Assembly (NCBI GenBank): GCA_028716525.1
Contig: JAQUPQ010000022.1
Span: 1 to 64,000 of the forward strand
Direction: 5' to 3'
Source: Terriglobia bacterium
GTDB taxonomy: Bacteria > Acidobacteriota > Terriglobia > JAIQFV01
Length of the DNA: 64,000 bases
The notes below the pieces were generated by a model. That model made no database searches, had not been told where the DNA came from, and was given only the letters and a program-made list of their open reading frames with translations. Shown in pieces: positions 1 through 64,000 of this stretch. Within the stretch, counting starts at the first letter, position 1. Each line of letters starts with the position of its first letter. A program made the position numbers and the translations under genes.

Positions 1-126
1 GCGGCCATCAAAGAATACATCCAGGAAAACAATCAGCACCCCCGAATCTTCCTCTGGACGGCGTCGGTTCATCAAATCTTGTCGAAGATCAACAAATGTA
101 AAGAAGCGTTAGACGCACTACACTAG
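1..126 (+). pseudogene. IS630-family transposase, C-terminal fragment
   Basis: Frame 1 is open from the window edge to a TAG at 124-126 and gives 41 residues. The stretch IFLWTASVHQILSKI followed by a Cys/Lys-rich helix matches the usual end of IS630/Tc1-type transposases, where a (F/V)WT segment is followed by an ILxKI helix. Only the tail is visible, so it cannot be said whether the full transposase is intact upstream. It marks this end of the window as mobile-element territory, which fits the cassette-like genes that follow. No terminal inverted repeat was recognised after the stop. Confidence 0.7.
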
Positions 127-230
127 GTCTTGGGCGCCGATTGGACCAAAAGGAATAGGTCGCGTAGAGAGCCATGAGTCCAGCATCGTACTAGCCGGTT
201 TGGTGAGAAGCGTGGCAAGGGAAGTGCGCC

Positions 231-330
231 GCATAACAATTCGTTGGACGCGAGCGGCGGGAGCGTGTTTCGTAACTAACTTGGTGTCGCGAAGGGTGCC
301 TTGCTTCGCGCCGCGCCATCGGTGTTGCGG
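231..330 (+). repeat. attC-like recombination site (degenerate)
   Basis: Left simple-site motif GCATAAC (231-237) is followed by a 5-base spacer and then an arm around TTGGACGCGAGCG. The reverse complement of the right end reads CCGCAAC, a 5-base spacer, then TGGCGCGGCGCG. The arms pair if two adenines in the left arm are left out of the helix, as expected for the extrahelical bases of integron attC sites. Neither outer core fits the RYYYAAC/GTTRRRY consensus exactly, so this is a decayed or divergent site. Confidence 0.45.
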
Positions 331-371
331 ATTGCCATCAGCTTGGTGAATCAAGTACCTATGGAGAATAT

Positions 372-575
372 ATGAAATCACAGATAATGGGATTGCGGGT
401 CGCTGGAACTGTTTTTGGTCTGATGTCTCTGGCTCAGCTAACGCGTTTTCTGACACATTTTCAAGTGTTTGTTGTTGGGTACGAACTGCCGATGTGGCTC
501 AGCGCGCTCGCTTTTGTGTTTTTGGGTTCTCTGAGTATTTGGATGTGGAAACTGTCGTGCAGGGCATCCAAATAA
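372..575 (+). CDS. Small two-helix membrane protein
   Basis: This 67-residue protein has two likely transmembrane helices, about residues 8-28 and 40-60, and a short basic C-terminus. A GGAG sequence six to seven bases upstream supports the ATG at 372. I recognise no named family with certainty, although the pattern of a short helix, a polar loop and an LPMWLSALAF-type second helix is common in small membrane proteins from metagenomes. The gene lies between two attC-like sites (231-330 and 595-686), so it has the layout of a single integron cassette with its own downstream recombination site. No function can be assigned. Confidence 0.6.
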   Translation: MKSQIMGLRVAGTVFGLMSLAQLTRFLTHFQVFVVGYELPMWLSALAFVFLGSLSIWMWKLSCRASK

Positions 576-594
576 GACGTTCTGGTCTGGTGTT

Positions 595-686
595 GCCCAA
601 CCAGCGGCTGGTGCGGACAAAACTTCGGCGCTCATGTCTACAGTATTCGTGTCCTTCAATTTTGCCGCACAGCCCATCCGTTAGGC
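595..686 (+). repeat. attC-like recombination site (best example)
   Basis: R'' is GCCCAAC (595-601, fits RYYYAAC) and R' is GTTAGGC (680-686, fits GTTRRRY). Each is followed inward by a 5-base spacer. The left inner arm GCTGGTGCGG (607-616) pairs with the right arm, whose reverse complement is GGCTGTGCGG, leaving one extra G in the left arm as an extrahelical base. The helix then extends into an AAAA/TTTT pair. Core motifs, spacer lengths, bulged base and total length of 92 bp all match the integron attC plan, and the site lies 19 bp after the preceding stop codon. Confidence 0.7.
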
Positions 687-925
687 AGCGACGGAATCGT
701 GCGCTAGCAACCGCAGGTCCCACGACCAGCAATCAGCAGGAGAAGGCGTGGAGAGATGAGTTGAGATCTTCGCGGTGTTGCAGTGCGTCGCGATCGAACT
801 TTTGTACATCGCCGAGCCTCGCGTGTGGGTTTAAGATGTTCCTGTGGCTCAAGAGTCAAGGCCGGGCGCTTGCCATGAGCTCAGTGTTTTGGCACGTCGT
901 GTTCACGCGCTAAGCCAACTGTAAA

Positions 926-2104
926 GTGACAGGTAAACCGTTGTTTTCTCGACTAAAAGCGATTCTCCGTGCGAGATGGGTGGCCAATACGGGTCCTTAC
1001 TGGCGAACGCTGCCAATGCGGAGTATGAGAAAGCTGCTCGCCTCGCTGTTCTTCACCTTCGGCGCACTTGGTTTCGCCATCGATCTACTCCTGCTCAACT
1101 ATCAGTCTTTGGGTCGAGGGTTGTTCTGGCCACTGTTCAGCGGGATTTTGGGGACAGTCTGTCTCGCGGTCAGGATAAAGCGGATTCATCTCCTCCCCGT
1201 TCCTCTGCTGATTCTGGTGGCTGGCCTTTGGCTGGGCATGAGGGTCTCGCATACTTCCCCGGCCTGGCCGGATGCGGCCGCGCTGAAACGTCGAGTCGTG
1301 TTTGACGCCATCGGCATCTTGGCGGGCACCCTCATCGGATATCGTTGGCTCGTGGCCTTCATCCGCACCGAAGGCATCGCGAGTGTCCGCATGCAAACCG
1401 AACTGTCCCTCGCGCACGGCATTCAGGCGACTCTGGTTCCATTGATTTCTTTTCGGACCGCCCGCTTCGAGATATACGGCAAGTCTATGCCCAGCAGAGA
1501 AATGGGGGGCGACCTGATCGATACAATCGAGAGCGACGGAACCCTGCTGGCTTATGTCGCTGATGTGTCCGGACACGGCCTGGCCGCCGGGCAGCTTATG
1601 GGAATGTTGAAGACAGCAATTCGTGTCTCACGTCAGCTCGGACAGCAACCAGTGGCCGCGCTCGAAAGTGCAGATCGCGTGCTGCCGGCCGTCAAAGAAC
1701 CGAACTTGTACGCCACGCTCGCGCTCCTGTGTTTCGACGGATCCTCTGAGGCCGAGTATGCGCTAGCTGGCCATCCGCCGATACTGCATTATCGTGCGCA
1801 TACCGGCGATACGTCGCAGCTCTCGATGGAGCAGTTCCCCTTGGGGCTGCTTCCGGGCGGTCGCTATTCAAGCCAGCGCGTCACCTACGCTGCAGGGGAT
1901 TTGTTTCTGATGCTGACCGATGGGATCTCGGAAGTACCCAATGCGAAAGATGAGGACTTTGGCCTTGCACGCCTCGAGCAGTTGCTGGTTCACAACGCGG
2001 CACGGCCACTCCAGCAGCTTTGCGAGTGCATCATGACCGAGGTCAAACACCACGGCACGCAGCAAGACGACCAGACGTTGCTGCTGCTCCGTGTCCTCTT
2101 GTAG
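926..2104 (+). CDS. Membrane-anchored SpoIIE/RsbU-type PP2C phosphatase
   Basis: This 392-residue protein has an N-terminal membrane part with four likely helices (about residues 36-57, 66-82, 88-104, 124-145) and a C-terminal PP2C (SpoIIE) phosphatase domain. The domain shows EMGGD at 192-196, DVSGHG at 213-218, LAGHPP near 279, TDG at 331 and DDQT at 381, which supply the metal-binding aspartates. Proteins of this class dephosphorylate anti-sigma antagonists in partner-switching pathways. No partner kinase or STAS protein is adjacent. The GTG at 926 has no good ribosome site, so translation may start at ATG 1016 or 1025, just before the first helix. A palindromic repeat follows the gene. 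Confidence 0.85.
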   Translation: MTGKPLFSRLKAILRARWVANTGPYWRTLPMRSMRKLLASLFFTFGALGFAIDLLLLNYQSLGRGLFWPLFSGILGTVCLAVRIKRIHLLPVPLLILVAGLWLGMRVSHTSPAWPDAAALKRRVVFDAIGILAGTLIGYRWLVAFIRTEGIASVRMQTELSLAHGIQATLVPLISFRTARFEIYGKSMPSREMGGDLIDTIESDGTLLAYVADVSGHGLAAGQLMGMLKTAIRVSRQLGQQPVAALESADRVLPAVKEPNLYATLALLCFDGSSEAEYALAGHPPILHYRAHTGDTSQLSMEQFPLGLLPGGRYSSQRVTYAAGDLFLMLTDGISEVPNAKDEDFGLARLEQLLVHNAARPLQQLCECIMTEVKHHGTQQDDQTLLLLRVLL

Positions 2105-2191
2105 CGAAAGCGGTACGACTCCCCAACCGCTGGATGGCAGCAGGCCGAGACCCCATGCTAAGATCCGTCGGTCCCAGGACTTGGAGCTACA

Positions 2192-2286
2192 TAAAAAGGG
2201 GTCAAACCTGGACACTGGACAGAGGGGAAACTGCTACCTTGCACCGCGTTGCTTTGTCGAATGTCCAACTCTGACCCCCTTCATTG
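2192..2286 (+). repeat. ~95-bp palindromic repeat, copy A
   Basis: The left end runs AAAAAGGGGTCAAACCTGG and the right end CCAACTCTGACCCCCTTCAT, giving terminal inverted repeats of about 18 bp. The interior carries GGGAAACTGCTACCTTGCAC and a TTGCTTTGTCGAATGTCC segment. It lies about 85 bp after the phosphatase stop. Copies B and C have the same structure, with C in the opposite orientation. Confidence 0.85.
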
Positions 2287-2482
2287 CGGCCCGAGGAATC
2301 CGATTTTGCGCCCGCATGGCGACAGCCGTGCTCTCCCCCCAGCTTTGGTAGCGCAGCCGAGTCAGCAGTCCAGACGAAGGCTGCGGCTTTTGCGCGCCGT
2401 CGCAATAAACCTCGGACACCCGCGAGATGCTTTCATATCCTCTGAGAAGAGCCCCATAGACAACTTGTGAGGGGACGCCTGC

Positions 2483-2507
2483 GTGTTATGCGGAAGCCGG
2501 ATAACAC
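2483..2507. repeat. Hairpin GTGTTAT/ATAACAC
   Basis: GTGTTAT at 2483-2489 pairs with ATAACAC at 2501-2507. An inner CGG/CCG pair is separated from the outer stem by a G-G mismatch, with an AAG loop. There is no T-run, so it is not a normal terminator. It may be part of a decayed recombination site. Confidence 0.45.
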
Positions 2508-2650
2508 TCCGGGCAAAGGAATCGGCCGAGCATAAGACTTTGAAAATCTACTCGTTGCAAAGATCATCGGTTGTTGTATGATTTGGAGGGAACCCGAAGA
2601 ATGAGATTGTCTGGAAACCATATAATCAGTAGTTAGACGGACCAACAAAA

Positions 2651-2926
2651 ATGAAAAACCTTGAAGACTCTGTTGCGAACTATATCTTCGTTCTTGCCGA
2701 GTGCAGAGAAAAAACACATCGTGCAGAGGATCGCGACCGGTACACTCGGCACTTGGCTCAGGCCGCGGTGATGTTCTCCATTTTACGAAAGGGCGCCGCG
2801 TTAGAGGAATTCAATAGAATTGTGGCTGAAGAACAGCGTTCATACGGTTGGGACTACCTCTCGGATGAGCCAGGTCGAGCAGCAGAAGAAGCTTTTGCAA
2901 GGTTTGTGAAGGCCGTGGGAGCATAA
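2651..2926 (+). CDS. Small hypothetical protein
   Basis: This is a 91-residue soluble, charged, mostly helical protein without signal peptide or membrane segment. I recognise no family. The ATG at 2651 lies about 13 bp after an attC-like 3' core (GTTAGAC, 2632-2638), and the stop codon at 2924-2926 lies inside the left flank of palindromic repeat B. The gene is therefore tightly packed between the two kinds of site, as a cassette gene would be. Base composition is similar to its neighbours. Function unknown. Confidence 0.5.
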   Translation: MKNLEDSVANYIFVLAECREKTHRAEDRDRYTRHLAQAAVMFSILRKGAALEEFNRIVAEEQRSYGWDYLSDEPGRAAEEAFARFVKAVGA

Positions 2927-3016
2927 AAAGGGTCAAACCTGGACACTGGACAGACGGGAAACTGCTACCTTGCACCATGTTGCTTTGTCGAATGTCCAGG
3001 TCTGACCCCCTTCATT
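2922..3016 (+). repeat. ~95-bp palindromic repeat, copy B
   Basis: Nearly identical to copy A: left end CATAAAAAGGGTCAAACCTG, interior GGGAAACTGCTACCTTGCAC, right end GTCCAGGTCTGACCCCCTTC. It begins at the TAA stop of the preceding gene, so that stop codon is part of the repeat flank. Confidence 0.9.
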
Positions 3017-3058
3017 CACTAACGCCGGACTGTTCGAACCCGAGAAAGGACACACAAA

Positions 3059-3493
3059 TTGAACGGAATAGCCAACACCCCACGCGGTCTCGAAGACCTC
3101 AAGATCAACGTGAAGATCAAGCTGTCAGCCCTCTGGGGCAGCGTCATGTTCTGCTACATTTATGCCGACTACTTCGTGCTATACGAGCCGGGAAAGCTGC
3201 AGGCCATTCTCAACGGCGAGTTTTTTGGAGTCGGACCGACGACTCAAGGGGTCTTGTTGGGCGCCTCACTCATGTTGGCGATCCCGAGCTTAATGATTTT
3301 TCTGTCAGTGGTGTTGCCACCCGTCTTCAATCGATGGCTAAACATCATCGCCGGAGCCGTCTACACGGCAATCATCCTGAAAACAATGTGGGGCTGGGTG
3401 TTTCTTGTCTTCTACGGAGTCATTGAAATCTCGCTCACGTCACTCATCGTCTGGTACGCGTGGAGATGGCCGAAAGCTCCAGCGAGTACCTAG
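3059..3493 (+). CDS. DUF6326-like four-helix membrane protein
   Basis: This 144-residue protein has four likely transmembrane helices after a soluble N-terminal tail: about residues 26-43, 63-88, 94-111 and 114-133. The sequences LWGSVMFCYIYADYF, GPTTQGVLLGASLMLAIPSL and a final LIVWYAWRWP resemble the DUF6326 family, recognised from memory and without a search. The role of that family is unknown to me. The likely start is a TTG at 3059 with AAAGGA upstream. It lies between palindromic repeats B and C, with its stop nine bases before C begins, which matches the cassette-like packing of this zone. Confidence 0.65.
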   Translation: MNGIANTPRGLEDLKINVKIKLSALWGSVMFCYIYADYFVLYEPGKLQAILNGEFFGVGPTTQGVLLGASLMLAIPSLMIFLSVVLPPVFNRWLNIIAGAVYTAIILKTMWGWVFLVFYGVIEISLTSLIVWYAWRWPKAPAST

Positions 3494-3501
3494 TCATCGG
3501 A

Positions 3502-3598
3502 CATAAAAAGTGGTCAAACCTGGACATTCGACAAAGCAACGCGGTGCAAGGTAGCAGTTTCCCGCATGTCCAGTGTCCAGGTTTGATCCCCTTCATTC
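3502..3598 (-). repeat. ~95-bp palindromic repeat, copy C (inverted)
   Basis: This is the reverse complement of copies A and B: it opens with CATAAAAAGTGGTCAAACCT and GACATTCGACAAAGCAACGC, then GTGCAAGGTAGCAGTTTCCC, and ends GTCCAGGTTTGATCCCCTTC. Both orientations therefore occur after genes, so the element is placed independently of its inner polarity. It lies nine bases after a stop codon. Confidence 0.9.
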
Positions 3599-3703
3599 CC
3601 CTTCATTTATTGTCGCAATTATCCTTGTTATTGACATTGCTTTTTGCTCGCACAACAAAGTCGCAAATGATTCAATAGATACCAAGAATGGAGGAACGCG
3701 GTC

Positions 3704-4299
<596 letters not shown>

Positions 4300-4350
4300 A
4301 TATTTTGTTGTCAACTTTATAAATTCGTCAGTGCTGCCCACCCAGTTGCT

Positions 4351-4397
4351 CCCCGATCAAGAACATCGGGGTTTCGTCCGGCGACAAAGTCGCCGGA
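4351..4397. repeat. Two tandem perfect hairpins
   Basis: CCCCGAT (4351-4357) pairs with ATCGGGG (4365-4371) around a 7-base loop. Immediately after, TCCGGCGAC (4377-4385) pairs with GTCGCCGGA (4389-4397) around AAA. Only short T-runs follow, so termination would be weak. The second hairpin touches the left core of the attC-like site at 4398. Confidence 0.6.
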
Positions 4398-4554
4398 ACT
4401 CAACAAGCTGGCTGACGGCCGAAGCTGCGGTGGTTTCACGCTGCGCGCAAGAAAATGAGTCAGTATTAGACGCGCGCCGCCAATGTTGGACTGCAGTGCG
4501 GATAGTACGTTAGTAAAGTTGACCACGCCGCAGCTTAGGTCCGGTCCGTTAGAA
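4398..4554 (+). repeat. attC-like recombination site (long form)
   Basis: The left core ACTCAAC (4398-4404) fits RYYYAAC. The right core GTTAGAA (4548-4554) fits GTTRRRY except at the last base. Both have 5-base spacers. Further in, AAGCTGCGG followed by TGGT (4422-4434) pairs with ACCACGCCGCAGCTT (4522-4536) with one bulged base. The site separates the broken RibD-like gene from the CPBP gene, as a cassette boundary would. Confidence 0.45.
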
Positions 4555-4575
4555 CTCAGCCGAACGGGAGCTTCG

Positions 4576-5286
4576 ATGACACAACCTGATTTCCTCTATT
4601 TGGCGCTTATAGCGATCCTATTGTTGCTCGACAGTTTCATGCTGTGGCCCATGTTCCTTCGGCGGTCACAATCTGATCCAGGTCGGGCTCGGGTGTGGAT
4701 TTGGTCGGCTTGGATGAGCATGTTGTGGACGCTGGTTGCCGCCGGATTTGCGGTGTGGCTGCTCGAGGCACGAACTTGGGGGGCACTCCGATTCATGACC
4801 CCTCACGGGTGGCGGCTATGGGGCGCAATCGGTCTCGTGTTGGCGCTTGCAATAGCTTACGGCCGACCCATCCTTAGGATCGCACGAAGCAACCGCCCGA
4901 AGCGGGTCAAACTGGGAAACCCACATGTCGAAAAACTTTCGCCACATACACGATTTGAACTAGGTTGGTGGGTGGCGCTATCGCTGTCAGCTGGGTTTTG
5001 TGAAGAGTTCCTCTTTCGCGGATACCTCATCTGGGCCTTTCAGCCGATGCTCGGTTTGTGGGGCGCTGCTGCATTTTCGGTGGTTGTGTTCGCGGCCGCG
5101 CACGCGTACCAAGGAATAAAAGGTATATTGTTGGCTGGTATTGTCGGCATCCTGCTTACACTTGTGGTGCTGATTTCCGGATCGCTCTATCCGGCCATGG
5201 CATTGCATGCACTCGTTGACGTCGGCCAGGGGCTGATGGCGTGGTTTGTGTTACGTCAAGCGCAGGGCCAAAGTGAAATAATTTGA
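4576..5286 (+). CDS. CPBP-family intramembrane protease
   Basis: This 236-residue integral membrane protein has about seven likely helices. It carries the CPBP (CAAX protease/bacteriocin-processing) motifs: EEFLFRG near residue 142, FAAAHAYQG near residue 175, and a later helix with HALVDVGQGL. The glutamates and histidines are the expected metal ligands. The ATG at 4576 was chosen because GGGAG lies eight bases upstream. The gene begins 21 bp after an attC-like core. Homologues act in prenyl-protein processing or bacteriocin immunity, and the substrate here is unknown. Confidence 0.8.
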   Translation: MTQPDFLYLALIAILLLLDSFMLWPMFLRRSQSDPGRARVWIWSAWMSMLWTLVAAGFAVWLLEARTWGALRFMTPHGWRLWGAIGLVLALAIAYGRPILRIARSNRPKRVKLGNPHVEKLSPHTRFELGWWVALSLSAGFCEEFLFRGYLIWAFQPMLGLWGAAAFSVVVFAAAHAYQGIKGILLAGIVGILLTLVVLISGSLYPAMALHALVDVGQGLMAWFVLRQAQGQSEII

Positions 5287-5315
5287 GGGTAGTCGCAAGT
5301 TCAAACGGGGCAAGT

Positions 5316-5346
5316 TCAAAAGGGATCGGACCCGGACATTTGACGC
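5316..5346 (-). repeat. Half-copy D of the palindromic repeat
   Basis: AAGGGATCGGACCCGGACAT resembles the left terminal repeat seen in copy C (GGTCAAACCTGGACATTCGA), but is diverged and lacks the interior. It is inverted relative to the half-copy at 5938-5962, so the two flank the reductase gene between them. Confidence 0.5.
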
Positions 5347-5385
5347 TGGTCGTCAGGCGGCGCCAGCACTCCATACGAGGACACC

Positions 5386-5952
5386 ATGCGTAAAATAATA
5401 TTTGCCATGTCGGTATCGGTCGATGGCTTTGTCGAAACGGCTAGCGGCGATCTAAGCTGGGCTTCTCCCGACCCGGAATTGCAGCAACACGTCATCGGTC
5501 GGGAGAGCACAATCGATACCCATCTCTACGGACGGCGGCTGTACGAAACCATGTATCCATATTGGCTAAAAGCAGGTGAAGATCCTTCAGCAACAAAATT
5601 CGATATCGAATATGCTCAAATCTGGAAGGAAAGAAGGAAAATCGTGTTTTCGAAGACGCTGGCTCAAGTCGGCGGTAATTGTCAATTATTCAGAGGGAAT
5701 ATCTCAGAAGAGATGCATAAGCTGAAAGCACAACCGGGAAAAGACATGTTTATCGGTGGTCCTAATCTTGCTTCGACCTTCATGAAACGCGGTTTGATCG
5801 ATGAATATTGGCTATATGTTTACCCAATTATTCTTGGAAGCGGCAAACCGATGTTTCCGCACTTGGGCGACAGGATCAACCTAAAGCTCATGGAGACACA
5901 CAGATTTGGTTCCGGAGTCGTTCTTCTCAAATTGTCTAATGTCCAGGTTTGA
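5386..5952 (+). CDS. RibD C-terminal/DHFR-fold reductase-like protein
   Basis: This 188-residue protein belongs to the dihydrofolate-reductase-like RibD C-terminal family. It opens with MRKIIFAMSVSVDGFVE, has HLYGRRLYETM near residue 46, IVFSKTL near residue 86, a KDMFIGGPNLASTF nucleotide-binding loop near residue 120 and LYVYPIILGSGKPMF near residue 142. It is probably an NADPH-dependent reductase, substrate unknown. The final codons (reading SNVQV then TGA) are supplied by the repeat half at 5938. The natural C-terminus may thus have been altered by the repeat. Half-repeats in opposite orientation flank the gene. Confidence 0.8.
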   Translation: MRKIIFAMSVSVDGFVETASGDLSWASPDPELQQHVIGRESTIDTHLYGRRLYETMYPYWLKAGEDPSATKFDIEYAQIWKERRKIVFSKTLAQVGGNCQLFRGNISEEMHKLKAQPGKDMFIGGPNLASTFMKRGLIDEYWLYVYPIILGSGKPMFPHLGDRINLKLMETHRFGSGVVLLKLSNVQV

Positions 5953-5962
5953 CCCCCGTCAT
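5938..5962 (+). repeat. Half-copy E of the palindromic repeat
   Basis: AATGTCCAGGTTTGACCCCC matches the right terminal repeat of copies A and B. It provides the last codons and TGA stop of the reductase gene and ends directly against the truncated attC-like 3' half. Confidence 0.8.
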
Positions 5963-5963
5963 T

Positions 5964-5995
5964 GTCTTATACAGACTGTATAATCATTGTTAGGC
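5964..5995 (+). repeat. Truncated attC-like 3' half
   Basis: A hairpin TTATACAG-A-CTGTATAA (5967-5983) is followed by ATCATT and the core GTTAGGC (5989-5995). The left core that should pair with it is absent. In its place stands the end of repeat half E, so the repeat appears to have cut into this site. Confidence 0.5.
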
Positions 5996-6043
5996 GGAAC
6001 TGAAGGTCCTGGAATCTGGCAATACACGCACAAGGAGAAGCGC

Positions 6044-6238
6044 ATGGCAAAATGCCCGTACTGCAAACAAGAGGTCACTTTGGAAAAAGCCAAGAGAGAA
6101 TCAGCCGATGTCAGCGAGGAAGTACATAAAGAAGTACATGGCCTGGTAAAAAAGGAAATCATGTATTCGTGTCCGCATTGTGATGCTGTTCTTGGATTCG
6201 GCTTTTTCTTTGGCGGTTTCCTCACCGGAAGACCGTAA
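6044..6238 (+). CDS. Small zinc-ribbon protein
   Basis: This 64-residue protein has two cysteine pairs: CPYC at residues 4-7 and CPHC near residue 48, separated by a charged helix. They would form one zinc ribbon. The last residues, LGFGFFFGGFLTGRP, are hydrophobic. The ATG at 6044 follows AAGGAGAAGCGC, a good ribosome site; an upstream start at 5987 has none. The gene is 63 bp upstream of the selenocysteine-type glutaredoxin and probably shares a transcript with it. A regulatory or metal-binding role is possible but not shown. Confidence 0.7.
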   Translation: MAKCPYCKQEVTLEKAKRESADVSEEVHKEVHGLVKKEIMYSCPHCDAVLGFGFFFGGFLTGRP

Positions 6239-6301
6239 TTTGCCTCCCCATCCTGCCTTGCCAGTTTGGCAAAGTGCGGAGGTAGATCAAGGAGATTCTC
6301 G

Positions 6302-6538
6302 ATGAACAAAAAGGTCGTGGTATTCAGCCAACCCGGCTGAATGTTTTGCGGAAAGGTGAAAGAGTTTCTTTCACAGAAAAAGATAGACTTTACGGATCGG
6401 AACATCGCCGCGGATGAGACAGCACTCAAGGAAATTGAGAAACTCGGCTATATGACGACGCCGGTGATTTTAGTGGATGATCAAGTGGTAGTGGGATTTG
6501 ATCGACCAAAATTGGAGAATTTGCTGCGGGGCAGTTGA
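6302..6538 (+). CDS. Glutaredoxin-like protein, probable selenoprotein (Sec13)
   Basis: Reading from ATG 6302 (AAGGAG nine bases upstream) gives a 78-residue glutaredoxin-like protein if the TGA at 6338-6340 is decoded as selenocysteine. The N-terminal strand KKVVVFSQPG leads to U-M-F-C, so Sec takes the place of the first cysteine of the CxxC redox motif and Cys16 remains. Downstream are GKVKEFLSQKKIDF, MTTPVILV with the cis-proline, and VVGFDRPKLENLL, all typical of glutaredoxins. A SECIS-like hairpin lies at 6356-6374. Starting at ATG 6341 would remove the first strand and the active-site residue. A simple nonsense mutation of TGC remains possible. Confidence 0.75.
6356..6374 (+). promoter_or_regulatory. 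Bacterial SECIS-like hairpin
   Basis: GTGAAAG (6356-6362) and CTTTCAC (6368-6374) form a perfect 7-bp stem around the loop AGTTT. The loop has G as its second base (6364). The loop starts 22 bases after the UGA. The known bacterial SECIS plan is a short stem about 16-37 bases after UGA with a G among the first two apical-loop bases, and this hairpin fits it. Confidence 0.7.
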
Positions 6539-7120
6539 ACGTCATTGCGGCGCCGCGTTTCTGTTACCGGGGCGGACAAGGAATGCATAAGTCATATATG
6601 GAGAGGGGCGGCAGAGAGTGGTTCGTTTTGTTTTTGGGTTCCCCGATTGTCCTTTGAGATTGGTGCGCGCTTGAGGCGTTGCACAATTTCGCTGTGTCGC
6701 CCCCTTCAGGGGCTCATTTGTGCTGTGGTCATTCGCCTGCACCTGAGGCTTACGCCCCGCCCTGCGGGGCTCGAGCATTGGTAGGTGAGAAATGACTCAT
6801 CGCCCAGCTTCCGCTGGGGGAATTAGCGTCACTCACCCTGTGACATGACGGGAAACTGCTACCTTACACCGTGTTGCAATGTCTAATGTCCAGGTCTGAC
6901 CCCCTTCATTCCCAGGCTACGGTCATCCCGTCCGCACAAGGCGGACTGGCTTGATAGATAGAGACAGCCACCAATTTTCCTAAAAGCATGATTTGGACCG
7001 GACCCCAAGTCAGAGACACTGATAACAAGGACAGAATGAATGAGCTTCTGCGGGGAATTATGAGCCCTCATAAGAAAAGCAAAAGGCTCACTTTTCCACG
7101 ACCCGGAAATGTGGGCCTTC
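6539..7120. other. Gap with dispersed repeats
   Basis: No gene is supported. The segment at about 6697-6835 has short inverted repeats such as CCCCTTCAGGGG, CCCGCCCTGCGGGG and CCCAGCTTCCGCTGGG, related in style to those at 61438-62031. A degraded palindromic repeat follows at 6842-6911. Confidence 0.5.
6842..6911 (+). repeat. ~95-bp palindromic repeat, degraded copy F
   Basis: GGGAAACTGCTACCTTACAC and TCTAATGTCCAGGTCTGACC match the interior and right end of copies A and B. The left terminal repeat is missing or changed beyond recognition. Confidence 0.75.
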
Positions 7121-7124
7121 GAAA

Positions 7125-7200
7125 TTGGTTGCGGGGTAAAGATTTGAACCAATCCCCCAAAGGGGGACGCGCGGGGGATTATGAGCCCTTGAACAAGGCT
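7125..7200 (-). pseudogene. Decayed tRNA-fMet copy (3' part)
   Basis: TTGGTTGCGGGG, GATTTGAACC and GATTATGAGCCC occur in the same order as in the intact gene at 7287-7363, but with changed loops and an insertion. A shorter echo, CGGGGAATTATGAGCCCT, lies at 7050-7068. These are remnants of duplicated tRNA sequence downstream of the intact gene. Confidence 0.5.
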
Positions 7201-7286
7201 AGAGATTTTCAGATAGGGTTAGAAAAATTGGCATCCCGCTCGAAAACGAGAAGGGCCCATCCTGTCATTCAGAATGAGCCCAGATT

Positions 7287-7363
<77 letters not shown>

Positions 7364-7384
7364 ACAAAACTAACTTTTCATCCC

Positions 7385-7431
7385 TCAGAGCTGAAACGGG
7401 AGCCCTACAAGCTACTCCACCGCGGTGGACT
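7385..7431 (-). pseudogene. Decayed tRNA-fMet copy (5' part)
   Basis: The minus strand reads CCGCGGTGGAGTAGCTTGTA followed by GGGCTC, clearly related to the 5' half of the intact tRNA but with several deletions. It lies between the promoter at 7461-7489 and the intact tRNA, so it may be transcribed with it. Confidence 0.45.
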
Positions 7432-7460
7432 CCAACCCGCGTCATATCAAAATCCAGTTG

Positions 7461-7489
7461 AGAATAACTGTGCCTACAGGATTCGTCAA
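7461..7489 (-). promoter_or_regulatory. Sigma70-type promoter for tRNA-fMet
   Basis: On the minus strand TTGACG (7489-7484) and TATTCT (7466-7461) are separated by exactly 17 bases. It lies about 100 bp upstream of the tRNA 5' end and points toward it. Confidence 0.6.
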
Positions 7490-7503
7490 GGGGGAAAACC
7501 AGG

Positions 7504-7551
7504 GGCCAGGTGTCAGGGGTCGGGTGTCAGGTATCGGGTTTCAGGTCCTGG
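7504..7551. repeat. Short degenerate GGTGTCAGG tandem repeat
   Basis: CAGGTGTCAGGGGTCGGGTG and GTCAGGTATCGGGTTTCAGG are degenerate units of about 7-10 bases. They are the reverse-oriented counterpart of the array at 7645-7748. Confidence 0.7.
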
Positions 7552-7644
7552 GAAGAACGTAAGTATTTGTGGGAGCTTTGCTCAAAAATGAGTCTCAAGA
7601 ACCCGCGGCTTTCAACAAACGTCGAATGAAACGATTTTGCATTT

Positions 7645-7748
7645 CCTGGCACCTGACCCCCGACACCTGATACCTGACCCCCGACACCTGATACCTGACA
7701 CCCGACACCTGACCCCTAGCACCCGACCCCTGGCACCTGATCCCTGTT
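7645..7748. repeat. Degenerate CACCTGA(C/T) tandem array
   Basis: About ten units such as CACCTGACCCC, GACACCTGATACCTGA and CACCCGACCCC follow one another directly, without unique spacers. The array touches the stop codon of the pseudopilin gene at 7751. Together with 7504-7551 it brackets about 90 bp as a long inverted repeat. Confidence 0.8.
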
Positions 7749-7750
7749 CC

Positions 7751-8191
7751 TCACCAGCTGCTATACGGTGTCCCGTCCAATGACGTTCCGGGTGCGCCGC
7801 TGTGAACATCGACGATGCCGGATTCGGTTTGGCCGACATTAGACAGTGCGTCGCTAAAATTCACCTGCCAGGTTTGGTTGGATCGTGTGAAGGGATCTTT
7901 GGGAATTTCGCGGATGTAACCGGCGGTCACGAGGTCGTCCAGCGCCTGCGGCGCCTTCTGTTTATCAACGGTGTATTGGTCGATTAAGGAACGAAGCTGG
8001 TAGAGATCGTCTTTCAGCACAGCTTCCTTGGCGCGGATGATGGAGGCTCGATAGTTTGGAATGACGACGGTGGTCAAAATAAGTATGATCGAAACGACAA
8101 TCAACAGCTCAATGAGCGTGAAAGCCCGTTCACTGCGGGCGCCGGGGCGCCGAATATGAAAGGCCTGAAATGATTGTGCGAGAAGTTTCAT
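7751..8191 (-). CDS. Type II secretion-type pseudopilin (GspG-like)
   Basis: This 146-residue protein has a basic leader, then the prepilin motif RA|FTLIELLIVVSIILILT at about residues 24-43, and a periplasmic domain ending in SGAPGTSLDGTPYSSW. The C-terminal half (YTVDKQKAPQALDDLV, then GYIREIPKDPF) is typical of GspG-like major pseudopilins. The residue before the cleavage site is Ala instead of Gly; Glu+5 is present. The ATG at 8191 was chosen over an upstream TTG. It is the last of three leftward genes (secretin, pseudopilin, pseudopilin) and starts five bases after the previous stop. Confidence 0.85.
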   Translation of the reverse strand: MKLLAQSFQAFHIRRPGARSERAFTLIELLIVVSIILILTTVVIPNYRASIIRAKEAVLKDDLYQLRSLIDQYTVDKQKAPQALDDLVTAGYIREIPKDPFTRSNQTWQVNFSDALSNVGQTESGIVDVHSGAPGTSLDGTPYSSW

Positions 8192-8196
8192 GGATC

Positions 8197-8703
8197 TTAC
8201 CAATCGGAATATTTGGTGCCGTCGAGTGCTGTTGCCGTGCTCTTGGTGTATACGTCAAAGACATTCTGGCCGCCCCACGAGGTCGATTCCGGATCGTCCT
8301 GATACGATCGCAATCCCCAGTCCGTGGTTCCCGTCATGGGATCTTTGGGAATGCGCCTGAGGAACTTGAGCTTCTTGTCGACCGTGTTGAGCATGGGGAC
8401 GCCGTCGACCATGGTTTGCAGATCCGGTGGGTAACCTTCCGTATCCAATTTCTTTTCGATCAGGTTTTGATCGGAAGCAATCTTGTAGCGGTCAATGGCG
8501 TCGCGCATTTCCCGAAGCGCCCGCCTTAAATCGGTTTCCCTCTGGCGCTGAATGGAGACCCGCAACAAGGGCAGGGCTGCGGACACAAGGATTGAAAGAA
8601 TCGTGAAAGCGACGATCAATTCCACAACGCTGTAGGCCGATGTGGATCGTGCTGATGATCGTCGTTGTAACATCAATCTTTTCCTTAGCCCGGATGCGGC
8701 CAT
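8197..8703 (-). CDS. Second GspG-like pseudopilin
   Basis: This 168-residue protein has a basic leader of about 23 residues, then SA|YSVVELIVAFTILSILVSA, a type IV prepilin-like helix, and a globular domain with YPPDLQTMVDGV, FLRRIPKDPMTG and a final ALDGTKYSDW. The end closely parallels the neighbouring pseudopilin (LDGTPYSSW), so the two are paralogues. The cleavage site again has Ala at -1. The ATG at 8703 follows the secretin stop by one base, so translation is probably coupled; ATG 8673 is an alternative. Confidence 0.8.
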   Translation of the reverse strand: MAASGLRKRLMLQRRSSARSTSAYSVVELIVAFTILSILVSAALPLLRVSIQRQRETDLRRALREMRDAIDRYKIASDQNLIEKKLDTEGYPPDLQTMVDGVPMLNTVDKKLKFLRRIPKDPMTGTTDWGLRSYQDDPESTSWGGQNVFDVYTKSTATALDGTKYSDW

Positions 8704-8704
8704 C

Positions 8705-11074
8705 TCACTGCGCCTTGATCTGGATCTGGCTGGCGCTGGGAGCCGCGGGAATGCGTTCACCCACGGGATTTCGGGCGAACAGCTGTGAAACCACCACGGA
8801 CGTTTGACCCGGCGCTACCGGTTCAAAGCTCAAGGTCACCAGATTTCCGGAGCCGCTCATGGCTGAAGTTTCGGGCGGCCTGGTCAATGTGATAATGACC
8901 GTTCCTGCATCGTTGTCCGGTCGTTGAACAAGTGCGATAGGCTGTTCATCGCGCCCCAGAAATCCTCCTTCCGTGACGTCCTTGAGGCGAATCACCTTCG
9001 GATCCCAAGCTAACGCCAGCGAAGCGGAAAACAGATCGTGTATATCCTCCACATTGATGGTCATGGTGAACGGCTTGTCCGGCGGAAAGACGCCCGTCGA
9101 GGGAGTCAGCCGGAAAGGAGTCCCCACTGGAGGAGCCGCCGCGGGCGGAGTTGGCTGAGGTGTGGCGGGGCTCACAGATGGCGTCATGGGCGGAGCGGTC
9201 TGAATCGCACCCTGCGCCGAGGCCGGTGTTGCAGCCGCAGGAGCGGGCTCTTGCCCCAATCGAGGCAGAGCGCCCTTGTATTCGATAAATGAATCGGTTC
9301 CCACATAGAGCCCTTGGAGATTCGCCTCCTCGAACTTGGGAAGCCGCACAATGTGCGGTGTGAGCACAATGATGAATTCCTGTTGCTGCCGATCGGTGTG
9401 TTGCGCGGTGAACAACGATCCGAAGAAGGGCACGCGGCTCAAACCCGGAATGCCGCTGATCGTCTTGGTGTCCTGGTCCGAGATGATACCCGCCAGGATG
9501 TTGGCTTCGCCTTCCTTCAGGGTAATGTCATGTTCCACCGAACGGGTGTTGAAGATGGGTTCCAACAATCCCGCAAAGTTTTGATTGCCCGCCACGGAGG
9601 AGATTTCCACCTTGACGGTCAGTGAGATTTGGCGATCCAAATGAACCTTGGGCGTGATGTCCATATTGACGCCGACATCCTGATACTGGAACTGGCTGAA
9701 AATATTTCCGGCCACTGCTCCGCCACCGCTGAACGGAGTAAAGCTTCCCGTGGAAATGGGAACCTTCTGGCCGATACGGATCTTGGCCAGTTTTCCATCG
9801 GAAGCGCGCAGTTGCGGGTTTTGAAGGAGCTTCGCACGCGTCGAACTTTCGAGAGCCTGCGCCTGCACGGAGGGAATTACCACGCTAAAGCTGCCGCCGG
9901 TGATGTGTCCCAAGCGGTTGATGGGAACAGTGCCGGGGGTCAAGTTGGTCGTCGTTCCACCGGTTGTTGTACCACCGGTGGTTCCAGTGCCGCCGGTGGG
10001 TGCGGTAGTCTGCGCTCCGCCCGAGAGCATGTTGTTAAAAGTCCCGGTGGTGGAGAGTCCGGCTCCACCGGGGGAGACCGGGGTGATTCCGAAATCGCGA
10101 AGCAAATTGCTGTCCACTTCCAGGACGGCCACGTCGATGATTACTTCGGGTTTGGCTTTGTCGATGGACTGAATAATTTTTTCCGCAATGGCCACCTTGT
10201 CGGGGGTATCGCGGATGATGATAGCGTTTAATGCATTGGACTGGACAATGGCTTTCAGAGTCAAAAGCTGCCGCACGGCGTTGACGGTTTCGGTCAAGTC
10301 CGTGGGAGCGAGAGAGTTGGAAAGGTAAATGGTCTTGACGATCTGGTCTTCGTAATCGCGGCGCTTGCTTTGATTGTCGGGAACGACCAGGATGGTATTG
10401 GAATTTAACGGCTTCCAGAAAGTGCGTGACCGAATGGCCATGATTTCCAAAGCATCCACCAGGGAAACATTATTGAGTTCCAGGCTCATGCGTTCGAGCC
10501 CGCCGGAGCGGTCAAAATCCGGGTCAAACACAACGTTAACGCCGGCCAATTTTGCGATGGTTTCATAATCCCGTTTGGCGGTATCTGTAATCTTCAGGGT
10601 GAGGGGAGTCGTGGCGACCGGCGAAAGGGGAATCACGCGGTTGGGATCGGTTTCATTTTGGCGCATGCGTTGCAAAATTTCAGTCGGCGGGGCCCCCGGT
10701 GTCGGGTTCTCTATGAATTTTTTGAGGCGGTCGTACTCGGTCTGAGCCATCACATTGGAGGGATCAATTTTGTTGGCCAGATCATACTCCGTCAAAGCCA
10801 GCTCGTATTTCCCGTCTTTTTCCAGTTTCTCAGCCTTCTCTTGATGCTGAAAGCTCGCTTTGGAGCGCGTCCGTTCGTAATTGAGCCGATATTCGGGATT
10901 CCGAGGATCCTTTTCAAGGGCCTTTTGGTAGGCGATGACGGCCTCATCCAGATTTTTCTCGGATTCCCTCTTTTGCCCTTGCCGGAATTCGGCACTGCCC
11001 TCGCAACCTGCCAGAGCCAGCGTCAGAAGCAGGAGACACACAATGAATAAAGATCGGGGGCTATTCTCTTTCAC
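8705..11074 (-). CDS. Lipoprotein secretin with N-terminal TPR-like repeats and C-terminal cohesin-like domain
   Basis: The protein has 789 residues. A signal peptide with lipobox LAGC (Cys24) is followed by TPR-like helices (about 30-125), secretin N domains (about 170-330), a Gly/Thr-rich insert (about 375-395), the secretin core (about 400-590, including VPFFGSLF and FIIVLTPHIV), a Pro/Ala-rich linker and a C-terminal cohesin-like beta domain (about 655-789). It would form the outer-membrane pore of a type II secretion or pilus-like system. The GTG at 11074 was chosen because AAGGGAG lies about nine bases upstream and it gives a clean signal peptide; an ATG at 11164 gives an odd leader. 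Two pseudopilins follow. Confidence 0.88.
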   Translation of the reverse strand: MKENSPRSLFIVCLLLLTLALAGCEGSAEFRQGQKRESEKNLDEAVIAYQKALEKDPRNPEYRLNYERTRSKASFQHQEKAEKLEKDGKYELALTEYDLANKIDPSNVMAQTEYDRLKKFIENPTPGAPPTEILQRMRQNETDPNRVIPLSPVATTPLTLKITDTAKRDYETIAKLAGVNVVFDPDFDRSGGLERMSLELNNVSLVDALEIMAIRSRTFWKPLNSNTILVVPDNQSKRRDYEDQIVKTIYLSNSLAPTDLTETVNAVRQLLTLKAIVQSNALNAIIIRDTPDKVAIAEKIIQSIDKAKPEVIIDVAVLEVDSNLLRDFGITPVSPGGAGLSTTGTFNNMLSGGAQTTAPTGGTGTTGGTTTGGTTTNLTPGTVPINRLGHITGGSFSVVIPSVQAQALESSTRAKLLQNPQLRASDGKLAKIRIGQKVPISTGSFTPFSGGGAVAGNIFSQFQYQDVGVNMDITPKVHLDRQISLTVKVEISSVAGNQNFAGLLEPIFNTRSVEHDITLKEGEANILAGIISDQDTKTISGIPGLSRVPFFGSLFTAQHTDRQQQEFIIVLTPHIVRLPKFEEANLQGLYVGTDSFIEYKGALPRLGQEPAPAAATPASAQGAIQTAPPMTPSVSPATPQPTPPAAAPPVGTPFRLTPSTGVFPPDKPFTMTINVEDIHDLFSASLALAWDPKVIRLKDVTEGGFLGRDEQPIALVQRPDNDAGTVIITLTRPPETSAMSGSGNLVTLSFEPVAPGQTSVVVSQLFARNPVGERIPAAPSASQIQIKAQ

Positions 11075-11225
11075 GGCAGCATACTCCCTTGAACCTGTTT
11101 TAACCCACGGTATGTCGAAGGATGAAAGATGAGATTGCTTCGTCGACGAATCTCGATTAACCATTTTCCTAACATCGAATTAGACGAAGAATAACATGCA
11201 AAAGTTTGAGCCACAACAAATTCTT

Positions 11226-11255
11226 TTGACACTATTGCGCGCCGCGCGTTACACT
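11226..11255 (+). promoter_or_regulatory. Possible sigma70 promoter
   Basis: TTGACA (11226-11231) and TACACT (11250-11255) are separated by 18 bases. It lies 66 bp upstream of the nucleotidyltransferase gene, in the divergent region shared with the secretin operon. Confidence 0.45.
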
Positions 11256-11320
11256 CGCGCTGATCTTCTTCAGGCGCGTTCGCGCTAATTTTTTCCATTA
11301 AGCCCTTTGCGGAGCGGCAG

Positions 11321-12055
11321 ATGAAAGGTGTGGTTTTGGCGGGAGGTTTGGGGACGCGACTCTATCCTTTGACGCGCGTCACCAACAAGCACCTCCTGCC
11401 CGTATTCGATAAACCCATGATTTATTATCCCATCCAGACCCTGGTGGAAGCCGGGATTACGGATATCATGGTGGTCACGGGAGGAAATCATGCCGGGGAA
11501 TTTTTGAAGCTGTTGGGGAACGGCAAGGAGTTTGGACTCCGGCACATCAACTATACCTATCAGGAAGGAGAGGGTGGAATCGCTCAGGCTCTTTCTTTGG
11601 CCGAGTTTTTTGTCGCCGGGGAGTCTGTCTGTGTCATTTTGGGCGACAATATTATGGAAGATTCCATCCGTCCCTCCATTGAAGCGTTTCGAAAGCAAGG
11701 ACAGGGAGCGCGCATCCTTTTGAAAGAGGTCTCCGATCCGGAACGGTTTGGAGTGGCCATTCTGGAGGGCCCGCGCGTGGTTCGGATCGAGGAGAAACCT
11801 CAATATCCCCAATCCAAATTTGCGGTGACCGGTATTTATTTTTACGACCCCAACGTCTTCGACATTGTAAGGGCTTTGAAGCCGTCGGGCCGCGGCGAGC
11901 TGGAAATTACGGATGTGAATAATGCCTACATCGACCGCGGGGTGATGTCGTATGACGTGGTGGCGGGGTGGTGGACGGACGCGGGGACTTTCGAATCTTT
12001 GCATCGTGCCAATGATTTGGTAGCCCAGAAACGGACTGTGGGCGCTCCCGTTTAA
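11321..12055 (+). CDS. rfbA: Glucose-1-phosphate thymidylyltransferase-type nucleotidyltransferase (short form)
   Basis: This 244-residue protein is of the RmlA/RfbA nucleotidyltransferase family. It begins MKGVVLAGGLGTRLYPLT, the nucleotide-binding loop, then has NKHLLPVFDKPMIYYPI, GDNIM near residue 108, RIEEKPQYPQSKFAVTGIYF near 151, and GWWTDAGTFESL near the end. It would make a dNDP-sugar, probably dTDP-glucose, from a sugar-1-phosphate. At 244 residues it is shorter than classical RmlA (about 290) and ends soon after the core, as in the short class. RfbB is encoded 9 kb downstream; RfbC and RfbD are not in the window. Confidence 0.85.
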   Translation: MKGVVLAGGLGTRLYPLTRVTNKHLLPVFDKPMIYYPIQTLVEAGITDIMVVTGGNHAGEFLKLLGNGKEFGLRHINYTYQEGEGGIAQALSLAEFFVAGESVCVILGDNIMEDSIRPSIEAFRKQGQGARILLKEVSDPERFGVAILEGPRVVRIEEKPQYPQSKFAVTGIYFYDPNVFDIVRALKPSGRGELEITDVNNAYIDRGVMSYDVVAGWWTDAGTFESLHRANDLVAQKRTVGAPV

Positions 12056-12080
12056 GCATCGGGATGCGCGGCATTTCAGC

Positions 12081-13577
12081 ATGTCAAATTTATTAGAGAA
12101 TGGCTCTCATCCTGAAATTTCATATACCTATTCCATGAGTGCCTCCTTTCCTCGAGACGGGATGGTGAAGCGGAAGACCCGCATCACCGCCATCGTGCTG
12201 GCCACGCTGGAAATCCTTTTGACCAGCGTGTCTTTTTTTGGCGCCTTCCTGATTCGACGGGCGTTGCCTTTGCCCCGCGAGATCCATCCGCTCGCCGGCT
12301 ACTCCCTGCTTTTGGTCCTGACGCTGGTCTTGTGGATGCTTCTTGCGATTCTGCTGGATGCGTATCACATCGTCGAACACCAGGAAAACATTGTGGGGGT
12401 CCGCAAGGCGACTCAACAAGTGGCTTTGGGGGGCGTGGTGATCTTGTTGGCTCTGGCGGTTTTCAAGTTGGATATCAGCCGCAGCCTGATTGGGATTTTT
12501 CTGGGTTTGAATTGGGTGGTTCTGTCGGTTTTCCGGGTTTCATCAAAGCGGCTGCGCCATCTCATGCGAAAGAAATTCGGGGGACTCCATTCTTTCGTGG
12601 TGGTGGGAACCAATCCCGAGGCGCTCGACATTGCACGGCGCATCCACGGACACGAGCTGCTGGGAACCAAGTTGGTTGGAATCGTGGACGCAGCCGATGG
12701 GAAGGCCGACCTGGAAGAAGCCCGGAAGATTTCTTCCAACATTACGCAGCTGAGTGATTTGCCCAGCTTGGTTCACGACCACATTATCGATGAAATCATT
12801 TTTGCCGTGCCCAAGGAAAAATTGGGAGATTTGGAAGAGATGTTTTTGCTGTGCGAAGAGGAGGGAGTGAAAACCCGGATTCTTTTGAATCTTTTTCCAC
12901 ACGTCATCTCCAAGATGCAGCTGGATTGGCTGGAGTCCAAGCCGTTGCTTACGTTCTCTTCCACTCCGGTTAATGAGTATCTGTTGTTTGTGAAGCGCAT
13001 CATTGATTTCTTCGCGGCCACCTTGAGTCTGGTGGTTGTTTCGCCGCTCATCGTGTGTGTTGCCCTCCTGGTCAAGATCACCTCCCGGGGTCCCATCATT
13101 TTCCGCCAGGTCCGTTCGGGTTTGGGCGGTCGTCCATTCACGCTTTATAAATTTAGATCGATGATCGACGGCGCTGAGGACCAGAAAACGGCACTTGAAG
13201 AACTGAATGAGATGGACGGGCCGGTCTTTAAATTGACGCGGGATCCCCGGTGCACGCCTTTGGGCAGGATTTTGAGGAAGCTCTCGCTCGACGAACTCCC
13301 GCAGCTCTTCAATGTTTGGAAGGGTGACATGTCGTTTGTGGGTCCGCGTCCCCCGCTTCCTCGCGAAGTGCAGCAATACGCTCGCTGGCAGCGCCGGCGG
13401 CTCCGCATGCGCCCGGGTTTGACGTGTTTGTGGATTTTGGAAGGACGAAATCATCTGAACTTCGATCGATGGATGCAGTTGGACTTGGAATATATCGATA
13501 ACTGGTCGTTGCTTCTGGACTTGAAGATTTTTCTCCGAACCATCCCCATCGTCTTATCAACTCGTGGCGCTCTTTAA
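12081..13577 (+). CDS. Polyprenyl-phosphate sugar phosphotransferase (initiating transferase)
   Basis: This 498-residue membrane protein starts surface-polysaccharide synthesis by moving a sugar-1-phosphate onto undecaprenyl phosphate. It has four likely N-terminal helices (about residues 36-145), a soluble CoA-binding-like domain (about 160-280, with VVVGTNPEALDIARRI), a further helix near 310-335 and the C-terminal bacterial sugar transferase domain. The domain shows FRQVRSGLGGRPFTLYKFRS, KLSLDELPQLFNV and GDMSFVGPRPPLP, all conserved in WbaP/WcaJ-type enzymes. The gene follows the nucleotidyltransferase by 25 bp. Another ATG at 12135 could be the start. Confidence 0.9.
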   Translation: MSNLLENGSHPEISYTYSMSASFPRDGMVKRKTRITAIVLATLEILLTSVSFFGAFLIRRALPLPREIHPLAGYSLLLVLTLVLWMLLAILLDAYHIVEHQENIVGVRKATQQVALGGVVILLALAVFKLDISRSLIGIFLGLNWVVLSVFRVSSKRLRHLMRKKFGGLHSFVVVGTNPEALDIARRIHGHELLGTKLVGIVDAADGKADLEEARKISSNITQLSDLPSLVHDHIIDEIIFAVPKEKLGDLEEMFLLCEEEGVKTRILLNLFPHVISKMQLDWLESKPLLTFSSTPVNEYLLFVKRIIDFFAATLSLVVVSPLIVCVALLVKITSRGPIIFRQVRSGLGGRPFTLYKFRSMIDGAEDQKTALEELNEMDGPVFKLTRDPRCTPLGRILRKLSLDELPQLFNVWKGDMSFVGPRPPLPREVQQYARWQRRRLRMRPGLTCLWILEGRNHLNFDRWMQLDLEYIDNWSLLLDLKIFLRTIPIVLSTRGAL

Positions 13578-13702
13578 ATCCACCGTGGCCACGGATTCAC
13601 CTCACACATGAAGAACTATCAGCCGCCTGGCGGCGTCTTAAGGAATGGCCCCGGGGAAGGGTCAGGTATGGTAGCATGCGAGTTGCGGGAAGGAGTTTGG
13701 TA

Positions 13703-14368
13703 ATGAAGAAGTTCTATTTTGGGATGTTGAGGAATTTGTTCATCGGACTGGTAGCAGCGGGGGGAAGCGGTCTGATGTGGGCGCAGCCCGCCCTGCCGGC
13801 GGTCACCTGGCAGAATTCGAAGCTCTCGGTTCGATTTGAGGACGCTTCCGTGGCTCAAATCGTGAGCGCCATTGCAGCCCGGACGGGAATCCAATTATCG
13901 GTGGATCCCAGCGTTTCATCATTCCGAGAAAGCGTCTCTTTCGTCAATATGGCATTGCACGACGCCCTTCTCAAGGTTCTGGATGGAAGCAATATCGATT
14001 ACATTATCGTGGGCGATCCAAAATCCAAAGACGGCGTGAAGAAGCTGATGTTGTTGGGATTTGCGCCCAAAGACACGGCAACCGCCGCGATCAATCAGCC
14101 CGGTGAAGTGAATGCGGTGCAACCCAATCCGTATGCGAATCAGCCGGGCATTTTCTCCGGTCGAACCATGAATCAGGAACCCGTCCCAAGAGCCACCGGA
14201 CAATTTTTGCCGTTTCCGGAAGCCGGTGGAGCGGCCGTCTCCAACGACCAACAGGCTCCGGCGCGGCCCTATCCTCCTCCCAACCCGTTTAATCCGACGG
14301 CTCAAAACCCGCAATCGCAGGGAACGAGTCAACCGGTTCCACAGCGTTATCCCATTAGAAAACCCTGA
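13703..14368 (+). CDS. Secreted STN-domain protein
   Basis: This 221-residue protein has a signal peptide (about residues 1-27, ending near MWAQPALP). A domain follows (about 35-110) with KLSVRFEDASVAQIVSAIA, GIQLSVDPSV and LHDALLKVLDGSNIDYII. That layout is the STN/secretin N0 fold found at the start of secretins and TonB receptors. The rest is Pro/Asn/Gln-rich and probably disordered. No barrel domain is present, so the protein is a free-standing STN domain, perhaps a periplasmic partner of the secretin. GGAAGGAG before ATG 13703 sets the start. Confidence 0.7.
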   Translation: MKKFYFGMLRNLFIGLVAAGGSGLMWAQPALPAVTWQNSKLSVRFEDASVAQIVSAIAARTGIQLSVDPSVSSFRESVSFVNMALHDALLKVLDGSNIDYIIVGDPKSKDGVKKLMLLGFAPKDTATAAINQPGEVNAVQPNPYANQPGIFSGRTMNQEPVPRATGQFLPFPEAGGAAVSNDQQAPARPYPPPNPFNPTAQNPQSQGTSQPVPQRYPIRKP

Positions 14369-14516
14369 CAGGACGGAAATTGATCGGGGGGGTGAACAGC
14401 TCGGGAAGCTGTACGCTATTTTTCCGCCAAGGTATAATCGCTCTCCGGTGAACGGCCTGAGCCTTGCATCATCGGGTGCCGATTTCCGGGTGGTGAGGAC
14501 TCCCAAACCATTCCAC

Positions 14517-14984
14517 ATGCCAAAATCAGAGGAAAGAAAAGTATTTGCGTTCAATCGAGCGGCTTCGCACAACTATTTTCTTTTTGACAAGTACGAGGCC
14601 GGTCTGGCGCTGCGCGGTACGGAGGTCAAATCCATCCGGGAGGGCCGGGCGAATTTGAAGGACAGCTACGCCCAAGTAAAAAACAACGAGGTCTGGTTGA
14701 TGAACTGTCACATCAGCCCTTACTCCTTCGGCAATCGTCAAAATCACGATCCCTTGCGGCCTCGTAAGTTATTGTTGCACAAGATGGAGATTCGACGGCT
14801 CATTGGCAAAACGGTGGAGCGCGGTTTCACGTTGATTCCACTGCAGCTTTTTGCGCAACGCGGACGAATCAAATGCGAAGTGGCATTGGCGAAGGGAAAG
14901 CACACACACGACAAGCGGGAATCGATCCGGAAAAAAGAGACGGATCGCGAGGCTCGTGCCGCCATGCGGTCAGGCCGAAAATGA
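14517..14984 (+). CDS. smpB: SsrA-binding protein SmpB
   Basis: This 155-residue protein is SmpB, which binds tmRNA and delivers it to stalled ribosomes. Recognisable parts are FAFNRAASHNYFLFDKYEAG, GLALRGTEVKSIREGRANLK, NCHISPYSFGN, RPRKLLLHK and the basic tail KGKHTHDKRESIRKKE. The length matches the family. The ATG at 14517 starts directly before the conserved region; upstream in-frame sequence overlaps the STN gene and is not SmpB-like. No tmRNA gene was recognised in the window. Confidence 0.95.
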   Translation: MPKSEERKVFAFNRAASHNYFLFDKYEAGLALRGTEVKSIREGRANLKDSYAQVKNNEVWLMNCHISPYSFGNRQNHDPLRPRKLLLHKMEIRRLIGKTVERGFTLIPLQLFAQRGRIKCEVALAKGKHTHDKRESIRKKETDREARAAMRSGRK

Positions 14985-15110
14985 GCCGGGCTGTGTGCCC
15001 GACATGGAATGGGTGTGCGAGCCTCGCTACCCGGGCAACAATTTCGCCGGCTTCCGAGGGCCCGGCATCCAAGTCTGCGGAATTTCCGGAACTTTAGCGA
15101 GCGTATAGAT

Positions 15111-15796
15111 ATGTCATCACCTGAATTTAATGTCTTCAAAGTGGGATTGTTTGCGGAACTCGATCGCAAGAAGGATCGGATTTTGGCCGGAAAGATGTCT
15201 TTGCTTGAAAGAGTGCAACCCTTGACAGAGGAGTGGGCGATGGGTGATTGCGCCTTGGATGGAGTGGCGACTGTAGCCATGCCCACGGCGGTAAAGAACC
15301 ATCGAGCTGCAACAGCCTGGCTCTTTCAGCACCCGGAAGATTCGGCCGACATTTCCATCGCCTTAAAAACTATTCATGCGCTAATGGTATTTAGCTTAAG
15401 TGATCAGGGAGGCCAGTTTCGATCTCAAGAGGGTATCCCACTTTGTGCAAATCACGAACCATGCGACGCCTCGATGATCTCGGCCCTCGTGGATCGTCTG
15501 ACCGAATGGACGCGCGCCGACAGCTTTGGAGAGCTGCATCCCGTTCAGCAGTCGGCCCTGGTGCTCATAAGGCTGCTTGATATTAGCCCCTTCGTTGAAG
15601 CTACAGCTCGAACATCACGAGTGGTAGCCAATGGATAATGCTTCGAGCTGGCTTTCCCCCGGCTGTAATTGGCCAAACTCAATCGGAAACCTATCGGAAA
15701 GCTATTGAGTCGGGTTTGGGCATGGACACAACGCCCTTGACGCAATTAATGGCAGCCGTTGTCAGTGAGTCCTTGGATAAACTGATCACGCATTGA
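15111..15796 (+). pseudogene. Fic-fold gene, frameshifted and with degenerate active site
   Basis: The first frame (15111-15638) encodes a 175-residue protein that resembles the Fic/DOC fold up to SPFVEATARTSRVVANG. The normal Fic motif is HPFxxGNGRxxR; here His is replaced by Ser and GNGR by ATAR. After the stop at 15636, the next frame continues from 15638 with MLRAGFPPAVIG, a YRKAIESG helix and SESLDKLITH, which is the usual Fic C-terminal helix pattern, ending at 15796. A one-base loss near 15635 explains this. Loss of the catalytic His and the frameshift both point to a dead AMPylation-type enzyme. Confidence 0.6.
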
Positions 15797-15849
15797 GGGG
15801 TGAGATTCATTCCAAGGCGATGGCAGCGAGACCGGCGGCGGACCGTTGC

Positions 15850-15877
15850 TTGACAGCCCGACTTTTAGGAGTAGAAT
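15850..15877 (+). promoter_or_regulatory. Sigma70-type promoter of the riboswitch operon
   Basis: TTGACA (15850-15855) and TAGAAT (15872-15877) are separated by 16 bases. Transcription would start about 30 bases before the c-di-AMP aptamer. Confidence 0.7.
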
Positions 15878-15913
15878 GGGCGGGTTCGATTCAGGGTGTT
15901 TTGACCTGATCTC

Positions 15914-16060
15914 GTGTCGCCAAAATTCCGAACCGTCGGGATGCGGGGGACCCAGGTACGTGGGGTGAATCTTCGAGGGAGTTTATCGAAGTAGGGCACT
16001 TTCAAGCTCGAACCCGTCAGCTAACCTCGCCGGCGCCTGAGGTTTTCTGGAGAGCGGTCG
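15914..16060 (+). promoter_or_regulatory. c-di-AMP riboswitch (ydaO/yuaA leader)
   Basis: The diagnostic blocks occur in order: GCGGGGGACCCA (15943-15954), GGGGTGAATC (15962-15971), GTAGGGC (15991-15997), and CGAACCCGTCAGCTAACCTC (16009-16028), followed by GGCGCC. These match the conserved core of the ydaO/yuaA aptamer that binds cyclic di-AMP. In known cases binding stops transcription. The terminator at 16120-16147 lies downstream, and the controlled genes encode an APC permease, UspA-like and TrkA proteins. Confidence 0.93.
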
Positions 16061-16119
16061 GGAAAGCTCTCCAAGAAACGTCGATTTGAAAGGGCATGAT
16101 GGGAGTATCGACGCACGCC

Positions 16120-16147
16120 ATCCACAGATGCTCTGTGGATTTTTTTT
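16120..16147 (+). terminator. Riboswitch expression-platform terminator
   Basis: ATCCACAGA (16120-16128) and TCTGTGGAT (16132-16140) form a 9-bp stem with a TGC loop. A run of eight T starts with the last stem base (16140-16147). A second stem-loop, CGTCGAT with ATCGACG at 16079-16112, lies just before it. The position between aptamer and permease gene makes it the likely regulated terminator. Confidence 0.88.
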
Positions 16148-16325
16148 GCCCTCGCTGGTTTGTTGCGTGTTGGGACCAAACAATTTCAAGCATCGCATGC
16201 CAATCTACCCGTTTAAGCCGCAGAATCAAGGGTCTGCTCCATTCCACGGTTGTTTCTGGATTCATTTGAAATCGAATGGGGCTGTGTATATTCACGGACG
16301 GGCGATAGCCAAGGAATACTAGCGC

Positions 16326-17933
16326 GTGAGCACGGACACCTTACAGCTGGGACCGGAACCCAACGTCGAGTTGCGCCGCGATGTCAGCATTTGGGGCTCC
16401 TTCATGTGGGGATACGCGGATGTCGGGGCCGACATTTATACGGCGCTGGGTTTAGTGATCGCGGCCGCCCAAGGCATGGCCAGTGTCGCTTTTGCCATTG
16501 CGGGATTGGTGTACATCTGCATCGGTTTGGCTTATACGGAATTGGCCTCGGCCTATCCCGTTGCCGGCGGAGGGCATTATTATGCGTTGCGCGGCCTGGG
16601 TGATTTTTGGGGCTTTGTGGCGGGCGTGGCGCTGCTGCTGGATTACACCATCGATATCTCGCTTTTCTCAGTGGCCTCCGCGGGTTATTTTCTCTCCTTC
16701 TGGTCGAAGATCATCACGCACGCCGAGCGCATCAAACATCAGATTCATCTGACCTCTTCGGTTGTGATCTATGATTGGGTAATGGTGGTGGTGTCCCTCG
16801 CCTTGATCCTCTTCTTGATCTGGTTGAACATCCGCGGCATGAAGGAATCGTCGTTGTTTAACGAGATCTTGGGAGCGCTTGATATTGTCACCGAGTCCAC
16901 CTTGGTGGTATGTGGGTTTGTTTTTGCCTGGCGGCCGGAACTGATCTCGTCGCAGTTTTTGGAAACCTGGCACCACTTCGACCTGCATCGTTTCGCCTAC
17001 GGAACCTCTCTGGGTATAATTTGCTTTGTGGGATTGGAATCCATTTCTCAAGCCGCGCAGGAGACCCGCCGCCCCGCCACTATCATACCCAGGACTTCTA
17101 TTACGTTGATCATCACGGTGTTTGTTTTTGCCGTGGCGTTTTCTAACCTCAGCTTGGGTGTTTCTCCGTGGCAGAACTTTGAAACCCACATGGAAGATCC
17201 GGTGGCCTATCTCGCGACGTTGATTCCCTTTATTGGGTTTATCGCGGGGCCTTTCGCGGCGTTTCTTGGGATGACGATCTTGGCGATCTCGGCGAATTCC
17301 GGCATCATGAGCGCTTCCCGTCTGACGTTTTCGATGAGCCAGCTGAAGCTGTTGAGCCCCTGGTTCGACAAGGTCCACCAGAGGTATCGCACCCCGGCGC
17401 GAACCATCGCCTTTTTTTCGGGATTGGGAATCCTGTTTGTCGCGGCCTCGGCATTTACTCCGCAGATTATCGATACCTTGGGGAATATGTATGCTTTTGG
17501 GGCGACGCTGGGTTACATCATCGTTTTTGCCTCGCTGATCAAATTGCGCTTTGTCGACCCTTATACGCCCCGGCCGTATCATGTGCCCATTAATTTCAGT
17601 TGGAAGCGACCGGGTCAGGTTCCGGTCCAAGTGCCGATACTGGGATTCTTGGGGATGGTGGGTGTGAGCATGATTTTCTTCTTTGTGGTTTACACACACG
17701 CCATCGGCCGCATCGCCGGTCCAGCTTGGGTCGCCCTGTGTCTTCTTTATTACGTTTTTTATCGGCGTTCTTTGAAGCTCCCTGTTCTGGGCAGCGTTAA
17801 ACATGATTGGGAGAAAGAACAGATGGCTGTACTGACCTCAGCCGAGGAGTACGATCTGCTTGAGCGGTACAAACTGGCGTTGTTGGAACGTGACAAAATA
17901 CTGAAGAAGAAAGTCAATGGAACCAAGATCTGA
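16326..17933 (+). CDS. APC-superfamily permease under c-di-AMP control (KimA-like role possible)
   Basis: This 535-residue inner-membrane transporter has about 12 helices. Its N-terminal region YADVGADIYTALGLVIAAA matches the substrate-binding unwound helix of APC-superfamily amino-acid/cation permeases, and PVAGGGHYYALRGLGDFWGF is the usual second helix. The last 50 residues are cytoplasmic, charged and helical. It begins with GTG 16326 after AAGGA. In Bacillus the ydaO riboswitch controls KimA, an APC-type potassium importer. Here the same riboswitch and a TrkA gene downstream suggest potassium as substrate, but this is an inference; the protein could be an amino-acid permease. Confidence 0.85.
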   Translation: MSTDTLQLGPEPNVELRRDVSIWGSFMWGYADVGADIYTALGLVIAAAQGMASVAFAIAGLVYICIGLAYTELASAYPVAGGGHYYALRGLGDFWGFVAGVALLLDYTIDISLFSVASAGYFLSFWSKIITHAERIKHQIHLTSSVVIYDWVMVVVSLALILFLIWLNIRGMKESSLFNEILGALDIVTESTLVVCGFVFAWRPELISSQFLETWHHFDLHRFAYGTSLGIICFVGLESISQAAQETRRPATIIPRTSITLIITVFVFAVAFSNLSLGVSPWQNFETHMEDPVAYLATLIPFIGFIAGPFAAFLGMTILAISANSGIMSASRLTFSMSQLKLLSPWFDKVHQRYRTPARTIAFFSGLGILFVAASAFTPQIIDTLGNMYAFGATLGYIIVFASLIKLRFVDPYTPRPYHVPINFSWKRPGQVPVQVPILGFLGMVGVSMIFFFVVYTHAIGRIAGPAWVALCLLYYVFYRRSLKLPVLGSVKHDWEKEQMAVLTSAEEYDLLERYKLALLERDKILKKKVNGTKI

Positions 17934-18162
17934 ACTGCACTGGGCTGATCGCTGGAAGCGCCTGAACGCCTGGATTTTCATAGCGTGTGGTGTGGTGGTG
18001 GTGTGGCGATCCTGGGGAAGACCGGGAGCGTGGTTGGCTGTCGTCACCGGCGCGATATTGGCATTCTTCGGTGTTTATCGGTTGAATCTTTACCATCGAG
18101 CTTTGAATGGAACGCTGAAGCCGCCGTCGCTCCCTCGTAGAGCCGCGCGGCCTCGAATGTGA
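17917..18162 (+). CDS. Small two-helix membrane protein in the TrkA operon
   Basis: This 81-residue protein has two likely helices (about residues 18-30 and 36-52) and a basic Pro/Arg-rich C-terminus. Its ATG overlaps the end of the permease gene by 17 bp, and the UspA-like gene starts one base after its stop, so the three are translationally coupled. I recognise no family. The position suggests an accessory subunit of the permease. Confidence 0.65.
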   Translation: MEPRSELHWADRWKRLNAWIFIACGVVVVWRSWGRPGAWLAVVTGAILAFFGVYRLNLYHRALNGTLKPPSLPRRAARPRM

Positions 18163-18163
18163 T

Positions 18164-18754
18164 ATGCATCCGACACTTGTTTTCAGTCCTCTGGGTATCG
18201 TGATTTCCGTGGTCTTTGTCACGTCCATGGTTTCAGTCTTGTGGTGGATGTTGCATCCGCCTCCACAGGTTGAAGCCGCCGTGGCCAAAGCCCGGCGCTC
18301 GATCAGCGCGTTCCGACGCATCATGGTGACCACGCGAGGGATGCGGTACGATGATCGGGCTGTGGAACTGGCTTGCCGGCTTGGGCAGGAGCAGAAATCG
18401 GAAATTGTGGTCAGTTACATCATCGAGGTGCCGTTGACGCTTCCCTTGGGAATTAAGCTGGACCAGGAAGAGAAGAAAGCCGACGAGGCCGTCAACCGGG
18501 CCTTGAACATCATCAAGCTGCATCAACTGAGTGCTGTGGGCAGCATTGGCCGCGATCGGGAAGCCGCCCGCGGCATTTTGCGGGCCTCCCGGGAACATGA
18601 GGCCGACCTGTTGATCTTATCCATCGATCCGCGGAAAACGGCTCTGAAAAAATTCTCCGGAAAAACCACCGAACGGATACTCAGCGAGGCTTCCTGCGAA
18701 GTCATCGTCGATCACATCCCGGTCAGCGATTTGCTCTCGCCGGAAAGTATGTGA
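18164..18754 (+). CDS. Membrane-anchored UspA-like protein
   Basis: This 196-residue protein has one N-terminal helix (about residues 4-27) followed by a universal-stress-protein fold. The fold shows FRRIMVTTRGMRYDDRAVEL, SEIVVSYIIEVPL, AARGILRASREHEADLLIL and TTERILSEASCEVIVDH. Ser/Gly nucleotide-binding positions typical of ATP-binding Usp proteins (G-x2-G-x9-G-S/T) are not clear, so nucleotide binding is uncertain. The ATG at 18164 lies one base after the previous stop. It stands between a permease and TrkA, so it may be a cytosolic regulator of transport. Confidence 0.75.
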   Translation: MHPTLVFSPLGIVISVVFVTSMVSVLWWMLHPPPQVEAAVAKARRSISAFRRIMVTTRGMRYDDRAVELACRLGQEQKSEIVVSYIIEVPLTLPLGIKLDQEEKKADEAVNRALNIIKLHQLSAVGSIGRDREAARGILRASREHEADLLILSIDPRKTALKKFSGKTTERILSEASCEVIVDHIPVSDLLSPESM

Positions 18755-18822
18755 AGTGTGCGGATGGAGTGAGGGCGTTTCGCCCGACGCGGCTTTATTT
18801 ATGAACGGAGTCTTAGAAGATC

Positions 18823-19977
18823 ATGCGAATTATCATTGTGGGATTCGGACGAGTCGGAACGCAACTGGTCCAGCAATTAGGCACCAAGCAGCATGAGGTG
18901 ACCGTGATCGACCAGGAACGCCATATGGCCGATCATCCCTTGGCTTCGCTGCCGACCCGGCTGATGATCGGTAATGCCATTGATGCGGAGATTTTGAAAG
19001 AAGCCGGTGTTGAAGATGCCGATGTCCTTTTTGCCACCACCCGGGACGAAAACACCAATCTGATGGTGGCGCAAGTGGCGCGGATCGTTTTCAATGTCCC
19101 CAAAGTCATTGCCATGATTTACGACCCCAGCCGTGAAGCCAGTTATCATGAGGCGGGAATTGAGACCTTTTGTTTGACGCTGGCCGGTGCAGAGTATCTG
19201 GCGTCCCAGATTACAAAGACTCCCGCCGGCGATTTGCGGGGGGCCTGGAAACGCGCGCACGATGAAATGATGAAGCTGGTGAAGGAACCGGTGCGCAGTG
19301 TGGCCACCCAGGGTAAGAACTATTACGTGATTATTCTGGGGGGTAGTTTGGTGGGCTATTTCCTGGCCCGCAACCTCATGGCCAAAGGACACGAGGTGAC
19401 CATCATTGAGGACGATCCCGAAAAATACAACATCATCATTCATCAGATTGATTGCAATGTGATCTTCGGCGACGGTTCGACGATTCCCGTGTTGGAACAA
19501 GCGGGCGCCAACCGTGCGGACGTCTTCGTGGCCGTCACCAATCACGATCACGACAATCTCATCGCCTGCCAGGTGGCCAAGTCCCGTTTCGGCGTCAAGA
19601 AGGCCATTGCGCGCGTGAAGAACCCCAGAAACGAGGCCATTCTCCAGCGCCTGGGAGTGGATGTCACGGTCAGCTCGACGGGCATCATTGCCCAAATGAT
19701 TGAGCGCGAACTTCCGATGAGTACCATTAAGACATTGTTGGATTTCAAGTCGAGCAACCTGGAGATTGTTGAGTACGACTTGGAAGATGAAGCCCCGGTG
19801 ATTGGCCATCCGATCCGCGACCTGACCATGCCGAAGGATTCCAACATTGTAACCATCCTGCGGAATAACGACGCCGTGGTGCCCCGCGGTGAAACGGTGT
19901 TTTCACCCAAGGACGTGGTTTTGGTGCTGATGAAAGCCAATGTTGAACCGGATGTGAAACGTGTCCTTTTGGGATAG
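18823..19977 (+). CDS. trkA: TrkA-type potassium-uptake regulator with two NAD-binding domains
   Basis: This 384-residue cytosolic protein has two RCK (TrkA-N) domains. The first (about 1-120) starts MRIIIVGFGRVGTQLVQQL with the GxGxxG loop and DQERH acidic end of strand 2. The second (about 165-285) has YVIILGGSLVGYFLARNL and TIIEDDPEKY. A TrkA-C-like domain (about 300-384) follows. Such proteins bind NAD(H) and gate TrkH/KtrB-type channels. No TrkH gene lies in the operon; the only transporter is the APC permease. The glycosyltransferase gene begins five bases after its stop. Confidence 0.88.
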   Translation: MRIIIVGFGRVGTQLVQQLGTKQHEVTVIDQERHMADHPLASLPTRLMIGNAIDAEILKEAGVEDADVLFATTRDENTNLMVAQVARIVFNVPKVIAMIYDPSREASYHEAGIETFCLTLAGAEYLASQITKTPAGDLRGAWKRAHDEMMKLVKEPVRSVATQGKNYYVIILGGSLVGYFLARNLMAKGHEVTIIEDDPEKYNIIIHQIDCNVIFGDGSTIPVLEQAGANRADVFVAVTNHDHDNLIACQVAKSRFGVKKAIARVKNPRNEAILQRLGVDVTVSSTGIIAQMIERELPMSTIKTLLDFKSSNLEIVEYDLEDEAPVIGHPIRDLTMPKDSNIVTILRNNDAVVPRGETVFSPKDVVLVLMKANVEPDVKRVLLG

Positions 19978-19982
19978 AGCTC

Positions 19983-21080
19983 ATGAAGATTGCTATCATG
20001 GGCATTCGAGGCGTTCCAGCCAACTACGGCGGTTTTGAAACTTTCGCCGAGGAGATGGGATGGAGGCTTGCCGCCCGAGGCCATGCAGTTACAGTTTACG
20101 GCCGCTCCCATTATGTTGACCCTCACCTTGAGTCCTACCACGGCATTCGCCTGCGCGTCTTGCCGAGCCTCAGAACCAAATACTTGGACACGGTCGCTCA
20201 TACGGCCCTCTCGGTCATTGATTCGCTGGGACGGGGATTTGAATGCATCTTAATATGCAATGCAGCCAATGCCGTTTTTTCCTGGATACCTTCCTTGGGC
20301 GGAACGAAGGTGGTTCTGAACGTGGACGGGTTGGAACGAAAGAGAAAGAAATGGAACGTCCTGGGTCGATCTGTTTATCGAATTTCTGAATGGCTGGCCA
20401 CCTGGCTGCCTTCGGCGATGGTGACGGACGCCGCCGCCATTCGGGATTATTACCGCGCTCGATATCATGCCGAATCCTATCTGATCCCCTATGGAGCGGC
20501 GGTGGATACCACGGCCAGCGACGGCGTGCTTTCTCGATTGAATGTGGAGCCCCGAAAGTACTTTCTCTACGTGAGCCGTTTGGAACCGGAAAACAACGCC
20601 CACCTCGTCATTCAGGCCTTCGAGAGAGTGAAGACGGATTTAAAGCTTCTCATCGTGGGGGATGCGCCCTACAGCGAAGAATATATTCGGGAACTGAAGA
20701 CTACGGCGTCGAAGAATATCCTCTTTACCGGGGCGATTTATGGGACCGGCTATCATGAGTTGCAGGCCCACGCCTTGTGCTATTTGCACGCCACGGAAGT
20801 CGGAGGAGCTCACCCGGCCTTGCTGGAAGCGATGGGCCACGGGAATGTCGTCATCGTTCACGATACTCCCGAGAATCGCGAAGTGGTGGGCGACGCCGGA
20901 ATTATCATCGATATGCATGATGAAGCGGCTTTGGTAAAGGGCCTCCAAGAACTCGCCTCCGGGCTTTCGAATAAGGACCGATTGAGAACGCTCGCCAAAG
21001 ATCGGGTGGAATCGTTCTACTCTTGGGACGCCATCACCACCCAATATGAAAAACTGTTTGACTCCTTAATCGAAAACTAG
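19983..21080 (+). CDS. GT4 glycosyltransferase with DUF1972-type N-terminus
   Basis: This 365-residue protein has the DUF1972 N-terminal domain (MKIAIMGIRGVPANYGGFET, then FAEEMGWRLAARGH) and a GT4-type C-terminal half with KYFLYVSRLEPENNAHLVI and GAHPALLEAMGHGNVVIV. The family adds sugars, often rhamnose, to surface glycans. The ATG lies five bases after the trkA stop, so the gene may be co-transcribed with the potassium operon. The sugar donor cannot be read from sequence. Confidence 0.85.
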   Translation: MKIAIMGIRGVPANYGGFETFAEEMGWRLAARGHAVTVYGRSHYVDPHLESYHGIRLRVLPSLRTKYLDTVAHTALSVIDSLGRGFECILICNAANAVFSWIPSLGGTKVVLNVDGLERKRKKWNVLGRSVYRISEWLATWLPSAMVTDAAAIRDYYRARYHAESYLIPYGAAVDTTASDGVLSRLNVEPRKYFLYVSRLEPENNAHLVIQAFERVKTDLKLLIVGDAPYSEEYIRELKTTASKNILFTGAIYGTGYHELQAHALCYLHATEVGGAHPALLEAMGHGNVVIVHDTPENREVVGDAGIIIDMHDEAALVKGLQELASGLSNKDRLRTLAKDRVESFYSWDAITTQYEKLFDSLIEN

Positions 21081-21225
21081 ATACTTTACAAAATTAGTCA
21101 CAGACTCGACGGGGAAATGCGCGGAGAATGAATGTGTGCACAGAGCAGGTGAGCGGCGCTCTCCGGGTGTTGTGCGGCAATCTTGAGCGTCGGAAAGATG
21201 TCGGTTTCCGGGATCATCCAAAGAC

Positions 21226-22233
21226 ATGAAGATTCTAGTCACAGGCGGAGCGGGATTCATCGGATCGAACTTCATCCGATATATGCGGGAGGTTTACCCC
21301 GACCTGTTCATTACGAATTTGGACAAGTTAACCTACGCCGGGAATCTTGATAACTTACGGGATCTGGAAGGGGATTCGCACTACCGGTTTGTTCGTGGTG
21401 ATATCTGTGATCTGCAGATCGTCAACGAGCTGATGTCCGCGCGTCCCGACGCGGTGATCCATTTTGCCGCGGAGACGCATGTGGACCGCTCCATTCATGA
21501 GGCGCGATCATTTGTGGAAACAAATGTTCTGGGGACCTATTGCCTCCTGGAGGCCGCGAGGGAGCAGCGCGTCGAACGCTTCGTTCAGATTTCTACCGAT
21601 GAGGTGTACGGATCACTTCCGCCCAGCGGTCGCTTTACAGAAGAGACGCCGCTTTCGCCCAACAGCCCCTATTCGGCCTCCAAGGCCGCAGCGGACTTGC
21701 TGGTACGGTCGTATGTTCACACCCATCGATTCCCCGCCTTGATCACTCGCTGCTCCAACAACTATGGCGCTTATCAATTTCCGGAAAAATTCCTTCCTTT
21801 AATGATCAATAACGCCCGCCTCGGAAAGAAACTTCCCATTTATGGGGATGGAGAGAATGTCCGGGATTGGCTCTTTGCCCGCGACCATTGCCGGGCCATC
21901 GATCGGGTCATGCGGAAAGGACGCGTCGGTGAAATTTACAACATCGGCGGCCATAACGAGTGGCAAAACATCGAAGTCGCCAGGCTGGTGTTGAAGGAAT
22001 TGGGGAAGCCGGAATCGTTGCTGCAATTTGTCCAGGATCGGCCGGGACATGACCGCCGCTATGCCATCGATGCCGGCAAGATTGGCAAGGAATTGGATTG
22101 GAAAGCCGAAACAAAGTTTGAAGACGGGTTGCGCTGGACTATTCGATGGTACTTGGAACATGAAGCCTGGCTTGACCAGGTGACCAGCGGGGATTACCGG
22201 ACCTACTATGAACGAATGTATGCCAAGCGCTAA
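21226..22233 (+). CDS. rfbB: dTDP-glucose 4,6-dehydratase
   Basis: This 335-residue SDR enzyme converts dTDP-glucose to dTDP-4-keto-6-deoxyglucose. It shows GGAGFIGSNFIRY at residues 7-19, HFAAETHVDRSI near 84, STDEVYGSL near 126, SPYSASKAAADL with the YxxxK pair near 150, and TRCSNNYGAYQFPEK near 174. Length and motifs match RmlB. It is the step after the thymidylyltransferase encoded at 11321. RfbC/RfbD are absent here, so the final sugar may be completed elsewhere or be another deoxysugar. Confidence 0.93.
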   Translation: MKILVTGGAGFIGSNFIRYMREVYPDLFITNLDKLTYAGNLDNLRDLEGDSHYRFVRGDICDLQIVNELMSARPDAVIHFAAETHVDRSIHEARSFVETNVLGTYCLLEAAREQRVERFVQISTDEVYGSLPPSGRFTEETPLSPNSPYSASKAAADLLVRSYVHTHRFPALITRCSNNYGAYQFPEKFLPLMINNARLGKKLPIYGDGENVRDWLFARDHCRAIDRVMRKGRVGEIYNIGGHNEWQNIEVARLVLKELGKPESLLQFVQDRPGHDRRYAIDAGKIGKELDWKAETKFEDGLRWTIRWYLEHEAWLDQVTSGDYRTYYERMYAKR

Positions 22234-22245
22234 AGTGGACGAATC

Positions 22246-23526
22246 ATGATTTGCGTTCGCGCAGAACACCTCGCCAAAAGTTATCGAATCTATCCCAAAC
22301 CTTCGGCCCGGCTTCAGGAGCTGTTGACTTTCAATCGCATCTCGAGGCATCACGATTTTTGGGCTCTCGACGATGTCAGTTTTGAAGCCGAGGAAGGCCA
22401 GACGGTCGGCATTATCGGTGTGAACGGGTCGGGCAAGTCCACCCTGCTGCAGTTGATTGCCGGTATTCTGCAACCCAGCCGCGGTTCGGTGACGGCGCGC
22501 GGAAGAATCTCCGCCCTGTTGGAGTTGGGCTCCGGATTCAATCTCGAATTCACCGGCCGTGAGAATGTGTTCATCAACGGCGCTCTGTTGGGCTTGAGAC
22601 CCGGAGAAATTGAGGCCCGGATGAGTGCGATCGAACAATTTGCCGAGATCGGCGAATTTTTCGATCAGGCCGTGAAGACCTACTCCAGCGGCATGTTTGT
22701 GCGGCTGGCCTTTGCCGTGGCCATCAATGTGGATCCGGACATCTTGATCGTGGATGAAGCGCTGGCTGTTGGGGACGCTATTTTCCAGCATCGCTGCATG
22801 CGCAAAATTCTGGAGCTTCGGAAGAACGGGAAGACCATATTCCTGGTCTCCCACGACAACTCCGCGGTGAAGAAACTGTGTGATGAGGTGTTGCTTCTCG
22901 ACGCGGGGAAGTTGCTGGGGAAGGGGAATGCGGATTCCATGGTCCAGAAGTACCTGGAACTGACTTACGCGCGTGAAAAACGCTATTCCAACGGCGGATC
23001 CTCTGAGACGGCTGCATCAGGTCCGGAACGACGGAACTTCTTTGATTCTTCTCAGGAACATTTGATCATGGGCATTCCCAACGTGGACCATCGCTTTGGA
23101 GATGGACGCGCCGAGGTGCTGGGGATTGAAGTCTTTGGAGAAGAAGGGATTCCCAAACGATCTTTTGCTCCACAAGAGCGGATTCGCGTCAAGATCTCGA
23201 CGCGTTTCAGGGAAAGTCTGGTGCAGCCCATCGTAGGATTTATTCTGCGTGACCGCCTCGGGATCGACTTGATGGCGACGAATACCGAATATGAGGAGGC
23301 TCCGCTCGGGTCAGTTGAAACTGGAGAAATTCGGACCGTGGAATTCTCGCTTCAGCTGCCTTTTTTACGCCAAGGCAATTATTCTTTGTGCCCAGCGGTG
23401 GCTGACGGCACGGCCTCTCACCATGTTATGTGCGACTGGATTGACAATGCGGTGGTCTTCAGTGTGGAGAGCGGAGAACTCATTCACGGGCTGATGCGAT
23501 TGAAAATTGAAACCAGGGTGTTTTAG
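22246..23526 (+). CDS. Polysaccharide ABC transporter ATPase, Wzt type
   Basis: This 426-residue protein has an ABC domain (about 1-240) with Walker A GVNGSGKST, signature YSSGMFVRLAFAVAI, Walker B DILIVDEAL and the H-loop VSHDN. It is followed by a C-terminal beta domain (about 270-426) of the Wzt-C type, which in known systems recognises the capped end of the O-antigen chain. It should energise export of a finished polysaccharide. No Wzm-type permease is visible in this window. The next gene, 35 bp downstream, encodes a methyltransferase with a coiled coil, a pairing seen in chain-terminating systems. Confidence 0.9.
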   Translation: MICVRAEHLAKSYRIYPKPSARLQELLTFNRISRHHDFWALDDVSFEAEEGQTVGIIGVNGSGKSTLLQLIAGILQPSRGSVTARGRISALLELGSGFNLEFTGRENVFINGALLGLRPGEIEARMSAIEQFAEIGEFFDQAVKTYSSGMFVRLAFAVAINVDPDILIVDEALAVGDAIFQHRCMRKILELRKNGKTIFLVSHDNSAVKKLCDEVLLLDAGKLLGKGNADSMVQKYLELTYAREKRYSNGGSSETAASGPERRNFFDSSQEHLIMGIPNVDHRFGDGRAEVLGIEVFGEEGIPKRSFAPQERIRVKISTRFRESLVQPIVGFILRDRLGIDLMATNTEYEEAPLGSVETGEIRTVEFSLQLPFLRQGNYSLCPAVADGTASHHVMCDWIDNAVVFSVESGELIHGLMRLKIETRVF

Positions 23527-23561
23527 GCGGAGACAAAGCGACGTGCTTCGCCCGGGATGAT

Positions 23562-24677
23562 GTGATGGTCGAGACCAAGAGTCCACGAATTCCTTTTACC
23601 GGGGAGCGCTTCGTTCCCGGAGAAGGTGGTGCGCGTATCGCCTACGAGCATTTGCATCGCTATTGGCTGGCGCGTCAAGTGGCGTCGGGGATGAAAGTGC
23701 TGGATCTGGGATGCGGAGAGGGATACGGTTCGGCCGGTTTGGCGGAAGTGGCGCAGAGTGTACTGGGATTGGATCTATCGGCGGAGGCTATCGAGCATGC
23801 TCGAAAAGTATACCCGCGACCCAATCTTCATTACGAAGTGGGCGATTGCCGCCACACGCCGTGCGCCGATGGCGAGTTCGACCTGGTGGTTTGCTTTGAA
23901 TTGATTGAGCATGTTAACGACCAGGAGCAGCTTCTTCACGAAGTGAAGCGGGTGCTCGGACCGCGGGGGGTGTTGGTTGTTTCGTCGCCCGATAAGAAAT
24001 TTTATTCGGACGAGCCGCGATACGAAAATCCATTCCACGCCAAGGAATTGTACTTGGACGAATTCAAGGCGCTTCTTGAAAGGCATTTTGAGGAGGTCAT
24101 CATTTTTGGCCAGAAGGGATGCGTGGGGTCTCTGTTGATTCAGGAGGGTCGGGATAACTCCGGACAGGACGGTCAGGTGGGATTTGTCGAGGTTGAAAAC
24201 CGTGAAGGTTTTTTCAAGGTTCGCGATGGGGCGCCTGGATACGGTTCAAAATATGCCATTGCGGTTTGTTCGAAAGCGCCGGTTCAAGCTCCTTTGAAAA
24301 GATTCATGGCAGGAATATGGAATGATGCATCTGAATCTCTCCTTCAAGAAGTTGAGGCGCACAACACCTGGCTCAAGTCGCAAATCGAAGGATTGAATAC
24401 TCAAATTGGGCATCTGCTTAAAGAGATGTCCCAATTTCAAGACTGGCAAAAGTGGGCGCAAGGCGAATTGGGTAATCGTGAACAGGAACTCACTCGAATA
24501 AAGGATGTTCTGGCCCAGGAAGGCAGGATCCTTCAGGAAAGGGATTTGTTGATCCAAACGCACATCGCTCAGCTTCAGGAGTTGAAGGATACGGTTCATA
24601 TTTTGAAGAGGTTTGAAGAAAGTGTGAAAGGCTCATTTTTCTGGAGGTTTTATCGCCGACTGATTCGATCTTTTTAA
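23562..24677 (+). CDS. SAM-dependent methyltransferase with C-terminal coiled coil
   Basis: This 371-residue protein has a class I methyltransferase domain (about 1-240): FTGERFVPGE, MKVLDLGCGEGYGS with the SAM-binding glycine loop, FDLVVCFELIEHV and GVLVVSSPDK. From about 255 to 355 it is a long heptad-like helix with many Gln, Glu and Leu, ending in SVKGSFFWRFYRRLIRSF. Starts at GTG 23562 or ATG 23565 are possible. Beside a Wzt gene, the plan recalls the WbdD-type proteins that methylate the chain end and use a coiled coil to set chain length. This protein has no kinase domain, so the comparison is partial. Confidence 0.85.
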   Translation: MMVETKSPRIPFTGERFVPGEGGARIAYEHLHRYWLARQVASGMKVLDLGCGEGYGSAGLAEVAQSVLGLDLSAEAIEHARKVYPRPNLHYEVGDCRHTPCADGEFDLVVCFELIEHVNDQEQLLHEVKRVLGPRGVLVVSSPDKKFYSDEPRYENPFHAKELYLDEFKALLERHFEEVIIFGQKGCVGSLLIQEGRDNSGQDGQVGFVEVENREGFFKVRDGAPGYGSKYAIAVCSKAPVQAPLKRFMAGIWNDASESLLQEVEAHNTWLKSQIEGLNTQIGHLLKEMSQFQDWQKWAQGELGNREQELTRIKDVLAQEGRILQERDLLIQTHIAQLQELKDTVHILKRFEESVKGSFFWRFYRRLIRSF

Positions 24678-24914
24678 AGCCATGGTCTTGCTTGAAGAAT
24701 GGCCGCACTGCTTCAAGGGTGTGGAAATTTGATGGTCCGGCTGCTATAGTGAACGCCGCACTACAGATGTTCTGCCGTGGTATCAATAGGGCTTTGCTTC
24801 GCGCTGTTCGAGGTGTTTTTTTGGGGGATCGTTCCATCAGGGGACCCGCCTGAAGCGTGAAGTCGCTCCTCGGTTTGTTTCCAGTTTCCCATCACAAGAG
24901 TTCGTGGAGGCTCG

Positions 24915-26156
24915 GTGGCGAAAGTCAGTGTCGCGATTCCGACGTACAACGGCGAAGCGTTTCTCTCAGAAGCCATCCAAAGTGTTCTCAGCCAGGATTA
25001 TCGCGACTTCGAACTTCTGTTAGTCGATGATCGGTCCGGCGACAAAACCCTCGATATCATCAAGTCCTTTTCCGATTCCCGGATTCGGTTCACCCGGAAT
25101 GAGGACCATTTGGGGCTTCCGGGCAATTGGAACCGTTGTGTGCAGTTGGCGCAGGGGGAGTACCTCTGCATCTTTCATCAAGATGATGTCATGCTTCCGG
25201 AGAACCTCTCGAAGAAGGTGGCCTGTTTGATGGCCGACCCCGAGCTGGGTTTTGTTCATTCCGGCGCAGGACTTCTGGTTGACTCCTCAGCCCCGGCTGC
25301 GCCGGTCGATTGGATAGAAAAATCTTTTGAAGATTTTCAATCCGACGGGTATGAATATTTTCTGAAGCTCTTGTTTCACGGAAATATCGTATGCGCGCCG
25401 ACCGTGGTGGCGCGGCGGAAGTTGCTTTTGGAATTGGGCGGCTTCGACGAGGAGTTGAGCTTCACGAGCGATTATGAAATGTGGATGAAGGTGTGCGTGA
25501 AGCATCCCGTGGCTTTTATCAGTTCGCCCTTGGTGCGTTATCGCTGGCACGGTAAAAATGCCTCGCATGATTTCCGGTATGAAAAGGGCGTGCAAGAGGG
25601 TTTGCAGGCGGCCCGCCGCGCTGTGGATTACTTCATTAAGGAAACCGACCGCAAGTCTGATGGGGTGTTGCTGAGGGCGGCTCTCACCGGCTTGGGGAAG
25701 GTGAAGATTTGGGCTGCCGGCTTAACGCAAAGCCTCTCGCAGCAGGAATCTGAAAATTCGGTGCTGAAGAAATCGGCATCGGACACGGCAAAGATCTTGG
25801 AGGAGCATCGCCGCTGGATTAACGAATTGGAAAAAGGCAAAGCCTGGCTTGATGAGGAACTGAAACGTTTGCAGAGGGGCGCTGCGGACCAGGAACATTT
25901 GATCAAAGAGCAGGAACATTTGATCAATGAGAAAGATGTCTGGATTCAGGAGATCGAAAAGGGCAAGGAATGGTTGGACGACCAGAGATTAAGCTGGAAG
26001 AAGATGGCTGAAGACCTCCAGACCCAACTTGAAGCCCGGCTCATTCGACTTGAAAAACTTCAGCGCCTGTCGATCGTGGGATTGCTCATCGCGGTGATTG
26101 TGATTGGGCCGGGACTCGTTTTGCTTCTGGCAAAGCTTCTGGGGTTGTTCAAGTGA
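24915..26156 (+). CDS. GT2 glycosyltransferase with coiled coil and C-terminal membrane helix
   Basis: This 413-residue protein has a GT2 (GT-A fold) domain at about 1-240: VSVAIPTYNGEAFLSEAIQS, LLLVDDRSGDKTLD and HQDDVMLPENL with the DxD-type metal site. A helical, heptad-like stretch (about 275-385) follows, with the repeats QEHLIKE/QEHLINE and ELEKGKAWL/EIEKGKEWL. The protein ends in one strong membrane helix (about 390-410). The coiled coil echoes that of the methyltransferase encoded before it, which suggests that the two meet at the membrane. GTG 24915 follows GGAGG. Confidence 0.85.
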   Translation: MAKVSVAIPTYNGEAFLSEAIQSVLSQDYRDFELLLVDDRSGDKTLDIIKSFSDSRIRFTRNEDHLGLPGNWNRCVQLAQGEYLCIFHQDDVMLPENLSKKVACLMADPELGFVHSGAGLLVDSSAPAAPVDWIEKSFEDFQSDGYEYFLKLLFHGNIVCAPTVVARRKLLLELGGFDEELSFTSDYEMWMKVCVKHPVAFISSPLVRYRWHGKNASHDFRYEKGVQEGLQAARRAVDYFIKETDRKSDGVLLRAALTGLGKVKIWAAGLTQSLSQQESENSVLKKSASDTAKILEEHRRWINELEKGKAWLDEELKRLQRGAADQEHLIKEQEHLINEKDVWIQEIEKGKEWLDDQRLSWKKMAEDLQTQLEARLIRLEKLQRLSIVGLLIAVIVIGPGLVLLLAKLLGLFK

Positions 26157-26244
26157 GAGTGTTGATTTGATGCTTGACCGGTCACAATTCTATTTCCTGA
26201 AGTGTTGGCAGGATTAATCGTTTTTGGGATCGCTTGGGAGAGTG

Positions 26245-27219
26245 ATGAAGAAGGCGCTCATTACAGGTATCACGGGTCAGGATGGATCGTATCTTGCCGA
26301 GTTTCTCCTTGAGAAGGGCTATGAGGTGCATGGAATCGTCCGCCGGGTTGCCATGGAAGACCCTGAACACCGCATGTGGAGGATTCGGCATTTGAAGGAC
26401 CGCATTCGACTCCACGCCGCCTCGCTCGAAAGTTATCCCAGCCTTTATCAGGTCATCCAGAAGGTGAATCCTGACGAATGCTACCATTTGGCAGCCCAAA
26501 GCTTTGTCAGCTATTCGTTTGAGGACGAATTCTCGACGATGAACACGAACGTCAACGGGACGCATTACATCTTGTCGGCGCTCAGGGACTTGGTCCCCGA
26601 AGTTCGATTGTATTTTGCAGCCTCCAGTGAAATGTTCGGGAAAGTTCATCAGGTTCCACAGACGGAATTGACGCCTTTTCACCCCCGGTCGGCCTACGGC
26701 ATTTCGAAAGTTGCGGGTTTCCATCTCACCAGAAATTATCGTGAAGCGTATGGTATGTTTGCTCTGTCGGGAATTCTGTACAACCATGAATCCCCGCGCC
26801 GGGGTTTCGAGTTTGTGACTCGAAAAATCACTTCTCACGTTGCCAAGATCAAATTGGGACAAGAGAAACAGTTGCGGTTGGGGAATCTGGATGCCCAACG
26901 TGATTGGGGGAATGCTCAACATTACGTCAAAGCGATGTGGTTGATGTTACAGCAGGCGGAGCCGGACGATTACTTGATCTGTACCGGAGAGGCCCACAGT
27001 GTGCGGGAGTTTGTGAAAATGGCATTTGAGTGTGTCGGGCTCGACTACCAGGATTATGTCCAAATCGATCAGGAATTCTTCCGTGCCGCTGAGGTGGATT
27101 TGTTGTTGGGGGATTCGAGCAAAGCCAAACAGAAGCTGGGATGGAATTACAGCTTAACGTTTGGCGATTTGGTAAGAGAAATGGTCGATGCTGATCTCAA
27201 GCTCTATTCTGAGCGATAG
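26245..27219 (+). CDS. gmd: GDP-mannose 4,6-dehydratase-type SDR
   Basis: This 324-residue enzyme is of the extended SDR family and closest to GDP-mannose 4,6-dehydratase. Motifs are KALITGITGQDGSYLAEFLL, EVHGIVRR, ECYHLAAQSFV, SSEMFGKV, SAYGISKVAG with the YxxxK pair, and YNHESPRRGFEFVTRKI, which is characteristic of Gmd. It would make GDP-4-keto-6-deoxymannose, a precursor of fucose, rhamnose or perosamine. It is somewhat short for Gmd (about 340-370). GGGAG before ATG 26245 supports that start over 26224. Confidence 0.85.
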   Translation: MKKALITGITGQDGSYLAEFLLEKGYEVHGIVRRVAMEDPEHRMWRIRHLKDRIRLHAASLESYPSLYQVIQKVNPDECYHLAAQSFVSYSFEDEFSTMNTNVNGTHYILSALRDLVPEVRLYFAASSEMFGKVHQVPQTELTPFHPRSAYGISKVAGFHLTRNYREAYGMFALSGILYNHESPRRGFEFVTRKITSHVAKIKLGQEKQLRLGNLDAQRDWGNAQHYVKAMWLMLQQAEPDDYLICTGEAHSVREFVKMAFECVGLDYQDYVQIDQEFFRAAEVDLLLGDSSKAKQKLGWNYSLTFGDLVREMVDADLKLYSER

Positions 27220-27305
27220 GAGGTTTTACCCCTTCCGACTGAAAGAGGCTGTCGAAAAACGACTCGCGGTTGCGTGTCGGAGGTGAGGCGCAAGATCGAT
27301 CGTCT

Positions 27306-28499
27306 GTGAAAATCGCTTTTTTTACTCCTTATCTTCCAAACCCTCCAGATACTGGCGGTAAACTTCGAACGTTTTATCTCTTGAAGGCACTCACACGTCA
27401 GCATGACGTGGATTTGTTCACGGTCCATTATGGCGAAGCGCCCCATGCCGGGACGGATCTTCCCCGGATGTGCCGTAACATATTTCAGTATGAGCTTCGC
27501 AAATCTCAAAACACCGCCTCTCGCGCCTGGAGATGTATTGCCGAGGACTTGCCTCGAGTCATAGAGCACTTTAATTCAACGGAAACAGCAGCCCGGGCGG
27601 AATCCCGCCTGCAAGTGTGTTCATACTCCATGGCCGCGGCGGATGAGTTATGTATGGCCCCCTATGTGAAGTCGTTTGACGGTCCGCGCCTGATCATGCG
27701 GCAAAAAATCGACTGCCTGCATTTCCGGGAAGTGGCTTCCAAGCAGAGATGGGGTAAAGAAAAACTTTTGCAACTCCTGGAAGTCCAGAAGCTTTGCCGA
27801 TATGAACGGCGCACATTGGGGAATTTCCATGCGGGTGTCTGTTGTTCGGAAAGCGATGCGGGCGTTTTGAGAGAATTGAACGCCGGAATGCCGCTGACGG
27901 TAATTCCCAACGGCGTGGACTTCAATTACTTCACTTCCCAGCTGGGATGGTCAGGGCCTCCTACGGTTCTTTACATCGGCACAATGAATTATTATCCCAA
28001 TATCGACGCCGTTCATTATTTCTTTGAAGCCATCTACCCTCACTTGAAGGCTCGTGTCCCGGAGGTTCGAATAAATGTGGTAGGGCACAATCCGCCGCCG
28101 GAGATTTTGAACTGGGCAAAATTTCAAGGAGTGCAAATTACAGGCAGTGTTCCCGATATTCGCCCTTATTTGAAAGAGTGCCATGTCTGCATTGTGCCTC
28201 TTCGCTTGGGAGGGGGAACAAGGCTGAAGATCATGGAATCGATTGCGGTGGGACGTCCCGTTGTCAGCACATCAGTTGGGGCGGAAGGGATAGGAATGAA
28301 AAATCGGGAACATCTGATGGTTGCCGATGACCCGGAGCTTTTTGCTGAGCACACGGCGGAACTCTTGAGGAACCCGGAGTTGGGAAGGGCTTTGATTGAA
28401 AAAGCCAGGCCCTACGTCCAAGCCAATTTCTCCTGGTCGGTGCTGGGCGAACAATTTGAGGCGGCGTGTCGACGATTGGTGGAATCGAGGTCCCATTGA
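27306..28499 (+). CDS. GT4-type glycosyltransferase (sugar transferase, PEP-CTERM/EpsH style)
   Basis: This 397-residue cytosolic protein has the two-domain GT-B form. Its N-terminus is VKIAFFTPYLPNPPDTGGKL, followed by RTFYLLKALTRQHDVDLFTV. The C-terminal half has TVIPNGVDFNYF, LYIGTMNYYPNIDAV, VPLRLGGGTRLKIMESIAVG with the ExxxxxE-like donor site, and RPVVSTSVGAEGI. The GTG at 27306 marks where homology begins. It overlaps the next glycosyltransferase gene by four bases. Donor and acceptor sugars are unknown. Confidence 0.88.
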   Translation: MKIAFFTPYLPNPPDTGGKLRTFYLLKALTRQHDVDLFTVHYGEAPHAGTDLPRMCRNIFQYELRKSQNTASRAWRCIAEDLPRVIEHFNSTETAARAESRLQVCSYSMAAADELCMAPYVKSFDGPRLIMRQKIDCLHFREVASKQRWGKEKLLQLLEVQKLCRYERRTLGNFHAGVCCSESDAGVLRELNAGMPLTVIPNGVDFNYFTSQLGWSGPPTVLYIGTMNYYPNIDAVHYFFEAIYPHLKARVPEVRINVVGHNPPPEILNWAKFQGVQITGSVPDIRPYLKECHVCIVPLRLGGGTRLKIMESIAVGRPVVSTSVGAEGIGMKNREHLMVADDPELFAEHTAELLRNPELGRALIEKARPYVQANFSWSVLGEQFEAACRRLVESRSH

Positions 28500-29734
28500 G
28501 ACTGGCATTCCTGAATAATTTATTTCCGCCCTATATTGTGGGGGGGAACGAGATGCTGGCTCACGAAGTTATCGGAGCATTGCGCGACCGCGGACATGAA
28601 GTCCATGCGCTGGTCGGGCGCGGCTCCAAATTGCCTCAGGATGGATTTACACACGGGGTTATTGACATCGATTTGGATCGTAAAGCCGATTACTTTTTGG
28701 GGGCGCGACAGCCTTCGGCATGGGAGCACGTAGAATGGCATTTGTTCAACTACCGTACCTACCGCGATGTACGCTCAAAGCTGCTGGAAATAAAACCCGA
28801 CCTGGTCGTCGTGTGGAATTTATGGGTGGCTTCGATGGCTCCCCTGATCGCCGCCCGGAGAACAGGCATTCCACTGGTGATTCACACCGCTGATCGATGG
28901 CTTTATTATGGGCTAAAGGATTGGCGGCCGCTCGTGGGCACACAAAATCCCCGAAAGCGTCGGATCGCTGATTTCCTTCAGATGAGACTTCAACCTATTC
29001 TGTTCTCACTTGCCCGACCCAAACCCATTATTACCATTTCTGAATTCATCCGCCGCGTTTACATCGAAGCGGGTTTTGATGGCTCCGCTATTGAAGCAAT
29101 TCGGCTGGGTGTTCCGCTGAATGTATTCAACAACTCCAATCGAACTTCAAGTCAAGATGGGTGTATTCGATTCTTATATGTCGGGTCGTTGTGGGAAGGG
29201 AAGGGGGCCCATTTTGCCATCCGCGCATTAGGGATCCTCAAAGGTAAGCCCGGTCTGCCCAAGTTGGAGCTCAATTTCTATGGATCAGGGACTTCTGACT
29301 TTATGAATTTCCTGCAGGAGGAAATTCGTGTGGCGGGCGTTGAGAAGATTGTGAGATTTCATGGTTTTGTCGATCGCCTCTCGCTGCCCGACACTTTTCG
29401 CAAGCATGATGTCCTGCTGTTTCCTTCCGTGTGGGAGGAACCTTTTGCAGCCGTCCCTGTCGAAGCCATGGCGTGCGGGATGGCGGTGATTGCAACCACT
29501 GCCGGTGGAACACCTGAGGCAATCGAGGATGGTCGCACAGGGATTCTCGTTCCTCCCCAGGATGTCCATGCCCTGTCGAAAGCGATGGAGCGGCTGATTC
29601 TCGATGATGCCTTGCGCCACCGGTTGGGCGAGGAAGCGGCACAGGTGGCAAGAGAGCGGTTCGACTTCAATTCCTATGTGGATCGCTTGGAAAAGCGATA
29701 TTCCGAACTGGCGGGAGTTTCGGTGCATTCATAA
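28496..29734 (+). CDS. GT4-type glycosyltransferase
   Basis: This 412-residue GT-B protein begins LRLAFLNNLFPPYIVGGNE and has an N-terminal acceptor domain, then FLYVGSLWEGKGAHFAIRAL, VRFHGFVDRLSLPDTFRKHD, FPSVWEEPFAAVPVEAMACG and AVIATTAGGTPEAIEDG in the donor half, as usual for GT4. The likely start is TTG 28496, which overlaps the previous stop codon and has GAGG six bases before it; a GTG at 28466 is an alternative. It belongs to the same co-transcribed glycan cluster. Confidence 0.88.
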   Translation: MRLAFLNNLFPPYIVGGNEMLAHEVIGALRDRGHEVHALVGRGSKLPQDGFTHGVIDIDLDRKADYFLGARQPSAWEHVEWHLFNYRTYRDVRSKLLEIKPDLVVVWNLWVASMAPLIAARRTGIPLVIHTADRWLYYGLKDWRPLVGTQNPRKRRIADFLQMRLQPILFSLARPKPIITISEFIRRVYIEAGFDGSAIEAIRLGVPLNVFNNSNRTSSQDGCIRFLYVGSLWEGKGAHFAIRALGILKGKPGLPKLELNFYGSGTSDFMNFLQEEIRVAGVEKIVRFHGFVDRLSLPDTFRKHDVLLFPSVWEEPFAAVPVEAMACGMAVIATTAGGTPEAIEDGRTGILVPPQDVHALSKAMERLILDDALRHRLGEEAAQVARERFDFNSYVDRLEKRYSELAGVSVHS

Positions 29735-29784
29735 ATGATTGGCGCCAGAATCTACGTGCTGCCGAATGTGGAGGGTTTCTGTGT

Positions 29785-30474
29785 ATGAGTGATCCTAGAG
29801 ATGGTCTTATTGGTCGAGTGGTGCGAGGGAAGACTTTCGCTGATTTGGGAGGGCTTTGGGGTACGGTCAATGAGAAGGTATCCGTAGCACACCGCCACGG
29901 AGCATCCGCGCTGACCATGATTGATCGGATCACGAAAGAGGAGCCGGACTGGAGAGCTTTCGAGGAGCACTGTAAATCGCTTGCTTTGCCCCACGTGGAG
30001 TGTCGTTCGGAGGATATCCTGGCGCTGGGACAAGGAACGGACTGCGAGCAATACGATGTGACTCATTGTTCGGGAGTCTTGTATCATCTCCCGGACCCCC
30101 TGCGGTTATTTGAAGCCTTGCGAAGAGTTACGCGGGAATATGCGGTAGTGGGATCGATCGTCACATCCACTCAAGTAATCGGTCCGGAAGGGCAGCTATC
30201 GATTCCGGAAGGAGCCTGCCTTTTTATTCCGGCTCTGGGAGAAAAAGAGCGGAGAATCGTCCAATCTTATTGGAAGACATATGTCGCCGACGGTGCGGTC
30301 GGATTGACACATGAAATCCACTCCTGGGTGAATACCTCGTACGTTCCGTGGTGGTGGTTGCCCACGGTCACAGCGTTTAAAGCCATGGCCTTTGCCGGAG
30401 GTTTTGAATATGTGGACGGCGCGTATTTCTGGAACGATAACGCCTACGTCCAACTCCTGAGGGTGAAGCGCTAG
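29785..30474 (+). CDS. SAM-dependent methyltransferase
   Basis: This 229-residue protein has a class I methyltransferase core. GKTFADLGGLWGTVNEKVSV replaces the usual D-x-G-x-G-x-G loop with a modified form, followed by SALTMIDRI as the acidic strand end, and YDVTHCSGVLYHLPDPLRLF and TREYAVVGSI in the later strands. This style is found in polysaccharide clusters, where such proteins methylate sugars. It is encoded between glycosyltransferases, and no coiled coil is present. Confidence 0.75.
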   Translation: MSDPRDGLIGRVVRGKTFADLGGLWGTVNEKVSVAHRHGASALTMIDRITKEEPDWRAFEEHCKSLALPHVECRSEDILALGQGTDCEQYDVTHCSGVLYHLPDPLRLFEALRRVTREYAVVGSIVTSTQVIGPEGQLSIPEGACLFIPALGEKERRIVQSYWKTYVADGAVGLTHEIHSWVNTSYVPWWWLPTVTAFKAMAFAGGFEYVDGAYFWNDNAYVQLLRVKR

Positions 30475-30555
30475 TATCTTCATGGGATAACATCGTTACC
30501 GAATTTTCGTAAAGCTCTACCTTGGACACACGATATTGGTAGGAGTTCCGTCGAA

Positions 30556-31296
30556 ATGCTATTGGGCCAAAGAATTATCGTGATTCTTCCAGCCTTCAAC
30601 GCCGAGAAAACGCTCGCTAAAACTGTCTCAGAAATTGATCGCGAGATTGTCGATGAGATTGTGTTGGTGGATGACGGAAGCACCGATGGAACGGTTCAAC
30701 TCGCCGAAAGCCTACACCTCAAGGTTCACAGGCACACCAATAATCTGGGGTACGGCGGGAATCAGAAAACCTGTTTTCGCGAAGCTCTGAAGCTCCGGGC
30801 GGACATCGTGGTCATGGTTCACCCGGATTATCAATACACGCCACGATTGGTGCCGGCCATGGCTTCGATGTTGGTGAACGACGTTTATGATGTCGTGTTG
30901 GCGTCACGAATCTTAGGGGGTACGGCTCGTAGCGGGGGAATGCCGCTTTACAAATATGTTTCGAATCGTTTTCTGACGCTTCTGGAAAACTGGATGATCG
31001 GGATGAAGCTTTCGGAATACCACACCGGGTACAGAGCCTACACTCGCAAAGTACTGACCGCGATCCCCTACGAGAAGAATTCCGATGATTTCATTTTCGA
31101 CAACCAAATCCTGATCCAGGCCAAGCACTTCGGGTTTCGGTTTGGAGAGATCTCTTGTCCAACTCGATATTTCGAGGAGGCCTCCTCCATCAACTTTTGG
31201 AGGAGCATGCGGTACGGTTGGGCCTGTTTGTATGAAGCACTGCGTTACCGGCTGGACAAATGGGGGATCGCTAGATATTGGCGCCTTCAGCCTTGA
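30556..31296 (+). CDS. GT2 glycosyltransferase (DPM1/dolichol-phosphate mannosyltransferase-like)
   Basis: This 246-residue GT2 protein has IIVILPAFNAEKTLAKTVSE, EIVLVDDGSTDGTVQLAES, NLGYGGNQKTCFREAL and VMVHPDYQYTPRLVPAMASM, then an ILGGTARSGGMPLYKYVSN segment. It has no clear membrane helices. Relatives use a nucleotide sugar to load a polyprenyl phosphate or glycan. AGGAG lies ten bases before ATG 30556. Its last 26 bases overlap the end of the convergent YfhO-like gene. Confidence 0.85.
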   Translation: MLLGQRIIVILPAFNAEKTLAKTVSEIDREIVDEIVLVDDGSTDGTVQLAESLHLKVHRHTNNLGYGGNQKTCFREALKLRADIVVMVHPDYQYTPRLVPAMASMLVNDVYDVVLASRILGGTARSGGMPLYKYVSNRFLTLLENWMIGMKLSEYHTGYRAYTRKVLTAIPYEKNSDDFIFDNQILIQAKHFGFRFGEISCPTRYFEEASSINFWRSMRYGWACLYEALRYRLDKWGIARYWRLQP

Positions 31297-33517
31297 ATGG
31301 ATTCGATTTATTACGAAGACGAATCCGAAGGCACATTCCCAGCAGTAAGCCCAACGAAACAATTGAGATCGCAAGACCCTGTTTAAAGCTCTTGGGATCG
31401 TAATAAAATTCAATGCGATGGTTTCCCGCCGGTACGCGAATTCCCTGTAACACCTCATCAACCAGGAAAACTGGAGTTTCCTTCCCGTCAACTCTTGCCT
31501 TCCAGCCCTTCACGTAGCTCGTTCCATGAACGAGCGTTCTTGTTTGTTTGAAATTTACATCGGCTTCGATGCGGTCTCCGCGGTATTTCCGGATTTGAAT
31601 GGCATCTTCAATCGTAGGGGTAGGAGTCGTCGGCTCCGGTTCGTCAATGAAAAGACGCGGCTTTGCCATCGGATTTTCGAACAAAGTGATAGGGCCGAAA
31701 GTACCCACGACGTTGTAATAAGTCGACAACTGGGGAGCCCCGGCGTTTCTCGCTAAGATATATTTCACTCCAAAGTCATTAATCATTTTTCGGAAGGGAA
31801 GGTTCTTGATTGATTGAATCTCTACATTTCCCCAAGGTGGAATCTTGCCCTCAAAAGCTGCATTGAAGCGTCGAAGCTGCAAGCCTTCATGTCCGATCAA
31901 GCTTTCCAATTGGTAGGTGACAAAATAGTTGGCCGCCAGGAGTTCTTTCCCCAGCTCGCGGTCATCCATGGCACCGGGCGCCTCGAAAGACAATATGCGA
32001 TAAGGATTGGTGGGTGCGATCCGTTGGTGAATAAGTTCCGCCGCGGCGGGATCCTTGGTGTAAAAATTTGGGGAAGTGAAACCGCCGGAATAAATGGGAA
32101 TGCCAAAATCGGCAAGGTCATAGACCGTTAGGATCAATAGGCCGATCAAGGCAATCGTTGAAAACCGCCTGCGATTAAGCATTGCAATTCCGCCCAACAA
32201 AAGTGCGATGAAGATGAAGAGAATGGGTTTCCATAGAGCCTGACTGGCCGGCGACCATTGAAGGGGCAAAGTCTGGTCTGCGAAGGGAGAGACAAGAGCC
32301 AGGATGGCAATAAGACAGACGTAGACCGCCAATGGCACGACACGTGAGATCTTCAGTTGCTTCGCCCAATTCCCCTTGCGAAGTTTTTCCATACCGAATG
32401 CTGCCAGGACAATGAAACTGAAATCGAACTCCAATAAGTGGCGATAGATGCCCTCGAAGGCCCCGTAAATGGGGATATGAAACGAGATTTTTGTGACCGG
32501 GGCAATGTATCGTCCGAAGGCCAGGGGTAGTGCGACAGCCGCCCAAACGACAAAAAATCGCTTTATTCTGCGATCTTCATCAGGATCCACCGTGATCATG
32601 GCCAGCAGCGCCAAGAGAAATGGTGCAACTCCAATATAACCCACCATTTCGGCGAATCCTCCCAACCGTGCCAAGGGGAATAGAAACGTCAAAGTGTAGG
32701 CCGGATGAAATGAATAGCTGGTGAAGGATGAGTACACGCCTTGTCCCGGCCTCAAAAACTCGCCGGAGCTCCATGTCGCCAAACCGGGAAGGACCTGGGG
32801 CGCGCTCAATCCGACTCCCAGAAGTGCAGCGGCTACTGCGAAAAGAAGGAGTCGAGGCTTCAGAGCGCGAGCAAAGAGGAAATAGGTTCCGATGAGGAGG
32901 GTTGCGTAAGTAATGACTTGGGGATAGCCGCTCAAATACAGGAAGAAAACAGAAATTGAAATCAGCGCCAGGAAACGGGCCTTACAGGTTTCGAGCCAGC
33001 GATTGAAGGCGAATAGTGCGAGTCCAATCCAAGGAAGGGCCCGCAAGTACATCACATGCCCCAGATGAGACATGGCAAACCCGCTCCATTGAAAGGCTAA
33101 GGCCCCGAGCAGCGCTGAAAGAATATGAAATCGCAACGATCGCAAGAACAGGAATGTGGTCACACCCGTTAAAGCCAGGTGAACCATAATGGAGTATGCC
33201 AGGACCAACCAGGCCGGCATCAGGAGCCACATCAGCACATTGAGTGGATAAAAGGAACCGGGATTTTGAGTGGCACCCAGCACCATTCCGCCTTCCATGT
33301 AAGGATTCCACAAAGGGAGTATTCCGTGCCTCCACGTCGCTGTACCCAGTGTGTTCATGGGGACTTGATAGGAAGCGAAATCTCCTATTGCCCAAATCTT
33401 GTGCCCAATGGTTACCTGCCAAAAAATGCAAAAAGGCAGAAGGAAAAGGAGGAGAGCACACAAAAGAGCCCATCGCTTTGTCAGGTCGCGGCTTGACGAT
33501 AAACTCTCTGGGGGCAT
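31271..33517 (-). CDS. YfhO-family polytopic membrane protein
   Basis: This 748-residue protein has about 12-13 membrane helices (from about residue 16 to 480, and one near 715-735) and a periplasmic domain (about 500-700) with a beta-rich end: GTSYVKGWKARVDGKETPVF and VPAGNHRIEFYYDPKSFKQG. Those features and GDFASYQVPMNTLG, GGMVLGATQNPGSFYPLN are typical of YfhO. In Gram-positive bacteria YfhO-type proteins are implicated in glycosylation of surface polymers. It is the first of the few genes on the minus strand inside the polysaccharide cluster, so it is transcribed separately. Confidence 0.85.
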   Translation of the reverse strand: MPPESLSSSRDLTKRWALLCALLLFLLPFCIFWQVTIGHKIWAIGDFASYQVPMNTLGTATWRHGILPLWNPYMEGGMVLGATQNPGSFYPLNVLMWLLMPAWLVLAYSIMVHLALTGVTTFLFLRSLRFHILSALLGALAFQWSGFAMSHLGHVMYLRALPWIGLALFAFNRWLETCKARFLALISISVFFLYLSGYPQVITYATLLIGTYFLFARALKPRLLLFAVAAALLGVGLSAPQVLPGLATWSSGEFLRPGQGVYSSFTSYSFHPAYTLTFLFPLARLGGFAEMVGYIGVAPFLLALLAMITVDPDEDRRIKRFFVVWAAVALPLAFGRYIAPVTKISFHIPIYGAFEGIYRHLLEFDFSFIVLAAFGMEKLRKGNWAKQLKISRVVPLAVYVCLIAILALVSPFADQTLPLQWSPASQALWKPILFIFIALLLGGIAMLNRRRFSTIALIGLLILTVYDLADFGIPIYSGGFTSPNFYTKDPAAAELIHQRIAPTNPYRILSFEAPGAMDDRELGKELLAANYFVTYQLESLIGHEGLQLRRFNAAFEGKIPPWGNVEIQSIKNLPFRKMINDFGVKYILARNAGAPQLSTYYNVVGTFGPITLFENPMAKPRLFIDEPEPTTPTPTIEDAIQIRKYRGDRIEADVNFKQTRTLVHGTSYVKGWKARVDGKETPVFLVDEVLQGIRVPAGNHRIEFYYDPKSFKQGLAISIVSLGLLLGMCLRIRLRNKSNPFKAEGANI

Positions 33518-33752
33518 TTCACGGTCCTCCGTTATAGGGCGTTATTTTTAGAACTGGACTATGGTAGAGCGAAAGATCTGTGATTTGAAGTATACATGAA
33601 GGATTGCTTTTTCAAAATGATTCACGCACCCCGGTAAATAAGAGCACTTTGCAAGGATGCGATCCCAACATTTGACCCTCCTTTGGATGGGGAATTAATT
33701 CCAAGCCTGTTTCTTCCACGATGAGGCTGCTATCCCCGTTCCTGCCATTTCG
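33518..33752. other. Divergent intergenic region
   Basis: The gap between the YfhO-like and UDP-xylose synthase-like genes has no ORF of note. It is somewhat AT-rich near 33540-33650. The only signal I see is the promoter at 33753-33781. Confidence 0.5.
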
Positions 33753-33781
33753 TTGACAGGTCCGAACATCCCCCTGATAAT
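33753..33781 (+). promoter_or_regulatory. Sigma70-type promoter
   Basis: TTGACA (33753-33758) and GATAAT (33776-33781) are separated by 17 bases, about 40 bp before the start of the next gene. It is a plausible start point for the second half of the glycan cluster. Confidence 0.65.
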
Positions 33782-33824
33782 ACGGAGCGTTTGGGTTGCT
33801 ACTCTTGGTTAAATGGCAGGAGAT

Positions 33825-34751
33825 ATGAGAATCCTAGTTACCGGGGGAGCGGGTTTCCTGGGGTCACACTTGTGCGAACGTTTGCTCACAGATGGGCATG
33901 AAGTGATTTGCCTGGACAATCTCTTCACGGGGGCGAAGCGAAATATCGAGCCGCTGTTGGCCAACCCGCATTTCGAATTCGTACGGCACGATGTGGTGGA
34001 ACCGATTCTTCTGGAAGTGGACCAGATCTACAATTTGGCATGCCCGGCTTCACCTGTGCACTATCAGATGAACGCGATCAAGACTGTCAAAGCGAATGTC
34101 ATGGGAACGATGAATATGTTGGGTCTGGCGAAACGCATTGGGGCCCGCATTTTACAGGCTTCCACGTCAGAGGTTTACGGCGATCCGCATGTTCACCCGC
34201 AAAAGGAGTCCTATTGGGGTAATGTCAATCCCATTGGAATAAGAAGCTGTTATGACGAAGGCAAAAGAGTCGCTGAGACCCTCATGATGGATTACCGCCG
34301 GCAGAATCATGTGGACATTCGAATTGCAAGAATCTTCAATACATACGGACCTCGAATGGCCATGAACGACGGCCGCGTGGTGTCGAATTTTATTGTTCAG
34401 GCGCTGCGTGGAAAGTCCCTCACCATCTACGGGAAAGGCCAGCAGACGAGATCGTTCTGTTATGTGGATGACCTCATTGAAGGTTTGGTTCGATTGATGA
34501 ATTACAAGAAGTTTGTCGGCCCGGTCAACCTGGGCAATCCCTCAGAGTTCACCATCCGGGAGCTGGCCCGCGAGGTGATTTCCCTGACCGCCTCCAAATC
34601 CAAACTTATTCAAAAACCCATGCCGAGCGACGATCCCAAACAACGCTGTCCGGACATCACTCAAGCCAAACGCTTATTGCATTGGAAACCAACGATTCCT
34701 CTCCGGAAGGGCCTCGAGAAGACAGTTGCCTACTTTCGGGAGATGGTCTGA
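33825..34751 (+). CDS. UDP-glucuronate decarboxylase (UDP-xylose synthase-like)
   Basis: This 308-residue SDR starts [20 protein letters not shown], with [61 protein letters not shown] (YxxxK) and [20 protein letters not shown]. These are the standard motifs of UDP-glucuronic acid decarboxylase, which makes UDP-xylose. ATG 33825 has AGGAG upstream and starts directly at the Rossmann strand; ATG 33813 lacks a ribosome site. The product suggests xylose in the polymer. Confidence 0.9.
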
Positions 34752-34782
34752 TTGGCAGTTGCTGAAGCTTTGAAAGATATTC

Positions 34783-35760
34783 ATGAATAAAATCCTGGTC
34801 ACCGGTGGGGCCGGTTACATCGGCAGCCATACGGTGAAAATGCTGGCGGAGCGCGGATTCTCGGTTGTGGTTCTGGATAATCTCTCCGAAGGCCATCGCG
34901 AGGCCCTGGGTGATGTTGAACTGATCCGGGGAGATGTCGGGGACAATGCGCTTTTGGAGGACCTCTTCTCACGCCACTCCTTCAGCGCGGTCATGTATTT
35001 CGCGGCCCGGTGTTACGTGGGGGAGTCCATTGAAAAACCGGAATTGTATTACCGCAACAATGTCTTGAACTTTCTGATTTTCATGGAGGCGTTACTGCGC
35101 CACGGAATCCGGCTCATGGTGTTTTCATCGACCGCTGCCGTGTATGGAATTCCCGTGCAAGTTCCTATTGTGGAGTCCCAGGCCAAGGCTCCTATCAACC
35201 CCTACGGGCTGACAAAGGCCGTGGACGAGAACATGTTGGAGGATTTCGCTCGAGCCTATCATTTTCGATTTGTGGCCTTGCGATATTTTAACGCCGCCGG
35301 TGCCGACTCCTCAGGCCTCATCGGAGAGTCGCATCATCCCGAAACTCACCTTATCCCGAGGGTGTTGGCCGCGGCGAACGGCCAACTTCAGAAGGTGGAG
35401 GTGTATGGTTCGGACTATTCCACAAGCGATGGCACCTGCGTTCGGGATTACGTTCATGTCAATGATTTGGCGGAGGCGCACATCCTGGCGCTTGAGTATC
35501 TGACTGCCCGCGGTGAGAATCTTTTTGCGAATCTTGGCCATGGATGCGGCTATTCCGTCCGCCAGATCGTGGATCGAGCCAGGACCATCACCGCGAGACC
35601 TTTCGAGGTGAAGTATTCTGAGAGACGCGCGGGCGATCCTCCGAGCCTGGTCTGCGACAATTCGTTGGCCCGAGATCGCCTGCATTGGTCGCCTCGATTG
35701 TCGGATCTGGACTCCATTATCGAGTCCGCCTGGAATTGGGAATTGAAACGACGATACTGA
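34783..35760 (+). CDS. galE: UDP-glucose 4-epimerase
   Basis: This 325-residue extended SDR has [78 protein letters not shown] (YxxxK) and LRYFNAAGADSSGLIGESH, the GalE signature. It interconverts UDP-glucose and UDP-galactose. It follows the decarboxylase gene by 31 bp. The galT gene at 56923 provides the other Leloir-type step far downstream. Confidence 0.9.
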   Translation: MNKILVTGGAGYIGSHTVKMLAERGFSVVVLDNLSEGHREALGDVELIRGDVGDNALLEDLFSRHSFSAVMYFAARCYVGESIEKPELYYRNNVLNFLIFMEALLRHGIRLMVFSSTAAVYGIPVQVPIVESQAKAPINPYGLTKAVDENMLEDFARAYHFRFVALRYFNAAGADSSGLIGESHHPETHLIPRVLAAANGQLQKVEVYGSDYSTSDGTCVRDYVHVNDLAEAHILALEYLTARGENLFANLGHGCGYSVRQIVDRARTITARPFEVKYSERRAGDPPSLVCDNSLARDRLHWSPRLSDLDSIIESAWNWELKRRY

Positions 35761-35850
35761 TATTGGAGATCACGTTTCAGGAATCGAATTGTATAATCCG
35801 ATCACAGACACTATAGCCTTATTGGTGAGAGAACGTTTTGACGGAGACCG

Positions 35851-36828
35851 ATGGTGCTAAATCCACATCAAATTAAATCCCGCTGCTTGATCCTGGGCGG
35901 CGGTGGATTTATGGGATCGCATTTGGCCGAAGAGCTGTTGGAGAAAGGCTATCGAGTGCGGGTGTTCGATCGACCGGAACGGGATCGTCGCAATTTGGCC
36001 GCCATCGCGAATCAAATTGAAATTTGTGAAGGAGATTTCCAAAATGAGGCCGACTTGCAAGATGTGGTATCCGATAGTGAGGTGATCTTTCATCTTGTCG
36101 GTACCACCCTGCCGGCTAGTTCAAACACCAATCCGGCTTACGATGTGGAATCCAACGTTATCGGGTCCATCCGATTGTTGGAGCTCTGTGCTCGCAGTCG
36201 GCCAAAGAAGATTATTTTTTCGTCCTCCGGAGGAACGGTTTACGGCGTTCCCGAACGAAGTCCGATCGATGAGCAACATTCCACACACCCGATCTGTTCA
36301 TACGGCATCAGCAAACTGGCCATTGAGAAATACATACAACTGTACGCACGGACGGCGGGGTTGGATTATTCCATTTTAAGAATCTCCAACTGCTATGGAG
36401 AGCGGCAACGATTGGATGCCTCACAGGGAGTTGTCGCAGTATTTTTGGGAAGTGCAGCGTTGCGGCGCCCGATTCATCTGTGGGGAGACGGTTCGGTGGT
36501 CCGGGATTTTGTGTACGTCAAAGATGTAGTCCGCGCATTCAGACTCGCCATGGAATATACCGGCCCTGAAAGAATATTCAACGTCTCAGCCAACGAGGGG
36601 ATCTCAATTTCCGAGCTGCTGCGCACTTTGACGGTTGTCACCGGCCAGAGTTTTGAGATCGTTCGTGAAGCGGAGAGAAAGTTTGACGTTCCGCAAAACA
36701 TTCTCGACAATCGGAAAATCCAACGAGTCCTGAACTGGAACCCGCAAGTCTCATTTGAGGAAGGTCTCCGTAGAACTTGGGCCTGGATTTTAGATCAAAA
36801 GGAACTTCCGATTCTGCAGGATTCCTGA
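35851..36828 (+). CDS. NAD-dependent epimerase/dehydratase (SDR)
   Basis: This 325-residue extended SDR has a basic start, then CLILGGGGFMGSHLAEELLE, EVIFHLVGTTLPASSNTNPA, KIIFSSSGGTVYGVP, CSYGISKLAIEKY (YxxxK) and LRISNCYGERQRLD. It is related to UDP-glucose 4-epimerases and dehydratases, but substrate cannot be told. TATAAT occurs about 65 bp upstream. It stands between galE and a glycosyltransferase gene. Confidence 0.83.
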   Translation: MVLNPHQIKSRCLILGGGGFMGSHLAEELLEKGYRVRVFDRPERDRRNLAAIANQIEICEGDFQNEADLQDVVSDSEVIFHLVGTTLPASSNTNPAYDVESNVIGSIRLLELCARSRPKKIIFSSSGGTVYGVPERSPIDEQHSTHPICSYGISKLAIEKYIQLYARTAGLDYSILRISNCYGERQRLDASQGVVAVFLGSAALRRPIHLWGDGSVVRDFVYVKDVVRAFRLAMEYTGPERIFNVSANEGISISELLRTLTVVTGQSFEIVREAERKFDVPQNILDNRKIQRVLNWNPQVSFEEGLRRTWAWILDQKELPILQDS

Positions 36829-36861
36829 TCGCAAGGAGAGGGACGACAAGAGCAATCCAGC

Positions 36862-38265
36862 ATGAAGATCCTTTATGTGAGTCACTTATTCCTGCCGAAG
36901 TCTTCCCGGGGGACAGAAATCTACACGTTCAACGCCGCGTCTGAAATGAAGCGTCGTGGACACGAGGTTCACGTTTTGACCTGCGAATCGTTCAAGACGG
37001 GCGGTCGCAACGAGGTTCGGGCGGAGGAGGATTTGTATTGCGATTTGAAGGTGCATCGAATGTTTCTGAATGCCCGACTGATGGACAAGCCGGCGCGTTC
37101 GGAATATTTCAACCCTCATGTCGAAAAGCACTTGATGGAGTATTTTCAAAAGGTTCGTCCCGACGTCATTCATGCAATTCATTTCGCCTATCTCACGACA
37201 GCCGTGGTAACGGCCGCTCAGAAACTGGATATTCCAGTCATTTTTACGGCCACCGATTTTTGGATGTTGTGCCCCAACTCGCAGTTGCTGCGGTGGAACT
37301 CCAGCTTATGCGATGGCCCCACAAACATTGCGGATTGCTTTCGATGCTACACCCACCTGGCGAAGCGGGGCCGAAAGTATCGTGGGGTGATGAAGCTACT
37401 TCCCGATTCGGTATTAACCCGATTGGCCGCGATAGCCCGCTCCGGGGAACACAAGGCATGGCATTGGCAGGTGCTGCAGGGTGCGGCGGAACGGGCCCGC
37501 TGGAACCTTGGTATTCTCAATTCATTGGACTATTTCATTGCCCCCTCATTGTTTTTGGAGAGAATGTTTGTTCAGAACGGTTTGACGAACCCGCATCGTA
37601 TGCACTTGCCGTTTGGCCTGGATTCCGGGCTTTTGAACGCGAAGTCTGAAAAGAGCTCTTCAGCGGATGTGCGTTTTGGATTTATTGGAACGATTTCAAA
37701 GCACAAGGGACTGCATCTGCTCATCGAAGCGTTGCGGGGAATTCCGCGGTCGGCAGCAGCCATACTCAGAGTGTATGGCAGCTGGGAAACCGATCCCTTG
37801 TATGGAGACGAGATTGCGCGTTTGGCGGAGGGGGATCCGCGCATTCGATTTGAAGGCACTTTTCCGCATGAGGAAATTCAGGAGGTGTTTCGGAATATCG
37901 ATGTCTTGGTGGTGCCTTCGGTGTGGTATGAGAACACGCCCTTGGTCATCTATACGGCTCTGGCGTTGCGAACCCCGGTGATTTGCAGCAATCTCGGTGG
38001 AATGGCTGAAGTTGTCAGCCATGAGAAGAATGGTTTGACTTTTGAGGTGGGGAATGTGGAGGCACTGCGGGGATGCTTGAGGCGATTTCTGAATGAACCC
38101 GAATTGGGCGAGAATTTACGACCGCAACGGGGTTCGGTGGCTTCAATTGAAGAGAACATTGAAGAGTTGATTCCGATTTACCGGGGTGTTGAGAGAGGGA
38201 AGAACAATCCAGCCTCTTCGACTCCTCGAAACCTCGCGCCGGCGTCTCGGGGCCTTGACGAATGA
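36862..38265 (+). CDS. GT4-type glycosyltransferase
   Basis: This 467-residue GT-B protein begins MKILYVSHLFLPKSSRGTEI. The acceptor half includes a cysteine-rich insert, CDGPTNIADCFRCY, common in this GT4 group. The donor half has RFGFIGTISKHKGLHLLIEA, VVPSVWYENTPLVIYTALAL and NLGGMAEVVSHEKNG. Its stop TGA overlaps the next gene's ATG (ATGA), so the two are translationally coupled. Sugar specificity is not readable. Confidence 0.88.
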   Translation: MKILYVSHLFLPKSSRGTEIYTFNAASEMKRRGHEVHVLTCESFKTGGRNEVRAEEDLYCDLKVHRMFLNARLMDKPARSEYFNPHVEKHLMEYFQKVRPDVIHAIHFAYLTTAVVTAAQKLDIPVIFTATDFWMLCPNSQLLRWNSSLCDGPTNIADCFRCYTHLAKRGRKYRGVMKLLPDSVLTRLAAIARSGEHKAWHWQVLQGAAERARWNLGILNSLDYFIAPSLFLERMFVQNGLTNPHRMHLPFGLDSGLLNAKSEKSSSADVRFGFIGTISKHKGLHLLIEALRGIPRSAAAILRVYGSWETDPLYGDEIARLAEGDPRIRFEGTFPHEEIQEVFRNIDVLVVPSVWYENTPLVIYTALALRTPVICSNLGGMAEVVSHEKNGLTFEVGNVEALRGCLRRFLNEPELGENLRPQRGSVASIEENIEELIPIYRGVERGKNNPASSTPRNLAPASRGLDE

Positions 38266-39251
38266 CACAACCCGCGCAAGAAGGAAGCGTTGTCGATGTT
38301 GTGATTGTGGCTTGGAACAGCGCAGAGGTGATAGGCCGTTGTCTCCAATCGCTTCATGAAATTTCGAATGTGCGTTTCAACGTTTACATTGTTGACAACG
38401 CTTCTGGCGATGGCACTCCGGCTTTGATACAGCCTTGGGTCTCTTCTCAAATCCACCTTCAATCCAACCCCGCCAATTGTGGCTTTTCAGCCGCGTGCAA
38501 TCAGGGCGCCCGATTGGGAAACAGCCCTTTTATTCTATTTTTGAATCCGGATTGTCGGCCTCAACCGGAAGCAATTTCTGCGATGCTCCGGGTTTTGGAT
38601 TCCACGACTTCGAGCGTTGCTGTGGGCGGTAAGCTTCTTCATGAAAACGGCGAACCTCAGGTGGGATTTTGTTTCAGGTCGCTTCCGAGATTTATCGACC
38701 TGTGTTTCGAGTCTCTTCTCATCAACCAAGCTTTTCCCAACAACCGCTGGAACCGCTCCTACCGACTTCTGAATTTCCCTTGGGACCGAGATGGAGAAGT
38801 GGAACAGCCCGCCGGTGCCTGTTTTATGATCCGGCGGGACATTTTCGAGGCGCTCGGTGGCTTCGACGAAAGTTTCTTTCCTGCATGGTTCGAGGATGTG
38901 GATTTGTTTCGGAGGATCAAAAAACAAGGTTATCGGGTGGCCTTTTGCGCCCAGGCTGAAACCGTCCACATTGGGGGGAGCAGCATTGCCGGAATGCCTG
39001 CCGGAGGAGCGACCGAACATTTCTTCAAGAATATGATTCGTTATTCGGCAAAGGCTTTTGGCCCGTGGCAGCAGCGGATGATTCGGTTGTCGGTTGTTGT
39101 GGGAATGCTCGTTCGTCTGGGCGCCATCCTCCTGAGCAGACGAGCACGGGCAAGAGTTTCTCGCGGAATCAGAAATGGGGCCGCGTCCGTGGTGCGAAGG
39201 GAACTGAGGATGGCCTATTGCAATGTGATGAAGGAGGCCCTATTTCAGTGA
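38262..39251 (+). CDS. GT2 glycosyltransferase (rhamnosyltransferase-like)
   Basis: This 329-residue GT2 protein has VDVVIVAWNSAEVIGRCLQS, VYIVDNASGDGTPALIQPWV, NCGFSAACNQGARLGNSPFI, FLNPDCRPQPEAISAML and, further on, ACFMIRRDIFEALGGFDESF and FAWFEDVDLFRRIKKQGY-like sequence. This N-terminal plan and the ExxD-like WFEDVDL acceptor motif fit rhamnosyltransferase-type enzymes. It overlaps the gene before and after by four bases each. Confidence 0.87.
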   Translation: MTQPAQEGSVVDVVIVAWNSAEVIGRCLQSLHEISNVRFNVYIVDNASGDGTPALIQPWVSSQIHLQSNPANCGFSAACNQGARLGNSPFILFLNPDCRPQPEAISAMLRVLDSTTSSVAVGGKLLHENGEPQVGFCFRSLPRFIDLCFESLLINQAFPNNRWNRSYRLLNFPWDRDGEVEQPAGACFMIRRDIFEALGGFDESFFPAWFEDVDLFRRIKKQGYRVAFCAQAETVHIGGSSIAGMPAGGATEHFFKNMIRYSAKAFGPWQQRMIRLSVVVGMLVRLGAILLSRRARARVSRGIRNGAASVVRRELRMAYCNVMKEALFQ

Positions 39252-40279
39252 CTCCAGCGGTCACGGTGTCCATTGTGACCTTCAATTCCATTTCCGAAAT
39301 AGGACGCTGCCTCGATTGCCTTTCGCGCCAATCGTATCCGTCATTCGAAATCTCGGTGTGGGACAATGCCTCTTCGGACGGTACGGCGGAGTGGCTTAGA
39401 AAGGTGAGTCATCCGCAAATCAAGTTGCACATCTCTCCGGTGAACATCGGTTTTGCGGCGGCCCACAATCGAAATATCACTCAATCGACCGCCGAGGCGG
39501 TGTTGGTCTTGAACCCCGATTGCTATCCGGGCCGGGACTATTTGGATTGGGTTACGCGCGCAATGCAATGGGATCGCAAGATTGGGGCGGTGGCCGGAAG
39601 GCTGTACCGTTTGCACAAGCCGGAGTCCGACGTTGAGCTTCCAACACCCCAGAGCTTGTTGGACTCCACCGGAACTTGTTTTACTCCCGGTTTTCGGCAT
39701 TTAGACCGCGGCTCCAATGAAGTGGAAGCGGGTCGATTTCAAAAAAGAGAATGGGTGTTCGGGGTGACCGGGGCCGCTGCCTTTTATCGTCGTGCCATGC
39801 TGGAAGACATCAAGATCGAGGGGGAGTATTTCGATGAGGATTTCTTTGCCTATCGAGAGGATGCGGATCTGGCCTGGCGTATGCAGAGTGCCGGGTGGAA
39901 GTGCGTGTATGTTCCGGAAGCGGTGGGAGCCCATGTCCGCAAGGTCCTGCCGGATCGGCGGTCGGAAGTCGCTGCGGAGTTGAATATGCATTCCGTCAAG
40001 AATCGGTTCCTTTTCCGGATGAACAATGTGTGTACGCTGACAGGACTGCGATTCATGTTACCGATGACGTTTCGCGATCTGCAGGTGCTGGGCTATGTTT
40101 TGCTGGTAGAACGTTCATCCCTGCCCGGGTTGACATTTGTTCTGAAACATTTTCGAAAGCGTTGGCGGCGAAGAAGGTTGATTCTCGAGAAAAGGAGAGT
40201 TCCGCTTTCCTACTTGCACCAGTGGATCCGGCGGGCTCCATATTCTCTTCCCTTCGAATCCGGCGAGGCGTCGCAATGA
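39248..40279 (+). CDS. GT2 glycosyltransferase (rhamnosyltransferase-like)
   Basis: This 343-residue protein parallels the previous gene: VTVSIVTFNSISEIGRCLDC, ISVWDNASSDGTAEWLRKV, NIGFAAAHNRNITQSTAEAV, VLNPDCYPGRDYLDWVTR and YREDADLAWRMQSAGWKCVY. It is a paralogue, probably from a duplication. GTG 39248 has GGAGG ten bases before it and overlaps the previous TGA (GTGA). A start at 39065 would give an unrelated 61-residue leader within the previous gene. Confidence 0.87.
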   Translation: MTPAVTVSIVTFNSISEIGRCLDCLSRQSYPSFEISVWDNASSDGTAEWLRKVSHPQIKLHISPVNIGFAAAHNRNITQSTAEAVLVLNPDCYPGRDYLDWVTRAMQWDRKIGAVAGRLYRLHKPESDVELPTPQSLLDSTGTCFTPGFRHLDRGSNEVEAGRFQKREWVFGVTGAAAFYRRAMLEDIKIEGEYFDEDFFAYREDADLAWRMQSAGWKCVYVPEAVGAHVRKVLPDRRSEVAAELNMHSVKNRFLFRMNNVCTLTGLRFMLPMTFRDLQVLGYVLLVERSSLPGLTFVLKHFRKRWRRRRLILEKRRVPLSYLHQWIRRAPYSLPFESGEASQ

Positions 40280-40314
40280 GAGGAAGAGCGTTAGTGATGA
40301 AACAAACAAATCTT

Positions 40315-41448
40315 TTAATCGGCCGCCTGCTGATACAGCTGAAGGGTTTTTCGGGCAGAGTCCATCCAGGAAAAGGAGCGGATTTGCGCGAAGCCTCGCT
40401 GAATGAGTTGCGCGCGGAGAGTTTCGTCGCACAAAATTTGGCGGATGCCTCGGGCGATCTCGAAGACATTCTCGGGATTTACTAATACAGCGGCATCTCC
40501 AACCACTTCGGGAAGGGAAGAGGTGTTGGAAGTGAGGACCGGGGTCCCAAAGGACATCGCTTCCAGCGGCGGAAGTCCAAATCCTTCGTACAAGGAAGGA
40601 AATACAAAAGCGGCGGCGTTTTGATAAAAAACACGCAGTATGTCGGGAGAAACAAAACCCAGGAATCGAACTTCATTCTGCACTCGGCTGATGACCACGG
40701 CGCGGCGCAAAGCCTGATGTTTGGCCAGCTCGTCTCCGATGATCAGGAGTTTCAGCCGCGCATAAGCGGGATGGTTGGAAAACTCCGTTCGAGCGACGGC
40801 GAAGGCCTCGATGAGCCGGGTCAGATTTTTGTGGGGCCGGACACTTCCGGCATAGAGAAGATACGGATCAACAATCTGATACCGTTCCAACACACTGCGG
40901 GGTTCCAGATTTGCGGGCAGTGTGGCGAGTTCCTCGTCCAAGGCATTGTGAATTACGGTGATGTGATCGTCGGGAATCGCATAGAGGCGCTCCACATCGT
41001 GTTTGGTGGCCTCCGAGACGGCGATGATATGGGAGGCGCGAAGCAATCGATGCCGCTTCAGTTGGAAATGCAACGCCTGCATCCATTGAGGCCGCATCTT
41101 CGCCGGGAATAGGGTATTGACACAATCATGCACCGTTACGACATAATGACACGGAATTCGCCAGGGTACCTCGTCGTAGGGTATATGACAGACATCGATC
41201 TTGTTTTGTTTAAGAAACCGAATGACTTTACCACGGTCCAGTTCGGCTCGTTTCCCATCATGAATTTCGACCGGATGAAAGTTGTCTTTTTGCGGCAGGA
41301 CAAAGGAATTGGCGGAACGGGTTCCCAATAGGAAGTATGTATTTTCCTCGTCGAGGCGCGCCAAATGGTGCACCAGGTTTCGAATATACGTACCAATTCC
41401 GAAATCGTGTGCTTTGGCGAGGTCTAAGGCGACTTTCATGTGGGGCAT
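40315..41448 (-). CDS. GT4-type glycosyltransferase
   Basis: This 377-residue GT-B protein is on the minus strand, with its start 37 bp from the divergent ligase gene. It shows [95 protein letters not shown] and [20 protein letters not shown]. It is close to the mannosyl/rhamnosyltransferase-type GT4 group. An ATG at 41439 is another possible start. The gene could share regulation with the neighbouring ligase. Confidence 0.88.
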
Positions 41449-41485
41449 GGTAGCGCAATCATAAAATCCAAGGAATTATTTTCTC

Positions 41486-43561
41486 ATGAACCCGACTTTT
41501 GTTGAGGTTGTCCTGTCGATCCTGTTGGTCATTTTGCCTTGGGCTTTTGGCGGAGCCCTGCCCTGGACAAAATTTCTGATTGAGGCCGTGGCGGGCTCTC
41601 TGGCGCTCATGTGGGTGATCTCACTTCTGCGGAAGGAGAAGATCACTTTTGTGGCGACGGCACTTCAGCAGCTTTCGCTTTTCACGTTTCTGTATGCGGC
41701 TTCGACCATCATGCATTTGCCCCACGGGCTGGTCCGTTGGCTATCTCCGAAGAGCGCCCAGGCTTCGGACGCTTTGCTTAATTTGGGCGTCAATATTCGT
41801 CCGATCTATCGACTCTCGATGGATCCCATGCGGACGGTCGATGATCTGCTGCTGTTTGGTTCATACTTTGTCATCTTCTTCGCCATAGTGAACACCTATG
41901 GATCCAAAGACCGAATCCGCCGGTTTTTCTACTTGATTGCCGGGAACGGCCTTTTACTCTCGCTGTTCGCTTTGGTCCAACGCGCATTTTGGAATGGCAA
42001 GCTCTACTGGGTTGTTCCGACGGAATCCGGGACATCTTTCGGGAGCTATTTCAATCACAACAACTTTGCGGGATATATCGAATTGGCGCTGGGCGCATGC
42101 ATCGCCATAACGCTGAGCCGATTTGCGAGCCCCGGCGATTTCCGGGTGCAGGGGTGGAGAAAGAAGTTCGTGTGGATTGCGAGCCATGAAGTGCCCGTGG
42201 TCTTCCTGGGAATGTTCGTCCTGGTTATTCTTTTGACCGCCATTATCTACTCGCTCTCCCGCGGCGCGCTGCTGGCTTTAGTCCTGGCGCTGCCGCTGAC
42301 CAAGATGCTGTTGCCGGCCCATCGCGCATCCACGCTGCGAATTCCCTTGGTTCCTTTTGTGCTCGTCCTGGTGGTGGTGTCGGCCTTGGCCCTGATTGGG
42401 GCCTCCACGCTGGTACATCGATTTTCCAACCTCGCTTCATATACGAACATGTATCGACTGGATATGTGGCATGACTCGGCGCGCATGATCAAGGACTTTC
42501 CGCTTTTTGGCGTGGGTCTGGGGGCTTTCAATGAGGTTTTCCCGGCCTATAAACGAAGCCATTTCGAGGTGAAATCCGTTTATCTGGAGAGTGACTGGTT
42601 GCAAGCCGTCATTGAGCTTGGATTTATCGGCATGACGCTGATTGCTCTGATGGTCTGGGTGTTTTTCAAGAATGTGCGGTTGCGTTACTCGCAGCGTCGC
42701 GATAAGGAGATCAGGAGCTATTTGTTTGGAGGCACAATAGGGCTGTTGGCTCTGATGGCGCATTCCTTGCTCGATTTTAATTTCCATATGCCGGCCAATG
42801 CTTTGACCGCTTTCGCAATGGCCGCGGTGGTCCTGATCACAGCCACGACAAGGGAGGAAGGCGAGCGCTCGATCACACCCACCGTGGTCGGAACCTTGAC
42901 ACCGCGGTCCCGTACCTTCATGTTGCTCACGGTTGGATCGCTCGGCTGCCTTTTTCTGGTGCTGTCATACTATTCTTTCCAGACGCAGAGCGCCTTAATG
43001 CGATGGCGGTCGATCGTCGCCCATCCGGGGACCATAACAAACTATGATCAAATTTTCGCCCGGCCGCGATGGTTTTTGCCGCTGGCCAGCGAGTGGCGCT
43101 ATGGGCGCGGGACGGCGTTCGAGATGGAAGCCGCCCGGCCGGGCTACAACATGATCGAAAGCGCCGATCTGCGGCGGAACGGGATCATGGCTGCAAACGG
43201 AGCATTGGAGCTGGCTCCGGGATGTGGCGAGTACTGGGCTTTGCGGGCGCGTTTGTACAGCGAACTCAATGAGCACCAGACGGCCGAGGACAACTACCTG
43301 CAGGCGCTCAGGTGCGATATCTCGAATTACGAGATTCTCTATCAGTCCGGAGTGGCACTTCTTCGGGCCGGAAAGATCCCGGACGGAGTGGTGCAAATAG
43401 GACGAGCGCGTACCATGGCCAATGTCATCCCGCTGGAACCGACGTTTAATTTTGTGATGGCGTACACGCGTGATCCGCAGCTACTCTCCGAAATAGTCAT
43501 CGCTGAGAGCCCTGACGATCTGGCCCTGTTTCACCTGCTGATGCAACGAAACGGACTGTGA
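41486..43561 (+). CDS. O-antigen ligase/polymerase-like protein with C-terminal TPR-like repeats
   Basis: This 691-residue membrane protein has about 11-12 helices (to about residue 505). The Wzy_C-type region lies at about 225-400, with SYFNHNNFAGYIELALGACI, YSLSRGALLALVLALP and DFPLFGVGLGAFNEVFPAYK. After the last helix, a periplasmic part of about 180 residues has TPR-like pairs: GALELAPGCGEYWALRARLY, EHQTAEDNYLQALRCD and GVALLRAGKIPDGVVQIGRA. It could ligate the glycan to an acceptor or polymerise repeat units. It is the last gene of the glycan locus. Confidence 0.85.
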   Translation: MNPTFVEVVLSILLVILPWAFGGALPWTKFLIEAVAGSLALMWVISLLRKEKITFVATALQQLSLFTFLYAASTIMHLPHGLVRWLSPKSAQASDALLNLGVNIRPIYRLSMDPMRTVDDLLLFGSYFVIFFAIVNTYGSKDRIRRFFYLIAGNGLLLSLFALVQRAFWNGKLYWVVPTESGTSFGSYFNHNNFAGYIELALGACIAITLSRFASPGDFRVQGWRKKFVWIASHEVPVVFLGMFVLVILLTAIIYSLSRGALLALVLALPLTKMLLPAHRASTLRIPLVPFVLVLVVVSALALIGASTLVHRFSNLASYTNMYRLDMWHDSARMIKDFPLFGVGLGAFNEVFPAYKRSHFEVKSVYLESDWLQAVIELGFIGMTLIALMVWVFFKNVRLRYSQRRDKEIRSYLFGGTIGLLALMAHSLLDFNFHMPANALTAFAMAAVVLITATTREEGERSITPTVVGTLTPRSRTFMLLTVGSLGCLFLVLSYYSFQTQSALMRWRSIVAHPGTITNYDQIFARPRWFLPLASEWRYGRGTAFEMEAARPGYNMIESADLRRNGIMAANGALELAPGCGEYWALRARLYSELNEHQTAEDNYLQALRCDISNYEILYQSGVALLRAGKIPDGVVQIGRARTMANVIPLEPTFNFVMAYTRDPQLLSEIVIAESPDDLALFHLLMQRNGL

Positions 43562-43649
43562 GCAATGAAGCCCCGAGCGGCTCAGTGGAGTAAACGTCTG
43601 AAGTTGTGAGTTGGGAGTTTGCGGTCGGCGGAGGTGTCAGCCTCGAGGC

Positions 43650-45107
43650 TTACTTTGGAAGAGTGCTTAGCAGTTGGCGGGGACTGTAGATCAAGCCGCT
43701 GCGAATAACAGTAACGATCTGGCGTGCATTCTTGAGATCGTCTAAGGGATTTCCCCCAAGCAAGACCACATCGGCGTGATTTCCGATTTCGATGGAGCCG
43801 TAGTTTTGTTCCGTTCCCATGGCGCGGCTTGCGAACACCGTGGCGGATTTCAAAGCCTCGAGATTGGAGAGACCTGCCTCATGAAGCGTCTCAATTTCCT
43901 GATGCAACCCAAAGCCCGGCGACACATATTGGTTGGCCGTATCGGTGCCGGCAATGACCATTCCTCCGGCATCATGAAAAGCTTTTACGAACTTCTTTTG
44001 AAAAGGCCAAGCCTCTTTGTAAATCTTCGGATCGCCCACATCCATGGTGAAGTGATTCCAATCTTTGGAAATGGCTGAGGGTACATGGCCAAATTGCAAA
44101 GCCTCGCGCTTTTCCGGAGTATCTTCATTCAAAGTCGCAAAAACTTTTTGATACCACAGGGTCGGCGATAGAGCCACGCGGTTGGCCACCATGTGTTGGA
44201 TGAGTTGATTCAAACCGGCCGGTGTTGCTTGTTTCCACGCGGCGTTGGTGGCCTGCCAACCCGCGGAAAATCCAAGCGCGTGTTGAGCTCGAACGGCTTC
44301 GGGGTCCGGGACAGCCGAATCGGGAACGCCGGAAAGATGGGTAATAATGTTGATTCCGAATGCAGTGGCCTCGAGAGCGTTTGTCCGCCCCAAGTGGCCC
44401 ATGACGCGCAAGCCCCGGCGCTGCGCCGCGTTGATGACATCGACCGAAAGTTCGGGCGGAAGCTGGGCGTAGATCTTTGCGAAACGAGCTCCTCCGGTGG
44501 CTCGAACTGCAATAGCAGAACGGACTTGCGCAACCGAAGTAAGAACGGTCATTCCATTCCAGGCAGCCGGCGGCCCTGTCATGATGGGCCCGCACACCTC
44601 CATGCGAGGCCCCACAAAAGCCGGCTCTTGAGACTGGCGGCGCCAGACGTACACCTTCGGAGAAGGATTGCCGGCTTCAAGGATGGCCGTGACACCATTC
44701 GCCAGAAAAAGGCGAAACATCAGCGCTTCCTGTCCTTCCCACTCGAGGTGAACATGCGTATCGATCAAACCCGGAATGGCGAATAAACCCCTCCCGTCGA
44801 TGACCCTGGAGTCATTGCGGACACCGACCTTTGGGGTCTTCTGGTCGGAATCCAGAAGGATCAAGTCGGCCTCTGTGGTGGGCCGGATATCTTCAATCCG
44901 ATCTCCCCGAATCAGAATGGTCATGTTGGGACGCAGAGCCGAACGTTCTGTAGTCGCATTCACATTGACGATTGTCACGCCAATGATTTGGACTCTCCCC
45001 GAGCGGGAATCTAAGGATGGAGAATTTGATTTGGGCGAGAAGAAGGCTAGACAGAGAACCGGGATTGCCAGGAGAAAAAGAACAGAATAAATCTTGCGGT
45101 GGCGCAT
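43650..45107 (-). CDS. Secreted amidohydrolase, paralogue 1
   Basis: This 485-residue protein has a signal peptide or anchor (MRHRKIYSVLFLLAIPVLCL) and a metal-dependent amidohydrolase barrel. The motifs are FAIPGLIDTHVHLEW (HxH), FAKIYAQ with the bridging Lys, VMGHLGR and IITHLSG with single His residues, and IAGTDTANQ with the Asp. It should hydrolyse an amide or related bond of an exported substrate, possibly a dipeptide or imidazolone, but this cannot be read from the sequence. ATG 45107 is preferred over 45152 because of the signal peptide. It is followed upstream by two paralogues. Confidence 0.85.
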   Translation of the reverse strand: MRHRKIYSVLFLLAIPVLCLAFFSPKSNSPSLDSRSGRVQIIGVTIVNVNATTERSALRPNMTILIRGDRIEDIRPTTEADLILLDSDQKTPKVGVRNDSRVIDGRGLFAIPGLIDTHVHLEWEGQEALMFRLFLANGVTAILEAGNPSPKVYVWRRQSQEPAFVGPRMEVCGPIMTGPPAAWNGMTVLTSVAQVRSAIAVRATGGARFAKIYAQLPPELSVDVINAAQRRGLRVMGHLGRTNALEATAFGINIITHLSGVPDSAVPDPEAVRAQHALGFSAGWQATNAAWKQATPAGLNQLIQHMVANRVALSPTLWYQKVFATLNEDTPEKREALQFGHVPSAISKDWNHFTMDVGDPKIYKEAWPFQKKFVKAFHDAGGMVIAGTDTANQYVSPGFGLHQEIETLHEAGLSNLEALKSATVFASRAMGTEQNYGSIEIGNHADVVLLGGNPLDDLKNARQIVTVIRSGLIYSPRQLLSTLPK

Positions 45108-45231
45108 TCCTTGATTGGAGTGGATGGTCGATTCAAACATGCGTAGAAACAAACTGTCGGCCGGGCGATCTCTCTCCGCTCAATTAAATCGAGCAGCTTG
45201 GCGAGATGGGATTTCGCGAAAGAGCTGATCC

Positions 45232-46524
45232 TTATTTTTCATTTTTATAAACCACACCACTCTTCATGACAAAGGGAACGTTTTCCAGGGTGTGGACGTC
45301 GTCCAGTGGATTTTGATTGACCGCAATTATATCGGCCCATTTTCCGGGTTCAATGGCGCCAATGTTTTGACTCCAACCCAAAAGGTCCGCGGCATTAATA
45401 GTGGCGGCTTGTAGTGCAGCCAGGGGTGAGAGACCGACTTGAACCATGACGGCAAATTCGCGCCCATTCAATCCATGGGGATAAACAGCCGCGTCCGTAC
45501 CGAACGCAACTTTTACGCCCTCTTTGAAGGCTTTTGCGAGGTTGGCGCGCGCTGCGGGCATGACAACTTTTGCCTTTTCAATCATGAAGGGCGGAACGTG
45601 GATGGCTTCCGCGTTTTCGAGGAACCAGTCCCCGAGATAAAGCGTCGGCACAAGATAAGTACCGTGTTGCTTCATGAGCTGAATGTCTTCTTCGTTTATG
45701 AAACTGCCGTGCTCGATTGAATCCACACCCGCTTCAACGGCAAATTTGATGCCCTCGGCGCCGTGCGCATGGGCGGCCACCTTTCGGCCCAGGCGATGAG
45801 CGTCGTTCACAATCGCTTCCAGTTCGGCCATGGTAAAAGCCGAGGCGTTGGGATCATCTCCCTTCGAAAGCACTCCACCCGTGGCGCATACCTTGATCAC
45901 ATCGGCCCCGAATTTTATATTCTCTCGAACTTTCTTTTGAACCGCCTCGACGCCGTCTGCGACTCCATCTTCCTGGGCATGAAACTGAGGCGCCAGCAGG
46001 TTGTTGTCGCAATGGCCGCCCGTGATGCTGAGGGCCGGACCGGAGGCGTCGATGCGCGGCCCGGGAATCTCGCCGGCGTTGATGCTGTCTCGAAGCGCAA
46101 TATCGGAATATCCGGCCGCGGCAACATTGCGCACCGTGGTGAATCCGGCCATCAAAGTGAGTCGCGCATTTTTAGCGCCCGTGAGAGCTTGTCGGGGAAT
46201 AGAAAGGCCCAATGAGGAATAACCCATGTCCTGAGGGTCCATCGTCAAATGGGTGTGGGCGTCAATCAAACCCGGCAGAACGACTTTATCGCTGAGATCG
46301 ATGACTTCGGCGTTCAAAGCTCGTTTGGTTTCAATTTGACCCACGGCTTCAATCCGATCGCCGGCGATCAAGATTTTCTGGTTAATAAGCAGTTTTCCTG
46401 TCCGCACATCAAGCAACTTTCCCGCCAAGATGAGAGTGAAGGGTTTAGATTTGGCGGTCGTCTGAGCCGCAAGAAGGGCGGGGAAGAGCAAGAGTCCTAG
46501 GAGCGCGATCCATTGTTTTTTCAT
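45232..46524 (-). CDS. Secreted amidohydrolase, paralogue 2
   Basis: This 430-residue protein has a clear signal peptide (MKKQWIALLGLLLFPALLAA). The catalytic site has VVLPGLIDAHTHLTM, DVIKVCATGGVLSKG, VAAHAHGAEGIK, GVDSIEHGSF and VAFGTDAAVYPHG, the usual two-metal amidohydrolase pattern. It closely resembles paralogue 3 (aligned blocks KVAAHA, GVxSIEHG, GTDA), with which it forms a tandem pair. GAGG five bases before ATG 46524 supports the start. Family members include Xaa-Pro dipeptidases and imidazolonepropionase-like enzymes; the substrate here is unknown. Confidence 0.88.
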   Translation of the reverse strand: MKKQWIALLGLLLFPALLAAQTTAKSKPFTLILAGKLLDVRTGKLLINQKILIAGDRIEAVGQIETKRALNAEVIDLSDKVVLPGLIDAHTHLTMDPQDMGYSSLGLSIPRQALTGAKNARLTLMAGFTTVRNVAAAGYSDIALRDSINAGEIPGPRIDASGPALSITGGHCDNNLLAPQFHAQEDGVADGVEAVQKKVRENIKFGADVIKVCATGGVLSKGDDPNASAFTMAELEAIVNDAHRLGRKVAAHAHGAEGIKFAVEAGVDSIEHGSFINEEDIQLMKQHGTYLVPTLYLGDWFLENAEAIHVPPFMIEKAKVVMPAARANLAKAFKEGVKVAFGTDAAVYPHGLNGREFAVMVQVGLSPLAALQAATINAADLLGWSQNIGAIEPGKWADIIAVNQNPLDDVHTLENVPFVMKSGVVYKNEK

Positions 46525-46603
46525 CGTCACCTCATCGGGTTCTGGATTGGATCATCCCAAACAAATTTTCCGAGCGGCCTGCTGAAGGTGATCCCGCGGA
46601 AAG

Positions 46604-47890
46604 CTATCGGGCCCAGTCGTTCTTCACAACCACTCCGCCTTTCATGACGAAATGGACATGCTCAAGAACGTGGACATCCCTCAAGGGATCCCCTTCGAAT
46701 GCAATGATGTCTGCAAACTTTCCAGGCTCGAGTGCGCCCATGCGATCGCTCCATCCCAACAGTTCAGCGGCATTGATGGTGCCGGCTTGGAGAGCTTGAA
46801 GGGGCGTCATGCCAACGTCAACCATCAAGGCGAACTCCCGGGCGTTCTGGCCGTGGGGGAAGTCGCCGGCATCAGTTCCCAAGGCGATAGGGACCCCGGC
46901 TTTCACGGCTTTGAGCAGTCCCGTCTTTTGAATATCGGCGACGCGCCGCATTTTGCGCAGTGCAAAATCAGGAAGGTTGGGACTCTTGAGAATTTCGTCA
47001 CCCGCTGTCAAGGTGGGGACGAGATAGACATGTTTGGCGGCCATCATTCGAATGGCCTCGTCATCAATCAAATCTCCGTGCTCGATGGAGGCCACACCGG
47101 CTCTCACGGCGTTTTTGATGCCTTGGGGACCCATGGCATGGGCGGCGACCTTCCGTCCTTGATGCGCGGCTTCTTCTACCGCCACGCGAATTTCCTGTTC
47201 GGTGAATTCGCTGTATTCGGGCTCATCTCCCGGCGTCATGATGCCGCCCGTGGCGTATACCTTGATGATATCGGCGCCGTACTTGATCTGAGTGCGGACG
47301 GCCTTGCGAACTTCATCGGGTCCATCGGCAATCATGCTGAAGCCCGGCAGGTGGAGCTCGAAATTGTAGCCCTTAATATCGTCATGCGAGCCCGTCATGG
47401 CGATGGCGCGGGTAGCCACTTGCAAGCGCGGACCGGGAATGAAGCCGTTGTTGATGGCATCGCGCACGGAAACATCTCCGAAATCAGCGCCCTCATTGCC
47501 AAGATCCCGCAAGGCCGTGAACCCGGCTTCAAGAGTTTTTCGCGCATTTACTCCTGCAATCAACGTCCGGTAGGTGGCGGTTTCCTTGGTTGCCTGCTCT
47601 TCCAAAATGCCCGGGTGCAAAAACAGGTGCGTGTGGCAATCGATTAATCCAGGCAACACTGTCGCTCGGCTCAGGTCAATCACCGTACCTTTAAAATCAC
47701 GATTGGAACCGGCGGCCCCCATGGAGCGAATACGGTCGCCCTGAACAAGGATCTCCCGGTCGTTCAGCATTTGGCCGGTCTTGACATCCAGCACATGGCC
47801 TGCCTTGATGAGAATCACGGGGCTGTTGGATTGCGCCCAGAGCGGCAACGACAACAGGATGCCGAAAGTGCAGAGAATCAAGTGCCTCAT
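46604..47890 (-). CDS. Secreted amidohydrolase, paralogue 3
   Basis: This 428-residue protein has a short signal peptide (MRHLILCTFGILLSLPLWAQ). The active-site blocks are VLPGLIDCHTHLFLHPG, DIIKVYATGGIMTPGDEP, KVAAHAMGPQGIKNAVRAG, SIEHGDLIDDE and IALGTDAGDFPHGQNAREFA. Its C-terminus WSDRMGALEPGKFADIIAF is shared with paralogue 2. The three genes (43650-47890) run in the same direction with short gaps, so they probably form one operon of periplasmic peptidase- or amidase-like enzymes. Confidence 0.88.
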   Translation of the reverse strand: MRHLILCTFGILLSLPLWAQSNSPVILIKAGHVLDVKTGQMLNDREILVQGDRIRSMGAAGSNRDFKGTVIDLSRATVLPGLIDCHTHLFLHPGILEEQATKETATYRTLIAGVNARKTLEAGFTALRDLGNEGADFGDVSVRDAINNGFIPGPRLQVATRAIAMTGSHDDIKGYNFELHLPGFSMIADGPDEVRKAVRTQIKYGADIIKVYATGGIMTPGDEPEYSEFTEQEIRVAVEEAAHQGRKVAAHAMGPQGIKNAVRAGVASIEHGDLIDDEAIRMMAAKHVYLVPTLTAGDEILKSPNLPDFALRKMRRVADIQKTGLLKAVKAGVPIALGTDAGDFPHGQNAREFALMVDVGMTPLQALQAGTINAAELLGWSDRMGALEPGKFADIIAFEGDPLRDVHVLEHVHFVMKGGVVVKNDWAR

Positions 47891-47955
47891 AGGGTCTTTC
47901 CTCCAGGGATTGGAGAATCCGGTTTTATTGGGACAAGGGAAGCCCGCGGCTCCGA

Positions 47956-48408
47956 TTATTTCAGGGCTTCAATGACTTCGGCCACATGGCCCTTCACTTT
48001 AACTTTGGGAAAGATCTTCTTGATGATCCCGTTCTTATCGATGATAAACGTGGTCCGCTCAATCCCCATGAATTTGCGCCCGTAAAGGCTTTTTTCTTTC
48101 CACACACCATAGGCTTTCAAAATCTTCTTGTCTTCATCGCAAAGCAGAGGAAAGGGGACGTGATATTTGGTGGAAAAGCTTGACTGGGCCTTGATGGGAT
48201 CGCCGCTCATTCCCAGGATAACTGCGCGTTTACGGATGTCGCCATACTCATCCCGGAAATCGCAGGTTTCCATAGTGCAGCCGGGCGTATTGGCTTTGGG
48301 AAAAAAATACAGCACAACATTCTTGCCTTTGAAATCCTTCAAACTGACGCTTTGACCGGTGCTGTCGAGCGTCGAAAATTCCGGAGCTTTATCGCCTTCA
48401 TGAAGCAC
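47956..48408 (-). CDS. bcp: Thiol peroxidase, Bcp/PrxQ type
   Basis: This 150-residue peroxiredoxin reduces hydroperoxides in the cytosol. It has EGDKAPEFSTLDSTGQSVSL, KNVVLYFFPKANTPGCTMET with the peroxidatic Cys, a second Cys five residues later (CTMETC), and FIIDKNGIIKKIFPKVKVKG. The two-Cys spacing is typical of Bcp. The GTG at 48408, with AGGTGG shortly before it, gives the usual length of about 150 residues; the open frame extends upstream to 48549 but that part is not Bcp-like. Confidence 0.9.
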   Translation of the reverse strand: MLHEGDKAPEFSTLDSTGQSVSLKDFKGKNVVLYFFPKANTPGCTMETCDFRDEYGDIRKRAVILGMSGDPIKAQSSFSTKYHVPFPLLCDEDKKILKAYGVWKEKSLYGRKFMGIERTTFIIDKNGIIKKIFPKVKVKGHVAEVIEALK

Positions 48409-48630
48409 GGGTGCCACCTCGCAGGATGGATGTTTGAGACCCGGAGTGAAACGGAGTCCTATTGTAAGTGGACTGGGCACAATGTCAACATTCAAAAGCG
48501 GGTTGTTCAACGGGACATGGCGGCAGAGATCGATGGATTTCTGGAACACCGTGATCCGGAGTAGTACGCCCCCACATATTCCCGGTCAAAAGAGTTTGGT
48601 CGTGTCGCCCGAACGGAGTAAAATTGACGC

Positions 48631-50160
48631 GTGACTCCAAAACGAAAAGCAATCAAGCGGAAATGGTGGGTGCTTGCAGCCGTTCTCGCGGCGCTGGTTG
48701 TTGTGGTGCTGATTGTTCCTTATTTTGTGAATGTGGATTCCTACCGCGGGCTCATCGAGCAGAAGCTGAGCGAATCGCTCAACCGCCGGGTGAAGCTCAA
48801 TGCCTTGCAGATTTCGTTGCTCCCCGCGGCGCTGGAAACCAGCGATGTTCACATCGCTGATGATCCGGCATTCCAAAATGGAGATTTCATTTCGGTCCAG
48901 AAGTTAAAGCTTCATATGGACCTGGGGGCGTTGATTCGAGGAAGGATCCGCCTCACCTCGCTGGAGATGGTGGGGCCTAATGTATGGCTGGTCCGGAACA
49001 GGGCGGGTGTGTGGAATGTCTCATCATTGGGGAACACCGCACCGGGAACGCCGATTCGATCCGCATCGGTCGGGGTTACGCCAACCTTGACGGGATTCGA
49101 TGTTTCGAAATTCTCCATGAAAGACGGCAGGCTTAGTGTGGTCGACAAGGCGCATCCCAATGATTCCGACCAATACGACATTCCAGAATTAAGCGCTACA
49201 GATCTTTCCACGAATGGCGTGATTCCTTTCACGCTGACTCTCTCCAGTGCCGGAAGGGACGAGCCGCTGAATGTGGAGGGACAATTAGGGCCGATCGATT
49301 GGAGCGATGTGACGCGGTCTCCCGGTCAGGGAACATTCAAAGCCAAAAAGGTCCATTTTGGAAAGATCCGGATCGAGGATTTGTCCGGCAAGTTTCTCCT
49401 GGCGCAACAAGAACTGAAAATTGATCCTCTGGATTTCACCATATATTCGGGAAAGGAAAGCGGGTCGGCGACGGTTTTCCTGGCGAAACCGGACAGCGAT
49501 ATTCAAATCCGAACGCGCTTGTCGAAGATGGACGTCAATCAGTTCCTTTCCGACGCTACGGCCAATAAAGATACTTTCTACGGTTCCTTGAACGCCGATG
49601 CGTCTCTGGCCCTTTCGGGGGGTAAATCCGCCGATCAGTTTCAAGCTCTGAAAGGGGAGTTTTCCATCGACATGGAGAAAGGGCGATGGGCTCACGTGAA
49701 TGTCATGCGGGAATTAGGGACCGCGGCGCAACTGATGGGTTTGAACTTCTCCTCCAAAGAAACACCCATCACAAAATTGAGCGGCAAGTTCGACGTGGCC
49801 AACGGCTGGGCCAGGACCACCAATCTGCAAGTTAGTATTCCTGACATTGACATGCTGGCCAAGGGAGGCTTCAGCTTCAACAACGAGCTGCAATTTGATG
49901 TCGTCGGAAATCTCACTTCGGATGCCAGTCAGCATGTTCGTTCGGCCACTCCTATAGGCGGTCTGATGTCGGCATTACTGGGAAACAAGAATCAGCAGGT
50001 GAGCATTCCTTTTGTGGTTACAGGGACCTTTGACAAACCCCACTTCAAAGTGGACACCCGCAGCCTTCTCGAAATGAAGACCGGAAATTCTACCAACGGA
50101 CCCGGCATTCAAAACACCATCCAGTCCATCCAGGATCTTTTCAAAAAGAAGAAAAATTAG
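48631..50160 (+). CDS. AsmA-family protein
   Basis: This 509-residue protein has a basic N-terminus and one membrane helix (about residues 12-31). A large periplasmic beta-rich domain follows. VNVDSYRGLIEQKLSESLNR near residue 34, KLNALQISLLPAALETSDVH and the end with LMSALLGNKNQQVSIPFVVT and GTFDKPHFKVDT match AsmA. Related proteins help move phospholipids to, or maintain, the outer membrane. It starts at GTG 48631. The gene is divergent from bcp. Confidence 0.85.
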   Translation: MTPKRKAIKRKWWVLAAVLAALVVVVLIVPYFVNVDSYRGLIEQKLSESLNRRVKLNALQISLLPAALETSDVHIADDPAFQNGDFISVQKLKLHMDLGALIRGRIRLTSLEMVGPNVWLVRNRAGVWNVSSLGNTAPGTPIRSASVGVTPTLTGFDVSKFSMKDGRLSVVDKAHPNDSDQYDIPELSATDLSTNGVIPFTLTLSSAGRDEPLNVEGQLGPIDWSDVTRSPGQGTFKAKKVHFGKIRIEDLSGKFLLAQQELKIDPLDFTIYSGKESGSATVFLAKPDSDIQIRTRLSKMDVNQFLSDATANKDTFYGSLNADASLALSGGKSADQFQALKGEFSIDMEKGRWAHVNVMRELGTAAQLMGLNFSSKETPITKLSGKFDVANGWARTTNLQVSIPDIDMLAKGGFSFNNELQFDVVGNLTSDASQHVRSATPIGGLMSALLGNKNQQVSIPFVVTGTFDKPHFKVDTRSLLEMKTGNSTNGPGIQNTIQSIQDLFKKKKN

Positions 50161-50173
50161 AGGATAAAAGCTT

Positions 50174-50299
50174 CACCGCAGAGGGCGCAGAGACCCGTGG
50201 CTTTATTAAAAGGCAAACGGAGTCATTGGGACGCAAATGCAGTGTTCAAGTCTCATGTCTTCCTTTGCGTTTCTCTGTGTCCTCTGCGTCTCTGCGGTG
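50174..50299. repeat. Inverted repeat CACCGCAGAG...CTCTGCGGTG
   Basis: The left arm CACCGCAGAGGGCGCAGAGA (50174-50193) is matched by CCTCTGCGTCTCTGCGGTG (50281-50299) on the opposite strand. A related half-arm, CACCGCAGAGACCCGCC, occurs near 62181. It belongs to a dispersed repeat type seen in several environmental bacterial genomes. It separates the convergent asmA and mutM genes. Confidence 0.65.
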
Positions 50300-50314
50300 A
50301 GGTACTTCAGTGTG

Positions 50315-51217
50315 CTAGATCATTCGCTGGCATCTTGGACAGTAATGAGTGCCGCGACTGGCCACGAGAATACGCCGTATGACCCCGGGACATCCTCGGC
50401 GCCGGCATCGGCGCCCCTCGCGGCCGTAGACGCGATGCTCCATTTGAAATTCTCCAGGATAATTGTCGGCGTCAACAAAATCTGAAATCGACGATCCTCC
50501 CAGCTCAATGGCTGTATGGAGAATCTTCTGCAAGGCATGAAAATAATCTTCCAGCCGGCGCCGCGATAGTCTTTGGATGGTTTGGCGGGGATGAATTCGG
50601 GCAGCGAACAGACTTTCATCGGCGTAAATATTACCGACGCCAACAAGAAGCTTTTGGCTCATCAAGGCCGCTTTGATCATGCCCCGGCGCTTCCAAAACA
50701 GTTCAATGAATTGCTGAGGCGTCATGGTCAAAGCGTCACCAATTAAGGCTTCAGCTTGAGGGCTTTGGGTCGTTCGAGGGAGAGATTCGCCATCGACAAA
50801 GTCCACTGGCCGGGCCGTCGATCGTTTGCTTGAAAATATGACGCGCCAGTCTTTGAGAAAATACATGCGCCCGAATTGGCGGATGTCCTGGAAACTCAAA
50901 GTACCATCGGGATTTGTCAGATGAAAGATTGCATGAGTATGACGGTCGGGCGCTGAATCGAGAAGAAGCTTGCCGGTCATCCCCAGTCGAATGAGGATGA
51001 AGTTAAAGCTGGCGTCAGGGGATTGAACCTTGAGGATAACCGATTTGCCATGGCGGAAAACATCTTGAATGAGGGCACCTTGATATAAATCAAGAGGTTG
51101 GATCACCTCCGGCCGAAAATGCTTGGCGGGAGGAAAATCAAACGCGGCGAGCGTCCGGTTGACTACTCGATGCTTCAATCCACGCACAATCGTTTCCGCT
51201 TCAGGAAGTTCAGGCAC
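50315..51217 (-). CDS. mutM: Formamidopyrimidine-DNA glycosylase
   Basis: This 300-residue enzyme removes oxidised purines from DNA and cuts the strand. The N-terminus PELPEAETIVRGLKHRVVNR supplies the catalytic Pro and Glu after Met removal. Other blocks are LILIRLGMTGKLLLD, QDIRQFGRMYFL, LLVGVGNIYADESLFAARIH and the C-terminal zinc finger. GTG 51217 was chosen because it puts Pro at position 2 and has AAGGAG five bases upstream; the GTG at 51223 does not. The first pair of the finger is CRRRGC, C-x4-C, rather than the usual C-x2-C. Confidence 0.93.
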   Translation of the reverse strand: MPELPEAETIVRGLKHRVVNRTLAAFDFPPAKHFRPEVIQPLDLYQGALIQDVFRHGKSVILKVQSPDASFNFILIRLGMTGKLLLDSAPDRHTHAIFHLTNPDGTLSFQDIRQFGRMYFLKDWRVIFSSKRSTARPVDFVDGESLPRTTQSPQAEALIGDALTMTPQQFIELFWKRRGMIKAALMSQKLLVGVGNIYADESLFAARIHPRQTIQRLSRRRLEDYFHALQKILHTAIELGGSSISDFVDADNYPGEFQMEHRVYGREGRRCRRRGCPGVIRRILVASRGTHYCPRCQRMI

Positions 51218-51341
51218 ACTCACTCCTTAAAGATGTCCGTCTCAGTATGCGTCGAACTTTTCGTTTGTCAAACGAGATTTGGAACTCTACAATTCAGGTG
51301 TGGCCTTTCGGATGACGAAGCAAGGGTCGCTTTAATTCAGA

Positions 51342-51911
51342 ATGGGTGCTCTAAAGACGAAGGAAATTAAGCTTTTTGTCCTTGGGATTGTTGCGATCCT
51401 TATCGCATTCGGGGTGTATTTCTCTCGTTCCAGAGATTCCAAGGATATGCCCGCGGAAATAGGTAAAGCGGCACCCAACTTTTCTCTCCAAGACGAAAAC
51501 GGACACTCCGTCCAGCTCAGTGACTACCGTGGGCGTTACGTGGTCCTTAATTTTTGGGCTACCTGGTGCCCGCCGTGCGTGGAAGAAGCCCCTTCGCTGG
51601 ACAAGCTGAACCGGCGTTTTGCGGCCACATCACCGAGCCGTATCGCTGTCCTGACGGTGAGCGCAGATCCGGATTGGGCCCCGGTCAAACTGTTCGTGAA
51701 GGAGCACGACATCAGCTTCCCTGTGCTTTTGGACAAACGCCAAGAGGTTCCGAGCATCTATGGAACTTATAAATACCCCGAGACTTACATCATTGATCCA
51801 CAAGGTGTTGTGCGCCAGAAGGTGATTGGAGGGTATAATTGGGTTTCAGCGGATGCTTTGCGGTTTTTCGATGGTCTGCTTCAACAAGGAGGGTCCCCAG
51901 GTGATATTTAA
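51342..51911 (+). CDS. TlpA/ResA-type membrane-anchored thioredoxin
   Basis: This 189-residue protein has an N-terminal membrane helix (about residues 10-27), followed by a periplasmic thioredoxin domain. NFWATWCPPCVEEAP near residue 68 contains the redox motif WCPPC. IGKAAPNFSLQDENG and TYKYPETYIIDPQG (cis-Pro) complete the TlpA/ResA pattern. Such proteins reduce disulphides in the periplasm, for example in apocytochrome c. No cytochrome-maturation gene is adjacent. Confidence 0.87.
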   Translation: MGALKTKEIKLFVLGIVAILIAFGVYFSRSRDSKDMPAEIGKAAPNFSLQDENGHSVQLSDYRGRYVVLNFWATWCPPCVEEAPSLDKLNRRFAATSPSRIAVLTVSADPDWAPVKLFVKEHDISFPVLLDKRQEVPSIYGTYKYPETYIIDPQGVVRQKVIGGYNWVSADALRFFDGLLQQGGSPGDI

Positions 51912-52010
51912 GTGTTTTTCCGGACAACCATTTAGCGTATCTGCGAATCAAGAAGAGTAGATTGCCACACGCTGGGGAGAAAGTTTTTGGGCGGTCAGGG
52001 AGGAACAGCC

Positions 52011-53102
52011 ATGAGAGACGAGGCTTGGAGGACGACCCGAGGAACAGGGTTTGTACTTGGAGTTTTAATGTTGTTTGGCCTGAGCCAGCTGGCTTTGGGT
52101 CAACCGTATATTTCCACGCGTGGTGGTTTGGTGAATACCATCAGCGGGCGTGCCGACGTTCATGGTGCCCGCGACCTGCGTTGGGAAAAGGCTCGACAGC
52201 TCCTTCAATTGCATGACGGAGATGAGTTGAGAGTGGCCGAAAACAGCTATGTGGAATTGCTGTTGAATCCCGGATCTTACGCGCGTTTGGGCGGCGATTC
52301 GCTGGTCCGGATGAACAATACCGGGCTCATGAGCCTGGATTTGAATTTGCGCCGGGGTTCCATGGAGATTGAAGCGACGAACTTGAAATCCGTGAAGCGG
52401 ATTCGGGTTTCATTGAACAACCGCGATTTTTATATTGTCAAAGACGGAATTTATCGGTTTGACGTTGACCCGTCCGGCGCTTCGGGCGCCCGGGTGTTTA
52501 AGGGCGAGATGCAAACCATGGCCTCGAATGGTCACATGAAGAATTTAAAGAAGTCGGCTGAAGCCGACATCGAAGCCAATGGGACCGTTGCCTTTACAAA
52601 GTTTGATACGCATATGATGGATAGCTTGAGTGAGTGGAGCGCCGGGCGCGCCAATCAACTGGCCCGGGCCAATGCCCGCGCCATGCGGTCATACATGAAT
52701 AACTTCTCGATGTATTCGCCCTATTACTGGCCGGCCGGATATTTCGGGATGTGGGGCGGCGGATGGTTTTATGACCCGTTCTTTGGTGGCTATACATTCT
52801 TTCCCGGTTATTGGTTCAATTCTTTTTACGGGCCTAACTTCTTTGGACCCCCGGTGATCATTGTGCAGCAACCGAACGGAACCCGTCGGGTGGAAAGCAC
52901 CAATCGCGGCCATGAGACGTTGTTCGGTAACAGCGGGGGCGGCTCCAAAGACTCGGGTGGATGGAGCTCGTTCGGAGGCGGCGGCCACGGAGGAGAAAGT
53001 CATCCGTCTTCAGCTCCGGCACCCTCCATGGGCGGCTCATTTGGCGGCAGCATGGGGCGCTCCGAATCTGCAGGTCCGCGGGAAAGCGTCTCGAGAGAAT
53101 AG
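52011..53102 (+). CDS. Secreted FecR-domain protein
   Basis: This 363-residue protein has a signal peptide (about residues 1-32, ending ALGQ). A FecR-like beta domain (about 38-190) includes LLQLHDGDELRVAENSYVEL, NPGSYARLGGDSLVRMN and a following KSVKRIRVSLNN strand. The middle has a Tyr/Trp/Phe/Gly-rich segment (about 235-280, for example YWPAGYFGMWGGGWFYDPFF) and the end is Gly/Ser-rich. No sigma factor is nearby, so a role in iron signalling is unlikely. GGGAGG before ATG 52011 sets the start. A strong terminator follows. Confidence 0.8.
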   Translation: MRDEAWRTTRGTGFVLGVLMLFGLSQLALGQPYISTRGGLVNTISGRADVHGARDLRWEKARQLLQLHDGDELRVAENSYVELLLNPGSYARLGGDSLVRMNNTGLMSLDLNLRRGSMEIEATNLKSVKRIRVSLNNRDFYIVKDGIYRFDVDPSGASGARVFKGEMQTMASNGHMKNLKKSAEADIEANGTVAFTKFDTHMMDSLSEWSAGRANQLARANARAMRSYMNNFSMYSPYYWPAGYFGMWGGGWFYDPFFGGYTFFPGYWFNSFYGPNFFGPPVIIVQQPNGTRRVESTNRGHETLFGNSGGGSKDSGGWSSFGGGGHGGESHPSSAPAPSMGGSFGGSMGRSESAGPRESVSRE

Positions 53103-53134
53103 AATAGCGTTCCAGTCGGAATTCGTTGTTTGCG

Positions 53135-53173
53135 AAATCCCTGTTCCGGTCCAACCGAAACAGGGATTTTTTT
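53135..53173 (+). terminator. Rho-independent terminator
   Basis: AAATCCCTGTT (53135-53145) pairs with AACAGGGATTT (53159-53169), with a further CGG/CCG inside, and is followed by TTTT to 53173. It closes the FecR-domain gene. Confidence 0.9.
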
Positions 53174-53187
53174 GCGCCCACCCTTTC

Positions 53188-53216
53188 TTGACGCATCGTG
53201 AAAGGCCGCCTAGAAT
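53188..53216 (+). promoter_or_regulatory. Sigma70-type promoter of cysS
   Basis: TTGACG (53188-53193) and TAGAAT (53211-53216) are separated by exactly 17 bases, 60 bp before the cysS ATG and just after the terminator. Confidence 0.75.
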
Positions 53217-53276
53217 GTGGCCGCTCTTTTGACGCGTTGGCTTCTGGCCGCCGCGCGCCTGCGAGTTCGGGGACTT

Positions 53277-54674
53277 ATGCTGAAACTCACCAACACCATG
53301 TCGGGTCAACTGGAAGAGTTCCATCCGCTCGATGACAACCATGTTCGAATGTATACCTGCGGCCCGACGGTTTATAATTTTTCGCACATCGGAAATTTCC
53401 GGACCTATGTCTACGAGGACCTGCTGCGTCGATGGCTCAAATTCAAGGGCTGCCGATTGACGCACGTGATGAACATTACCGACGTGGACGACAAGACGCT
53501 CCGGGATTCCGGAGCCACCGAAGTCGGGGCTTTAAAGGAATTCACACTGAAATTCACGCAGGCGTTTTTCGAGGATTGCAAAACCCTGAATATCGAGCGG
53601 CCCGATCTGGTAGTGAATGCCACGGATCATATTCCGGAGATGGTGAGCTTGATTCAGAAGCTGGTGCGATCCGGGCATGCTTACGAAAGGGACGGATCCT
53701 ACTATTTCAAGATTTCCACGTTCCCGGCTTACGGGCGCTTGGCCAAACTGGATGTTGCGGGGATGAAACTGGGCGCCAGTGTCGATGTTGATGAATACGA
53801 GAAAGAAAATGTCCGGGACTTTGCCCTTTGGAAACAGCGCAAGGAGGGAGAGCTGTACTGGGACACGGCTTTGGGAAAAGGCCGCCCCGGATGGCACATC
53901 GAGTGCTCCGCCATGTCCATGCGATACTTAGGGGAGCACTTTGATATTCACTGCGGCGCCGTCGATAACATCTTTCCTCACCATGAAAACGAAATCGCTC
54001 AGAGCGAATGCGCCACCGGTCAGCCTTTTGTCAATGTCTGGCTGCACGGCGAACATCTCGTAGTAAACGGCGAGAAGATGGCCAAATCGAAGGGGAATTT
54101 CTTCACGCTTCGTGATCTGACGGCCCAAGGCTTTTCGCCGCGCGCCATCCGCTATACCTTGGCCGCCGTTCCCTATCGCAAGCCGTTGAACTTCACGTTT
54201 GAATCGGTTCATCAATCCCACAGCGCCATTGAGCGTCTGGAGGAATTTCTTCTGCGCGTCGAGACAGGGCATTTCGAGCCGGGTCAGAACGAAAAGATTG
54301 AAGAGAAAGCGCGATGGGCTCGCCGGCGATTTGTGGAATCGATGGATGACGATCTCAACACGGCCCAGGCGCTGGGCGCCGTCTTTGAGCTGGTGCATGA
54401 AGCCAATGTGGCCTTGGCCGGGGAGACGTTGAAAGAAAACAATCGTCCCACGATTCGGGGACTGTTTGCGGATTTTCAAAATATATTCGCGGTATTGAAG
54501 GACCCGGCAAGCCAGATGTTGGAGGCGGAAATCGAGCAACTGATGGCCGAACGCCAGGCGGCGCGCCAATCCCGTCAGTTCAAACGCTCCGATGAAATCC
54601 GCGACCAATTGCTTGCGCGAGGCATCGTTCTGGAAGATACTAAGGACGGTGTGCGATGGAAACGAAAGGATTAA
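53277..54674 (+). CDS. cysS: Cysteinyl-tRNA synthetase
   Basis: This 465-residue class I synthetase charges tRNA-Cys. It has YTCGPTVYNFSHIGNFRTYV with the zinc Cys and the HIGH-type HIGN motif, NITDVDDKTL, PGWHIECSAMSMRYLGEHFD, IFPHHENEIAQSE and VVNGEKMAKSKGNFFTLRDL with KMAKS in place of KMSKS. Length fits the family. ATG 53277 was chosen because MLKLTNTMSGQLEEFHP is the normal start. A tRNA-Cys gene lies 5.6 kb downstream. Confidence 0.96.
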   Translation: MLKLTNTMSGQLEEFHPLDDNHVRMYTCGPTVYNFSHIGNFRTYVYEDLLRRWLKFKGCRLTHVMNITDVDDKTLRDSGATEVGALKEFTLKFTQAFFEDCKTLNIERPDLVVNATDHIPEMVSLIQKLVRSGHAYERDGSYYFKISTFPAYGRLAKLDVAGMKLGASVDVDEYEKENVRDFALWKQRKEGELYWDTALGKGRPGWHIECSAMSMRYLGEHFDIHCGAVDNIFPHHENEIAQSECATGQPFVNVWLHGEHLVVNGEKMAKSKGNFFTLRDLTAQGFSPRAIRYTLAAVPYRKPLNFTFESVHQSHSAIERLEEFLLRVETGHFEPGQNEKIEEKARWARRRFVESMDDDLNTAQALGAVFELVHEANVALAGETLKENNRPTIRGLFADFQNIFAVLKDPASQMLEAEIEQLMAERQAARQSRQFKRSDEIRDQLLARGIVLEDTKDGVRWKRKD

Positions 54675-54862
54675 AGATGCGGTTTTCCCCCTTTGAGGCA
54701 GCCACCTCAATGCGGCCCCTCGACGTTCGACCCAACCTTTTCAGTGGCGACTAATTGTTCTCCAATTATTGAGAGCTCGGAATACCCGGTACCAAGGCGT
54801 TCATCGGGGTTCCGATCACACGCTTCCATTCGTAAAACAGTTTCTCTTTACTTGGAGGATTT

Positions 54863-56197
54863 ATGAAAAATCAAGTTCCCAGGATCAAGACCCATCTGCC
54901 GGGACCCAAAGCCAAGAAGATTCTGGCGGGAGATGAACGATTCGTTTCTCCGTCGTACACGCGCCCGTACCCGCTGGTCATGAAGCGGGGTCGGGGAGCT
55001 TGGGTCGAAGATGTGGATGGAAATACCTTTCTCGATTTCAGTGCCGGGATCGCCGTCTGCTCGACAGGACACGCACATCCCGAGGTTGTCGCGGCCATTC
55101 AGAAACAGGCGGCTGAGTTTATTCATATGTCGGGGACAGATTTCTATTATGCCCAAATGGTTGAGCTGGCCGAGCGATTGGCGGCATCGGTTCCGGGAAA
55201 GGGTAAGAGGAAGGTGTACTTCGGTAATTCCGGCGCGGAGGCGATTGAGGCGGCCATGAAGTTGGCGCGTTTTCACACCCGGCGGGACAAGTTCATTGCG
55301 TTTTATGGGGCCTTCCACGGGCGCACGATGGGAGCCTTGTCCCTGACGGCCAGTAAAGTCACCCAGCGGCGCGGCTTCAGCCCCTTGGTTCCGGGCGTGA
55401 CGCACATTCCTTACGGCTATTGCTACCGCTGCCCTTACAATCTGAATCCCCAGACGTGCTCCATCGACTGCGGGACTTTTCTCCGTGATGTGGTATTCAA
55501 GACGGAGGTGCCGCCCGAAGAAGTGGCCGCTATTTTTGTCGAACCCGTGCTCGGGGAAGGCGGATATGTCATACCGCCGAAAGAGTTTTTGCTGGAATTG
55601 CGGCGCATCTGCGACGAGTTCGGAATTCTCTTGGTTGCCGACGAAGTTCAATGTGGCATGGGTCGGACAGGAAGGATGTGGGCCATTGAGCATTTCGGCA
55701 TCGAGCCTGACATTCTCTGCACAGCCAAGGGACTGGCTTCGGGAATGCCCATTGGAGTCATGGTGGCTCGGGACAAGATCATGGACTGGCCCCCCGGAGC
55801 TCATGCTTCCACCTTTGGAGGAAATCCCGTCTCCTGCGCCGCGGCGTTGGCCACCATAAAATTGCTGGAACGCACCTATATCGCTAATGCAGAGCGCATG
55901 GGGAAATATATTCTTGAAAGAATTTCCGATTGGCCCCAAAAACATCGCCTGGTAGGCGACGTCCGCGGCCTTGGACTGATGGTGGCGATTGAACTGGTCC
56001 GGGATAAGAGCACTCGGGAGAAAGCCACGGAGGAACGAGGTCGCGTTCTTCATGAGGCCTTCAAGCGAGGCCTGTTGATTTTGGGATGCGGTGAGAGCGT
56101 GGTGCGCATGATGCCGCCCTTGGTCATCAACGAACACCAGGCGGACCTTGCCATCGACATCCTCGAAGAGGTACTGGGTAGGATTGAAAAGAAATAG
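54863..56197 (+). CDS. Class III aminotransferase (acetylornithine/4-aminobutyrate type)
   Basis: This 444-residue PLP enzyme has SAGIAVCSTGHAHPEVVAAI, GNSGAEAIEAAMKLARFHT, FHGRTMGALSLTASK, VEPVLGEGGYVIPPKEFL, LLVADEVQCGMGRTGRMWAI and LCTAKGLASGMPIG with the PLP lysine. These are class III aminotransferase motifs. The extra cysteine-rich segment near residue 185 (YCYRCPYNLNPQTCSIDC) is typical of a subgroup annotated as acetyl-ornithine or GABA aminotransferase. GGAGG before ATG 54863 is strong. Substrate not certain. Confidence 0.9.
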   Translation: MKNQVPRIKTHLPGPKAKKILAGDERFVSPSYTRPYPLVMKRGRGAWVEDVDGNTFLDFSAGIAVCSTGHAHPEVVAAIQKQAAEFIHMSGTDFYYAQMVELAERLAASVPGKGKRKVYFGNSGAEAIEAAMKLARFHTRRDKFIAFYGAFHGRTMGALSLTASKVTQRRGFSPLVPGVTHIPYGYCYRCPYNLNPQTCSIDCGTFLRDVVFKTEVPPEEVAAIFVEPVLGEGGYVIPPKEFLLELRRICDEFGILLVADEVQCGMGRTGRMWAIEHFGIEPDILCTAKGLASGMPIGVMVARDKIMDWPPGAHASTFGGNPVSCAAALATIKLLERTYIANAERMGKYILERISDWPQKHRLVGDVRGLGLMVAIELVRDKSTREKATEERGRVLHEAFKRGLLILGCGESVVRMMPPLVINEHQADLAIDILEEVLGRIEKK

Positions 56198-56440
56198 CAA
56201 AGCAAGCCGGGGAGTTTGCCGGATTCAAAGGTGATTCCCGGTTCTGAGATTGAAATTCCCAATGAAGTCCAAGGAATGATTGTTCCTGGGAGGCAATCGA
56301 AAATTCATCTGAAATGCAGTGTCACAGAATTTGTTTGGATTTTGGAAGTTGGAACTTATTTGGACTTTAGTGATTGAAGATTGGAATTCATCAGACCGGG
56401 ACCGCTCTGTTCGCTTCAAGCGCACGTGGGAACAGCAACC

Positions 56441-56878
56441 ATGTGGCCCAAAATGGTGATTGAAGCTTGGGAACGCTGGGTGGGACACCCTCGACGAAGA
56501 GGTTCGGCCTGGCGAGAAGACCCGCTGGCATTGGGTCGCGAGGGCGAACGCCAGGCCTATCGATTTCTGCGGCGACAGGGGTATCAAGTGGTCGCGCGAA
56601 ACTTCCGCTCCCCTCGAGGCGAGGTTGATTTGATCGCCTGGGATCGTGATATACTCTGTTTTGTCGAAGTCAAAACAAGAATCGATGTTAAGCACGGCCG
56701 TCCGGAAGAGGCTGTGACCCCGTTCAAACAGAGACAAATTCTGAACGCCTCGCTTGATTATCTTCGCCAAGCCGGATTGCATCGGGTCAATACCCGATAC
56801 GAAATTGCGGCGGTGGAATTCGACCAGGCGGGCGCACCCGTGTGCCGCTTAATCCAGCAGGCGGGTCTGATTAGATGA
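56441..56878 (+). CDS. YraN/UPF0102 nuclease-like protein
   Basis: This 145-residue protein has the YraN/UPF0102 core: GREGERQAYRFLRRQGYQVV, ARNFRSPRGEVDLIAWD and CFVEVKTRIDVKHGRP. The E-V-D-L and E-V-K-T residues form the endonuclease-like (PD-(D/E)xK) active site. The family is thought to act in DNA processing. The ATG at 56441 is a cautious choice; ATG 56381 is possible but its leader is not conserved to my knowledge. It precedes galT by 44 bp. Confidence 0.85.
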   Translation: MWPKMVIEAWERWVGHPRRRGSAWREDPLALGREGERQAYRFLRRQGYQVVARNFRSPRGEVDLIAWDRDILCFVEVKTRIDVKHGRPEEAVTPFKQRQILNASLDYLRQAGLHRVNTRYEIAAVEFDQAGAPVCRLIQQAGLIR

Positions 56879-56922
56879 TCTTCTGAAGGCAGCCTAAGCG
56901 GAGGGAAGGAGACGTATTCGAC

Positions 56923-57924
56923 ATGCCTGAATTTCGAAAGGACATTGTTACCGGTCGTTGGGTGATCATCGCAACAGAACGGGCCAAGCGTCCCACGGAT
57001 TTTGCGTTGGAGCCTGTGGAAAACAAGAGTGGGCAGAATTGCCCCTTTTGCCCCGGGAACGAATCAAAGACTCCACCCGAGGTGCTGGCCTATCGGGTCA
57101 ATGGAGGAGCTCCGAACACGCCCGGATGGAAGCTGCGGGTCGTGCCCAACAAGTTTCCGGTTCTGGGGATTGAGGGAGATCTGAATAAGCAAGGGGAAGG
57201 GTTGTATGACAAGATGAACGGCATTGGCGCGCACGAGGTGATTATTGAGACACCTCAGCATGAGAAGACTTTTGACATGTTGACCGAGAAGGAGATCGAA
57301 GACGTCTTGTGGGCCTTTCGGGATCGTGTCCTGGATCTTAAGAAGGACAAGCGCTTCAAGTACATCCTCATTTTCAAGAATCACGGGTCCGCCGCGGGTG
57401 CCTCACTGGAACACACCCATTCCCAGTTGATCGCGTTGCCGATTGTGCCCAAGAGTGTCCTCCAAGAAGTGGAGGGTTCGCGGAATCACTTCGCCAACCG
57501 GGAGCGTTGCATCTATTGCGATATTATTCGGCAGGAGCGTGAAGAAGGCGTCCGTGTGATTTTGGAAAACAAAGATTTTGTGGTGATCGCGCCCTATGCG
57601 CCGCGGTTTCCTTTCGAGACCTACATTTTGCCGAAATTGCATGATTCTTGTTTTGAGGAAGGGAAGAGCTATGAATATGAAGCTTTGGCCAGCATCGCCA
57701 AAGAGACATTGGTGCGCATGACGAAAGTGTTGGATCGGCCCGCCTACAATATCATGATTCACACATCCCCTTTCGGTGAAGAGATCAATGATTTCTATCA
57801 TTGGCATATTGAGATCATGCCCCGGCTCACCAAAGTGGCCGGATTTGAATGGGGTACAGGCTTTTACATCAATCCCACTCCTCCGGAAGAGGCCGCAAAG
57901 TTCCTGCGCGAAGCTGTGGTCTAG
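56923..57924 (+). CDS. galT: Galactose-1-phosphate uridylyltransferase
   Basis: This 333-residue enzyme is a GalT of the HIT superfamily. It has FRKDIVTGRWVIIATERAKR, CPFCPGNESKTPPE with the first zinc Cys pair, ILIFKNHGSAAGASLEHTHS, the HTHSQL active site, CIYCDIIRQE, and FYHWHIEIMPRLTK near the C-terminus. It swaps UMP between UDP-glucose and galactose-1-phosphate. With galE at 34783 it would support galactose use or UDP-galactose supply for the glycan. Confidence 0.9.
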   Translation: MPEFRKDIVTGRWVIIATERAKRPTDFALEPVENKSGQNCPFCPGNESKTPPEVLAYRVNGGAPNTPGWKLRVVPNKFPVLGIEGDLNKQGEGLYDKMNGIGAHEVIIETPQHEKTFDMLTEKEIEDVLWAFRDRVLDLKKDKRFKYILIFKNHGSAAGASLEHTHSQLIALPIVPKSVLQEVEGSRNHFANRERCIYCDIIRQEREEGVRVILENKDFVVIAPYAPRFPFETYILPKLHDSCFEEGKSYEYEALASIAKETLVRMTKVLDRPAYNIMIHTSPFGEEINDFYHWHIEIMPRLTKVAGFEWGTGFYINPTPPEEAAKFLREAVV

Positions 57925-58295
57925 TGCTTTTCTTTCTTGGATTGAGTAGGTGTCGATCCATCGGAAAATCCAGTTTCCCGCCGAGTAACGCACTCGGCGG
58001 GTCTACCAGAGCGTTTCTTATATTCAAACCGGTGGGCCCGGCCGTTTTTTGGGCCGGGCGAACTCCGTCGAATTTGCTTTCAGTATCTTGCAGACACTGC
58101 CCCCGCCCTACAAAACGGGCGTGGCTACCCGAACTGGATCGTGCGCTGCATTTTGTCGTCATCAAATGTTGCATTTCGTAGGGTAAATGGAATCTCGCCA
58201 CGTGCCAGCATGACGGGGCAAGTCTCATTCTCGGGCTGTTTGTTCTCACTCACCACTCGTCACTTGCCACTCATCACTGTTCCATCGCGAGCGTC
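57925..58295. repeat. Intergenic region with dispersed palindromes
   Basis: No gene is supported. CCCGCCGAG/CTCGGCGGG (57977-58001) and GCCCGGCC/GGCCGGGC (58036-58059) form strong hairpins. GCCCCCGCCCTACAAAACGG, followed by GCGTGGCTACC, near 58098 resembles common intergenic repeat sequence. The hairpins could help terminate galT transcripts. Confidence 0.6.
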
Positions 58296-58324
58296 TTGAC
58301 AATTCCGGAGGGCGTCTCTAGAAT
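58296..58324 (+). promoter_or_regulatory. Sigma70-type promoter of tRNA-Gly
   Basis: TTGACA (58296-58301) and TAGAAT (58319-58324) are separated by exactly 17 bases, about 55 bp upstream of the tRNA. Confidence 0.8.
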
Positions 58325-58378
58325 GATTTGGCATTGAATGGCCGCTCGCAGCCGCAGGATTCAGTGATATTGGAATGG

Positions 58379-58454
58379 GCGGGAATAGCTCAGTTGGTAG
58401 AGCGCAACCTTGCCAAGGTCGAGGTCGCGGGTTCGAATCCCGTTTCCCGCTCCA
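58379..58454 (+). tRNA. tRNA-Gly (GCC)
   Basis: GCGGGAATAGCTCAGTTGGT at the 5' end, anticodon GCC at 58412-58414 in an ACCTT/AAGGT stem, GGTTCGAATCC in the T arm, TTCCCGC acceptor and T plus encoded CCA. All four arms fold normally. Confidence 0.95.
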
Positions 58455-58574
58455 TAACACTTCTTTTCCTCCCGAATTCCTTTCAATCTCATTTATTATT
58501 GGAGTGGACGGGTCGTTTTTGACGCCAAGGGCGCGACTATGCCGTGTGGTTGGGGTGACCCTGGCAGAAGTTGA

Positions 58575-58610
58575 AGAGCTTGGAATATCCGGGTGGATAT
58601 TCCAAGCTCT
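58575..58610. repeat. Perfect 16-bp hairpin
   Basis: AGAGCTTGGAATATCC (58575-58590) and GGATATTCCAAGCTCT (58595-58610) form a perfect 16-bp stem with loop GGGT. It sits between the tRNA-Gly gene and the end of the convergent secreted-protein gene. No T-run follows in either direction, so it may work as a bidirectional stop or a transcript end-stabilising element. Confidence 0.7.
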
Positions 58611-58616
58611 CGAAAT

Positions 58617-59618
58617 CTACTCGGGTGGTGAAAAAGATAAGCAGTAAGCGTCAGGGGCGGGAAGTGGCAAACAGGAACAAGCACCTGCATTTGGATTGGA
58701 GGTGGATAAGATCACGAATGTGGGCGGGCGGAAGATGAAGAATTTGGCCGTGAAGACATTGTTGCAGGATGAGGAAAAGCCCTTGATTCCAAGCCCCGCG
58801 CCCCCGGCTCCGAATCCGGTCAAACATCCGGAAGAGAACGCCATACCGTGGCCCGTGGTCACTGTTTCGTCGGGGCATGAGGTGAAGACAAAGTCGCCGG
58901 TTCCCGGGTCAAACACGATGTTACTTTGGGTCGTGCTGTCCTGGAAACAAGTGTCAAATCCAGCCACCCAGCGAACCTCATTGAGGAGCAGCTGATATTG
59001 GTTGAGGCTTCTTCCGGTGGAACAACGGTTGCCATGAAAGTGGTTATCCGGACCTGATACCACAATCCGTCCGCCACTGAAGGTTCCGTATAAACCCAGC
59101 GTGGCCCCCGTGCCGGGATTTGTAATAAAGGGTGTAAACCCCGGGTCCCAGGAAGAGAAGGCCATGTGGGCATTAGAAAAGCTCGCAGTAACCCCATTGG
59201 TCAGGCCAGGGACTGTCGCAAGGACGGCTCCGCTCGTGCTCCGGCTCCCACCCCTCGTAATTACCGCGGCCAGATCATCAATATTACCCGGGTCTTCAAA
59301 AATAACCCCCCCGCCGAGTGCCAAGTACGGCAGGATACGTGTGGCCCAATCCGCATTGATGTCCGAGTCGGACTCCCAAGTGAATAGGAGAACGTCATAA
59401 TTGGCTCGTAACTGAGCCGGGGACATGCCGTTGAAAGTGTCCGTATCCGACAGAAATGTGAAGGTCCCAGGGAAGTCACCTGAAGCTGCAATCTGCTGAG
59501 CACAGGCATTACCTTCGTTGGCTCCAACCCCTGCGACTCTGATGTTGGGCGCACCAAAGGCCAATACCCCGAAGCCGATGAGCGCCAATAAGGTCAATAA
59601 CGTCATTCGTTTCAGCAT
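58617..59618 (-). CDS. Secreted protein of unknown function
   Basis: This 333-residue protein has a clear signal peptide (MLKRMTLLTLLALIGFGVLA, to about residue 22). The part from about 25 to 215 looks like a globular alpha/beta fold (VLLFTWESDSDINADWATRI, YLALGGGVIFEDPGNIDDLA, GGRIVVSGPDNHFHGNRC). That resembles glutamine amidotransferase-like or ThuA-like folds in general outline only. The C-terminal part is Cys-, Gly- and Ser-rich. There are about eight cysteines, as in an exported, disulphide-bonded protein. I recognise no specific family. Confidence 0.65.
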   Translation of the reverse strand: MLKRMTLLTLLALIGFGVLAFGAPNIRVAGVGANEGNACAQQIAASGDFPGTFTFLSDTDTFNGMSPAQLRANYDVLLFTWESDSDINADWATRILPYLALGGGVIFEDPGNIDDLAAVITRGGSRSTSGAVLATVPGLTNGVTASFSNAHMAFSSWDPGFTPFITNPGTGATLGLYGTFSGGRIVVSGPDNHFHGNRCSTGRSLNQYQLLLNEVRWVAGFDTCFQDSTTQSNIVFDPGTGDFVFTSCPDETVTTGHGMAFSSGCLTGFGAGGAGLGIKGFSSSCNNVFTAKFFIFRPPTFVILSTSNPNAGACSCLPLPAPDAYCLSFSPPE

Positions 59619-60273
59619 AGATTCTTCTCCTTGAAAGCAGTTTGAGAGATACTGGACTCACTGTTGTGGTCCTTCCGCTTAAGCGGTCCCAGAACCTCGA
59701 GGGTTGGGGCTTGTACGGTGTTTTCTGCCGTGTCCCGTGAATCAAATTCCTTATCAGACTGATTCAATAGATCAGAATGGCGCGGCGCGAGCGGAAGGTC
59801 TAAGCTCTAAAAAGGCACCTGAGCATTCCCACAATCTGCCCTCAACCTGTCAAAGGGATTAAAGACAAAGAGTGCTTTCTCTCGCAAAACAAATAAAAGT
59901 GTAAGATGAACGCCCCGAATAATAGCGAAGAGGAAAATATTTTGTCAAGGGATGACTCCAGAGGGTATTGACTCATTTTGAACGGGTGGCGGATCTATGA
60001 GCCACTACCCTCCAGAGAGATAGATATTTTCGTGCTGTAAGCGCCATTTGATCCGGAGAATTCTGTTGGCATCATTTGCTGCAATGTGTTATAAAATTTT
60101 CAGTAGGGGCTCGGGAGAAGATTGACCGGATGCGGTTTTCAGGTTTAGGCAGGCCGCGAAAGAACAGTCAGACTTCTCAGCCTGACAAAAATATCACGAG
60201 AACTTTTGCGCCTGCCTATCTCTCCAATGGATTCGCCCGAATCCATTTTTTGTTTTTATCCCCTCATACGAGT
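59619..60273. other. AT-rich intergenic region
   Basis: No gene is supported. The sequence near 59800-60100 is more AT-rich than its surroundings. A possible promoter, TTGGCA (60066-60071) and TATAAA (60090-60095) with an 18-base spacer, points toward tRNA-Cys but lies 180 bp away. Confidence 0.4.
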
Positions 60274-60348
60274 GGCGGCGTAGCCAAGTGGTAAGGCAGA
60301 AGTCTGCAAAACTTCTATTCACCCGTTCGATTCGGGTCGCCGCCTCCA
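60274..60348 (+). tRNA. tRNA-Cys (GCA)
   Basis: GGCGGCGTAGCCAAGTGGTA at the 5' end, anticodon GCA at 60306-60308 within an AGAAGT/ACTTCT stem, CGTTCGATTCG in the T arm, a CGCCGCC acceptor strand, T discriminator and encoded CCA. The discriminator T and anticodon GCA define tRNA-Cys; this is not tRNA-Sec. Confidence 0.95.
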
Positions 60349-60588
60349 ACTCCTCGATTCCAACCTATTGTTCCTGAAACTGGCACGAAAATGCGGAACC
60401 CTGTTCATGAGGAACCCGGGGAGCAAGGAGTTTGTCTTTGATCCACACTCGCCCACGATATCTTTTCTTGATGTCTTAGGTTTTCAATTTCATGGTTTCC
60501 TGTGTTCCTTATAAAATAGAGCTTGTTGATTCCGGCTCGTCTGTTTGGGCGACGCCAAATTTTTGGAAATGAATGAGAGGAGGTGTTC

Positions 60589-61380
60589 ATGGATTTGGGA
60601 TTAAAGGGAAAACGGGCTTTGGTGGTGGCCTCCAGTCACGGATTGGGGAAGGCGGCAGCCATGGAATTGGGGCGCGAAGGAGCCCGCCTCGCGATGTGTT
60701 CGCGAGACCCTGCTGCCATTGAGCGAGCCGCTGATGAAATCCGAGGTCAGACAAAAGCTGAGATTCTACCGTTGGTTGCCGATGTGACTGTGTCCGGCGA
60801 CATTGAGCGTCTGGTCAATGAAACCATGATGCATTTCGGAGGCATTGATATTCTTGTTACGAATGCCGGCGGCCCCCCGGCCACCACTTTTGCCGGCACG
60901 CCGCCGGAGGCATGGCAAAAAGCGTTTGATCTGACGCTCATGAGCGCCGTCAATCTGTGTCGCGCCGTCGTGCCCCAAATGAAGCAGCGGCGTTGGGGGC
61001 GAATCATCTTCATTACTTCGATCACGGTCAAACAGCCGGCTGCCAATCTCATTCTGTCGAATGTCATTCGGATATCTCTGTCGGGCTTGTGCAAGAGCCT
61101 TTCGAATGAATTTGCGGCTGAGAACATCCTGGTTAATTCTGTTTTGCCCGGCTATACACTAACGGAGCGGCTCGCTGAGCTATCGGAGGCTCAAAGCCAT
61201 CAGCGGGGCGTTTCCAAGGACGAAATTATTGCGGAATGGGAGAAAAGAATCCCGATGTGCCGCCTTGGAAAGCCCGAAGAGCTCGGTGCGCTCATCGCAT
61301 TTCTGGCCTCGGAAAGGGCCAGTTATATCACCGGCACTTGTATTCAAGTCGATGGCGGATATATTGAGGGAGTGTACTAG
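60589..61380 (+). CDS. SDR oxidoreductase without the YxxxK catalytic pair
   Basis: This 263-residue short-chain dehydrogenase-like protein has LKGKRALVVASSHGLGKAAA (TGxxxGxG-type loop), ILVTNAGGPPATTF and WGRIIFITSITVKQPAANLI. At the position of the catalytic Tyr and Lys it has Ser and Arg (LSNVIRISLSGLCKS). The C-terminal ITGTCIQVDGGYIEG is normal. A clade with L-S-N-x-x-R in place of YxxxK is known to me as FabG-like proteins of unclear function. AGGAGG before ATG 60589 sets the start. Confidence 0.85.
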   Translation: MDLGLKGKRALVVASSHGLGKAAAMELGREGARLAMCSRDPAAIERAADEIRGQTKAEILPLVADVTVSGDIERLVNETMMHFGGIDILVTNAGGPPATTFAGTPPEAWQKAFDLTLMSAVNLCRAVVPQMKQRRWGRIIFITSITVKQPAANLILSNVIRISLSGLCKSLSNEFAAENILVNSVLPGYTLTERLAELSEAQSHQRGVSKDEIIAEWEKRIPMCRLGKPEELGALIAFLASERASYITGTCIQVDGGYIEGVY

Positions 61381-61437
61381 TACCGTTTGGTCGGGGCCTG
61401 CGGTCTGGCCGAGGCGTACCTATGTTGAGGCGCGGAT

Positions 61438-61512
61438 CTATGCCGCTCCCTGCGGGAGCTCATTGCTCTTGCGGGTGCGCCGGCCTGGGGCTTGCGCCCC
61501 AGGCTACGACTA
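61438..61512 (-). repeat. Dispersed repeat, partial inverted copy
   Basis: CTATGCCGCTCCCTGCGGGA and GCCTGGGGCTTGCGCCCCAG followed by GCTACG are reverse-oriented parts of the repeats at 61801 and 61933, with a different middle. Palindromes CTCCCTGCGGGAG and CTGGGGCTTGCGCCCCAG are recognisable. Confidence 0.7.
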
Positions 61513-61800
61513 TTCCGGGCCTCTGGCCCTGTGCCCTTATAAGCCGCGGACTATTATCCTTATCGATTTCCCCCAACCGCGATGAAGAACCAGGAGGAAA
61601 ATACAATCCCGCGTTGCCGGATAACCCATCTCATGAGGCGGAATGTGGAGCCTGAAACCCCATAACACCCAAACCCCGACTCATCGAGGCGAAGCTACGA
61701 ATATTCCTAGCCTCGGGTCCTGTGCTCTGATCAGCTCGAAATCCTTATTTTCCCGCCCTGCAGGTTACCACCCCGCGCGATGAGGAAGGCTCACGAGAAC

Positions 61801-61897
61801 CAAATCCCCCTTGGGGATGAAATATTCGTAGCCTGAGGCGTGAGCCTCAGGTCGCTGAACCCCTGATACCGGGTAGCTCCCGCAGGGAGCGGCATAG
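61801..61897 (+). repeat. ~98-bp dispersed repeat, copy 1
   Basis: CAAATCCCCCTTGGGGATGA, then GTAGCCTGAGGCGTGAGCCT, CAGGTCGCTGAACCCCTGAT and AGCTCCCGCAGGGAGCGGCA. Three small palindromes (CCCCCTTGGGG, CCTGAGGCGTGAGCCTCAGG, CTCCCGCAGGGAG) follow one another. Confidence 0.9.
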
Positions 61898-61932
61898 TTT
61901 CAGTTCCAGCATTCGGAAGAAACCACACAATT

Positions 61933-62031
61933 CAAATCCCCCATTGGGGGATGAAATATTCGTAGCCTGAGGCGTGAGCCTCAGGTCGCTGAACCCCTGA
62001 TACGGGGTAGCTCCCGCAGGGAGCGGCATAG
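61933..62031 (+). repeat. ~98-bp dispersed repeat, copy 2
   Basis: Almost the same as copy 1, with CCCCCATTGGGGG at the start and TACGGGG in place of TACCGGG later. The two copies are separated by 35 bp of unrelated sequence. Confidence 0.9.
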
Positions 62032-62410
62032 GCATGGACCAGGTCTTTCAGTCTTGCGGACGGATATGATCGCCCAGCCCCGCCAGGGGCGACAGAGAGC
62101 CCCCATTTTCGGGGCAGTTTCTCATGGTCGTTTGTCGCAACCATATACATAAAATCGATTTGTCTTTTCGACGACTGTTCACCGCAGAGACCCGCCGCGG
62201 CGGGCCGAGGTGACGCAGAGAACCTTGCGGCTATTTTCGGGGCAAAAAACTTTCCCTGGCACCCGGGCCCCGACACCTGTTTTGGGAGGCAGATTTTTCC
62301 GAAGGACATAGGTTTTTTCATTGCCCTTAATTCAATGTTCGATTCGTCCCCCACGTCCGGCTAGATGTCTCATGGTCAAAGCGCAATTATTGCACTTTGG
62401 GGTGGGCGCC

Positions 62411-62439
62411 TTGACTTTTCCCCCCGCGGGGAGTATAAA
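62411..62439 (+). promoter_or_regulatory. Sigma70-type promoter of the receiver-like genes
   Basis: TTGACT (62411-62416) and TATAAA (62434-62439) are separated by 17 bases. The predicted transcript has a leader of about 130 bases. Confidence 0.75.
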
Positions 62440-62470
62440 ATTTGAAAAGCCATTTCTGGGGAGCCACAGC

Positions 62471-62491
62471 GATACCACGCCTGGTGGTATC
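62471..62491 (+). promoter_or_regulatory. Leader hairpin
   Basis: GATACCAC (62471-62478) pairs with GTGGTATC (62484-62491), loop GCCTG. It lies within the 5' leader, followed by TCACGCGAGTGA and a GGCCCTTTTTCCCCC stretch. I could not match it to a known riboswitch. Confidence 0.5.
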
Positions 62492-62574
62492 TCACGCGAG
62501 TGAAGAGGCCCTTTTTCCCCCATAACCAATTAGCCCTGTTAATCGGGGCGAATGTTCAACCTAAGTGGTGTCAC

Positions 62575-62982
62575 ATGGAAAACAATCCCAAAGTCCTGGT
62601 GGTCAACGCCTCCGCTGTGGAACGCGAACAGATCATTCTTCATACCCATGGCTGCAACGATCGCGTGGAATTCACAGAAACCCCATCACATGCCTTAGAC
62701 CTGCTTGCGACCGGCCGACATTACGACGCCATTTTCATGGGTATCGACGCGCCCAGCCAGGAGCATTGTCGGGTTCTCGAAGCCGTCCGCAATGAAAATC
62801 TTTCCACGGCGGTGGTCCTGATGTCGCCCATCGATGATGTGGCCTTCTACCTGGAGTGTTTGAGGAAGGGTGCATTCGATTATATACCTCGACCCGTCAA
62901 CTGGAAGGAATTCAGGCGTATCTATGATCTTGCTGTCCACCAGCAGGGTCCGCTCAGTGTTCAAGGAGTCCAAGCGGCTTGA
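62575..62982 (+). CDS. Receiver-like protein lacking the phospho-acceptor Asp
   Basis: This 135-residue protein has the receiver fold: KVLVVNASAVEREQIIL, DAIFMGIDAPSQEHCRVLEA, TAVVLMSPIDDVAFYLECLR and KGAFDYIPRPVNWKEF. The acidic pair after strand 1 is replaced by Asn-Ala, the acceptor position (residue 56) is Gly, and the usual KP is RP. It therefore cannot be phosphorylated in the normal way and is probably a pseudo-receiver. There is no output domain. Another receiver-like gene follows. Confidence 0.75.
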   Translation: MENNPKVLVVNASAVEREQIILHTHGCNDRVEFTETPSHALDLLATGRHYDAIFMGIDAPSQEHCRVLEAVRNENLSTAVVLMSPIDDVAFYLECLRKGAFDYIPRPVNWKEFRRIYDLAVHQQGPLSVQGVQAA

Positions 62983-63019
62983 GAAGACTTCTTTATAGCG
63001 ATCGTGGAAGGGAGTGGAT

Positions 63020-63439
63020 ATGTGGAAAGAAATGGACCGGCGCATCCGGGTCCTGCTTGTTACTCGTGACTCCAATTTCCTCGATCGTTGGATGGATCTA
63101 TGCGGCGGCTATCATTGTTCCGTGTTTCATGTCTCGCCACGACTGGATGGACTCTTTCGGAATCTCTCCGGGATTGATTTTGACATAGTCATTCTATCAT
63201 TGGCCCGTGCGAGGGATCTGCGACCGGCGTTGGAATATCTCGAGGAAATATCTCAGGATTGCGTCGTCATTCCCTGTGCTCCAGAGAGGACGGTGGGTGA
63301 AGATGTGCCGGTCGGCGATCTCAAAAGGTGCTACCTGATCACGCCCTCTGCGGGCCCATCGGGGGAAGAGGAAGCCTTGATTCTGGCGCTAAGACAGGTC
63401 TGTGGGAAGCGCGAACTCACGGACCATGCGGCCGCCTGA
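63020..63439 (+). CDS. Receiver-like protein, second, also without acceptor Asp
   Basis: This 139-residue protein looks like a receiver fold again: RIRVLLVTRDSNFLDRWMDL, FDIVILSLARARDLRPALEY and DCVVIPCAPERTV. The acceptor position (residue 60) is Ser. The similarity to standard receivers is weaker than for the neighbour, and it may be another Rossmann-like domain. ATG 63020 follows GGGAG. The two genes lie 37 bp apart and share a promoter. Confidence 0.6.
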   Translation: MWKEMDRRIRVLLVTRDSNFLDRWMDLCGGYHCSVFHVSPRLDGLFRNLSGIDFDIVILSLARARDLRPALEYLEEISQDCVVIPCAPERTVGEDVPVGDLKRCYLITPSAGPSGEEEALILALRQVCGKRELTDHAAA

Positions 63440-64000
63440 CGTTCAGTGCCGGACTCACCTCACAACGGGAGTGCCCTCGTAGGCGGAGAATGATGCGCCG
63501 GTCATGGATCCGGAGATTCCGAGTCCGAGTTGTTCCTTCAGACGAACCCTCCTCCAGAATTTTACAGTGTGTCCTCCCTCCTATTTGGCGGCACCATTAG
63601 CGGTGCGATGTATTCGGGAAAACCGAAGAATGTGCCCCGTGAGAGGCCTTGATAGACCTGCTCCCGGGATTTACGCAACATTTCTCTGGGTTTGGGTTTG
63701 AGGACCGTCTCGTCAGCAACGGTCAAGCCTGTTTTCTTGAAGTGACAGTGTGAAATTATCTTAGATGAGGCTCCAAACCCTGAGGTCCGCACGGCGAGGG
63801 AAGCGCGGGAGAGAACGGTAGGGCCAAGGACGAGATCCTTTCAGGCCGTATAAGCTCTTTGATCGGTCTCTTGATTCATTGTTACGTCCATCCCACCATG
63901 CCGGAATGAAATTCTTGTGGTCAAACGTGATTTTTAAGTTGACAAGAGTACTTGCAATGAGAAAATAAGTTTTAGTTGCAGGTTTTCCCTGGGTTTCGAT
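63440..64000. other. Terminal region without a supported gene
   Basis: A 76-residue minus-strand open frame (63562-63792) has no recognisable feature. The final 100 bp is AT-rich. I see no tRNA, terminator or repeat of note here. Confidence 0.4.

Follow-up and report, generated by a model that had tools for sequence, protein, structure and literature searches.

A small glutaredoxin-like redox protein of an Acidobacteriota bacterium almost certainly contains selenocysteine

Introduction

Glutaredoxins (Grx) with the PF00462 domain and a UxxC active site are on the list of experimentally verified selenoproteins (PMC13188914, PMC9312934). For the gene described here, the nearest relative with a solved structure is the Grx1 of Clostridium (Alkaliphilus) oremlandii (cGrx1), a native selenoprotein whose catalytic selenocysteine (Sec) was replaced by Cys for crystallography and which has been proposed as the reductant of the selenoprotein MsrA (PMC7642778). 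Besides, the review literature ties the UXX-star (seleno)proteins, which are small and glutaredoxin-like, to metal handling. Acidobacteria are not mentioned in the reviews PMC9312934 and PMC13188914, and in the literature we found neither a description of metal-gene neighbourhoods for the selenoprotein glutaredoxin family nor a link between selenoproteins and integron cassettes.

Here, we analyse a glutaredoxin gene in a window (i.e., the whole stretch of DNA under analysis) of 64,000 nucleotides from a soil-type Terriglobia bacterium of the Acidobacteriota, whose genome is a 4.2 Mb draft of 104 contigs and 96.5% completeness. Judging from its sequence and its relatives, this small redox protein almost certainly contains selenocysteine. 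The gene is a selenoprotein glutaredoxin of the UxxC kind, which is already known; the copy is new.

The Glutaredoxin Gene and Its Relatives

The features of the locus are collected in Table 1. The initial annotation had claimed (i) a complete read-through product with U-M-F-C at the redox site; (ii) a ribosome site before the upstream ATG; and (iii) homology on both sides of the TGA. All three claims hold: the translation from ATG 6302 continues in an intact frame past the TGA (codon 13) up to a terminal TGA at 6536-6538; the Shine-Dalgarno sequence is in place; and, when the protein is searched with Cys in place of Sec, the match to PF00462 (Glutaredoxin; 58.9 bits versus a cut-off of 22.9) is continuous across the TGA. 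The UGA occupies the position of the catalytic Cys, and the resolving Cys lies at +3.

Table 1. Coordinates of the features described, in positions of the window.
Feature	Position	Strand	Evidence
attC-like site GCCCAAC ... GTTAGGC, complementary inner boxes, one extra base	595..686	+	sequence
Integron-integrase 3'-end remnant (...SPIDNL*) and attI-like sequence, ending in GTTAGAC 2632-2638	2447..2638	+	similarity to the copy on contig C2
Single end of the dispersed inverted-repeat element, before the zinc-ribbon/glutaredoxin pair	5932..5956	+	repeat search
64-aa protein, two CxxC pairs, zinc-ribbon-like (below cut-off), 63 nt upstream of glutaredoxin	6044..6238	+	sequence and profile search
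Shine-Dalgarno AAGGAG, 7 nt upstream of ATG 6302	6289..6294	+	sequence
Predicted gene for a selenoprotein glutaredoxin of 78 aa with a UMFC active site	6302..6538	+	translation; PF00462; identity to C. oremlandii Grx1
In-frame UGA, predicted selenocysteine, residue 13	6338..6340	+	TGA (40) or Cys (22) among homologues; SelA co-occurrence
Resolving cysteine, residue 16 (UxxC)	6347..6349	+	alignment with cGrx1 Cys16
Predicted bacterial SECIS hairpin GTGAAAG-AGTTT-CTTTCAC, within the coding sequence	6356..6374	+	fold; covariation; synonymous-site test
Partial copy of the dispersed inverted-repeat element, with end TGTCCAGGTCTGACCCC, after glutaredoxin	6849..6906	+	repeat search

The best match among solved structures is cGrx1 (PDB 7c10; also 7c12/7c13), with 51% identity over 75 residues and no gap. 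Both proteins share the catalytic residue 13 (Sec), the resolving Cys16 and the KEFLS and GFDR motifs, but cGrx1 belongs to a different phylum and has UPXC where the window copy has UMFC. In domain, Sec position and motif, the window copy agrees with the selenoprotein glutaredoxin family as described (PF00462, UxxC; PMC9312934, PMC13188914). Other family names were tried and rejected. The best NCBIfam matches are YruB (TIGR02196), at 67.4 bits under a curated cut-off of 88.55, and NrdH (TIGR02194), at 58.1 bits under 85.75; the window copy has their GF motif after the cis-proline. UXX-star (NF041212 and subfamilies) scores 53 under a cut-off of 66; its members are likewise small and glutaredoxin-like, and the window copy keeps the Cys at +3 (UxxC). 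A viral origin was also rejected, since the exact combination of UGA and hairpin and its relatives were looked for in viral contigs and none was found, while phage records hold only relatives of less than 60% identity.

The 64-aa zinc-ribbon-like protein lies on the same strand, and the two genes may possibly share a transcript. Elsewhere in the window, a RibD-like reductase frame (3704-4299) is split by a frameshift and has an intact paralogue beside it at 5386-5952, and a c-di-AMP riboswitch lies at 15908-16050 (84.2 bits).

Selenocysteine Machinery of the Genome

The initial annotation had predicted SelA, SelB, SelD and tRNA-Sec, and had set down beforehand that a genome without SelB and tRNA-Sec would speak against selenocysteine. 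All four are present. Profile matches in the same genome reach 576 bits for SelA, 391 bits for SelB and 373 bits for SelD; tRNA-Sec has the anticodon UCA by ARAGORN and scores above the Rfam cut-off. SelA and SelB share a contig of 183 kb; tRNA-Sec is found on one of 105 kb and SelD on one of 4.4 kb (C101), where the SelD gene (L018) has an in-frame TGA of its own, in a GUAAK motif, followed by a strong hairpin (z -3.0).

Distribution of Selenocysteine and Cysteine Forms

When a single genome was scanned for each species, 13 glutaredoxin loci were obtained, 12 of them spanning the active site. TGA is found in 11 of these 12, distributed over Acidobacteriota, Chloroflexota, Nitrospirota, Rokubacteria and Clostridia, and its presence at the same codon in all of these lineages excludes the recent nonsense mutation or assembly error that the initial annotation had named as a possible refutation. 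Protein searches widened to Acidobacteriota (396 genomes) and Chloroflexota (400 genomes) added further TGA and Cys forms. As to whether homologues have C or U at residue 13, both occur: in the full pooled set of 62 homologues, 40 have TGA and 22 have Cys, and only these two residues alternate in that column. SelA was found above its cut-off in every TGA-form genome tested (21/21) and in no Cys-form genome (0/9), counts which do not amount to 30 independent events because the genomes are kin (five of the Cys genomes are from one family).

In the protein tree, most of whose forks are unresolved, the window copy is placed among acidobacterial TGA forms, near those of Chloroflexota and Nitrospirota. 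Two genomes of the GTDB family to which the window belongs have SelA and no close relative of the window glutaredoxin, so the gene is patchy. Damage is visible in three acidobacterial copies, namely, an additional TAG in L037, a non-matching N-terminus in L030 and the loss of all but the C-terminal third in L035; hence, the gene is dispensable in some lineages. Two further observations concern individual relatives: (i) an unannotated TGA form (UPHC) occurs in Acetoanaerobium noterae; and (ii) in a chloroflexotal locus (L124, 3587-4087), a heavy-metal ATPase-like gene is followed by a tandem pair of TGA-form glutaredoxins, UMFC and UADC.

The SECIS Hairpin

The hairpin of the initial annotation, a perfect 7-bp stem with an AGTTT loop, stands as described except for its distance: the stem begins 15 nt past the TGA, and it is the loop that begins at 22 nt. 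Its parts are GTGAAAG (6356-6362), the loop (6363-6367), with G at loop position 2, and CTTTCAC (6368-6374), with 7/7 pairs perfect. The loop distance of 22 nt and the loop G fall within the limits of the bacterial SECIS model. By itself, this hairpin is unexceptional and constitutes weak evidence: in the whole window, 21 of 2,349 TGA triplets (0.9%) are followed at a similar distance by a perfect 7-bp hairpin, and its folding energy is uninformative (z-score -1.2).

It is the comparative evidence that raises the hairpin far above chance. The stem is kept in TGA forms only: these retain on average 6.4 of the seven pairs, with 26/40 perfect, while Cys forms retain 1-5. When synonymous codons were redrawn, the mean number of pairs was 4.03 +- 0.16, with at most three perfect stems, and when the 3' arm was slid, the proportion of standard pairs fell from 91% to 35-65%. 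Moreover, the stem presents compensatory changes, in the series U-A/C-G/A-U and A-U/C-G/G-C: pair 2 occurs as U-A, C-G or A-U; pair 1 as G-C or A-U; and pairs 4 and 5 likewise vary on both sides. The Leu codon CTT is invariant across the 15-member UMFC/ULFC set. Four relatives of the same class (L040, L041, L042, L045) have no hairpin of the GTGAAAG type and present another one slightly downstream, CCTYTC-GGM-GARAGG, with compensatory change.

Recoding of the UGA and Alternative Readings

The alternative that the TGA is a nonsense mutation (TGC/TGT to TGA) in an ordinary Cys glutaredoxin, now a pseudogene, draws on the facts that a single change suffices, that some relatives have decayed (L037, L030, L035) and that gene remnants occur in the zone. 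The conserved TGA, shared by 40 homologues of several phyla, and the covarying hairpin, conserved at synonymous sites, already refute it; the intact downstream frame and the exact co-occurrence with SelA add to this, leaving the pseudogene very unlikely.

Equally hard to sustain is the proposal that translation starts, or re-initiates, at ATG 6341 and gives a 65-aa protein without recoding. This ATG follows the TGA directly (TGAATG), and an ORF finder reports its frame. Nevertheless, it has no Shine-Dalgarno sequence, whereas AAGGAG precedes ATG 6302; its product would have neither the catalytic residue nor the first strand; in many TGA forms (UPYC, UPWC, UPPC and others) no ATG stands at this point; and the hairpin would be left without explanation. 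Lastly, a general reassignment or read-through of UGA in this organism (e.g., as Trp), in favour of which nothing was found, is extremely improbable, given that UGA terminates the glutaredoxin itself and other genes of the window, that tRNA-Sec, SelA, SelB and SelD are present, and that residue 13 alternates between Sec and Cys only.

Recoding of the UGA at 6338 is, from the comparative sequence data, well supported. We estimate at roughly 95% the probability of the full explanation, namely, that the gene encodes a UxxC selenocysteine dithiol glutaredoxin whose UGA is recoded by means of the hairpin and SelB. On this explanation, when the ribosome reaches the UGA, SelB with Sec-tRNA-Sec(UCA) would bind the hairpin, which starts 15 nt further on and within the coding sequence; selenocysteine would be inserted as residue 13, with Cys16 as the resolving thiol; and the product would reduce disulfides or similar oxidised sulfur species, Sec being expected to be more reactive than Cys.

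Mobile Elements Around the Gene

The initial annotation had placed the gene in a cassette-like zone and regarded it as possibly carried on a mobile unit. This idea is supported only in part. Integron remnants and inverted-repeat elements of a mobile type do occur in the zone, but the glutaredoxin is not enclosed by a pair of attC sites: the sequence RYYYAAC, needed for a pair of the form RYYYAAC ... GTTRRRY, is absent from 4398-8000, and hence no such pair surrounds 6302-6538. The status of integron gene cassette is accordingly not supported, and all matches to an integron integrase in the genome are below the curated cut-off.

Regarding the integron remnants, the segment at 2447-2635 has a counterpart on contig C2 (189 bp, 92.6% identity), where it comes after a fragment of an integrase. 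GTTAGAC is the usual form of the integron core. Remnants of integrase 3'-end plus attI-like sequence are repeated (window 2286-2638, L134, L136, L133), the homology among copies ending at GTTAGAC 2632-2638, after which different small cassette-like genes follow (RibD-like, CPBP, VOC-like and DinB-like).

The inverted-end elements, of approximately 90-320 bp, are often found just after a gene. Their ends, GGGGTCAAACCTGGACA/TGTCCAGGTYTGACCCC, have 36 matches in the genome versus 0 for the reversed control. Several are held in the first 7 kb of the window, where copies lie at 2194-2285, 2925-3016 and 3506-3600, in addition to the two that flank the zinc-ribbon/glutaredoxin pair; others occur on contigs C1 (~199-208 kb), C6 (~106 kb) and C18 (~22-30 kb), and a longer copy on C1 looks as if it encoded the end of a REP-type transposase. 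Movement of the glutaredoxin gene appears plausible.

Function and Biological Meaning

The enzymatic role of the protein as a glutaredoxin is inferred from its family membership. As its GFD motif after the cis-proline is closer to the NrdH/YruB type than to classical glutathione-binding Grx, thioredoxin reductase would be at least as likely an electron donor as glutathione.

Several relatives have metal-related neighbours: (i) L029, with MerT, heavy-metal (HMA) domains, a CopZ-type protein and, directly upstream, a MerA-like disulfide reductase; (ii) L025, with a disulfide reductase and a CopZ-type protein; (iii) L032, with a metal-sensitive repressor and DUF302; and (iv) L027, with a P-type ATPase. 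Judging by the sequences alone, a mercury-related context is suggested for L118, an arsenic-related one for L119 and L120, and one with a copper ATPase for L031/L124. The frequent occurrence of relatives in neighbourhoods of mercury, arsenic or copper genes suggests a part in the thiol chemistry of metal(loid) stress, and the protein may act as a thiol-disulfide reductase, with oxidative or metal(loid) (Hg, As, Cu) stress favouring its Sec form. The window glutaredoxin itself is not adjacent to metal genes and has instead the small zinc-ribbon-like protein upstream.

For genome annotation, an ORF-based procedure would shorten this protein to a 65-aa fragment, and a well-supported selenoprotein is here added. 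The set of 40 relatives, in which UGA, hairpin and Sec machinery covary, would be useful for training SECIS predictors, for which the two hairpin designs at different distances are relevant as well. With regard to the family, a testable link arises between Sec-glutaredoxins and the handling of mercury, arsenic or copper. It could be, although we regard this broader picture as tentative and rather doubtful, that the Sec-glutaredoxin clade with the near-invariant SECIS assists the mer, ars and copper gene sets in metal(loid) resistance, moves horizontally across phyla with its SECIS inside the gene and survives only in recipients that have the Sec machinery; the window copy, placed among integron and inverted-repeat-element remnants, would then represent one stage of this process.
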